Source: Deltaproteobacteria bacterium (GTDB taxonomy: Bacteria > Desulfobacterota > Syntrophia > Syntrophales > UBA5619). From it: DNA of 36,313 bases. Positions 1 to 36,313 of the stretch are shown here, piece after piece. The notes below the pieces were generated by a model. That model saw nothing but the letters and a program-made list of their open reading frames with translations. It did not search any database and was not told where the DNA came from. Numbering within the stretch: the first letter of the stretch is position 1; the number at the start of each line of letters is the position of its first letter. The DNA is taken from assembly GCA_021372415.1 (NCBI GenBank), contig JAJFUM010000190.1, positions 1 through 36,313 of the forward strand. The letters run 5' to 3'. The translations under genes and the position numbers were made by a program.

Positions 1-2535
1 TTCCCTCTGCGCGGCGACGATGGCGAGATCCGGGGCATCTGCGGGATGATTACCGAGATCACCGCCCGAAAACAGGCGGAAGAAGCACTCGGCATCCACA
101 GGGACCGGCTCTCCCGGGCCGAGCTCATTTCCGGTTTCGGCCACTGGGAATTCGACATGACCTCCAAGAAGGCCCTGGCCTCGGCTGGGGCGCGCAGGAT
201 ATACGGACTTGCCGACCGGGAATGGACGATCCAGGAAGTCCAAAAGATGGTCCTTCCGGAGTATCGGGAGGCGCTGGACAGGGCCCTGAGGGACCTGCGC
301 GAGGGGAACCGCCCTTACGACGTGGAATTCAAGATCCGACGCCTCGATACGGGAGAAATCGTGGACATCCACTCCGTCGCCGAGTATGACCGCCAACGGC
401 AGGTGGTGTTCGGCGTCATCCAGGACATCACCGATCGGAAGCATGCGGAAGCGGCCCTGCAGTTGGTCTCGCAACGGACCCAGGTTCTGCTCCGGCTCGG
501 CCAAATGACGGAGGCCACCCTCCAGGAAATCACCGACTTCTGCCTTGAAGAGGCCGTCAGGCTGACCCAAAGCCAGATAGGTTATCTGGCCTTCCTCAAC
601 GAGGATGAAAGCGTCCTGACGATGCACTCCTGGTCGAAATCCGCCATGGCCGAGTGCGCCATCGCCGACAAGCCGATCCGTTACCGCCTCGTTGACACCG
701 GACTCTGGGGAGAAGCGGTGCGACAGCGGAGGCCTATCATCACCAACGACTACGCGTCACCGAGCTCCCTGCAGAAAGGCTATCCGGACGGCCACGTCCG
801 GATCCTGCGGCACATGAACGTCCCCATATTCGCAGGGAGCCGGATCGTGATCGTGGCGGGCGTCGGCAACAAGGAGGAAGCGTATGCCGAAACGGATGTC
901 CATCTGCTGACGCTTCTGATGCAGGAAATGCTGCGGCTGATCGAGCGAAAACGGGCCGAAGAGGAGCTGGTCGAATCCAGGAGGAAGCTAGAAGACATCA
1001 TTGCGTTTCTTCCCGATGCCACGCTGGTCGTCGATCACGAGGGAAAGGTAATTGCCTGGAACCGGGCCATCGAGGCCATGACGGGCATCCGGCACGAAGA
1101 CATGATCGGCAAGGGCAACTATGAATACGCCCTGCCCTTCTATGGGGAGAGAAGGCCCATCCTCATCGATTATGCCCTACATCCGGACAACCAGCAGGAG
1201 AAAAAGTACACGGCTGTCCAGAGGACGGGAGACATCCTGTTCGGCGAGGCCTTTGCGCCCGGCCTGCCCGGTGGCGAGAGCCACCTCTCTGCGACCGCGT
1301 CGGTCCTGCGCGATTCCAAAGGTCAGACCATTGCGGCCATCGAATGCGTCCGGGACCATACGGAACGCAAACGGCTGGAGGAGCGGCTGAACCGTGCCGA
1401 AAAGATGGAGGGACTCGGCCGGCTGGCCGGTGGCGTGGCCCATGACCTGAACAACATCCTGGGGGCATTGGTCGGCTATTCCGAACTGCTCGGGGAAAAG
1501 CTCCCGCAAGACAGCCCCCTGAGGCGCTATGCCAATCACATCCTGAAAGCCGGATTGAGGGGCGCTGCGATCATCCAGGATCTGCTCACCCTGGCCCGGA
1601 GAGGGGTGGCCGTTTCGGAAGTGGTCGACCTGAACGGCATCGTCTCCGATTACACCAGGACGCCCGAATTCGAGAAGCTTATCTCCGAACACCGCGACGT
1701 GAAGGTCTGCCTCGACCTGACGGAGGGGCTTCTGAACATCAAGGGCTCTCCTATCCATCTGAGCAAGTCCCTCGCGAACCTCGTTTCCAACGCCGCCGAA
1801 GCCATCCCCGGCGGCAGTGGGGAGATCGTGATCCGGACGGAGAACCGCTATCTGGACATTCCCATCCAGGGATACGACACCATGCTGGAAGGGGAATATG
1901 CCGTCCTGACCGTCTCCGATACGGGCAAGGGAATTCCCGACAAGGACCTGGGGAAGATCTTCGAGCCCTTCTACACCAGGAAGATCATGGGGCGCAGCGG
2001 CACCGGGCTGGGTCTGGCCGTCGTTTGGGGCACCGTGAAGGATCACAACGGCTACATCGATGTCCAGAGCAAGGAGGGCAAGGGGAGTACCTTCACCCTC
2101 TATCTTCCCGTATGCCGGGAAGAGGTGAGGCAGAAGGGGAAAAGCGCCGTCCTGGACACTTACCTGGGGAAAGGCGAATCGATCCTGGTCGTCGACGACG
2201 TGGAGGAGCAGCGGGAACTCGCCCTCCAGATGCTGGAGAGGCTCGGATACAAAGCCGACGCGGTTTCCAGCGGGGAGGAGGCGGTCGATCACCTCAGGCG
2301 CGGCAGCGTGGACCTGATCGTCCTGGATATGATCATGGAACCCGGGATCGACGGCCTCGAAACCTTCCGGAGGGTCCTGGAAATCAACCCCCGGCAGAAG
2401 GCCATCATGGTCAGCGGCTTTTCGGAAACGGACCGCGTCCGGGAGGCCCAGGAGCTGGGTGCCGGGGCCTTTGTCCGCAAGCCCTATGTCCTGGAGAAAA
2501 TCGGAATCGCGATCCGAAAGGAACTGGACCGCTGA
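1..2535 (+). CDS. Hybrid sensor histidine kinase (PAS-PAS-GAF-PAS-HisKA-HATPase-receiver), 5' end outside window
   Basis: The reading frame is open to the first base, and the residues before the first ATG (position 46) read FPLRGDDGEIRGI, a typical PAS/PAC tail, so the gene starts upstream of the window. Counting from codon 46, the domains are a PAS/PAC at about 25-130, a GAF at about 140-300, and a PAS at about 315-440. A HisKA follows with the phospho-accepting His466 in GGVAHDLNNIL, then a HATPase_c with an N box (NLVSNAAEA), DTGKGIP and GTGLGLAVV motifs. A C-terminal receiver has its predicted phospho-Asp at 761 (DLIVLDMIM) and the conserved Lys in VRKPY. The protein likely autophosphorylates and passes phosphate to its own receiver. 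There is no DNA-binding output and no membrane segment in the visible part, so it is probably cytosolic. The ligand is unknown. It ends 5 bases from the convergent PFL gene. Confidence 0.95.
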   Translation, partial: FPLRGDDGEIRGICGMITEITARKQAEEALGIHRDRLSRAELISGFGHWEFDMTSKKALASAGARRIYGLADREWTIQEVQKMVLPEYREALDRALRDLREGNRPYDVEFKIRRLDTGEIVDIHSVAEYDRQRQVVFGVIQDITDRKHAEAALQLVSQRTQVLLRLGQMTEATLQEITDFCLEEAVRLTQSQIGYLAFLNEDESVLTMHSWSKSAMAECAIADKPIRYRLVDTGLWGEAVRQRRPIITNDYASPSSLQKGYPDGHVRILRHMNVPIFAGSRIVIVAGVGNKEEAYAETDVHLLTLLMQEMLRLIERKRAEEELVESRRKLEDIIAFLPDATLVVDHEGKVIAWNRAIEAMTGIRHEDMIGKGNYEYALPFYGERRPILIDYALHPDNQQEKKYTAVQRTGDILFGEAFAPGLPGGESHLSATASVLRDSKGQTIAAIECVRDHTERKRLEERLNRAEKMEGLGRLAGGVAHDLNNILGALVGYSELLGEKLPQDSPLRRYANHILKAGLRGAAIIQDLLTLARRGVAVSEVVDLNGIVSDYTRTPEFEKLISEHRDVKVCLDLTEGLLNIKGSPIHLSKSLANLVSNAAEAIPGGSGEIVIRTENRYLDIPIQGYDTMLEGEYAVLTVSDTGKGIPDKDLGKIFEPFYTRKIMGRSGTGLGLAVVWGTVKDHNGYIDVQSKEGKGSTFTLYLPVCREEVRQKGKSAVLDTYLGKGESILVVDDVEEQRELALQMLERLGYKADAVSSGEEAVDHLRRGSVDLIVLDMIMEPGIDGLETFRRVLEINPRQKAIMVSGFSETDRVREAQELGAGAFVRKPYVLEKIGIAIRKELDR

Positions 2536-2540
2536 GGCCC

Positions 2541-3902
2541 TCAGTTCGTCAGGCTTGCGATGGGCGGGGGGATCTGGCCTCCGCGGCCGACGAAGCGCGA
2601 CGAATCCAGCCGGCTGATCGCCATGACCGGTGCGGTCCCCAGAAGTCCGCCGAACTCGACCCTCTGGCCAGCCTTCTTGCCGATGACAGGGATAATCCGG
2701 ACGGCGGTCGTTTTCCGGTTGATCATCCCGATGGCCATCTCGTCGGCGATGAGCGCCGAGAGCGTCTCAACCGGCGTGTCGCCCGGGACGGCGACCATGT
2801 CGATCCCGACGGAACAGACGCAGGTCATCGCCTCGAGTTTCTCCAGCGACATGGCCCCGGCCTCGACCGCGGCGATCATCTGCGCATCCTCACTCACGGG
2901 GATGAAGGCCCCGCTCAGTCCACCTACCGAGGAGGAGGCCATGGCCCCGCCCTTCTTGACCGCGTCGTTGAGGAGCGCCAGGGCCGCAGTCGTCCCCGGC
3001 GCCCCGCAGGTCTGAATCCCCATCTCCTCGAGGATCGCCGCGATGCTGTCGCCAACGGCGGGTGTCGGCGCCAGCGAGAGGTCCACGATCCCGAAGCGCG
3101 TATCGAGCCTCTCGGAGGCCATCCGGCCCACGAGCTCGCCCATCCGGGTGACCTTGAAGGCGGTCTTCTTGATGATCTCGGCCAGTTGCCTGAAGTCGGC
3201 CGAGGGGCACTTTTGGACGGCGTTGAGGACAACGCCCGGGCCGCTGACCCCGACGTTGATCACCGTCTCGGGCTCCCCGATTCCGTGGAAGGCCCCTGCC
3301 ATGAAGGGGTTGTCCTCCGGGACGTTGCAGAAGACGACCAGTTTGGCGCAGCCGACACTCCCCTGGTGCGCGGTCAGTTCGGCCGTGCGGCGGATGATCC
3401 GGCCCATCATCGCCACGGCGTCCATGTTGATCCCCGCCTTGCTCGTCGCCAGGTTCACCGAGGCGCAGAGCCGCTCGGTCCCGGCCAGGGCCTCCGGGAG
3501 GGCGTTGATCAGGCCTCTGTCGCCACGAGTGAAGCCCTTGTGGACCAGTGCCGAGAAGCCGCCTATAAAATTGACGCCGGCCACGGCGGCTGCCTTATCG
3601 AGGGTCCGGGCGACAGCCGAAAAGCCTTCCGGCGGGATTCCCCCGCCCAGAAGCGCGATCGGCGTCACGGCGATCCGCTTGTGGACGATCGGGATCCCCA
3701 GTTCCTTTTCGATGGTCTCGCAGACCGGCACGAGCCGCCCCGCGCTGGCCAGAATCTTCTCGTAGATCCGTCCGCACAGGGTCTCCGTATCCGCGGCCGC
3801 GCAGTCCAATAAGGAGATCCCCATCGTCACGGTACGGATGTCCAAGTGTTCCGTCCGGACCATCTGGATCGTCTCGATGATCTCCTGCGGCGAATAGTTC
3901 AT
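2541..3902 (-). CDS. PFL family protein (UPF0210/DUF711)
   Basis: This 453-residue protein has the usual length and sequence of the UPF0210 family, with N-terminal [15 protein letters not shown] and [11 protein letters not shown], then the Gly-rich [10 protein letters not shown] and [20 protein letters not shown]. The biochemical role of the family is unsettled; members share a fold related to glycyl-radical enzymes but are not known to use a radical. It is the last gene of the leftward cluster, 56 bases after the ACT-domain gene. The same ACT-PFL gene pair recurs in many Firmicutes, for example the neighbours SP_0238 and SP_0239 of pneumococcus (from memory), which supports a joint role, perhaps ligand-sensing by the ACT protein. 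The start is set by AAGGGG seven bases upstream of the ATG. Confidence 0.9.
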
Positions 3903-3958
3903 GATTTTACCCCTTGCCTTACGGCCTGTGAAGGGACCCTCCTCTCGGGAAGTTCATA

Positions 3959-4246
3959 TCATATCCGGTGCATGTACCGAAAGACGTCCTCTCGTTGGGT
4001 ATGGATCTCCATCCCCATCTCCTGTCCGAGGTCCGTAAGCTCGTCCCGGATCTCCACAAAGGGCCTTTCGGCCCCGGCCAGATCAACGATCATGCTCATC
4101 GTGAAGATATCGCCCATGATCGTCTGGGTGATGTCGAGGATGTTGATGCCCCGTTCGGCGAGCTTAGCGGTGATCCGGGCGATGATCCCGACCCGGTCGA
4201 CCCCGACGACGGTGATCACGGCGCGGAGGTTCTTTGAATCTTCCAT
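3959..4246 (-). CDS. ACT domain-containing protein (UPF0237 family)
   Basis: This is a 95-residue single ACT domain beginning MEDSKNLRAVITVVGVDRVG, with the family pattern VGIIARITAKLAERGINILDI followed by TIMGDIFTMSMIVDL. ACT domains bind small ligands, usually amino acids, as dimers; no catalytic part is attached. The frame stays open further upstream, but that part overlaps the end of the oxidoreductase beta gene. The ATG used here follows that gene's stop by 11 bases and has an AGGAG site. Position between the 2-oxoacid oxidoreductase and the PFL gene suggests one transcript and a regulatory role for PFL or the enzyme. That link is inferred. Confidence 0.9.
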   Translation of the reverse strand: MEDSKNLRAVITVVGVDRVGIIARITAKLAERGINILDITQTIMGDIFTMSMIVDLAGAERPFVEIRDELTDLGQEMGMEIHTQREDVFRYMHRI

Positions 4247-4257
4247 GGCTCCTGTCC

Positions 4258-5082
4258 TCATCTCATCATGACGCAGGTCATGTCGGCCTGGCAGGCGATC
4301 TGATCCGGCGGGGCCTCTCTTCGGAAGATTTCCTTGATCTCCCGACAGGACGCACGGTCGTCCCGGTAGATGACGCCGATCGGGATTCTTTCGCCCCAGA
4401 GTTCGGCGGTCCTCAATGCCTCGTGGCGGTCGGCAAGCGGAGCCTCCAGCTTGAAGACCCGCTCGCGGTACCAGGCGTAAGTGTTGATCTTGTTGAAACT
4501 GACGCAAGGCTGCAGAATGTCCACCAACGCCGTCCCCTTGAAGAGGATCGCCTCCTTGATCAGTTCCGTCAGGTGCCCCTTGTCGCCGGCAAAGCCCCGG
4601 GCCACGAAAGGGGCCCCCAGCGTGATGGCCAGGGCAAGCGGATTGAGGGAGGCGTTCAGGCTCCCCTGAGGAGAAAGGTCGTTGACCACCCCAGGGTCCG
4701 TCGTGGGAGAGCTCTGGCCCTTGGTCAGGGCATAGACCTGGTTGTCGGAGACGAGGATCGTGATGTCCAGGCGCCGGCGAATCGCGTGGAGAAAATGGTT
4801 TCCCCCCTCGCCGTACATGCAGCCGTCCCCGGAATAGGCGATCACGGACAGGTCCGGCCTGGCCAGCTTAATCCCCGTGGCCAGCGGAAGCGACCGGCCG
4901 TGGAGGCCGTTGAAGTAGTTGACCTCCAGGTAGTGGGGCATCTTTGCGGCCTGCCCAATCCCCGAGGTCATGACGATCCGGTTCGCGGGGATAGGAAGTT
5001 CCGCAAAGGCCTTCTCCAGACAGTCCCGGATCGCGAAGTTGCCGCAGCCCGGACACCAGGCAGTTTCGACTTTTCTTTCCAT
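4258..5082 (-). CDS. korB: 2-oxoacid:acceptor oxidoreductase, beta (TPP-binding) subunit
   Basis: This 274-residue subunit binds thiamine pyrophosphate. It has WCPGCGNFAIRDCL near the N terminus (conserved Cys pair), SGIGQAAKMP, a GLHGRSLPLATGIKLA segment, and the TPP/Mg motif GDGCMYGEGGNHFLHA followed by NQVYALTKGQSSPTT, characteristic of KorB/VorB-like subunits. With the alpha subunit it decarboxylates a 2-oxoacid to acyl-CoA and reduces ferredoxin, or runs in reverse. The length and the lack of a cluster-binding extension fit the two-subunit (KorAB) type. The substrate (2-oxoglutarate, pyruvate or branched 2-oxoacids) cannot be told from sequence alone. It starts 4 bases after the alpha stop, with AAAGGAGT as ribosome site. 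Confidence 0.93.
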   Translation of the reverse strand: MERKVETAWCPGCGNFAIRDCLEKAFAELPIPANRIVMTSGIGQAAKMPHYLEVNYFNGLHGRSLPLATGIKLARPDLSVIAYSGDGCMYGEGGNHFLHAIRRRLDITILVSDNQVYALTKGQSSPTTDPGVVNDLSPQGSLNASLNPLALAITLGAPFVARGFAGDKGHLTELIKEAILFKGTALVDILQPCVSFNKINTYAWYRERVFKLEAPLADRHEALRTAELWGERIPIGVIYRDDRASCREIKEIFRREAPPDQIACQADMTCVMMR

Positions 5083-5086
5083 GGTA

Positions 5087-6721
5087 TTACTCCTTTCCTG
5101 CCGAGAGGGTCTTCAGCCGCGAAAGGACTTCTTCCACGGTGAAACAGTCCCCGTCGTACTTCAGGATCCGATGCCCCACAGCCAGGCCGAGTTCGGCCTT
5201 CAGGAGGGCCGCAAAGGATCCAGCGGCGTTGTTCTCCACGGAAACCAGTCGCTTCCTTTCCAATCCATAGGGGGCGACCATCCCCGGCGTCAGGGGGAAG
5301 ACCTGGCCGAAATGGAGGACGGCCGTGGGGTTCCCCTCGTCCGTAAGCCTCTCGGCGGCCTCCCGGACGATCTCCTTCGTGGAGCCCCAAGAGAAAAGCA
5401 CCGTCCCGGCCGACCGATCGCCGAAGAAGGTCGGCATCACGGCCTCCTTCTCGATCAGGCCTCTCTTCGAGAGCCTCTTGTCCATCATCCGGATCCGCAT
5501 GGACCTCTCCTCGGTGATTTTCCCCTCCTCGTCGTGTTCGTCCGAATCGAGCTTGACCAGGGCGTCGGAAAGCCCCGGATAGGTGAGGGGCGAAATCCCG
5601 TCTTCGGTCAGGCGGTAGCGCTTGTAGGTGCCGTCGAATTCGGGATAGGCGCGGCGGGAAACCTCCAGGGGGATCGTCTCCTCGTGGACCTGGACCGAAT
5701 CGGCGAAATACTGGTCCGTCAGGACGAAGACGGGGATCTGGAAGCGGTCCGCGATCTCGAAGGCCCGCCGGGTCAGGGCGATCATCTCCCCGATCCCGCC
5801 GGGGGCGAAGACGACCCGGGGAAACTCGCCGTGGCCGGCATGAAGGACGAAGCCGAGGTCCCCCTGCTCGGTCCGCGTGGGGAGCCCCGTGGCCGGACCT
5901 GGCCGCTGGGACAAGGCGACCACTATCGGCGTTTCGGTCATCCCCGCCAGGGAGACGGTCTCCTGCATGAGGGCAAAGCCGCCTCCGGAGGTGGCGACCA
6001 TCGCCCTCACCCCGGCATAAGAGGCCCCCAGGGCCATGTTGATCGCCGCGATCTCGTCCTCAGCCTGCTCAAAGTGGACGGGAAGACCCGGGGCGGCCGC
6101 GGAGAAGTAGTGAAGAATCGAGGTGGCGGGCGTCATGGGATAGCCCGCCACGAACTGACAACCGCCCAGGATCGCGCCCAGAGCCAAGGCCTGGTTCCCG
6201 TCGAACTTGAGGTGCGCGCCGGCCCGAGCCGCAAGGGGAATCTTCCCGACCAGGGCCCACCTTTCGGCGAACTCGAAACCCTTCCGGAGAAGGGCCCCGC
6301 GGCCGGCCCCGGCGGCCGCGTCCATGCGTTCCGGGGTCACGCCGATGACGGCCAGGATCAGCCCGACGAGGACCCCGTTGCTCGCCGCGATCTGGCCGAA
6401 GGCCTCCTTGGCCACGGCGGCGATCTCACGGGTCATCTCCTGGGAAAGGTAAATCCCATCCTCCCGGAGATCCGGCCGGTGGCGCCGCTCGGTTTCCGAA
6501 TCCAGGGCCACGACCACGTCCCATTGGCCGCCTCGGAGGGCGTGGACAGGCCCCTCGGCGATACGGACCATATGGAAGTTGTGGCCGCCCCGGACCCGGG
6601 ACATGTAGTTCTTGGTCGCGAAGAAGTTGTAGTTGAGCCTGGAGAGGGTCTCCGTCAATTCCAACTCGACCGAAAAGGCCCCCTGCCCCGCCTCACCGGC
6701 GATCAGGACATTACATTCCAT
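5087..6721 (-). CDS. korA: 2-oxoacid:acceptor oxidoreductase, fused gamma-alpha subunit
   Basis: This 544-residue protein fuses a gamma domain (about 1-180; begins MECNVLIAGEAGQGAFSVE, with YMSRVRGGHNFHMVR) to an alpha pyrimidine-binding domain (about 190-544; GNQALALGAILGGCQFVAGYPMTP split over the junction, then FEQAEDEIAAINMALGASYAG and ATSGGGFALMQE). This order is typical of the KorA type. It forms the holoenzyme with the downstream beta subunit and makes acyl-CoA plus reduced ferredoxin from 2-oxoacids in the cytosol. The start is placed at the ATG with a perfect GGAGGAG site five bases ahead; an open stretch continues upstream but lacks similarity to the family. A 133-base gap separates it from the preceding small membrane gene and may hold its promoter. 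Confidence 0.93.
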   Translation of the reverse strand: MECNVLIAGEAGQGAFSVELELTETLSRLNYNFFATKNYMSRVRGGHNFHMVRIAEGPVHALRGGQWDVVVALDSETERRHRPDLREDGIYLSQEMTREIAAVAKEAFGQIAASNGVLVGLILAVIGVTPERMDAAAGAGRGALLRKGFEFAERWALVGKIPLAARAGAHLKFDGNQALALGAILGGCQFVAGYPMTPATSILHYFSAAAPGLPVHFEQAEDEIAAINMALGASYAGVRAMVATSGGGFALMQETVSLAGMTETPIVVALSQRPGPATGLPTRTEQGDLGFVLHAGHGEFPRVVFAPGGIGEMIALTRRAFEIADRFQIPVFVLTDQYFADSVQVHEETIPLEVSRRAYPEFDGTYKRYRLTEDGISPLTYPGLSDALVKLDSDEHDEEGKITEERSMRIRMMDKRLSKRGLIEKEAVMPTFFGDRSAGTVLFSWGSTKEIVREAAERLTDEGNPTAVLHFGQVFPLTPGMVAPYGLERKRLVSVENNAAGSFAALLKAELGLAVGHRILKYDGDCFTVEEVLSRLKTLSAGKE

Positions 6722-6854
6722 ATCTCCTCCTATGACGGCCCCTTGACCCAGGCAAGTCCGTCTTGAGATTACCACTGAACCGGATCGTCCAAAGGGGTCG
6801 GTCGATCCGTTTGATGGCGGCACCCGTGGCGCAGACACCCCGGTGGAAGGGATC

Positions 6855-7322
6855 TCACCCTTGAGAACCAGCATCGATCGGCGGCGTGGTGATGCCGACC
6901 CTTCTGTCGCCGATGATCCTGATCACGATGTTCAGCCCCGGCACCGAGAGCCAATCCCCGATCACGGCCCCCCTGTCGTCGAAGATCTCGAACCCTTCGA
7001 GGGGGGCCAGGCGCTCCATCGCCCGGGCCTGCATCCCCTCGATGAGGGCCTTCATCCCCCGGTCGTCCAGGTCCCGCCGTTTCCACAGGTCAGACTCCAA
7101 GACCCAGGACCTGTCGAGCCCCATGACGGCATGGGGCCAGGCGTCGGGACCGCTGGTGTAATACCCCTTGTCGGGATCGACGCGGAACGACCGATAGGCG
7201 TCGAGCACTTCACGGCTGGGGCGAAGTTGTCCGTAACGGCCCCCGGAAAGACGCCAGAGGGCAAGAACCAAGACGATCAGAACAGCCAAGGCGATGATCG
7301 GTATCGGCACCTCCACGGACAA
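6855..7322 (-). CDS. Membrane-anchored protein of unknown function
   Basis: I do not recognise this family. The likely product is 155 residues: a single hydrophobic segment right at the N terminus (IPIIALAVLIVLVLALW), then a soluble part with GGRYGQLRPSREVLDAYRSF, PDKGYYTSGPDAWPHAVMGL, and a C-terminal half rich in Asp, Gly and Ile (FEIFDDRGAVIGDWL, IRIIGDRRVGITTPPID). A TTG start is preferred because AAGGAGGG lies seven bases ahead of it; an ATG-free extension of 15 codons is also open. It is the first leftward gene before the oxidoreductase operon and lies divergent from the aromatic operon. Base composition and third-position GC match the neighbours, which supports a real gene. Confidence 0.6.
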   Translation of the reverse strand: MSVEVPIPIIALAVLIVLVLALWRLSGGRYGQLRPSREVLDAYRSFRVDPDKGYYTSGPDAWPHAVMGLDRSWVLESDLWKRRDLDDRGMKALIEGMQARAMERLAPLEGFEIFDDRGAVIGDWLSVPGLNIVIRIIGDRRVGITTPPIDAGSQG

Positions 7323-7656
7323 CAGACTCCCTCCTTCTTGCCCCGCCTTGTGCCGCGGCCGGCCCAACCCCGGGGCCTCTTCTCTGATGTTAATCGAAGC
7401 CGCGTCCCATTTCCACCTTTTTCACAGCAATCAGCCAGACCGGAGTCTCATCCAGCCGCGCCGGCCGACAAAACTCAAGTTTTCCCCCATCCGGACGATA
7501 ACCTTCATAGGGCTACCCGATCGGCGCCCCCTGCGGGACGAACCGCTTGTCTCCGCAATCGACTTTTTCTTTCGATGAGACCGGGTCGATGGCGCACCGG
7601 CCCTACGCTGTGCCAGGGGTGTCCGTAGGACCTGGAGCTCCCGGCCGGCTGAACTG

Positions 7657-7677
7657 GGATATAGATCAGTTATATCC
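7657..7677. repeat. Inverted repeat, possible operator
   Basis: GGATATA and TATATCC are perfect 7-base arms around a 7-base spacer. The site is about 45 bases upstream of the TTGACA element of the aromatic operon. It could bind a dimeric regulator or be a chance palindrome in an AT-rich patch. Confidence 0.35.
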
Positions 7678-7719
7678 ATATGTTTAAGGGGAAGACTAAG
7701 TCCGGATAAAAATTTTTTC

Positions 7720-7765
7720 TTGACAACCCTTTGGGGCTGTGTTTTCATACGCTACCCTTTAGGGG
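7720..7765 (+). promoter_or_regulatory. Predicted promoter of the aromatic operon with flanking CCCTTTRGGG repeats
   Basis: A consensus -35 box TTGACA sits at 7720-7725. The -10 box is weaker; TTCATA at 7744-7749 (18-base spacing) or the neighbouring CATACG are candidates. Two near-identical elements, ACCCTTTGGGG (7726-7736) and ACCCTTTAGGGG (7754-7765), lie 28 bases apart, one right after the -35 box and one after the -10 region. Each is a partial palindrome. A repressor bound there would cover the promoter. The transcript would begin around 7755 and include the leader peptide. Confidence 0.5.
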
Positions 7766-7788
7766 AAATTGAAGCAGTGGACAGGGCA

Positions 7789-7872
7789 ATGACACAGAAC
7801 AACTCCTTTAGCAGCTATTACTGGTTTTATTACTTTTATGCACCGGTCTGCCCGCTGCTTAGGAGGACGTAA
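7789..7872 (+). CDS. Aromatic amino acid operon leader peptide (attenuator peptide)
   Basis: This short gene encodes 27 residues: MTQNNSFSS, then an unbroken run of eight aromatic residues (Tyr10, Tyr11, Trp12, Phe13, Tyr14, Tyr15, Phe16, Tyr17), then APVCPLLRRT and TAA. In all, 9 of 27 residues are aromatic (5 Tyr, 3 Phe, 1 Trp). It lies just upstream of two rho-independent terminators and the DAHP synthase gene. Shortage of any charged aromatic tRNA would stall the ribosome in the run and allow readthrough, as known for the pheL, trpL and hisL attenuators. An exact ribosome site is not strong (GGACAGG six bases upstream of ATG is reasonable). Function is inferred from composition and position, both of which are very specific. 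Confidence 0.88.
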   Translation: MTQNNSFSSYYWFYYFYAPVCPLLRRT

Positions 7873-7913
7873 GGAACACCCTACAACGTAGTTAACTAAG
7901 CCATGGACAGACC
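7845..7913 (+). promoter_or_regulatory. Candidate antiterminator fold of the attenuator
   Basis: GGTCTG (7845-7850) can pair with CAGACC (7908-7913), and GCTTAG (7857-7862) with CTAAGC (7896-7901), giving a two-part stem with a 6x6 internal loop. It uses the 5' arm and loop of terminator 1, so the two folds exclude each other. A ribosome stalled at codons 10-13 leaves both 5' segments free. A ribosome at the stop codon (7870-7872) would cover them and release the terminator. Confidence 0.5.
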
Positions 7914-7935
7914 CGATGCTGACCATGGCTTTTTT
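7898..7935 (+). terminator. Attenuator terminator 1
   Basis: AAGCCATGG (7898-7906) pairs perfectly with CCATGGCTT (7923-7931) across a 16-base loop and runs straight into six T residues. It starts 25 bases after the leader stop codon. It is the expected rho-independent terminator of a translation-coupled attenuator. Confidence 0.8.
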
Positions 7936-7943
7936 GTTTCTTC

Positions 7944-7988
7944 AAGGGCCGTGGTGGCAGATGCGAATTCACCACGGCCTTTTTATTT
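7944..7988 (+). terminator. Attenuator terminator 2 (tandem)
   Basis: GGCCGTGGTG (7947-7956) pairs perfectly with CACCACGGCC (7970-7979), extendable by three pairs including one G-U, with a 13-base loop, followed by TTTTTATTT. It ends only about 15 bases before the aroF start, so it can also hide the ribosome site region. A second terminator placed after the first is unusual for a simple leader-peptide attenuator. Confidence 0.82.
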
Positions 7989-8003
7989 CGACGAGGGACA
8001 AAG

Positions 8004-9029
8004 ATGATCATTTTGATGAAGAAAAACGTGACACAGACGCAGATCGACCAGGTGACGGAATGGATTACTTCGGTGGGATACAAGCCACACCTGTCGCAGG
8101 GAGTGGAGCGGACGCTGATCGGCGCCATCGGCGACGACCGGGGGAAGATCCACCTGAAGGCGGCGGCTTTCCTTCCCGGCGTGGAGAAGGTCGTCCCGAT
8201 CCTCAAGCCCTACAAGCTCGCCAGCCGCGAATTCAAGGAGTCGGACACGGTGATCGAGGTCGGCCATTGCCGGATCGGCGGGGGCGGCTTCACCGTCATC
8301 GCCGGTCCCTGCTCCATCGAAAGCGAAGAGCAGATGATGGAATCCGGTTACGTGGCCAAGAAGGCGGGGGCCCAGATCCTGCGCGGCGGCGCCTTCAAGC
8401 CGCGGACATCGCCCTACAGCTTCCAGGGGATGGAAGAGGAGGGGCTCCGGCTCCTCAAGAAGGTGGGGGAGAAGACGGGGATGCCTGTCGTGACCGAGGT
8501 GATGAACACCGTTGATGTCGATCTGGTCGAGGCCTACAGCGACATCCTCCAGATCGGGGCCCGCAACGTCCAGAACTTCGCCCTCCTGAAGAAGGTCGGC
8601 CACAGCAAGAAGCCCGTCCTGCTCAAGCGGGGTTTGATGACGACGATTGAGGAACTGCTTATGTCCGCCGAGTACATTCTCTCCGAAGGCAACGACCAGA
8701 TCATCCTCTGCGAACGGGGGATCCGCACCTTCGAGACGGCGACGCGAAACACCTTGGACATCAGCGCAGTTCCCGTCCTCAAGGAGCTGACCCATCTGCC
8801 GGTCATCATTGATCCGAGCCATGCCGCGGGCCACGCCAAATACGTCCTTCCCCTCACCCGGGCCGCTGTGGCCGTCGGCGCCGACGGCGTCATCGTCGAA
8901 GTCCACCCCGAGCCGGAAAAGGCCTTTTCGGACGGCCCCCAGTCGCTCCGTCCGGAACAGCTCTACCGGCTCATGGACGAGGTGGCCGTCCTGAAAAAGG
9001 CGATGGAGGAAATCGGAGGGCTCCCATGA
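8004..9029 (+). CDS. aroF: 3-deoxy-7-phosphoheptulonate (DAHP) synthase
   Basis: This 341-residue enzyme joins phosphoenolpyruvate and erythrose 4-phosphate, the first step of the shikimate pathway. Residues 1-70 form the ferredoxin-like/ACT-like regulatory domain found in the Thermotoga-type (I-beta) enzymes, and the TIM barrel follows from about 85. Visible motifs are AGPCSIES (from residue 100), GGAFKPRTSPYSFQG (Lys132 in KPR), LLKRGL, ERGIRTFET and DPSHAAGH with the metal-binding His. The N-terminal domain suggests allosteric control by an aromatic end product, as in the characterised Thermotoga enzyme. It is the first structural gene after the attenuator and has GAGGG six bases before ATG; it overlaps aroB by 4 bases. 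Confidence 0.96.
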   Translation: MIILMKKNVTQTQIDQVTEWITSVGYKPHLSQGVERTLIGAIGDDRGKIHLKAAAFLPGVEKVVPILKPYKLASREFKESDTVIEVGHCRIGGGGFTVIAGPCSIESEEQMMESGYVAKKAGAQILRGGAFKPRTSPYSFQGMEEEGLRLLKKVGEKTGMPVVTEVMNTVDVDLVEAYSDILQIGARNVQNFALLKKVGHSKKPVLLKRGLMTTIEELLMSAEYILSEGNDQIILCERGIRTFETATRNTLDISAVPVLKELTHLPVIIDPSHAAGHAKYVLPLTRAAVAVGADGVIVEVHPEPEKAFSDGPQSLRPEQLYRLMDEVAVLKKAMEEIGGLP

Positions 9030-10120
9030 AGACGATGAAGGTCCATATGGAGAACCGGACGAGCCGTTCCTACGAGATCCACATCGGCGAGGGGATCCTG
9101 GACCGCATGGCGATGATCCTGGCGAAGAACCGATGGGCCGGGCGGTACGTGATCGTCACGGACAGCCGGATTGACTCCCTCCACGGGGAACGCGTCCAGG
9201 CGACCCTGGAGAAGTGCGACCTTCCCTGCGAAAGGATCGTCGTGGAGCCAGGCGAGGCGGCCAAAGAGATTGGGACGGTCCTGACCGTCACGGAGCAGCT
9301 CACCGCACTGGGCGCCGACCGGCAGACGGCCCTGATCGCCCTGGGGGGAGGCGTGATCGGCGACCTGACAGGATTCGCGGCTTCGCTCTACATGCGCGGG
9401 ATCGGCGTGGTCCAGGTGCCGACGACGCTCCTGGCCCAGGTGGACAGCAGCATCGGCGGGAAGACCGCCGTGGACACGAAGGCCGGCAAGAACCTCCTGG
9501 GGAGCTTCCACCAACCCAAGGGGGTCTTCATCGACATCGCCTTTCTGCGGACCCTCCCGGACGAGACCTTCCGAAGCGGCCTCGCGGAGGTGATCAAGTA
9601 CGGGGCCATCGAGGCCCCGGGGCTCCTCGAAGAGATGGAGTCCGCCGCAGGGGCGGGCACCCTTCGGGAGACAGCATTCCTCGAGACGATCATCACCGCT
9701 TCCTGCAGGATCAAGAAGGGGATCGTGGAGCTCGACGAGAAGGACCTGGGGCTGCGGCGGATCTTGAATTTCGGCCATACGGTCGGCCACGCCGTGGAGG
9801 CGGCCTCGGATTACCGCCTCTCCCATGGTGAGGCGGTGGCGATCGGCATGGTCGCCGCGGCCGGTATCGCGGAGCAGATGCACCATCTCCCCGCGGAGGA
9901 CGCCGCCCGGATCTCGGCGGTCATCAGGGCCGTCGGCCTCCCTATTGGGATCCCGAAAGGCATGGATGCAGGAGAGATCCTCGCCAGGATCGCCATGGAC
10001 AAGAAGCGAGAGGGCCGGAAGGTCCCCTTCGTGCTGCTCAAGAAGCTGGGAGTCCCCTTTGTCAACGGCGGGATCCCGGAGGAGATCCTGAGAAAAACCC
10101 TGGAAGGAATGCGGACATGA
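9026..10120 (+). CDS. aroB: 3-dehydroquinate synthase
   Basis: This 364-residue enzyme converts DAHP to 3-dehydroquinate using NAD and a divalent metal. It shows GGGVIGDLTGFAASLYMRG (from residue 107), QVPTTLLAQVDSSIGGKTA, the metal-ligand Glu in SGLAEVIKYG, and metal-ligand His residues in NFGHTVGHAVE and LSHGEAVAIGM. Length and motif order are normal for AroB. The start codon overlaps the aroF stop as ATGA, and its own stop overlaps the pheA start in the same way, which implies translational coupling. A second in-frame ATG lies three codons later; the first is preferred for the overlap. Confidence 0.97.
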   Translation: MKTMKVHMENRTSRSYEIHIGEGILDRMAMILAKNRWAGRYVIVTDSRIDSLHGERVQATLEKCDLPCERIVVEPGEAAKEIGTVLTVTEQLTALGADRQTALIALGGGVIGDLTGFAASLYMRGIGVVQVPTTLLAQVDSSIGGKTAVDTKAGKNLLGSFHQPKGVFIDIAFLRTLPDETFRSGLAEVIKYGAIEAPGLLEEMESAAGAGTLRETAFLETIITASCRIKKGIVELDEKDLGLRRILNFGHTVGHAVEAASDYRLSHGEAVAIGMVAAAGIAEQMHHLPAEDAARISAVIRAVGLPIGIPKGMDAGEILARIAMDKKREGRKVPFVLLKKLGVPFVNGGIPEEILRKTLEGMRT

Positions 10121-11214
10121 AGGAAGAGAAGATCGAGAAACTCCGAGAAAAGATCGAACGGACAGACCGGGAGATCGTACGCCTCCTGGGCGAGCGGGCG
10201 GCCGTCTCGATCGAAATCGGCCGGGCAAAGCTCGGCGCCGGTCTGGCTGTCTACGACCCGGCACGGGAGGCCATGGTTTATCGGCAACTGGCCAGGATCA
10301 ACGGCGGGGCCCTGCCGGAGGCCTCCCTCCAGGCGATCTTCCGGGAAATCATCTCCGCCTCACGCGCCCTCCAGACGCCGCTTGAGGTCGCCTTCCTGGG
10401 GCCCGAGGCCTCCTTCAGCCACCAGGCGGCCCTGGCCCATTTCGGAAGCGGGATCGTCCCCCTCTCCAAGGCCACGATCCAGGACGTCTTCACCGATGCG
10501 GAGAAAGGGCCAAACAGCCGCTGGGGAATCGTCCCGGTCGAGAATTCCGCTGAAGGCTCGGTGAAGGCAACGCTGGACCGGCTCATCTCGACACCGCTGG
10601 CGATCCGGGCGGAGGTCTACCTCCGGATCCGCCAGTGCCTCCTGTCCTCTTGCAGCCGGATGGACGAGATCCGGCGGGTCTATTCCCACCCCCAGGCACT
10701 CGCCCAATGCCAGGGCTGGCTCAGGACCCACCTGCCCGGGATTCCCCTCGTCGAGGTGGAGAGCACCGCAGGGGCGGCCCGTCGCATCCAGGAAGACAAA
10801 ACGGGGGCCGCCGTGGGAAGCGCCCTGGCCGCGCAGGTCTACAACCTGGGCCTCCTGGCCGAGGGGATCGAGGACAATCCGGCGAACACGACCCGATTCA
10901 TCGTCATCGGGCCGAGGGCCGAACGCGACCACGGAGGGATAACCGGTCGCGACAAGACCTCGATCCTCTTCGGTACGCCCCACCTGCCAGGCGCCCTCCA
11001 CCGGGCCCTGGAACCCTTCGCCCAGGCGGAGATCAACCTGATGCGGATCGAGTCCTACCCGGCGCGGGAGCGGATGTGGGAATACCTTTTCTTCGCCGAT
11101 TTCGCGGGCCACACCGCCGACCCCAAGACCGAGCAATGCCTCGAGGCGCTCAAGGGCCGGACAGCCTACCTGAAGGTCCTGGGGTCTTACCCCCGGGGGG
11201 AGGAACTGCCATGA
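10117..11214 (+). CDS. pheA: Bifunctional chorismate mutase / prephenate dehydratase (P-protein)
   Basis: This 365-residue protein makes phenylpyruvate from chorismate. The N-terminal AroQ-type chorismate mutase (about 1-85) has LREKIERTDREIVRLLGERA. The dehydratase (about 88-270) has VAFLGPEASFSHQAA, WGIVPVENSAEGSV and the catalytic NTTRFIVIG. A C-terminal ACT domain (about 280-360) has KTSILFGTPHLPGALHRAL and RIESYPARERMWEYLFF, the phenylalanine-binding region (usual ESRP replaced by ESYP). Feedback inhibition by phenylalanine is expected from family knowledge. Both ends overlap the neighbours by 4 bases (ATGA). Confidence 0.96.
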   Translation: MKEEKIEKLREKIERTDREIVRLLGERAAVSIEIGRAKLGAGLAVYDPAREAMVYRQLARINGGALPEASLQAIFREIISASRALQTPLEVAFLGPEASFSHQAALAHFGSGIVPLSKATIQDVFTDAEKGPNSRWGIVPVENSAEGSVKATLDRLISTPLAIRAEVYLRIRQCLLSSCSRMDEIRRVYSHPQALAQCQGWLRTHLPGIPLVEVESTAGAARRIQEDKTGAAVGSALAAQVYNLGLLAEGIEDNPANTTRFIVIGPRAERDHGGITGRDKTSILFGTPHLPGALHRALEPFAQAEINLMRIESYPARERMWEYLFFADFAGHTADPKTEQCLEALKGRTAYLKVLGSYPRGEELP

Positions 11215-12623
11215 TCCACAACGCCGCAGCGAGGCAGGCAGTTCCGGAAATGCATGGGGAAATGGTTGAGATTAAACCGCTTGCACATCTGGACGCCGCG
11301 GTCCGGATGCCCGGATCGAAGAGCTACACGCAACGGGCCATGGTCCTGGCGGCCCTGGCTGAAGGGGAATCCCGCCTCCGGGATGCCCTGATCGCCGAGG
11401 ACACGGCACTCCTGGCCGAGGCGCTGGGTGCCCTCGGGGCCGGGGTCCGCCGGGATGGAAGGGACCTGCTGGTCACTGGGACCGCGGGGAAGATCGGCCG
11501 GCCAGTGCGGGCCATCCAGCTTGGCAACAACGGAACGGCGATGCGTCTCCTGGCCGGCGTGGCCTCTCTGGCCCAAGGGGCCATCGACCTGACCGGGGGA
11601 AAACGCCTGTGCGAGCGGCCGATGAAACCTCTCCTGGATGCCCTGAGGGATCTGGGGGTGTCCTCGTGGACGGAAGACGGCCTCGGCTACCCGCCGGTGA
11701 GGATCCTGGGCGGCGGGCTCAAGGGCGGGAGGGCGGTCCTCCGCAACATCGGGAGCAGCCAATACATTTCGGCGCTCCTGATCGCAGCCCCCTTCGCCGC
11801 CTCCGACGTGACTCTGGTCCTGGAAGGCCAGATCCCCTCTCTGCCCTACGTGGCCCTCACCATCGAGACGATGGGGGCGTTCGGCGTCAGGGTCCTCGAG
11901 GAGGGACCGGCCCGCTACGTCGTCCCCTGCGGCCAGCGGTACATGGGACGGGAATATCGGATCGAGGGCGACGCCTCCAGCGCCTCCTACTTTTTCGCCG
12001 CGGCCACGCTCCTGGCGGGCCGGATCCGGGTGGAGAACATCGACGCATCGACCCGGCAGGGGGACATCCGCTTTCTGGAGATCCTCGAGCGGCTCGGTGC
12101 CCGGATCGAGAGGGGAAAGGACCATGTCACCGTGGCAGGGGGCCGGATGCCCAGCGGGGAGCTGACCTTCGACATGGGCGGCATGCCCGACATGGTGCCG
12201 ACGCTGGCGGTCCTGGCCGCCCTGCGGCCCGGGAAGACCTCCATCCGCAACGTCGCCCACCTGCGTCTGAAGGAGAGCGACCGGCTGGCCGTCCTGGCCA
12301 GGGAGCTGGGGAAGACCGGGATTGAGGCCCGGGAGCTGGCCGATGGCCTGACCATCACGGGGGGAAGACCGCAGGGAGCCCCGATCGAGACCTACAACGA
12401 TCACCGGATCGCCATGGCTTTCGCCGTCCTGGGGCTGGCCGTCCCGGGAATGGCCATCGCCGGTGAAGGATGCGTGGGCAAATCCTTCCCCGGATTCTGG
12501 GAAACCTTCAAAGGGCTCTACGGAAACGGTTCCTCCCCCGATCGGGGCGGGAGTCTGCAGACGAACGAGAATATTCCCCCGGCCGGAGGCCGGAGAGAAT
12601 CCATCAAAGAAAGGGTTGCATGA
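11211..12623 (+). CDS. aroA: 3-phosphoshikimate 1-carboxyvinyltransferase (EPSP synthase)
   Basis: This 470-residue enzyme adds enolpyruvate from PEP to shikimate 3-phosphate. It shows PGSKSYTQRAMVLAALAEG (Lys37, Ser38, Arg42), LGNNGTAMRLLAGVASL, SSQYISALLIAAPFA, EGDASSASYFFAAATLL, RLKESDRLAVLARELGKTG and YNDHRIAMAFAVLGL, the complete set for the family. The start is the ATG overlapping the pheA stop, with GGGGGAGGAA before it. The first ~20 residues and the last ~30 are extra relative to a minimal enzyme; the tail is Gly/Pro-rich and probably disordered. The frame is open far upstream inside pheA, but that part is antisense-like noise. Confidence 0.96.
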   Translation: MIHNAAARQAVPEMHGEMVEIKPLAHLDAAVRMPGSKSYTQRAMVLAALAEGESRLRDALIAEDTALLAEALGALGAGVRRDGRDLLVTGTAGKIGRPVRAIQLGNNGTAMRLLAGVASLAQGAIDLTGGKRLCERPMKPLLDALRDLGVSSWTEDGLGYPPVRILGGGLKGGRAVLRNIGSSQYISALLIAAPFAASDVTLVLEGQIPSLPYVALTIETMGAFGVRVLEEGPARYVVPCGQRYMGREYRIEGDASSASYFFAAATLLAGRIRVENIDASTRQGDIRFLEILERLGARIERGKDHVTVAGGRMPSGELTFDMGGMPDMVPTLAVLAALRPGKTSIRNVAHLRLKESDRLAVLARELGKTGIEARELADGLTITGGRPQGAPIETYNDHRIAMAFAVLGLAVPGMAIAGEGCVGKSFPGFWETFKGLYGNGSSPDRGGSLQTNENIPPAGGRRESIKERVA

Positions 12624-12624
12624 A

Positions 12625-13386
12625 ATGAACATCATCTTCACGGGATACCGCTGTACGGGAAAGACGTCGGCCGGCCGGAGGCTGGCCCAGCTTCTGGGTT
12701 GCGCCTTTTACGACGCGGACGACGTGATCATCGCCCTGACGGGCCGCTCGATCGAGCAGATCGTGGCCGAGAAGGGCTGGCCGGCCTTCCGGGAGGTGGA
12801 GCGGGCGGTCATCCTGGAACTCTCCGCAAAGGACAACTGCGTCATCGCCCCCGGGGGCGGGGCCGTCCTCGACGAGCGGAACGTCCAGGCCCTGAAGAAA
12901 AACGGCCTTTTCATCTGGCTTGTGGCCGATACGGCGACGATCGTGGCCCGGCTCCGGAAGGACCAGGCCGGCGGGGCGCCGCGTCCCTCGCTCTCGGGGA
13001 AGCCCGTCGAAATCGAGGTACAGGAAATCCTGGCCCAAAGAGAGCCGATCTACCGGCGTATTGCAGACCTGAGCGTCGATACCACCACCCGGACGGTCGA
13101 GGAGGTCGTCGAGACCATCGCCCGGGAGCTGAAAAAGGAGGAGACCGGCCTCACGCTCCATCCCTCCCTGGTCGGTCGGCTCGTCGAGAGGGAAGTGCAG
13201 GCTATGCTGGCCCAGCGGGAACCGATCTACCGGCGCATCGCGGATCTGATCGCCGAGACCTCCGCTGAATCGGTCGAGGAGATCGCCGCCATGATCGTCC
13301 GGAGGCTGGGACCGGACCAGGCGGACCGGGTGGCGGCCGCGATCCGCGGCGGCCTCAGGAAAGGTCCGCGCCAAAGGGAGGGATAG
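12625..13386 (+). CDS. aroK: Shikimate kinase with duplicated C-terminal segment
   Basis: The enzyme phosphorylates shikimate with ATP. The Walker A motif is [11 protein letters not shown] (Lys13), followed by [19 protein letters not shown] and APGGGAVLD. At 253 residues it is about 80 longer than a usual AroK (near 170). The excess is a tandem copy: residues 120-178 and 179-237 align without gaps, both carrying PSL..G...[18 protein letters not shown], the lid and shikimate-binding Arg region with the last helix. A short Arg/Gly-rich tail follows. It begins one base after aroA ends and stops two bases before aroC. The first copy alone would complete a normal kinase. Confidence 0.93.
12982..13335 (+). 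repeat. Tandem direct repeat inside aroK (2 x 177 bases)
   Basis: Units 12982-13158 and 13159-13335 encode 59 residues each. In the first 30 residues 23 are identical between copies, while the last half has diverged, and the DNA has drifted at many third positions. This points to an old in-frame duplication kept open rather than an assembly error. Confidence 0.85.
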
Positions 13387-13388
13387 CC

Positions 13389-14456
13389 ATGTCCGGAAAC
13401 ACGATCGGCACGCTCTTCCAGGTCACGACCTGGGGGGAGTCCCACGGCCCGGCAATCGGCGCGGTCATCGACGGTTGCCCGCCCCGGGTCGAGATCTCCG
13501 AGGCGGACATCCAGGCCGATCTCGACAGGCGCAGGCCCGGGTCCCTTGCCTCGGCTAGCCCGCGCCGGGAGGAGGACCGCGTCGAGATCCTCTCCGGCCT
13601 CTTCGAGGGGAAGACCACGGGGACCCCGATCTCGCTGATGATCCGCAACCGCGACGCCGCCAGCGGGGCCTACGAGGGACTCCGGGGGATCTTTCGGCCC
13701 GGCCACGGGGATATCACTTACCAGTCCAAATACGGGATCCGTGACCACCGGGGCGGTGGCCGCGCCTCGGGCCGGGAAACCGCCGGCCGTGTTGCCGCCG
13801 GCGCCGTCGCCCGCAAGGTGATCGGCTCCGTAGGGATCGGGGTGGCGGCCTGCACCAGGGAGTTGGACGGCATCGCCGCCTCGGGTTTCGATGCAGCCGC
13901 GGCGGTGTCAAGCCCACTTCGCTGCCCAGATCCGGCGGCAGAGGCGCGGATGATCGAACGGCTTGCAGAGGCGCGCACGGCCGGCGACACGGTGGGCGGG
14001 ATCGTTGAGATCGTTGTGCGGGGCTGTCCGGCAGGCCTCGGTGAGCCGGTCTTTGGGAAGATGGACGCGGATCTGGCCCATGCCCTCATGGGAATCGGGA
14101 CCGTCAAGGGCGTGGAGATCGGCGCGGGATTCGCCGCGGCAAGGATGCGCGGCTCGGCCTGCAACGACCCCATCGCCCCGGAGGGGTTCCGGACGAACCA
14201 TGCCGGTGGAATCCTCGCCGGGATCACCAACGGCGACCAGATCGTCCTCCGCGTCGCCTGCAAGCCGATCCCCTCCATCGCCCTAGACCAGGAAACGATC
14301 GACGAGGCGGGGAAATCCGTCAGCATGAGGATAGCGGGGAGGCACGACGTCTGCGTCATCCCCCGGATCATCCCGGTCTGCGAGGCAATGGTCGCCATCG
14401 TGCTGGCGGACCACCTGATGCGGCAGCGGGCGATCGAGCGGCCCTCGAACCGATGA
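13389..14456 (+). CDS. aroC: Chorismate synthase
   Basis: This 355-residue enzyme removes phosphate from EPSP to make chorismate and needs reduced FMN. The N terminus [18 protein letters not shown] with the catalytic His, then [53 protein letters not shown], and the C-terminal [17 protein letters not shown] segment are all characteristic. Length is normal for the bacterial monofunctional enzyme, which relies on an external source of reduced flavin. It lies two bases after aroK. The stop overlaps an alternative tyrA start as ATGA. Confidence 0.97.
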
Positions 14457-14497
14457 CCGGGGCCATTGGAGGAATCGTGGAACGAGAAGGAGGCCGG

Positions 14498-15301
14498 ATG
14501 AACAACGTCGAGATCGGGATCATCGGCGGGACAGGGGGGATCGGCCGGTGGTTCGCCGATCACTTCCAGAAAGAGGGCTACGGGGTCCATTGCACGGGCC
14601 GGCGGTCGGGAATGACGATTCCCGAAATCGCGGCGCGCTGCCGCGTCGTCATCGTCTCCGTCCCCATTGCCGCGACAATGGAAGTCATCGACCGGGTGGG
14701 GCCGCTCCTCCCCGAGGACTCCCTCCTGATGGACTTCACGTCGCTCAAGGAAGCTTCCGTCCGCCGGATGCTGAACGCCACCCGAGCGGAGGTGGTCGGC
14801 TGCCACCCCCTCTTCGGGCCGGACTGCCCGTCCCTGGCTGGACAGAACGTCATCCTCTGCCCGGCCAGGGGGGAACGATGGCTCCGCTGGACGGAAAGGC
14901 TGCTGGTCAAGGCGGGGGCCCGCGTCACCCTGGCCAGCCCGCAGACGCACGACCGGATGATGGCGCTGGTCCAGGGATTGACCCACCTGGAGACGGTTCT
15001 GATGGCGCTCACCCTCCGGGAGTCCGGCGAGTCCCCCTCGTCGCTGGAGGCCTTTTCCACACCCGTTTTCAGGACGAGGCAGGCGATCGCCGGGAAGGTC
15101 CTCGCCCATCCCGCCCTCTATGCCGGGCTCATCGCGGAGAATCGCCAAATGGCCGCGATCCTGGATATCTACGAAGAGCAACTCACCCGTCTCAGGAAAC
15201 GGATCCTGGAGGGCGATGCAGCGGGTTTGGCCGCCCTTCTCGAGGAATCGGGTCCCCTCCCCGATACACCGGAACACGCTGAAAAAGGCAATGCACCATA
15301 G
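14498..15301 (+). CDS. tyrA: Prephenate dehydrogenase
   Basis: This 267-residue enzyme oxidises prephenate to 4-hydroxyphenylpyruvate with NAD(P). The N terminus MNNVEIGIIGGTGGIGRWF is the dinucleotide-binding loop, VIVSVPIAATMEVI and MDFTSLKEASV follow, GCHPLFGPD holds the conserved His103, and QGLTHLETVLMALTL starts the helical dimerisation domain. No chorismate mutase or ACT domain is attached, so feedback control must act elsewhere. The start chosen has AAGGAGG four bases ahead and puts the Gly loop at the N terminus; an ATG at 14453, overlapping the aroC stop, would add 15 residues and is the alternative. It is the last gene of the operon. Confidence 0.94.
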   Translation: MNNVEIGIIGGTGGIGRWFADHFQKEGYGVHCTGRRSGMTIPEIAARCRVVIVSVPIAATMEVIDRVGPLLPEDSLLMDFTSLKEASVRRMLNATRAEVVGCHPLFGPDCPSLAGQNVILCPARGERWLRWTERLLVKAGARVTLASPQTHDRMMALVQGLTHLETVLMALTLRESGESPSSLEAFSTPVFRTRQAIAGKVLAHPALYAGLIAENRQMAAILDIYEEQLTRLRKRILEGDAAGLAALLEESGPLPDTPEHAEKGNAP

Positions 15302-15370
15302 GGGCATTCCCGGAGGCAGTCACCGGGTCCGGCGTGACCATGGTGGAACAGACCCGCTGAGATTCTCCCC

Positions 15371-15826
15371 TCAGGTCCCGTTCAGGAGCTCCACGGCCGC
15401 CCGAAGCCCCAGGAGATAGCTCTGAAGGCCGAAGCCGGCGATCTGGGCCTTGGCCAGGGGCGCGACCACCGAGTAGTGGCGGAACTCCTCCCGGGCGTGG
15501 ATGTTGGACATGTGGACCTCTATGATGGGGACCTCCAAGATCGCCAGGGCATCCCTGAGGGCGATGCTGTAATGGGTCCAGGCGCCGGCGTTGATGAGGA
15601 CCGCGTCCACATTCTCGAGATGGGCCTGGTGGATCCGCTCGCAGATCGCGCCTTCGAAGTTCGTCTGAAAGGTCTCGACCGTGCAGCCCAGCTCCTTCCC
15701 CAGGTCCTTCAGCCGGCCATTGATCTCGTCGAGGGTGACCGTCCCGTACTGGGCCGGGTCCCTCTTGCCGAACATGTTCAGATTGACACCGTGCAAAACC
15801 AGGATCCTCTTCTTGGTCTTCTTCAT
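15371..15826 (-). CDS. aroQ: 3-dehydroquinate dehydratase, type II
   Basis: This 151-residue enzyme dehydrates 3-dehydroquinate to 3-dehydroshikimate. It shows ILVLHGVNLNMFGKRDPAQYG with the catalytic Tyr27, QTNFEGAICERIHQA, NAGAWTHYSIALRDAL and EVHMSNIHAREEFRHYS, the full type II set. Instead of sitting in the convergent aromatic operon it lies 16 bases after tctA, as the last gene of the leftward transport cluster. It may serve biosynthesis, filling the step absent from the operon, or catabolism of quinate-like compounds, where the same enzyme type is also used. The open frame continues upstream into tctA, but similarity begins at this ATG. Confidence 0.95.
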   Translation of the reverse strand: MKKTKKRILVLHGVNLNMFGKRDPAQYGTVTLDEINGRLKDLGKELGCTVETFQTNFEGAICERIHQAHLENVDAVLINAGAWTHYSIALRDALAILEVPIIEVHMSNIHAREEFRHYSVVAPLAKAQIAGFGLQSYLLGLRAAVELLNGT

Positions 15827-15842
15827 GATTTCTTTACCCCGT

Positions 15843-17345
15843 TCATAACGTTTTTGTAAAAGCCTTCCTAATTTTACCCCACCAGTTGTACTGGCCTCCG
15901 AGCATGGCGATCGTGATGACGACCAATGCAAGCGACAGCGGACTGCTGACGAATCCCCAGAAGAACATCGGGACGCTGTCTTGCACATCCTGCATCGCCC
16001 GCCGGAATCCGTCCTCCATGATCGGGCCGAGGATGACACCCAAGATCACCGGCCCCATTTGGAAGCCATACATCTTGAGGATATAGCCGAGAATTCCGAA
16101 TCCCAGCATCCAGTAGACGTCGTAGAGGCTGTTCTGGATGGCGTAGGTGCCGACCGTGGAGATGATGATAATGATCGGCAGGAGGAGCCCTTTGCGGATC
16201 TCCACGCATTTGGCGAAGACCCTGATCCCGGTGAGCCCCAGGGGAAGCACAGCGGTGTTCGCCAGGGTCAGTGCACCGACCCAGAACCAGAAGAGGTGCG
16301 GTGTGTCGATCATCAGCATCGGGCCGGGCTTGAGGCCGTGAATGTAGAGGGCGCCGATGAGGATGGCGGTCACAGCGTCGCCGGGGATCCCGAGGGTGAG
16401 CATCGGGATGTTGTCTCCGCCGATGCAGGCATTGTTCGCCGTCTCGGGGGCGATCACCCCCTCGTAGGCCCCCTCGCCGAAGGGCCGCGTCGGATTCTTG
16501 ATGCTCCTGCGGGCGCTTCCGTAGGCCATCAGGGCTGCGATGTCACCGCCGGCCCCGGGAAGGGCGCCGATTCCGATCCCGATCAGGGACGACTTGATGA
16601 TCAGGGGGAGATGCTTGAACAGCCGACTCCAGGAGGGGACGATGTTCTTGACATCCTGCTTGACCGGCTGGATATGGATGTCGTGAATCTGGACCAGGGC
16701 CTCCGAAACGCCGAACAGACCGATCATGATCGCTACGAAGTGGATACCACTCATCAGCCCGATGCTTCCGAAGGTGAACCGCCCCTGGGCGGTGAAGGTG
16801 TCCATCCCGATCATGCTGAGCCAGACCCCCAGGGCGCCGGCGAAGATCCCCTTAGACAGGGACTCGCTCGCGAGGCTGCCGACCAGGAGGAGCCCCATGA
16901 TGGCGAGCAGGAAATAGTCCCTCGATGCAAACTTCAGGGCGTATTCCGAGATAATCGGTGCGCATGTCGCCAGGGCCAGGATGCCGATATACCCGCCGAT
17001 AACCGAGGCGGTCGTGGACAGGCCGATCGCCACCCCTGCCTCGCCCAGTTTGGCGAGGGGATAGCCGTCGAAGGAGGTAGCGACGGCCGCCGGTGCCCCC
17101 GGGATGTTCAGGAGGATGGCCGAGCGGGAGCCCCCGTAGACCCCGCCACAGTAGATGCCTGCCATCAGGCAGAGGGCATCGTCAAGCTCCCAGGCAAAGG
17201 TGAAAGAGATGAGGACCGAGACGGCCATCGTGACCGAGAGGCCGGGAATGGCGCCGATATAGATCCCGGCGAAGGTCCCCGCGGTGATCAGGAGGATCAT
17301 CTTGACACTCGTAAAGGACATCAGAAAATAACCCAGTTGTTCCAT
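15843..17345 (-). CDS. tctA: Tripartite tricarboxylate transporter permease TctA (cluster-proximal copy)
   Basis: This 500-residue membrane protein has about 11-12 hydrophobic segments. It carries the two TctA signatures: GIYIGAIPGLSVTMAVSVL near the N terminus and GIGIGALPGAGGDIAALMAYG near residue 260, plus GVIAPETANNACIGGDNIPML. It is the large permease of a TTT importer that uses an ion gradient to take up carboxylates delivered by TctC. It has AAGGAGAAG before the ATG and lies 9 bases after tctB. The substrate is unknown; family members take citrate, aromatic acids, aldonic acids and others. Confidence 0.95.
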   Translation of the reverse strand: MEQLGYFLMSFTSVKMILLITAGTFAGIYIGAIPGLSVTMAVSVLISFTFAWELDDALCLMAGIYCGGVYGGSRSAILLNIPGAPAAVATSFDGYPLAKLGEAGVAIGLSTTASVIGGYIGILALATCAPIISEYALKFASRDYFLLAIMGLLLVGSLASESLSKGIFAGALGVWLSMIGMDTFTAQGRFTFGSIGLMSGIHFVAIMIGLFGVSEALVQIHDIHIQPVKQDVKNIVPSWSRLFKHLPLIIKSSLIGIGIGALPGAGGDIAALMAYGSARRSIKNPTRPFGEGAYEGVIAPETANNACIGGDNIPMLTLGIPGDAVTAILIGALYIHGLKPGPMLMIDTPHLFWFWVGALTLANTAVLPLGLTGIRVFAKCVEIRKGLLLPIIIIISTVGTYAIQNSLYDVYWMLGFGILGYILKMYGFQMGPVILGVILGPIMEDGFRRAMQDVQDSVPMFFWGFVSSPLSLALVVITIAMLGGQYNWWGKIRKAFTKTL

Positions 17346-17354
17346 GGCTTCTCC

Positions 17355-17816
17355 TTACCAGAGGACGATCCGGAAGATATATTGAAACAGGAGCCAAATC
17401 AAGGCGAGCATGATGGCTCCTATCACCAACCCCTTCAGGAGTCTTGCCCCTTTCAGGAGCAGAAACGATCCGACGAGGAACAGGAAGGAACTGAGCCAGA
17501 AATGGAGCGGGTAGAGCAGCACAATATAGAGGATCAGGGCAATGGTATAGAGGACCACCAATCTGGGAAAGACGAAAGACTTGATCTGGTGGCGTTCCTC
17601 CTTCCACTTCCAGGAGGCGAAGGCCTTCCTATCCTTCCAGAGGATACGGAGAATCGACAGGACCATGACCGCCCCGATGAAGATCGGGAACGCCCCGGTC
17701 GACGAAAAGCTATTGTGTGGCATCTGCAAGGCCACGATGAAAACGAAAAGGCTCAACGCCAGCAGGAACCACATCAGGAAGCGTTCCCCCGGCTTGCGTT
17801 CGGTGTTGTCTTCCAT
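17355..17816 (-). CDS. tctB: Tripartite tricarboxylate transporter small subunit TctB
   Basis: This 153-residue protein has four predicted membrane segments: the first just after a charged N terminus (FLMWFLLALSLFVFIVAL), a second at FPIFIGAVMVLSILRIL, a third at LVVLYTIALILYIVLLY, and a closing pair around FWLSSFLFLVGSFLLL and GAIMLALIWLLFQYIF. Size, topology and position between tctC and tctA identify it as TctB, a poorly conserved family. AAGGAG lies upstream of the ATG. A strong stem-loop separates it from the binding-protein gene. Confidence 0.88.
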   Translation of the reverse strand: MEDNTERKPGERFLMWFLLALSLFVFIVALQMPHNSFSSTGAFPIFIGAVMVLSILRILWKDRKAFASWKWKEERHQIKSFVFPRLVVLYTIALILYIVLLYPLHFWLSSFLFLVGSFLLLKGARLLKGLVIGAIMLALIWLLFQYIFRIVLW

Positions 17817-17838
17817 GGATTCCAGTCTCCTTCATGGA

Positions 17839-17869
17839 TTCTCCGGCCGGGTGTTGCCCGGCCGGAGAA
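17839..17869 (-). promoter_or_regulatory. Intercistronic stem-loop after tctC
   Basis: TTCTCCGGCCGGG (17839-17851) and its perfect complement CCCGGCCGGAGAA (17857-17869) form a 13-base-pair stem with a 5-base loop, 19 bases after the tctC stop. No U-run follows on the minus strand, so it is more likely a processing or 3'-stabilising element than a full terminator. Confidence 0.75.
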
Positions 17870-17888
17870 GGCCCAGCGATATGGTTGG

Positions 17889-18893
17889 TTACGGCTTCGG
17901 GATCCCGAACTTCTCTGGCGATGACTTTGTCGCCCCCGCCTCGTAGAGCAGCCAAGACGTGGTCGACTGCCATTTCTTGAGGAACCGGTTGGCCTCATCC
18001 CCGGAAATGCCCATGTAGATGGATCCGAAATTTTTGATGAATTCCTGCGCCTTGGGATCGCCGACCCCCTTCTTGAAGGCGTCCACCAGGACATTTTTTG
18101 CCGACTCGGGGGTCTCCTTCTTCACGAAGACGCCGTAGAAGGGGCCCCAGGGAAGGTACTTCTTGTAATCGGCCGACGTGGCGGTGATCAGGGGAACGGA
18201 CTCGAGGGTCGGCACCGGCTCATCGGACACGATGGCAATGGCGCGCATGCGATTCGCCCGGAGGTGTTCGCGGCAGGCGGCCAGGCCCATCGTCGACCAC
18301 TGGATGTGGCCGCCCAGCATAGCCGTCGTCAGGGGACCTTCACCCTGGTAGATGGTGTGGTTGAATTCCACGCCGCTGGTGGCTTTCATCATGGAGGCCA
18401 CCACGTGGGGAAGGCCTCCAGGTCCCGTCGATCCCATCTTGATCTTGCCGGGATTCTTCTTGGCGTCGGCGAAGAGCTCGCCGAGGGTCTTCCAGGGCTG
18501 ATCGTTGTTTACAACGACCACCCCGACGTTGCGGGCGATCAGCAGGACCGGGTAGAAGGCATCATAGTCGATCTGGCTGATGTCCAGGACCTTGTAAATA
18601 CAGGGATTTTCCGCCCCATAGAGCAGGGTATAGCCATCCGCCGACTGATTGTAGACCTGCGTCAGGCCGATGGCGCCCGTCGCACCCGGCTTGTTCTGGA
18701 GGACGATCTGCTTGCCGAGGACTCTCTCGACGTAAGGCGTGGTGGCGCGGGCGACGTTGTCCGTTGCCCCGCCGGCGCCCCACTGGATGATGCCCGATAT
18801 GTCCTTCGTCGGAAAATCCGCCGCCTGGACGGTCCCGAGGAAACCCAGGACCAGCAGCGCGACAACCACACACAACCATTTCATCTTGCTCAT
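17889..18893 (-). CDS. tctC: Tripartite tricarboxylate transporter binding protein TctC
   Basis: This 334-residue exported protein has a signal peptide MSKMKWLCVVVALLVLGFLG ending near VQA-AD. The mature part shows the BUG/TctC pattern: IIQWGAGGATDNVARA, LQNKPGATGAIGL, ADGYTLLYG, and GPGGLPHVVASMM. It captures a substrate in the periplasm and hands it to TctAB. Two starts are possible; the first ATG is chosen because GGGAGGG precedes it. It is the first gene of this transport operon, after a 589-base gap, so its promoter should lie there. Confidence 0.94.
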   Translation of the reverse strand: MSKMKWLCVVVALLVLGFLGTVQAADFPTKDISGIIQWGAGGATDNVARATTPYVERVLGKQIVLQNKPGATGAIGLTQVYNQSADGYTLLYGAENPCIYKVLDISQIDYDAFYPVLLIARNVGVVVVNNDQPWKTLGELFADAKKNPGKIKMGSTGPGGLPHVVASMMKATSGVEFNHTIYQGEGPLTTAMLGGHIQWSTMGLAACREHLRANRMRAIAIVSDEPVPTLESVPLITATSADYKKYLPWGPFYGVFVKKETPESAKNVLVDAFKKGVGDPKAQEFIKNFGSIYMGISGDEANRFLKKWQSTTSWLLYEAGATKSSPEKFGIPKP

Positions 18894-19482
18894 GTCATTC
18901 CCTCCCTATTAAAGTTGTTGGTGCTATGCCTCGAACTTGAACAACTCGTCCTTTCTTTCCTCTTTTCCTGCCTGGAACGCCTCGCCGCCTCATCCGGTCC
19001 GAGACGCGACTTCACCGCCACCGCCGGCATTGCCTCCACATTCCCCAGCCTGGCTCACCGGGCCGCCGTTGCTGACGGAGCGCTCCTCGCGGGGCGTCCA
19101 GGCCCTCCCGCAAGGCCTGTATCCTGGGCTGATGGCGACGGCCGGTCCCGTCTGCCTGAAGCCCTGGAAAGGGAACAAGCCGATGAGACCACGGTCCGCC
19201 AAGCGCGGTCGGATGCCCCCTAAAGTCCGCGCCAAGGTGATCGGTTCGATGAAGGCCGCGTCGGCCATCTGTAGACGGAGAGACCCAAGGAGAATGACAC
19301 CTCCACATGGATGATCGGATTCATGGTCATGGCACCGGGGAAATTCATGATCCGAATCTCCCCGAGGTTTCCACGGCCGGGATCTGCTTCATTACATGGA
19401 ACGGTGTTTTACTGTATACACATACCGGGCTCCCGCCCTTTTGTCGAGGCGTATCACGCCTGACTCTGGGCGATCTCCCGGA
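18894..19482. other. Long intergenic region upstream of tctC
   Basis: No supported gene is seen in these 589 bases. A minus-strand open frame (about 18990-19310; contains DAAFIEPITLARTLGGIRPR) has a plausible look at its start, but turns Gly/Ser-rich, has no ribosome site and matches no family I know. It could be a decayed gene. Near 19400-19440 the sequence is richer in AT. TGTATACA (19413-19420) is a perfect palindrome that resembles GntR/FCD-type operators and could control the tctC-tctB-tctA-aroQ unit. Confidence 0.5.
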
Positions 19483-20475
19483 TTACGTCTGACTGAAGTC
19501 AAGAACGATCTTCGCGAAGTTGCCGGTCAGGGCGTCCGCAAAAGCCTCCTGGTATTTGGCAAAGGGATCGATCCGCGAAAGGATGGGCGACACATTGAAC
19601 GCGGGATCCCTCAGTAGGGCGATCGCATCCTCGAAATCCTTTTTCGTGTAGATGATGGTGCCGTAAATGGTGATCTCGCTGCGCGTAATGCGCAGGGCCG
19701 GGTAACTGATCGGGTCTCCGCTGATGCCCAGCGAGATGATCGCGCCCCCCGGTTTGACCAGTTGGAATGCCTGCTCGACGGACGCCTTCACCCCGGCTGC
19801 TTCGATCACCACGTCAAACAGCTGGTCTTTCGCCTCGGAGGGGAGCAGCGGCTTGATGCCCTTGTTGAAGCTCCTGGCCTTTTCCATTTTCGTCGGATTG
19901 ATGTCCAGCACGGTGATATCGGCGCCCATATGGTTCAAAAGCGCAATCGCCAGCAGACCCTCGGTCCCGCAACCGATGACGGCCACCGACTTTCCCTTGG
20001 AGATGTCGGTCCTCTTCAGGGCATGGACGTTCACGGCAAAAGGCTCGACCAGGATGGCCCGCTTATCGGCAAGATCGGAAGGAACGGGCATCACGAACTC
20101 GGAATCGAGGAGGACCTCCTGGGCAAACAGGCCGTCGCAGGTGACCCCGAAGGCTTTCTTGTTCGCGCAGATGTTGGTCCTTCCCTGCAGGCAGAATTCA
20201 CAGGTGCCGCAGTAGGTGTTCGGGAAAGAGACCACCTTGGTCCCGACCTTGAACGGCGATCCCGCTCCCGCCTCGACGATGGTCCCCAAGATCTCATGGC
20301 CGGGACGGCAGGGGTACGTGGCATACGGAACGGTCCCCCTCAGCACCCTGAGGTCCGAACCGCAAATTCCCCCGTAGATTACCCTGACCTTGACCTCGCG
20401 GGCCATGGGCGCCGGCACCGGCGCCATGTCTATCATCTTCAAGTCGCCAGGTTTTTCCAGATACAGTTCCTTCAT
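19483..20475 (-). CDS. Zinc-dependent medium-chain dehydrogenase (polyol/alcohol dehydrogenase-like)
   Basis: This 330-residue enzyme of the MDR superfamily has the catalytic-zinc region GGICGSDLRVL and PGHEILG, the structural-zinc Cys set in CGTCEFCLQGRTNIC, and the Rossmann motif VAVIGCGTEGLLAI. It should oxidise a secondary alcohol or polyol with NAD(P). It resembles sorbitol, threonine and inositol-type dehydrogenases more than ethanol dehydrogenases, but the substrate cannot be read from the sequence. It is the last of four dehydrogenase genes in a row on the minus strand, 90 bases after the previous one, with GGGGTGA ahead of the ATG. The product is slightly short for the family (340-350). 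Confidence 0.9.
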   Translation of the reverse strand: MKELYLEKPGDLKMIDMAPVPAPMAREVKVRVIYGGICGSDLRVLRGTVPYATYPCRPGHEILGTIVEAGAGSPFKVGTKVVSFPNTYCGTCEFCLQGRTNICANKKAFGVTCDGLFAQEVLLDSEFVMPVPSDLADKRAILVEPFAVNVHALKRTDISKGKSVAVIGCGTEGLLAIALLNHMGADITVLDINPTKMEKARSFNKGIKPLLPSEAKDQLFDVVIEAAGVKASVEQAFQLVKPGGAIISLGISGDPISYPALRITRSEITIYGTIIYTKKDFEDAIALLRDPAFNVSPILSRIDPFAKYQEAFADALTGNFAKIVLDFSQT

Positions 20476-20565
20476 CTTTCATCACCCCATACTTCCTTCG
20501 GTTCCACGAAACAAAATCCGCATCATCGGGCCTTTGACCCGGACAAGGGCCAAAGCTCCGGCCAG

Positions 20566-21597
20566 CTATATCTCAAAGATGACCTTTGCCACCTCCCCGA
20601 GCCTCGCCGCATTGAGAGCATCCTTGGCTTCCTCCAGACGGAAAAGCCGATTGGCCAGGGGTGTTGCCTTGACCTTCCCGTATTTCATCCAGCGGATCGC
20701 TGTGACAAAATAACGGGGCAAAGATCCGACGTCGCCGAAGATCTGCAGGCCGCTTCGATTGACGGTGAGGGGGCTCAGCGTCGCCTCGGGATAGAGCCCG
20801 AACAGGGCAACCCTCCCCCGTGCGGCCGCCACATCGACCGCCAGCGGGATGACCGCGGGTGAGCTCGCCGTTTCGACGACAATATCTGCCCCGAGGCCGT
20901 CTGTCAATTCCCGAACCCGTTTCACCACATCTTCCTTGCTCGAGTTGACGATGTGATCGGCCCCCTGGGCCTTGGCCGTCTCGAACCGCTTTGCATCCTG
21001 GTCGATGCCGATCATGATCACCTGACCGGCCCCGGCCGCCTTGAAGGCCTGAAGATGAAACATGCCGATAGCCCCCGGTCCGAAGATCGCAACGGTATCG
21101 CCGACCATGGGTTTCACCTGGGTCAGTGTCCGGACGGTCAGGCTGACGGGTTCAAGGCAGGCGGCATCGACAAATGAGACATTCTCGGGGAGTTTGTGGG
21201 CCGCTCGGGCGGGAACCACCACATACTCCGCGAATAGCCCGTTGTAGGTAATGCCGATGTGCCTCCAGTTCCCGCACATATTGCTGTTTCCGTTGAGGCA
21301 GTTGATGCACGAGCCGCACCCGTAAACCACCTCCAGCCCGACGCGGTCCCCCACTGAGACGTTGTCCACCCCTTCTCCCAGTTCGGAGATCACCCCGGTG
21401 CCCTCATGGCCAAGGATGATCGGGATGGGGACAGGCCGGCGTCCCTTATACTTGTTGTTCAGGATGGCCACGTCGGTGTAGCAGAGGCTGGCCGCCTTCA
21501 CCCTAACCAAAACTTCGCCCCTTCCCGGTTTCGGGACGGGCATCTCCTTCACCTCGAAGACCCCTGCTTCCTGACTTGTTTTCACGATGGCTTTCAT
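20566..21597 (-). CDS. Zinc-dependent medium-chain dehydrogenase (second paralogue)
   Basis: This 343-residue MDR enzyme shows ASLCYTDVAILN and GHEGTGVISELGEGV for the catalytic zinc, CGSCINCLNGNSNMC for the structural zinc, and VAIFGPGAIGMFHLQAF for the coenzyme. It is clearly distinct from its neighbour, so the two probably act on different intermediates. The start is placed at MKAIVKTSQEAG with AGAGGAGG upstream; the frame is open for 28 more codons without family similarity. It may pair with the Gfo/Idh/MocA enzymes just upstream in successive oxidations of a polyol. That order is inferred. Confidence 0.9.
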   Translation of the reverse strand: MKAIVKTSQEAGVFEVKEMPVPKPGRGEVLVRVKAASLCYTDVAILNNKYKGRRPVPIPIILGHEGTGVISELGEGVDNVSVGDRVGLEVVYGCGSCINCLNGNSNMCGNWRHIGITYNGLFAEYVVVPARAAHKLPENVSFVDAACLEPVSLTVRTLTQVKPMVGDTVAIFGPGAIGMFHLQAFKAAGAGQVIMIGIDQDAKRFETAKAQGADHIVNSSKEDVVKRVRELTDGLGADIVVETASSPAVIPLAVDVAAARGRVALFGLYPEATLSPLTVNRSGLQIFGDVGSLPRYFVTAIRWMKYGKVKATPLANRLFRLEEAKDALNAARLGEVAKVIFEI

Positions 21598-21687
21598 GCT
21601 GGAGCACCTCCTCTTGTCCATAAATGCAACCCCCTCGATCCCGCACCCCCTCCCTCTTGGGTCACGGCTCTCCCCGGGCATGGGCCA

Positions 21688-22731
21688 TCACAGCCGGATC
21701 GGCTGGCCCGTCTCCCCCGACCGTTGAATCGCCAGGGTCACCTCGAGGGTCTTCTTCCCGTCCTCGCCGGAGATCCGCGGAGTTTCCCTTCCCTGGACGA
21801 CCCTGCAGAAATGGCTGAATTCCTTGATGTAGGGATCTTCCCGAAGGATCTTGTATCCCTGTTCCGTGACGGGATAATTCCATCCGGTCTTCGCCGGGTC
21901 GGCATAGTAGCGTCTCTTCATCTGCGGGAACAGCAGGGAGGCTTCCGTCCCGAAGAAATTGTAACAATTCCCGAAATCGCTGTAGAGCAACGGGTTTTCC
22001 CCGGTCGTCCCTTCCCAGGATGTCAGGGAGGGGGTGCAATCGGACAGGAAAATCGTCCCAAGGGCCCCATTTTTGAACCGCAACGTGATGCTGGCGGTAT
22101 CCTCCACGGGGAAGTTCCGGATCTTGTTGCTCACCACGGCATAAACCTCTTCAATCTCGCCACAGATGTAACGGAGGTTGTCAATCTCGTGGATCAGATT
22201 GATCAGGATCGGCCCGCCGCCCTTCTCCTTCCGCCAGGACAACGGCCCTTCGAAATAGGGAGCCGGTTTCAGCAGGGCCCAGGTGATGTTGACGCCCACC
22301 AGCCGGCCCAGTTCGCCGCCGGTCACGATCTCGCGGGCCTTTTCGACGAGACTGCTGAATCGCCTCTGATGCCCCACCAATATCCGGACCTTGTTCTCTC
22401 TGGCGGCCACGATGAGGCGGTCGGCCTCGGAGACGCTCTGGGCAATCGGCTTCTCGACAAAAAGATGAAGCCCCTTCCCGGCACAAACGATGCCGATCGG
22501 CGCATGCAGATGGTTCGGAACGGCGAGGATGACCCCCTGGACGCTCTCCTTGGCGATCATCTCCTCATAGTTTCGGTAAAACTTGACCCCCAGCTCCTCG
22601 GCGACCTTGGCCTGTTTCTCATCGACATCGGAGGCGGCCACGAGTTCGCACTCCTCGACCTTTTTCAGGATCCTGGCATGGGGTGCCCCCATCAGCCCCA
22701 AGCCGACCAAGCCGATTCTCACTTTCTCCAT
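21688..22731 (-). CDS. Gfo/Idh/MocA family oxidoreductase (tandem copy 2)
   Basis: This 347-residue NAD(P)-dependent dehydrogenase begins MEKVRIGLVGLGLMGAPHAR (Rossmann loop) and has the catalytic Lys in FVEKPIAQS and the His in INLIHEIDNLRY. Family members oxidise sugars, inositols and related cyclitols. In this protein the residue four before the His is Ile instead of the Asp of classical inositol dehydrogenase, with Asn next to it, a pattern I associate with a separate subfamily. It is about half identical to the gene just upstream over its whole length, so the pair arose by tandem duplication. The open frame upstream of the ATG lies in the gap and is not used. Confidence 0.92.
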   Translation of the reverse strand: MEKVRIGLVGLGLMGAPHARILKKVEECELVAASDVDEKQAKVAEELGVKFYRNYEEMIAKESVQGVILAVPNHLHAPIGIVCAGKGLHLFVEKPIAQSVSEADRLIVAARENKVRILVGHQRRFSSLVEKAREIVTGGELGRLVGVNITWALLKPAPYFEGPLSWRKEKGGGPILINLIHEIDNLRYICGEIEEVYAVVSNKIRNFPVEDTASITLRFKNGALGTIFLSDCTPSLTSWEGTTGENPLLYSDFGNCYNFFGTEASLLFPQMKRRYYADPAKTGWNYPVTEQGYKILREDPYIKEFSHFCRVVQGRETPRISGEDGKKTLEVTLAIQRSGETGQPIRL

Positions 22732-22807
22732 CTTTCCCTCCTGACCTGTCTGAAGGCCTCTCCCGATCACCGCCCGCCAACGGGAAGGGATAGGGGGCGG
22801 CCGCGAA

Positions 22808-23854
22808 TCATCCGAAGACGACGGCCTGTCCGGTCTCTCCCGATTTCTGGATCGCAAGGGCGACCTCCAGTGTTTTCCTGGCATCGACCCCGTCGATTTT
22901 GGGAGCTTCCCTGCCCTGGATGACCCCGCAGAAGTTTCTGATCTGACGGGTGTAGGCGTCCTCACGGTCGATCTTGATCCCCTCTTCGCAGAGCGGGAAC
23001 TGCCATCCCGCCTTCGCAGGGTCCCGATAGAAAAATTTCCTCATCCCCGGGAAGGTCACCACCCCTTCCGTGCCGTAGTAGTAGTAGCAGTCCTTGGGGC
23101 TGTGGTAGAAAAAGAGGTTCTCGCCGGTGTTGGCCTCGTAACCTATGTTTCCCGGGGCCGTGTCGGTGAGGAAGATGTTGGCCACGGCGCCGCCCGCGAT
23201 CCGCAGGGAGATGCTAACCGTATCTTCGACGGGGAATTGCCTCGCCGAACTGCTCACCTCCGCATACAGGCGGGTAATGTCGCCGCAGATGAAACGGATG
23301 TTGTCGATCTCGTGGATCAGGTTGATCCGGATCGGACCACCTCCCGGTTGCGCCCTCCAGGCAAAGGGCCCTTTGAAGTAATCCTTGGGCTTGTACAGGG
23401 ACCACAGGACCGTCACGCCGACGAGTTTGCCGATCTGTCCACCCCGGACGATGTTCCGGAGCTCCTCGATCAGCGGGTTGTGCCGCCGGTGGTGTCCGAT
23501 CATCAGGGTGACCTTGTTCTCCTTGGCCGCCTGGATCAGGCGGTCTGCGGATTCAAGGTCGGCTGCAATGGGCTTTTCCATCAGGATATGCAGGCCCTTC
23601 TTAGCGCAGGTCGCGCCCACCGGGAGATGCAACTCATTCGGAACCGCGACCACGACACCGTCCAGCGTTTCCTTCCCGATCATCTCCTCGTAGGATTGGT
23701 AGAATTTCGTCTCCAATTCCTCCGCCGTCTTTTGATGTTTGGCATCGGCATCGGAAGCAGCCACGAACTCGACATCCTTCATCCTGCTCATGGTTTCCGC
23801 ATGGAGTTTCCCGATCATGCCCATCCCAATCAAACCCAACCGTACCTTGCTCAT
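22808..23854 (-). CDS. Gfo/Idh/MocA family oxidoreductase (tandem copy 1)
   Basis: This 348-residue paralogue begins MSKVRLGLIGMGMIGKLHAE and shows LMEKPIAAD, MIGHHRRHNPLIEEL and RINLIHEIDNIRFICGD, with the same missing Asp as its neighbour. It is likely cytosolic and NAD(P)-linked, acting on a cyclic or linear polyol. A strong AAAGGAGG site lies before the ATG. A 288-base gap separates it from the TRAP genes upstream, so it may head its own transcript with the three dehydrogenases that follow. Both copies keep all other core residues, which suggests two active enzymes with different specificity. Confidence 0.92.
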   Translation of the reverse strand: MSKVRLGLIGMGMIGKLHAETMSRMKDVEFVAASDADAKHQKTAEELETKFYQSYEEMIGKETLDGVVVAVPNELHLPVGATCAKKGLHILMEKPIAADLESADRLIQAAKENKVTLMIGHHRRHNPLIEELRNIVRGGQIGKLVGVTVLWSLYKPKDYFKGPFAWRAQPGGGPIRINLIHEIDNIRFICGDITRLYAEVSSSARQFPVEDTVSISLRIAGGAVANIFLTDTAPGNIGYEANTGENLFFYHSPKDCYYYYGTEGVVTFPGMRKFFYRDPAKAGWQFPLCEEGIKIDREDAYTRQIRNFCGVIQGREAPKIDGVDARKTLEVALAIQKSGETGQAVVFG

Positions 23855-24060
23855 ATCTCCTCCTTTATATGAGAATAGAAATTCCGGTTAAAGTCGGGAT
23901 CATGCCTTCTAATTCTCTTACCGGCTTTACGCCTTACATATACGCCGTGGGCAGTCGAAATTCCGGCATCTGCCGCCAGTTCGTTTCCATCGCTCCAAGG
24001 CTGGTTTGGACGAAAGGCCATATTCCCTCAAGAAGTTCTGACAGAGGGATGTGTTGTTCC

Positions 24061-24093
24061 CCCTTGACTCCGCTTGTCCCGGCGGGGTCAGGG
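24061..24093. repeat. Inverted repeat in the gap between the TRAP and dehydrogenase genes
   Basis: CCCTTGACTCCGC (24061-24073) pairs with GCGGGGTCAGGG (24082-24093) with one bulged base and one G-U, loop of 8. No T-run follows on either strand. It lies about 50 bases after the TRAP permease stop and may act as a mRNA end or processing site. Confidence 0.4.
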
Positions 24094-24142
24094 ATACATC
24101 CCGGTCAACTTCCCTGTCATCACTGCAACCCCTCTCAGGCCT

Positions 24143-25972
24143 TTATTTCGTGGGGAAGAAAACATCCACGAGAACGGTCGTGAACCAGGGGAAGTAGGTG
24201 ATGATGAAAAGGCCAACTAAAAAAACGAACAGGTACGGGGTGAAAGAACGGAACATCTTTCCAACGTCGATCTGTGCAAAGTTGCACGCGATGAACATCC
24301 CCATGCCAATAGGAGGCAGAAAGATCCCGATGCCCAGACAGGCAATGACGAGTATCCCGAAATGAATCTGATTGATGCCCATCTTGTCCACAAAGGGCAG
24401 GAAAATGGGAACCAGGATGAGCATGGCCGGAACGCCCTCCAGAACGGCCCCCAGGATGATGAAACATAGATTGCAGAGCAGAAGAAAGATCAGGGGGGAA
24501 TCGGAGATCCCTGTAATGGCTGTTCCCACGATATTGGGCACTTGATTCGTCGACAGGATCCAGGAGAGGGCAGAAGCGACCCCAACGAGGAGCATGACGG
24601 ATCCCGTGGTCACAGCCGTACCCCTTAAAATGGGAACGATCTGACTCCATTTGATCTCTTTGTAAACAAAGACTCCCACGATGAATGCATACAGAACGGC
24701 AACCACGGCAATTTCGGTGGGGGTGGCGACACCGGTCAAGATGCCGGCGAAGATGATCACGGGGCACAGCAATGGAATGATCGCCCCGGCCACAGCCTTC
24801 ATGGCCTCCTTAAACGGAAGACGTTTTTCCAGAGGGATCTTGCTTCGGACAGCCTGGATATAGATCAAGGCCATGATGCATAGGGCAATGACGATTGCAG
24901 GGAGAAATCCGCCCACAAAAAGGGCCCCTACGGACATCCCGGTGATCCCCCCCAAAACCACTGCGGGGATGGAGGGCGGGACAAGCATGCCCATCGCAGA
25001 AGCTGCCGAGACAATGGATACCGTTTCCTCCGGTTTATAGCCTGCCTTTTTTAATGCCGGGACCATGATGGAGCCAATGGCCGACACATCGGCCACGGTT
25101 GAGCCGGAAATCCCAGAAAAAAAATATTCTCCGAGCACGGTGACCATCCCCAGGCCGCCACGAATGGAACCGACAAAGACCTTTGCCAGTGCGACCAGTC
25201 GCGCGGTGACCCCCCCTATATTCAAAAGCTCTCCGGCCAATATAAAGAAGGGTACTGCCAGCAGAGGAAAGGAATCGATTCCCCCAACCATTCGGGTGTG
25301 CATGATTTGATGAGGATAATCCTTGAAGAGAACAAGGAAAATGGCGCAACCGATGCCCAAGGCAAAGACGATGGGCATGCTGAACGCGATAAGAATCCCC
25401 GTGCACGCCAGCGAGACCACGACCAGGACCGGACCGCTGAAAGGCTTGATCCCAAAGATGAGATAAACAGCCGCCAGGAGGACCATCGATGCAAGGCATG
25501 AGAAAGCCAGACGTCTCCATCCCATGTGGAAGATTCGCCCGCATAAATGGATGAGCATCAATCCCATGAAGATGGGAAACGACAAATGGATATAGAGATA
25601 AGAGATTTCAAGCACAGGCGTGGTCGTTCCCACGGTGGCCGGGATGACCTTGAGGCTCAGCCAAAAGAGATATCCAATAAAATAAAATACCAAGAACATC
25701 AAAGTGTTCGATATCTTTTCCTTGTTTGCGGGGGTAAAGCGATCAAAGAGGGTTGAAACGGCAATGTGGGACTTGCTCTTAAGGGCAAGGTACGCTCCGA
25801 CAAAGGTTATCCATATGAAGAGGATGCGGGACACCTCCTCGGTCCACGGAACGATCCATCCAATCATGTACCGATTGGCCACCTGAAAAAAGACAAGCAA
25901 TGTCATGACGACAACTGCAAGGGCTGCGAACCAATCCACGATTTTTTCGAGAAGCTTTCCCAAAGAAGCCAT
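24143..25972 (-). CDS. dctM: TRAP transporter permease, fused DctQ-DctM
   Basis: This 609-residue protein joins the small TRAP subunit (about 1-170; four helices, with ANRYMIGWIVPWTEEVSR, a DctQ hallmark) to the large 12-helix DctM subunit (about 190-609; LLAVPFFILAGELLNIGGVTARLV split by the pore region, then GEYFFSGISGSTVADVSAIGS and VPPSIPAVVLGGITG). Together with the binding protein it imports a carboxylate or related organic acid using sodium or proton flow. The fused form is known from sialic acid SiaQM and others. The start is set at MASLGKLLEKIVDWF with GGAGGGTGA ahead; earlier in-frame codons overlap the stem-loop region. Confidence 0.93.
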   Translation of the reverse strand: MASLGKLLEKIVDWFAALAVVVMTLLVFFQVANRYMIGWIVPWTEEVSRILFIWITFVGAYLALKSKSHIAVSTLFDRFTPANKEKISNTLMFLVFYFIGYLFWLSLKVIPATVGTTTPVLEISYLYIHLSFPIFMGLMLIHLCGRIFHMGWRRLAFSCLASMVLLAAVYLIFGIKPFSGPVLVVVSLACTGILIAFSMPIVFALGIGCAIFLVLFKDYPHQIMHTRMVGGIDSFPLLAVPFFILAGELLNIGGVTARLVALAKVFVGSIRGGLGMVTVLGEYFFSGISGSTVADVSAIGSIMVPALKKAGYKPEETVSIVSAASAMGMLVPPSIPAVVLGGITGMSVGALFVGGFLPAIVIALCIMALIYIQAVRSKIPLEKRLPFKEAMKAVAGAIIPLLCPVIIFAGILTGVATPTEIAVVAVLYAFIVGVFVYKEIKWSQIVPILRGTAVTTGSVMLLVGVASALSWILSTNQVPNIVGTAITGISDSPLIFLLLCNLCFIILGAVLEGVPAMLILVPIFLPFVDKMGINQIHFGILVIACLGIGIFLPPIGMGMFIACNFAQIDVGKMFRSFTPYLFVFLVGLFIITYFPWFTTVLVDVFFPTK

Positions 25973-26029
25973 TTCACCCTCCGCTTTCATGTCCGGGCTG
26001 AGAACCCATGGAGATGGTTCGGATGATGC

Positions 26030-26058
26030 CCCCACCCCCCTGAGTCAGGGGGGTGGGG
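26030..26058 (-). promoter_or_regulatory. Intercistronic stem-loop after dctP
   Basis: CCCCACCCCCCTG (26030-26042) and CAGGGGGGTGGGG (26046-26058) pair perfectly over 13 bases with a 3-base loop, starting 7 bases after the dctP stop. No U-run follows. It would slow 3' exonucleases and keep the dctP message above that of the permease. Confidence 0.75.
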
Positions 26059-26065
26059 CTCACGG

Positions 26066-27103
26066 TCATTTGACCATTTCAGCTTCGGCCTCTTGGATTG
26101 CCTTCATCAACTTATCGATCCATGTCTTTCCAATCTGGCTCTCAACATAGTCCCGAACCGGTTTCTGGGTCGCGGCCTTGAACTGAGCCCGTTCCGCCGC
26201 AGTCGGTGCATAGACCTGCATGCCCTTTGTCTGCACTTCGGAAATCCCGGTAGCGGAATTGAGGTGTTGAACACCCCGGCCAACCACCGCTGCCGTATAA
26301 GCGGAGGTCTTGAGGAGTTCCTGGGTCTCCTTGGGCAAACCCTGATAGAATTTGTCATTGATCAGGAAGAAATCACAGCCGTACGAATGACCGTCCAGAA
26401 TCATATACTTCTGGACTTCGTACAACTTGGCCTGCATGATGGTTGCCACGGGATTCTCCTGCCCATCAACGACCTTCTGCTGCAGGGCGGTATCTGTCTC
26501 CGACCAGGCAATGGGGGTCGGCGCGGCACCAAGGGCCTTGACCATATTGACGTAGACGGGGGTCTCCATGACCCTTATCTTGAGCCCTTTCATATCTGCA
26601 GGGGATTTGATGGGACCTTTGGAGTTCGTGAAGTTTCTAAACCCTGTTTCTCCGTAAGCAAGCACCCTCATGCCCGTCTGCTTGAGAATATCCGCTGCCA
26701 GCTCTTTCCCGAACCAGCCATCCATGACCTTCCAGGCCACAGGGCCTGAGGAAAAGAGGTAGGGGATATCCAGGACCTGGGCTGGCTTGTAAAATCCCGC
26801 TATGGCTCCGGAGACAAAGGCCATCTGAATGGTGCCGAGCTTTACACCCTCGATCAACTCTCTTTCGTTACCCAGTTGGCTTGCGGGGAACACCTTTACG
26901 TTCACACTGCCCCCTGATCCGCCCTCCACGAGACCTTTAAACGTTGCCCCCGCTGCCCCCTTCTTGGAAATGCATACATCCGCGGGGTCCACGTGACCCA
27001 ACTTGATCTCAGTGGCCGCCTGGAGATGCGAGACAATCCCCCAACCGGAAACCACGAACAAACATCCGACCATGAAGCCGACTAGCACCGCTGTCCTTTT
27101 CAT
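26066..27103 (-). CDS. dctP: TRAP transporter substrate-binding protein DctP
   Basis: This 345-residue exported protein has a signal peptide (MKRTAVLVGFMVGCLFVVSG, cleavage near LQA-AT) and the DctP pattern: VKVFPASQLGNERELIEGVK, KSPADMKGLKIRVMETPVY with the Arg that binds the ligand carboxylate, and ALQQKVVDGQENPVATI. The substrate is therefore probably a carboxylate. AAAGGAGGAG lies before the ATG, and a 250-base gap upstream may hold a separate promoter. The frame is open for 55 more codons, but these contain no similarity and lack a ribosome site. Confidence 0.94.
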   Translation of the reverse strand: MKRTAVLVGFMVGCLFVVSGWGIVSHLQAATEIKLGHVDPADVCISKKGAAGATFKGLVEGGSGGSVNVKVFPASQLGNERELIEGVKLGTIQMAFVSGAIAGFYKPAQVLDIPYLFSSGPVAWKVMDGWFGKELAADILKQTGMRVLAYGETGFRNFTNSKGPIKSPADMKGLKIRVMETPVYVNMVKALGAAPTPIAWSETDTALQQKVVDGQENPVATIMQAKLYEVQKYMILDGHSYGCDFFLINDKFYQGLPKETQELLKTSAYTAAVVGRGVQHLNSATGISEVQTKGMQVYAPTAAERAQFKAATQKPVRDYVESQIGKTWIDKLMKAIQEAEAEMVK

Positions 27104-27137
27104 TTTCTCCTCCTTTTCGGTTCGACCGCACTTCCGA

Positions 27138-27158
27138 GTCCCGCCGGATAGGCGGGAC
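27138..27158 (-). repeat. Small hairpin in the dctP leader
   Basis: GTCCCGCC and GGCGGGAC are perfect 8-base arms around GGATA, about 35 bases upstream of the dctP start codon on the minus strand. It may be a 5' stabiliser or an end site for the upstream tctA message. The rest of the 250-base gap shows no gene. Confidence 0.45.
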
Positions 27159-27353
27159 CGGATGCCTGTACGCACGTTAAGGAACTTCACGACTCCCCAC
27201 CGAAGGCATCGATTACCCCCCGATCGCCCTCGGTTCGGTTCCGTCTGAATGTTGAAAGAACAAGCCATTTTGTGCCACAGTCTGCCAGATAATGGCCCTC
27301 TCTCTGCTTACCACCTCCTCCCTCGTGGATCCATTCGGCGTCATCATACGCCG

Positions 27354-28862
27354 CTAGGCATTGGCCCCACCTGCCGATCGGCGAAGGGTCTTAAAGAGGA
27401 CCTTCACCACGATGAAAACGATGGTGATGAGAATGAATGCCATGGCCACGGGCCGATCGAAAATCATCATGACGTTTCCCTTGAAGAGCATGAGCGTCTG
27501 CCGGAAGCTGGCCTCCGTCGTGGGACCCAGGACCATCCCGATGATGAAGGGGGCAATCGGGAGTTCCCATTTGCGCAGGAAGACCCCGATCACACCTGCC
27601 GCAATCATGACCCAGACATCGAAGATGGAGTTGCGCACGCTGTAGATCCCCACCAGGCAGATAATGGTGATGCAGGGCACCAGAAACTTCGGCCGAATGG
27701 TGGAGATCCGGGCAAAGAGCCCGACCAGCGGCAGATTCAGAACCAGCAGCATCAAATTGCCGATGTACATGGCCGCGATGAACGTCCAGAAGATCTCAGG
27801 GGAGTTCTGGAAGAGGAGGGGGCCGGGCTCCACCTGGTGCAGCCGCAGCCCGGCCAGCAACACCGCGCTTGGGGCGGCAAAGGGGATGCCGAGGGTCAGC
27901 AGCGGAATCATGGAGCCCAGCACGGCGCTGTTGTTGGCCGCTTCGGGCCCGGCAACCCCCTCGATCTCTCCCGTTCCAAACCTCTCCGGATGCTTCGAAA
28001 AGCGCTTTTCCATGGCGTAGGAAAGAAACGTGGAAATCACTGTGCAAGGCCCGGGGACGAGACCGACGAAGAAGCCCAGCACGGATCCCCGCAGGATAGG
28101 AAGGCCCGAACGCCGGATTTCCTCCTGGTTCGGATACATATCCCGCATCCGGATCTTCTGCACGACAGGCGGGGCGTAGGTTTCGATGGCCAGGCAGAGG
28201 AGCTCCGTCATGCCGAAAAATCCCATGGCGATGGGGAGAAATTCGATCCCCTGGGTAAGGTCCTCGAACCCGAAGACGAAACGGTTCACGCTCGTCATGG
28301 AGTCGATGCCGACGCTGCTCACGAAAAGCCCGAGCCCCGTCATCACCAGCGAACGGGAGGGAGGGGCCTCCGACAGATTGGACAGGAGCAGGAAGGCCAG
28401 GATCATGAAGGCCAGATATTCGGGCGGGCCGAAGGAGAGGGCCACCTTGCCCAGCGGAGGGGCAAAGATCTGAAGCCCCAGAATGCCGATCGCCCCCGCG
28501 ATGAAGGATCCCACGGCCACCATGGCCAGGGCGGCGCCCGCCCGGCCCTTCTTGGCCATCTGGTAACCGTCGATGCAGGTGATGACGCTTGCGGCCTCAC
28601 CAGGAATATTGACCAGGATCGATGTCGTGGATCCGCCGTACATGGCCCCGTACCAGACGCCGGTCATCATGATCAGGCCGGCCGTCGGCCCGTACTTCAT
28701 CGTAAAGGGCAGCATCAGGGCCATCGTCGCCGTCGGGCCCAGGCCCGGCAAAACCCCAACGATCGTCCCGATCAGGGCGCCGAAGAAACAGGCGAGGAAA
28801 TTCACCATTGTCAGGGACTGCGCAAAACCGCTGATTAAGTGATCGATGCTCTCGATGCCCAT
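27354..28862 (-). CDS. tctA: Tripartite tricarboxylate transporter permease TctA (distal copy)
   Basis: This 502-residue permease has about 12 membrane segments and the TctA repeats GTIVGVLPGLGPTATMALML and GFFVGLVPGPCTVISTFLSYA, with YGGSTTSILVNIPGEAASV between them. It is only distantly similar to the other TctA in this window, so the two transporters are not recent copies. The ATG follows the tctB stop by 2 bases and has a G-rich site (GGGGGTA). With tctB and tctC it forms a full TTT importer within the regulator-AOR-hydrolase cluster. Confidence 0.95.
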   Translation of the reverse strand: MGIESIDHLISGFAQSLTMVNFLACFFGALIGTIVGVLPGLGPTATMALMLPFTMKYGPTAGLIMMTGVWYGAMYGGSTTSILVNIPGEAASVITCIDGYQMAKKGRAGAALAMVAVGSFIAGAIGILGLQIFAPPLGKVALSFGPPEYLAFMILAFLLLSNLSEAPPSRSLVMTGLGLFVSSVGIDSMTSVNRFVFGFEDLTQGIEFLPIAMGFFGMTELLCLAIETYAPPVVQKIRMRDMYPNQEEIRRSGLPILRGSVLGFFVGLVPGPCTVISTFLSYAMEKRFSKHPERFGTGEIEGVAGPEAANNSAVLGSMIPLLTLGIPFAAPSAVLLAGLRLHQVEPGPLLFQNSPEIFWTFIAAMYIGNLMLLVLNLPLVGLFARISTIRPKFLVPCITIICLVGIYSVRNSIFDVWVMIAAGVIGVFLRKWELPIAPFIIGMVLGPTTEASFRQTLMLFKGNVMMIFDRPVAMAFILITIVFIVVKVLFKTLRRSAGGANA

Positions 28863-28864
28863 GA

Positions 28865-29323
28865 CTACCCCCAAATGCCCCGCGGCAGGTCGATGTACAG
28901 CCAGACATCAAATAGAAGATAGATGAACAGGGTCGTGCCCGCAGCCAGGAGCAGCGGCTTGAGCCAGCCCTCCAGCTTCATGACCTTACCGATCAGGAAC
29001 ACGGCGATCAGGGTGACGACCGGATAGCCGAGATAGGGCATCGCCAGAATCCAAAAAACGCAGGTGCCGATGAACGAAAGGAAAGTCCCAATCTGGCCGC
29101 CGCTCAGGATCGCATCCTGCTTCTTTTCACATTTCAGCGAGGAGAGAAAGAGAATCAGGCTCAACGGCAAGATGAAAAGGCCCACGGCAAAGGGATACAT
29201 GCCGGCTCCCGGCCTTGAGATCGTGCCCAGTCCATAGGACGACGACAGAATCATGATAAGGATGCTCAATAGGACAACGACAAGATGAGCGATCCGCTCC
29301 GACCAAAAATTCGTCTTTTCCAT
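28865..29323 (-). CDS. tctB: Tripartite tricarboxylate transporter small subunit TctB
   Basis: This 152-residue protein with four hydrophobic segments (LVVVLLSILIMILSSSYGLG, MYPFAVGLFILPLSLILF, IGTFLSFIGTCVFWILAM, LLLAAGTTLFIYLLFDVW) has the RPGAGMYPFAVG motif frequent in TctB. It lies between tctC and tctA, 2 bases from tctA. The start chosen is MEKTNFWSER with GGGGA ahead; 34 codons of open frame upstream cross the stem-loop and are unlikely to be translated. Confidence 0.88.
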   Translation of the reverse strand: MEKTNFWSERIAHLVVVLLSILIMILSSSYGLGTISRPGAGMYPFAVGLFILPLSLILFLSSLKCEKKQDAILSGGQIGTFLSFIGTCVFWILAMPYLGYPVVTLIAVFLIGKVMKLEGWLKPLLLAAGTTLFIYLLFDVWLYIDLPRGIWG

Positions 29324-29370
29324 AAGGTCCCCAATCAAAATGTTCACTGCACCGAAGTGACGCCGTGATC

Positions 29371-29403
29371 GAGAAGAGGGGCCTCCGGGAGGCCCCTCTT
29401 CTC
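29371..29403 (-). promoter_or_regulatory. Intercistronic stem-loop after tctC (15 bp)
   Basis: GAGAAGAGGGGCCTC (29371-29385) and GAGGCCCCTCTTCTC (29389-29403) form a perfect 15-base-pair stem with a 3-base loop, 59 bases after the tctC stop. A weaker hairpin (CCGCCT/AGGCGG, 29429-29448) lies between it and the stop. No U-run follows on the minus strand. Confidence 0.78.
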
Positions 29404-29462
29404 TCCGGTGCCTCTTGCATGACACAGGCCGCCTGCCGGAAGAGGCGGTCGGCCAAGAACGG

Positions 29463-30446
29463 TTACTTCTCCTTCAGGATGCCCGCGCTACGCATGATCT
29501 CCCGATAGACGTCCCGTTGACTGTTCATCCATTTGATGGTCTCCTCGGGCGTCGCATAGCTGGGGATGCCGTTGTTCTTCACGAGGAAATCCTTGTATTC
29601 TGGGTCGTTGGCCGCCTTCTCGAAGGCCTTCAAGAGGATAGTCCTGATCTCACCCGGCAGTTTCGGCGGTGCCAGGGCCAGGTGCGTGGAGAGCGTCACG
29701 GTGTCATACCCCAGCTCCTTCATCGTCGGGACGCTGGGATAGTTCGGCAGCCGGTTCGCGCCCAGGAGGGCGAGCACCTTCATGTTGCCGGCGTCGATCT
29801 GGCTCTTGGACGCAGTGACATCGGTGATCCCGATGTCCGCATGCCCCCCCGCGACCTGGAGAACCACGACGCCGCTGCTCGACGTCTGAGGCACCACGTT
29901 GAACTGAAGCCCCGTCTTCTTGATGAAGTCCATGGCAGCCACCCACCAGACCTGTCCAACGCTCCCCGTGGAGAGGATCACGTCGCCCGGCTTGGCCTTG
30001 GCGGCAGCGATGACCTCCTGCATGGTATTGAAAGGCCTCTTCGTTTTCGTGGAGGCCACGACGGCCGGCGCCCAGTTGAGATAGGACCCCAGGACCGTGT
30101 AATCGTTGTGGTCATAGGGCAGCAACCCCTGCAGCCTGTTCATGAAGATCGTCGCAGTGGACATCCCGATGGTGTACCCGTCGGGTTTTGCATTGTGAAG
30201 TTCACGATTGCCGATGGTACTGCCCGCGCCGGGCTTGTTGGTCACCACCACCGGCTGTCCCAATTGAGCCTGAAGCTTTTCGGCCAGTGCCCGGGCCGCC
30301 ATGTCGGCGGATGAACCGGCCTCATTCGGCACCAGGAAGATGATCGGCTTTGCAGGATACTTATCAGCGGCATCTGACTTTGCCACAAAACCCGAAAGAC
30401 CGAGAACGAACAGCAGCGCAAAACCGATAAGGGTACTTCTCTTCAT
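29463..30446 (-). CDS. tctC: Tripartite tricarboxylate transporter binding protein TctC
   Basis: This 327-residue exported protein has a signal peptide MKRSTLIGFALLFVLGLSG with cleavage near SDA-AD. The mature part has KPIIFLVPNEAGSSADMAARA, VTNKPGAGSTIGNREL, PDGYTIGMS, VILSTGSVGQVWWVAAMDF and GGHADIGITDV, the TctC core. It delivers a carboxylate-type substrate to TctAB. AAAGGAGTG lies before the ATG. Long hairpins occur on both sides of this gene, suggesting its message is processed out and stabilised apart from the rest. Confidence 0.94.
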   Translation of the reverse strand: MKRSTLIGFALLFVLGLSGFVAKSDAADKYPAKPIIFLVPNEAGSSADMAARALAEKLQAQLGQPVVVTNKPGAGSTIGNRELHNAKPDGYTIGMSTATIFMNRLQGLLPYDHNDYTVLGSYLNWAPAVVASTKTKRPFNTMQEVIAAAKAKPGDVILSTGSVGQVWWVAAMDFIKKTGLQFNVVPQTSSSGVVVLQVAGGHADIGITDVTASKSQIDAGNMKVLALLGANRLPNYPSVPTMKELGYDTVTLSTHLALAPPKLPGEIRTILLKAFEKAANDPEYKDFLVKNNGIPSYATPEETIKWMNSQRDVYREIMRSAGILKEK

Positions 30447-30491
30447 CGTCTACACTCCTTTCTCTGTTGAATACAACATTGGAATCATGGG

Positions 30492-30538
30492 TGTCCGACC
30501 GGGACCAACCGGTGTTCCCGGCTGGCCCCGGTCGGACA
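30492..30538 (-). promoter_or_regulatory. Long stem-loop upstream of tctC
   Basis: TGTCCGACCGGG (30492-30503) pairs perfectly with CCCGGTCGGACA (30527-30538), and CCAACCGG (30505-30512) with CCGGCTGG (30518-30525). The two A/C mismatches on the plus strand become G-U pairs in minus-strand RNA, giving an unbroken 21-pair stem with a 5-base loop. This indicates selection on the leftward transcript. It lies between the hydrolase and tctC with no U-run. Confidence 0.78.
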
Positions 30539-30610
30539 TTCCCAAGGAACAACTTATTTGAAGTCCCAGAACCTCTTGACCACGACCCTAATGCTGAAAC
30601 ATCTCCCCTC

Positions 30611-31576
30611 TCAGGAGGGCCAGGCGACGGTGTAGAGGTGCCGACCACCCCGGTCCGGCCCCTTGAGCAGCAGGTCGATCTCCTCCTGGCTCCTCTGGGT
30701 CATGTACTTGGCATCCGGCAGAACCCCCGGAGGAAACTTCGCCAGAATGTCGTCGTGCAGCTTGACCACATAATTCAGATAGTTCTCGATGGCCGCGTAG
30801 GCCTTCTCGGCTTTGGCCAGCGAGGGCTTCCCCAGCACCCCTTCCGGATACAGGGCGAACTCCACCCCCCCGCCGCCGACGTGGCTCTGGCCGGGGATCG
30901 GGTAGTTGTAGATGTCGCCGCCTTTGTCGATGTGCCCCTCAGGCAGGAAGCCCCACGTCTTGTTGTCAACGCAGTCCTCCATCTTCACGAACTCCGGGAA
31001 CAGCGCCAGGCAAATGGAGCACTCCGCTTCGTCCCCATGACGGAACGGCGTCTCGAAGGGGCCGCCATGGGCCTTGTCCTTCAGCGCGTCGCCCATGATC
31101 TTCATCACGTCCAGGAAGATGATCACGGCAGGGACCTGGTACTTCTTGGCCCATTCCTGGATGGCGGACGGGATGATGTACTCCTGCCCGTGGCTGCTCA
31201 TGAGGATCTGTTTGCGGAATCCCGCGTTCCAGTACCCAGAGACGATCGAGCGCACCATCGCGGAGGTCAGGTCGTCGGGGATGGGAACGGTCCCCGTCTG
31301 GCCAAGGTGGGCAAAGGGATGAGACGCGTACCAGAGCGGCTCGGCTACGGTGCAGCCGGTCCTCTGTGCAATCATCTCGCACATCCGGGTCACGATGAAC
31401 CCGTCTTCGCCGTAGGGCTGCGCATCCCCGTGGTTCTCCGTCGAGGCGAACGGGATGAGCAGAATATCATTCACCTTCAACCGTTCCTCGACGTCCTTCT
31501 TCGTCATCGTCTGGTAGTAGATCTTCGACGGTTTCTCCATGTGCCCGCCCTGGGGCGGAAAGGTCCACTTTCCCAT
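30611..31576 (-). CDS. Creatininase family hydrolase
   Basis: This 321-residue metal-dependent hydrolase has the creatininase-fold ligands in IPFASTENHGDAQPYGEDGF (Glu, His, Asp), LMSSHGQEYIIPS, and RHGDEAECSICL (His, Glu). Family members cleave creatinine and amides; one characterised branch (IolN, known from Thermotoga, from memory) opens the ring of a diketo-inositol. Neighbouring polyol dehydrogenases make such a ring-opening role attractive here, but this is inference. AAGGAGGAAG before the ATG fixes the start, 94 bases after the AOR gene. Creatinine breakdown itself is not supported by the context. Confidence 0.85.
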   Translation of the reverse strand: MGKWTFPPQGGHMEKPSKIYYQTMTKKDVEERLKVNDILLIPFASTENHGDAQPYGEDGFIVTRMCEMIAQRTGCTVAEPLWYASHPFAHLGQTGTVPIPDDLTSAMVRSIVSGYWNAGFRKQILMSSHGQEYIIPSAIQEWAKKYQVPAVIIFLDVMKIMGDALKDKAHGGPFETPFRHGDEAECSICLALFPEFVKMEDCVDNKTWGFLPEGHIDKGGDIYNYPIPGQSHVGGGGVEFALYPEGVLGKPSLAKAEKAYAAIENYLNYVVKLHDDILAKFPPGVLPDAKYMTQRSQEEIDLLLKGPDRGGRHLYTVAWPS

Positions 31577-31670
31577 TGCTTCCTCCTTAATCTCTCTTAT
31601 TTCCGATGGCTCGGCAGTTGGGGGGATTCAATCCAGAAGACCTTCAAGACCGCTTCCCCGGTTTCCTTCA

Positions 31671-33401
31671 TCAGAACACGTCCGCCGGGACCTGGACCTC
31701 CCAGATCCGCTGGATTTCCTCCATGGGGATATCGAAGACCGAATTACTGGGCGGCAGCGGCTCCTCGCGCATGAACTCGGGGATGTCGTGCAGTTCCTCC
31801 GAAACACCGGCCCGCCGGTTGAATTCCCGCTCCGTCTCCAAGCAGTCGATCCCAAGCCTCTGGACGTCCGCGTAGGTCATCTCCCATCCGTAGCGCCCCT
31901 TCAGGAAGATCCCGAAAAAGTCAGGCCGCTTTACGAAGGGTGGGCGGGTGAAGAGGCAAAGGCCCATCGTGTCCAGGAGGGCCGCACGGATCTGGAGCCT
32001 CCGAGAGTTTTCCACCTGCCTCTCCCTGCCCAGGGGGTCGACCGTTTTGGCCGTCTCCAGCATGTTGCCAGCCGTATGGTCGGCCCCCATAGGGGAAGTG
32101 ATGTAGGTGATGCCGTTGCCTTTGAGCGCCCTGGGATCGTAGGCCGGGATCGCCTGTCCCTTGATCGCCGGGACGCGTCGGACGCCGAGGACCTTGCCGG
32201 TGATCACGGCACCGCACCCCAAGATCCGCCCCAGCGGCGTCCCCCGCCCGATCTGGCGGATCAGGTCCTTCGCCCCCTCGGCGTCCCCGAAGGGGACGAT
32301 GCCGGCCTCCATCGCCACACCGATGGCCGCCCCTGTCTCGATGGCATCGACACCCACCTGGTTGCACAGATCGTTCAACTCCGTGATGTCGTCCAGATCA
32401 CCGATCCCGCAGTTGGACCCGAGCAGGGCGATGTTTTCGTACTGGATCGAGGCGGTCATCTTCTTCCCCGAAGGATCGGGGAAAACATTCGAACACTGGA
32501 TGACACAGCCCCGGACGCAGGGTCTCCCGGAACGCCCCTCTCCTCCACGCTCAGCGATCACGTCGGCAACCCGCTCCCCGTCGATCGAGGTCGCCTTCTC
32601 GAACTGGCCGGAGCTGAAGTTTCGCGTGGGCAGGATCCCCAGCGCGTTGCAGGCCATGAGGACGGCCGGCGTCCCGTACTTATGCCGGTTCTCCGTCTTC
32701 GGATCGGCCATGATCATCTTGACGAATTCCCGGTTGGCCTCCTTCAGGAAGGCCTCGTCGAAATAGGCCGGAGGCGGGGCGCCGCTATCGTCGACCACGA
32801 TGGCCTTGATCCCTTTGGAGCCCATCAGGGCGCCCAGACCGCCGCGGGCCGCATAACGGAGTTGGATGTCGTCCACGTCGGTCACCGCGACACCGGCCCC
32901 GGGGAGTTTCATCTCCCCCGCAGGTCCGATGGCCATGATCCCCACCTGGCCACCGAAACGGGCCCGGATCCGGTCAAAGGTCTCGGTCACCATCCGGCCC
33001 TTGAGTTCGGGGCACTCCTCGAGCCTCGCCCCCCGGGCATCGAGGATCAGGACATAGGTCACGGGCCTGTCGGGAAGGTCCTCCAGAACGATCGCCTTGA
33101 TCCCCAGCCGAGCGATCTTCCGGCCCGACTCACCGCCCACGTCGCTCTCTTTGACCCCGCCGGTCAGGGGGCTCTTCCCCCCCACCGAATACTTCCCCGC
33201 CGTCGTCACCGGGGTGTCCCCCAGGAGCCCGGGTGCAATGATCAATTTGTTGTAGCGGCCAAGGGGGTCACAGGCTGGAGGAACCTCTCTCATGAGAAAC
33301 TTGGCGATCAGGAGCCTCCCTCCCCAGCGCATCTCCTCATCGGTGGCCTCCTGCCGGATGACATCCCCACGGCGTGTATTGACTCGGACAATCTCCTTCA
33401 T
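31671..33401 (-). CDS. Aldehyde:ferredoxin oxidoreductase family protein
   Basis: This 576-residue AOR-family enzyme has an N-terminal domain with KLIIAPGLLGDTPVTTAGKY, SVGGKSPLTGGVKESDVGG and AARGGLGALMGSKGIKAIVV (pterin-binding region). Cluster-binding Cys residues are in CVRGCVIQCSN (C-x3-C-x3-C), and the fourth is probably the Cys in LLDTMGLC. It should hold a tungsten or molybdenum bis-pterin cofactor and one 4Fe-4S cluster and oxidise an aldehyde to the acid with ferredoxin, or reduce an acid. The substrate is unknown. It begins 5 bases after the Ldh2-type gene, with a weak ribosome site, so translation is probably coupled. Confidence 0.93.
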   Translation of the reverse strand: MKEIVRVNTRRGDVIRQEATDEEMRWGGRLLIAKFLMREVPPACDPLGRYNKLIIAPGLLGDTPVTTAGKYSVGGKSPLTGGVKESDVGGESGRKIARLGIKAIVLEDLPDRPVTYVLILDARGARLEECPELKGRMVTETFDRIRARFGGQVGIMAIGPAGEMKLPGAGVAVTDVDDIQLRYAARGGLGALMGSKGIKAIVVDDSGAPPPAYFDEAFLKEANREFVKMIMADPKTENRHKYGTPAVLMACNALGILPTRNFSSGQFEKATSIDGERVADVIAERGGEGRSGRPCVRGCVIQCSNVFPDPSGKKMTASIQYENIALLGSNCGIGDLDDITELNDLCNQVGVDAIETGAAIGVAMEAGIVPFGDAEGAKDLIRQIGRGTPLGRILGCGAVITGKVLGVRRVPAIKGQAIPAYDPRALKGNGITYITSPMGADHTAGNMLETAKTVDPLGRERQVENSRRLQIRAALLDTMGLCLFTRPPFVKRPDFFGIFLKGRYGWEMTYADVQRLGIDCLETEREFNRRAGVSEELHDIPEFMREEPLPPSNSVFDIPMEEIQRIWEVQVPADVF

Positions 33402-33406
33402 TATTT

Positions 33407-34453
33407 TCAATCCCCACTCAAACACAAATTGCTTTTGACCTCTTTAAGAAGCTGGCTCAAGCGCTCCGTCACAGCGGCATCGAGGGGAATCCCCTCGGCC
33501 CTGCTCTTCTTCTCCTTTTCCGCCTCTATCTCCCCGGGGAGATAGATCCGCTCCACCCCATGGGCCTTCTTGGACGCCCTGATGGACGAGGTGTGCGTCT
33601 GGATCAGTCCTTTGAATTGTTCGAGGGGCATGAACCTCCCGATGTCGATGGCCATTGTGAAGACCCCGACGCCCGTCGGCCCCAAGGGCTGATGGAAGGT
33701 CTTGACGGCAGGCCCGAACTGGGAGCCGGACAGGAGCCCTGCCATGACGTCGGCCATGAAGGCCATACCGTAACCCTTCGGGCCGCCGATCGGTAGGAGG
33801 GTCCCCTTCATGGCCGCCGCCGGATCCGTCGTCGGCGTGCCGGTCTCGTCAGTGGCCCATCCCAGCGGGATCGCCTCCTTCATCCGTTCCGCCTTGCGGA
33901 TCTTTCCCCGGGCCACGACGCTCGCCGACATGTCCAGGACCACGGGGTTCCCGGAATCGACCGGAACGGCAATGGAAATCGGGTTGGTCCCGAAGAAGGG
34001 CTCCGTCCCGCCCCAGGGGGAAATCGACGGGGCCCCGTTGGTCGAGACGATCCCGACCATGCCGTTCCGTGCGGCCAGCAGGGTGTAGAAAGCCAGGCTC
34101 CCGATGTTGTTGGCATTCCGGACCAGCACGGTCCCGACGCCGAACTGGCGGGCTTTCTTGATGCTCATCTCCATGGCCCGGCAGGCGGCTACCTGCCCCA
34201 GCCCGTCCCCGCCGTCGATGAGGCCCGTGGCGCCCTCATCGCGGATCACCGAAAGGGGCGTGGGGATCCGGATCATCCCGGCCTTGACCCGGTCCGCCAC
34301 AAGGGTCAGGAAGTGGACGCCGTGGGTGTCGACCCCCCGCATGTCGGCGAAGACCATGTTATCGGCCACGATCTCGGCCTCTGCCTCGGAGGCGCCGAAC
34401 CCTCTGAGAATCTCGACGATCACCTGCTTGAGCTTTTCCGGACGGACATTCAT
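33407..34453 (-). CDS. Ldh2/malate-lactate dehydrogenase family oxidoreductase
   Basis: This 348-residue enzyme belongs to the NAD(P)-dependent family of YlbC-type malate, L-lactate, sulfolactate, ureidoglycolate and 2,3-diketogulonate dehydrogenases. It shows MRGVDTHGVHFLT with the catalytic His, RNANNIGSLAFYTLLAARNG, PFFGTNPISIAVP, DMSASVVARGKI and LPIGGPKGYGMAFMADVM. It interconverts a 2-hydroxy acid and a 2-oxo acid. Its place between an RraA-like aldolase and AOR suggests a role in making or using the 2-oxo acid released by the aldolase. The start is MNVRPEKLKQ with AGAGG ahead; 12 codons of open frame upstream are not needed. Confidence 0.93.
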   Translation of the reverse strand: MNVRPEKLKQVIVEILRGFGASEAEAEIVADNMVFADMRGVDTHGVHFLTLVADRVKAGMIRIPTPLSVIRDEGATGLIDGGDGLGQVAACRAMEMSIKKARQFGVGTVLVRNANNIGSLAFYTLLAARNGMVGIVSTNGAPSISPWGGTEPFFGTNPISIAVPVDSGNPVVLDMSASVVARGKIRKAERMKEAIPLGWATDETGTPTTDPAAAMKGTLLPIGGPKGYGMAFMADVMAGLLSGSQFGPAVKTFHQPLGPTGVGVFTMAIDIGRFMPLEQFKGLIQTHTSSIRASKKAHGVERIYLPGEIEAEKEKKSRAEGIPLDAAVTERLSQLLKEVKSNLCLSGD

Positions 34454-34525
34454 AGGAAGGCCTCTTCTCTGAATGAACCACTGATTCAACTCAACGAGAC
34501 GACGACCGCTCAGCGCGGATGCCCC

Positions 34526-35203
34526 TTAATCTTCGACCAGGCCCAGGGATGCGAAGACCGTGTCCAGTTTGTTGAACTCGACGCTGGAAACGCCCGCCCG
34601 GAGGACCTCCGCCTTCTTCCTCTCCGCCTCCGTCCTCTGGAGGGACTTTTCCAGGACCGATGCGCACTCCTTCCTGTCCACGATCACCAGGCCATCGTCA
34701 TCCCCGACAATGAGATCCCCCGGGTTGACCAGGACGCCGCCGAAGATCGTGGGGTGGTTGACCAGGCCCAGGACGTTCTTGGCCGTCCCCCAGATGCAAA
34801 AACCGCGGCAGAAGACCGGGAAACCCATCGCCACGATCTCCTCGGAATCGCGGATGCAGCCGTCGATGGCCAGGCCGCCCAGTTTCCTGGCCACGGCCGA
34901 TGTGGCCATGAGGCCGCCGAAATAGCCGCCCTCGTAATAGCCGCCTGTCGTGGCCACGATCACGTCCCCCGGCTGGGCCCGTTCGAGGGCCTTGTGGAGC
35001 ATCAGGTTGTCCTTCGGGTGGCACTGGACCGTGAAGGCCGGACCGCAGAGGCGGACCCCCGTGGCCGCAGGCCTGATAGCCGGGTTCACGCCCCCCTTGC
35101 GCCCAGAAGCCTCATGGATCGTCGCCGTCCCGATCGTTCTGAATTTTTCTATGATTTCCCCGGCCGGCCTTTCAATCTTGTTGATGACGTGGATCATGCT
35201 CAT
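34526..35203 (-). CDS. RraA-like aldolase/decarboxylase family protein
   Basis: This 225-residue protein has the RraA/HMG-aldolase pattern: GTATIHEASGRKGG, QPGDVIVATTGGYYEGGYFGG, GGLAIDGCIRDSEEI (Arg-Asp pair for metal and oxyacid binding) and PGDLIVGDDDGLVIV. Characterised members are 4-hydroxy-4-methyl-2-oxoglutarate and 4-carboxy-4-hydroxy-2-oxoadipate aldolases that also decarboxylate oxaloacetate; others inhibit RNase E. The catabolic context favours an aldolase acting on a branched or hydroxylated oxo-diacid and releasing pyruvate. AAAGGAG precedes the ATG. It is the first metabolic gene after the GntR regulator. Confidence 0.9.
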   Translation of the reverse strand: MSMIHVINKIERPAGEIIEKFRTIGTATIHEASGRKGGVNPAIRPAATGVRLCGPAFTVQCHPKDNLMLHKALERAQPGDVIVATTGGYYEGGYFGGLMATSAVARKLGGLAIDGCIRDSEEIVAMGFPVFCRGFCIWGTAKNVLGLVNHPTIFGGVLVNPGDLIVGDDDGLVIVDRKECASVLEKSLQRTEAERKKAEVLRAGVSSVEFNKLDTVFASLGLVED

Positions 35204-35235
35204 TCTCCTTTGGGTGAAGGCTTAAAAAGCTCCTC

Positions 35236-35880
35236 TCAAGCGATCTCCTTGAGAAACGCCGTTGAATTCTGGAGATGGTCCCGCATCGCCTTCTCTGCCC
35301 GCGCGGGGTCCTTGGCGATGAGGGCGTTGAGGATCTCCAGGTGTTCCTTGAAGGACTGGTCCGACCGCTCGGAACGGTCCTGGTTGGCAAAATAGACGAG
35401 GCGAAGCCTCTCGATGTGTTCCTGGAACCGACTGTAGAAGTCGATCAGCCTCTTGTTTCCGAAGGCCTCGAAAACGAAGTTGTGGATCTTCTCGCCGGCC
35501 TTGAAATGGCTCCGGTTGTTCTTTCCCCCCTCCGATTCGGCGGAGACGAATTTCCGGCTGATCGCCTCGGCCTCCTCCCGGGTGAAATCCCCCTTGGCGG
35601 CGACGCGCCGGATCACCTCGCATTCCAGGATCTCCCGGATCTCGAAGATCTCGCGAATATCCTGGAAGGACATCCTGGAGACGAAGGCCCCCTTACCGGG
35701 AAAGATCTCGACGAAGCCCTCCTTCTCCAGCTGTTGCATGGCTTCCCGGATCGGGGTCTTGCTCGTCTTGAGCTCCCTGGCCAGCACGCCTTCTACGAGG
35801 GGCTCGCCGGGCTTCAGCACGCCGGCAATGATTTTCTTCTTCAGGTACTCGTAAACTATAACTTTTTTACTCTTAGTCAC
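35236..35880 (-). CDS. GntR family transcriptional regulator (FCD subfamily)
   Basis: This 214-residue regulator has an N-terminal winged helix (about 1-75: YEYLKKKIIAGVLKPGEPL, LARELKTSKTPIREAMQQL, GFVEIFPGKGAFVS) and a helical FCD ligand-binding domain (about 80-214) with EKIHNFVFEAFGN, EHLEILNALIAKD and MRDHL, which supply the usual His ligands for a metal. It is first in the leftward cluster, 32 bases before the RraA-like gene, and probably controls it in response to a pathway acid. A palindrome in its own promoter suggests autoregulation. No strong ribosome site is seen (AGAGG about 7 bases ahead); translation is presumably modest. Confidence 0.93.
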   Translation of the reverse strand: MTKSKKVIVYEYLKKKIIAGVLKPGEPLVEGVLARELKTSKTPIREAMQQLEKEGFVEIFPGKGAFVSRMSFQDIREIFEIREILECEVIRRVAAKGDFTREEAEAISRKFVSAESEGGKNNRSHFKAGEKIHNFVFEAFGNKRLIDFYSRFQEHIERLRLVYFANQDRSERSDQSFKEHLEILNALIAKDPARAEKAMRDHLQNSTAFLKEIA

Positions 35881-35923
35881 GATTTTACCTCTACATTCAG
35901 TTAGTTATGAATATCGATATCTA

Positions 35924-35937
35924 AAGAATATATTCTT
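35924..35937. promoter_or_regulatory. Perfect palindrome in the AT-rich GntR promoter, candidate operator
   Basis: AAGAATATATTCTT is a perfect 14-base palindrome about 45 bases upstream of the regulator start, within an AT-rich patch unlike the GC-rich surroundings. TATATT inside it can serve as a leftward -10 box. A bound repressor would then block its own promoter. Confidence 0.5.
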
Positions 35938-35962
35938 GGTATATTTTGAATGTCCTGTTAAC

Positions 35963-35998
35963 ACGCCCCTTCTCCCCTGTCAAGGGGAAAAGGGGCGT
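35963..35998 (-). promoter_or_regulatory. Strong hairpin upstream of the GntR promoter
   Basis: ACGCCCCTTCTCCCC (35963-35977) and GGGGAAAAGGGGCGT (35984-35998) form a 15-pair stem with a 6-base loop. The single A/C mismatch on the plus strand is a G-U pair in minus-strand RNA. It may end a leftward transcript entering from the right edge, though no long U-run follows. TTGACA also occurs in its loop on the minus strand. Confidence 0.5.
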
Positions 35999-36313
35999 CC
36001 AGGAAAACAGCCCGGATGGCGGAATCCGGAGGGATGGAAATTCAGAACATTTCGGCCCTCAAACCGGGGGAAGGCCCTGATCGGATACGTGGCTGGCGGC
36101 CCTTATCCGGGCAGCCTCCCTACACATAAACCGACTAGCGTCCGCGGTTTGAACAGGTCCCGCGTCACGAAACCGTCAGCAGTCCTGAGGCGGCTTTCAA
36201 AGACGGGCAGCCGCATAAAGAGGGCATGGAGGCCCGTTTCACCGGGGATTTCACGCAGCCGCCTCCTGCATCCCAGACGCCCGAAAGAGGCCATCGGACC
36301 GGAACCCATCAAG
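35999..36313. other. Right-edge region without a supported gene
   Basis: A minus-strand frame (36103 to the edge; contains GETGLHALFMRLPVFESRLR and ends in GLCVGRLPG) could be the C-terminal end of a gene cut by the window, but I see no family features. A small inverted repeat CCGGAT/ATCCGG lies at 36012-36029. Nothing else is evident. Confidence 0.35.

Follow-up and report, generated by a model that had tools for sequence, protein, structure and literature searches.

Known attenuators and the aromatic leader

The his attenuator of Salmonella and E. coli is described by a scheme of six segments, A-F, which form two mutually exclusive sets of helices; its leader carries His codons, and its terminator is the last hairpin only. 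The enteric trpL, pheL and pheM leaders likewise have an ORF with regulatory codons, follow a 1:2, 2:3, 3:4 pairing logic and precede genes of aromatic metabolism, but trpL and pheL respond to one amino acid and pheM to Phe plus Tyr, each has one terminator, and they control a branch or a synthetase. One leader can serve several end products, as in the multivalent thrL (Thr and Ile) and ilvL (Ile, Val and Leu), which belong to branched-chain and Thr synthesis and have a single terminator. In Corynebacterium glutamicum a leader peptide gene (aroR) lies before the DAHP synthase gene aroF and is described as Phe-dependent. Elf and Ehrenberg have argued that the extra hairpin before the his terminator lowers basal read-through (PMC1183508), and two tandem terminators occur in a single leader in the rimP-leader of some Gammaproteobacteria, for which neither a leader peptide nor sensing of an amino acid is described (PMC2965389). 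In a survey of RNA regulons the amino acid attenuators taken from Rfam numbered only four, and their origin was suggested to be gamma-proteobacterial, with few transfers (PMC3766115).

The locus described here lies in a window of 36,313 nt, the whole stretch of DNA that was analysed, from a MAG of the order Syntrophales in the phylum Desulfobacterota. Many of the genomes compared with it are also MAGs, and the evidence throughout is comparative and thermodynamic. As in trp/his-type attenuation there is a short ORF with end-product codons, a set of mutually exclusive helices and an intrinsic terminator before aroF, in this case two of them. From the sequence and from folding models we consider it highly probable that the leader is a ribosome-mediated attenuator, which would sense charged Phe, Tyr and Trp tRNA jointly and govern the whole aromatic operon. 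Its predicted class is a his-like variant of ribosome-mediated attenuation in which two terminators are coupled and the sensors can be exchanged. Six segments are again present, here forming five consecutive helices; the codons are mixed aromatic ones in place of His, and the middle hairpin (3:4) has a U-tract too, such that by analogy the lowering of basal read-through would fall to a true terminator. Compared with trpL, pheL and pheM, the leader precedes the common pathway and two branches, has codons for three aromatics and has two terminators. It resembles the rimP-leader in its tandem terminators, and the C. glutamicum aroR leader is unrelated in sequence and phylum.

An earlier note on this DNA had proposed that a pan-aromatic attenuator for a whole shikimate operon would be a distinct design. 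The pan-aromatic run before a whole operon stands, but multivalence is not new in principle, given thrL and ilvL. The more unusual features are the coupled pair of terminators and the reuse of the scaffold with other sensor codons, both absent from that note. Within the literature compared, which leaves the comparative study of Lopatovskaya et al. 2010 (cited in PMC4833913) outside, no earlier description of the element was found.

No trp, his, leu, thr or phe leader family of Rfam matches the leader, either at the gathering score or at E values up to 1, and the sole Rfam match (E 0.5) is a chance match to an unrelated sRNA. These searches bear on the idea that the RNA is a T-box, a riboswitch or a protein-bound leader in which the ORF is incidental. 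T-boxes occur in Geobacter (PMC3766115), and aromatic genes could be among their targets, yet the T-box covariance model does not match the leader, nothing in Rfam does so at the gathering score, and outside the helices no feature is better conserved than the aromatic run of the ORF; we regard this explanation as improbable in the extreme.

The leader gene and its operon

Translation of the forward strand from ATG 7789 to TAA 7872 (27 codons) gives MTQNNSFSSYYWFYYFYAPVCPLLRRT, in which the sensor run of eight consecutive aromatic codons, YYWFYYFY, occupies positions 7816-7839. A run of this length occurs only once when the window is read in all six frames, the next longest having four codons; given the codon content of those frames, about 1e-5 such runs would be expected by chance, an estimate that refers to the window and not to the whole genome. 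The start is probably not this ATG but the in-frame GTG at 7777, because AGGGGA lies 10 nt before it and relatives start there with ATGGACAGA or ATGGGCAGA (MDR or MGR starts). The leader peptide gene would then extend over 7777-7872 (31 codons, MDRAMTQNN...; MDRAMTQNNSFSSYYWFYYFYAPVCPLLRRT), with AGGGGA at 7761-7766 as its probable Shine-Dalgarno sequence. A probable sigma-70 promoter is found at 7720-7748 on the same strand, with TTGACA at 7720-7725, a 17-nt spacer and TTTCAT at 7743-7748, and almost every one of the 61 aligned loci has a TTGACA-type -35 element about 113-142 nt 5' of segment 2 (see below). A generic promoter/terminator consensus scan of the window missed the leader promoter and both leader terminators, because the stems and loops are outside the limits of the scanner.

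Pfam annotation of the DNA 3' of the leader reveals a seven-gene operon, aroF-aroB-pheA-aroA-aroK-aroC-tyrA, all transcribed rightwards (+). The genes code for DAHP synthase with an FXD domain (aroF, 8004-9029; DAHP_synth_1 and DAHP_snth_FXD), 3-dehydroquinate synthase (aroB, 9026-10120), a chorismate mutase - prephenate dehydratase - ACT protein (pheA, 10117-11214), EPSP synthase (aroA, 11214-12623), shikimate kinase (aroK, 12616-13386), chorismate synthase (aroC, 13389-14456) and prephenate dehydrogenase (tyrA, 14453-15301). The annotation bears out the proposal that a whole shikimate operon together with the Phe and Tyr branches lies behind the leader. The C-terminal part of AroK (12616-13386) is nearly repeated, with one 14-residue stretch present twice, and the opposite strand carries a type II dehydroquinase gene, aroQ, just 3' of the operon (15374-15829, -). 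No TrpR was found in the genome, and a search for TyrR gave one HTH_50 protein above the cut-off, a possible candidate.

Conservation of the aromatic run

A total of 110 loci with aroF relatives was gathered, and 61 Syntrophales aroF loci were aligned. Where the upstream DNA is intact, a short ORF with five to eight aromatics in eight codons is present at nearly every Syntrophales aroF locus, typically about 200-280 nt 5' of aroF; six aroF loci are without an aromatic leader ORF. Phe, Tyr and Trp are all present in 58 of the 61 leaders. Leaders that have no Trp are few (L019, L051 and L073, and also L031). Across the aligned loci F, Y and W interchange at each position of the run and the flanking codons drift. 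Conservation of the run against drifting flanks was the check that the earlier note had suggested, and the leader passes it in close as well as distant relatives, with conservation being that of the residue class. The aromatic fraction is about 0.9 at codons -4, -6, -7 and -9 before segment 2 (0.92 at -6 and -7), falls to 0.31 at codon -12, is at most 0.07 from -14 upstream and is about 0.02 beyond -15; most often the final aromatic codon of the 61 loci lies 8 or 11 nt 5' of segment 2. L152 and L153 (on the same contigs as L045 and L044) are near-identical aroF copies in one MAG, with a degenerate leader (NRYRFYCF) and an intact scaffold.

Free exchange of F, Y and W at each position is a prediction of codon sensing by class and not of an arrest peptide. 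In a nascent-peptide arrest leader of the TnaC/SecM type it would be the VCPLLRR tail, and not codon supply, that stalls the ribosome, and this tail is indeed well conserved as protein among the leaders of relatives. In L014, in L026 and in L104, a Desulfuromonadales locus, however, the underlying GGTCTGCC falls in other reading frames, and because it is kept there the alignments argue that the tail is conserved as RNA. The paralogues, moreover, carry WWWW, FFFF, YYYY or Leu/Val runs that fit their own genes. An arrest leader would be recognised by a conserved peptide of defined residues, whereas here the residues of the run exchange and the tail changes frame, and we consider stalling by the tail very improbable. 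The ORF is conserved and looks translated, as would be expected of a functional aromatic-rich microprotein, but residue order and the N-terminus drift, the length varies, and homologous positions hold WWWW or FFFF according to the downstream gene; there is thus very little likelihood that the peptide itself is the product. We return to joint sensing of the three aromatic amino acids through their codons as the preferred reading.

Six RNA segments and five alternative helices

Comparison of the loci indicates that the leader RNA is a six-segment domino, in which the alternative helices are 1:2, 2:3, 3:4 (terminator 1), 4:5 and 5:6 (terminator 2). The segments were picked out by eye in the 61-locus alignment, and all are on the forward strand. 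Segment 1 (GCAGTGGACAGGGCA, 7774-7788) overlaps the probable start codon and pairs with segment 2 (GGTCTGCCCGCTGCTTAG, 7845-7862), which is within the leader ORF and can pair with segment 3 (CTAAGCCATGGACAGACC, 7896-7913) instead; the window duplexes have energies of -18.8 kcal/mol (1:2) and -19.6 kcal/mol (2:3). Segment 4 (TGCTGACCATGGCTTTT, 7917-7933) pairs either with segment 3 or with segment 5 (AAGGGCCGTGGTGGCA, 7944-7959), the latter pairing (4:5, -20.9 kcal/mol) being a second antiterminator. Segments 3 and 5 are supported by covariation, the swap test described below and folding. Terminator 1 (7898-7936) comprises helix 3:4, supported by covariation, and a U-tract that is present in the window and nearly all relatives; terminator 2 (7944-7984) comprises helix 5:6, with segment 6 at 7970-7979 and a U-tract at 7980-7984. 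With aroF starting at 8004, the translation and these positions confirm the arrangement first noted for this DNA, of a leader with eight aromatic codons, terminators and then the DAHP synthase gene.

For every segment pair a swap test was made, in which the duplex energy of the native partners is compared with that of partners exchanged between loci. In the 61 loci all five consecutive pairs stand out, with z of -6.7 (1:2), -7.1 (2:3), -7.9 (3:4), -6.7 (4:5) and -13.9 (5:6) and with the 1:2 controls at about 0, while the ten non-consecutive pairs (1:3-1:6, 2:4, 2:5, 2:6, 3:5, 3:6, 4:6) show no co-evolution, |z| being at most 1.0. Every pair is drawn from the same loci, and the contrast therefore cannot be due to shared ancestry alone. 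A phylum-wide set of 74 non-redundant hits, mostly outside the order and with no overlap with the first 61 loci, gives -9.1 for 2:3, -15.9 for 3:4, -5.6 for 4:5 and -16.5 for 5:6, the others being at most 2.6 in size. Changes on both sides are seen in 7 of the 12 pairs of helix 3:4 (30 cells, against 7.0 when shuffled) and in 7 of the 10 pairs of helix 5:6. Helices 2:3 and 4:5 are paired in 94% and 93.9% of cells respectively, with few double changes per pair, because one segment must serve two helices. On average the 2:3, 3:4, 4:5 and 5:6 duplexes differ little in energy (-22.1, -23.0, -21.8 and -22.0 kcal/mol), which is what a switch needs.

The 4:5 helix is also where a simpler scheme could apply, namely a standard attenuator of four segments (1:2, 2:3, 3:4) with a constitutive back-up terminator behind it, 4:5 being a by-product of a shared CCATGG palindrome. 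Both terminators contain this palindrome, which makes much of the 4:5 complementarity automatic, and the double changes in 4:5, counted by pairs, are not above those in shuffles. The pair 3:6, however, shares the palindrome without co-evolving (z 0.6 against -6.7 for 4:5 at the level of the order, and -2.5 against -5.6 phylum-wide), the complementarity of segment 5 to segment 4 extends past the terminator-2 stem, and a constitutive second terminator would defeat induction. We think the back-up scheme unlikely and favor a pair of coupled terminators.

Folding and proposed mechanism

When segment 2 is masked, terminators 3:4 and 5:6 both fold in 61/61 loci and 4:5 is seen in just 6/61. With segment 2 free and the RNA extending up to segment 5, the MFE structure has 2:3 in 52/61 and 4:5 in 48/61 loci; for the RNA up to terminator 1 alone it has 2:3 in 26/61 and 3:4 in 33/61. 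The window RNA shows the same folding switch as its relatives. Since 4:5 is common with segment 2 free and rare with it masked, the second terminator appears to be slaved to the first, and in these models helix 4:5 both depends on 2:3 and reinforces it. The equilibrium structure of the full-length window RNA carries both terminators, and as it prefers them the decision must be kinetic, that is co-transcriptional, as in other attenuators.

In the mechanism we infer, a shortage of any one of Phe, Tyr or Trp would cause the ribosome to stall in the aromatic run. If about 12 nt of mRNA are assumed to be covered 3' of the A site, the spacing from the run to segment 2 means that a ribosome on most of the run would leave segment 2 free. 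The stalled ribosome would keep segment 1 off segment 2, such that 2:3 could pair and terminator 1 (3:4) would be blocked; segment 4, now freed, would pair with segment 5, terminator 2 (5:6) would be blocked in turn, and the polymerase would enter aroF. With all three amino acids plentiful the ribosome would cross segment 2, 1:2 could re-form behind it and 3:4 would terminate, and any polymerase leaking past would meet 5:6, since segment 4 would be locked up. The second switch being slaved to the first, the two terminators would act as one tight gate. Stalling, timing and read-through are predicted steps in this scheme; read-through would be under the control of all three amino acids, and the model predicts that a shortage of each alone is sufficient.

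Segment 2 is inside the ORF and would be only partly masked by a ribosome that halts on the stop codon. As such, its protection after translation should depend on ribosome passage and on re-forming of 1:2, a helix that includes the start codon. Dependence on a re-formed 1:2 also predicts termination when the leader is untranslated. More generally, the coupled terminators suggest a route to low attenuator leak without a repressor.

A probable scaffold family across the phylum

The covariance model R1 spans segment 2 to terminator 2 and leaves out the leader codons that lie upstream of segment 2. This model matches 149 of the 155 genomes of the order and 174 of 395 genomes sampled across the phylum, about 158 of these outside the order; its E-values are rough, and reverse-strand mirror hits were left out of the tests. 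At least four aromatic codons are present in the 13 codons upstream of 76 of 86 scaffold hits, as against 6.7% of random positions, and most of the hits with fewer are Trp-only or Leu leaders. One candidate member in the genome of the window (G000:C257, L168; E 0.19) was judged to match by chance, and no scaffold match is present in the genomes of five distant aroF hits, which bear the labels Nitrospirae, Nitrospinota or Tectomicrobia.

The upstream codon runs (mixed aromatic, Trp, Phe, Tyr, Leu and Leu/Val) fit the downstream genes, whose assignments beyond Pfam families rest on sequence resemblance. Mixed aromatic leaders lie 5' of several kinds of DAHP synthase (L170, L191, L195) and also 5' of a DeoC-type ADH synthase adjoining a DHQ synthase II-like gene (L185, L186, L188), where the same sensor would appear to serve a non-homologous first enzyme. 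Trp runs are found 5' of trpE (L112, L218, L242), a trpB-like gene (L217, L239), trpD (L244, L251) and some aroF genes too (L213, L228, L236), and Leu leaders 5' of a leuA-like gene (L233, L253). Two such copies are in the same genome as the window. The trpE leader MHKQTSIQNWWWWQNRREGSVHC (WWWW) has the same double-terminator scaffold (L112, reverse complement at about 1226-1400; G000:C396:2695-2810, -), and an acetolactate synthase-like ilvB gene is preceded by the leader SSLLLVLGVVVLVRT (LLLVLGVVVLV) with tandem terminators (L165, 267-384; G000:C311:18116-18233), apparently a branched-chain (Leu/Val) version, with a weak scaffold match (E 7e-4).

Taken together, these loci probably represent a previously undescribed, phylum-wide family of modular attenuators in the Desulfobacterota, with one six-segment scaffold, two slaved terminators and interchangeable sensors (all-aromatic, Trp, Phe, Tyr, Leu or Leu/Val), the all-aromatic form of which would guard entry to the pathway whichever first enzyme is used, either of two DAHP synthase kinds or a DeoC-type ADH synthase. 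That a distinct scaffold occurs across a different phylum, in a large fraction of the sampled genomes, is to be set against the proposed gamma-proteobacterial origin of attenuators. Where no TrpR is found, transcription of the aromatic synthesis genes may be controlled chiefly by this scaffold, and the exchange of sensors shows how evolution can re-target a leader.

Several further loci were noted. DeoC-type ADH synthase genes with a mixed aromatic leader occur at L185, L186, L188, L193, L194, L196, L214 and L219, several with the DHQ synthase II-like gene nearby. At L157 (G120:C62) the scaffold lies 5' of an AroH-type chorismate mutase-like gene and the leader seems to have decayed (FCCFWDSYCF). 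In one genus the gene for a Phenol_MetA_deg outer-membrane family protein is preceded by leaders with a Trp run, WWW in L156 and WWWW in the others (L149, L150, L154, L155, L159), and Phe-run leaders precede AMP-ligases, some of them phenylacetate-CoA ligase-like, and a class I/II aminotransferase (L166, L224, L234, L241, L225, L255). Operons of Liv-type periplasmic binding proteins have Phe-only (L158, L161-L164, L167, L254) and Tyr-rich leaders (L208, L209, L230, L232, L235, L245-L247), which predict Phe and Tyr uptake systems; sensor codons alone would predict the substrates of unassigned transporters.
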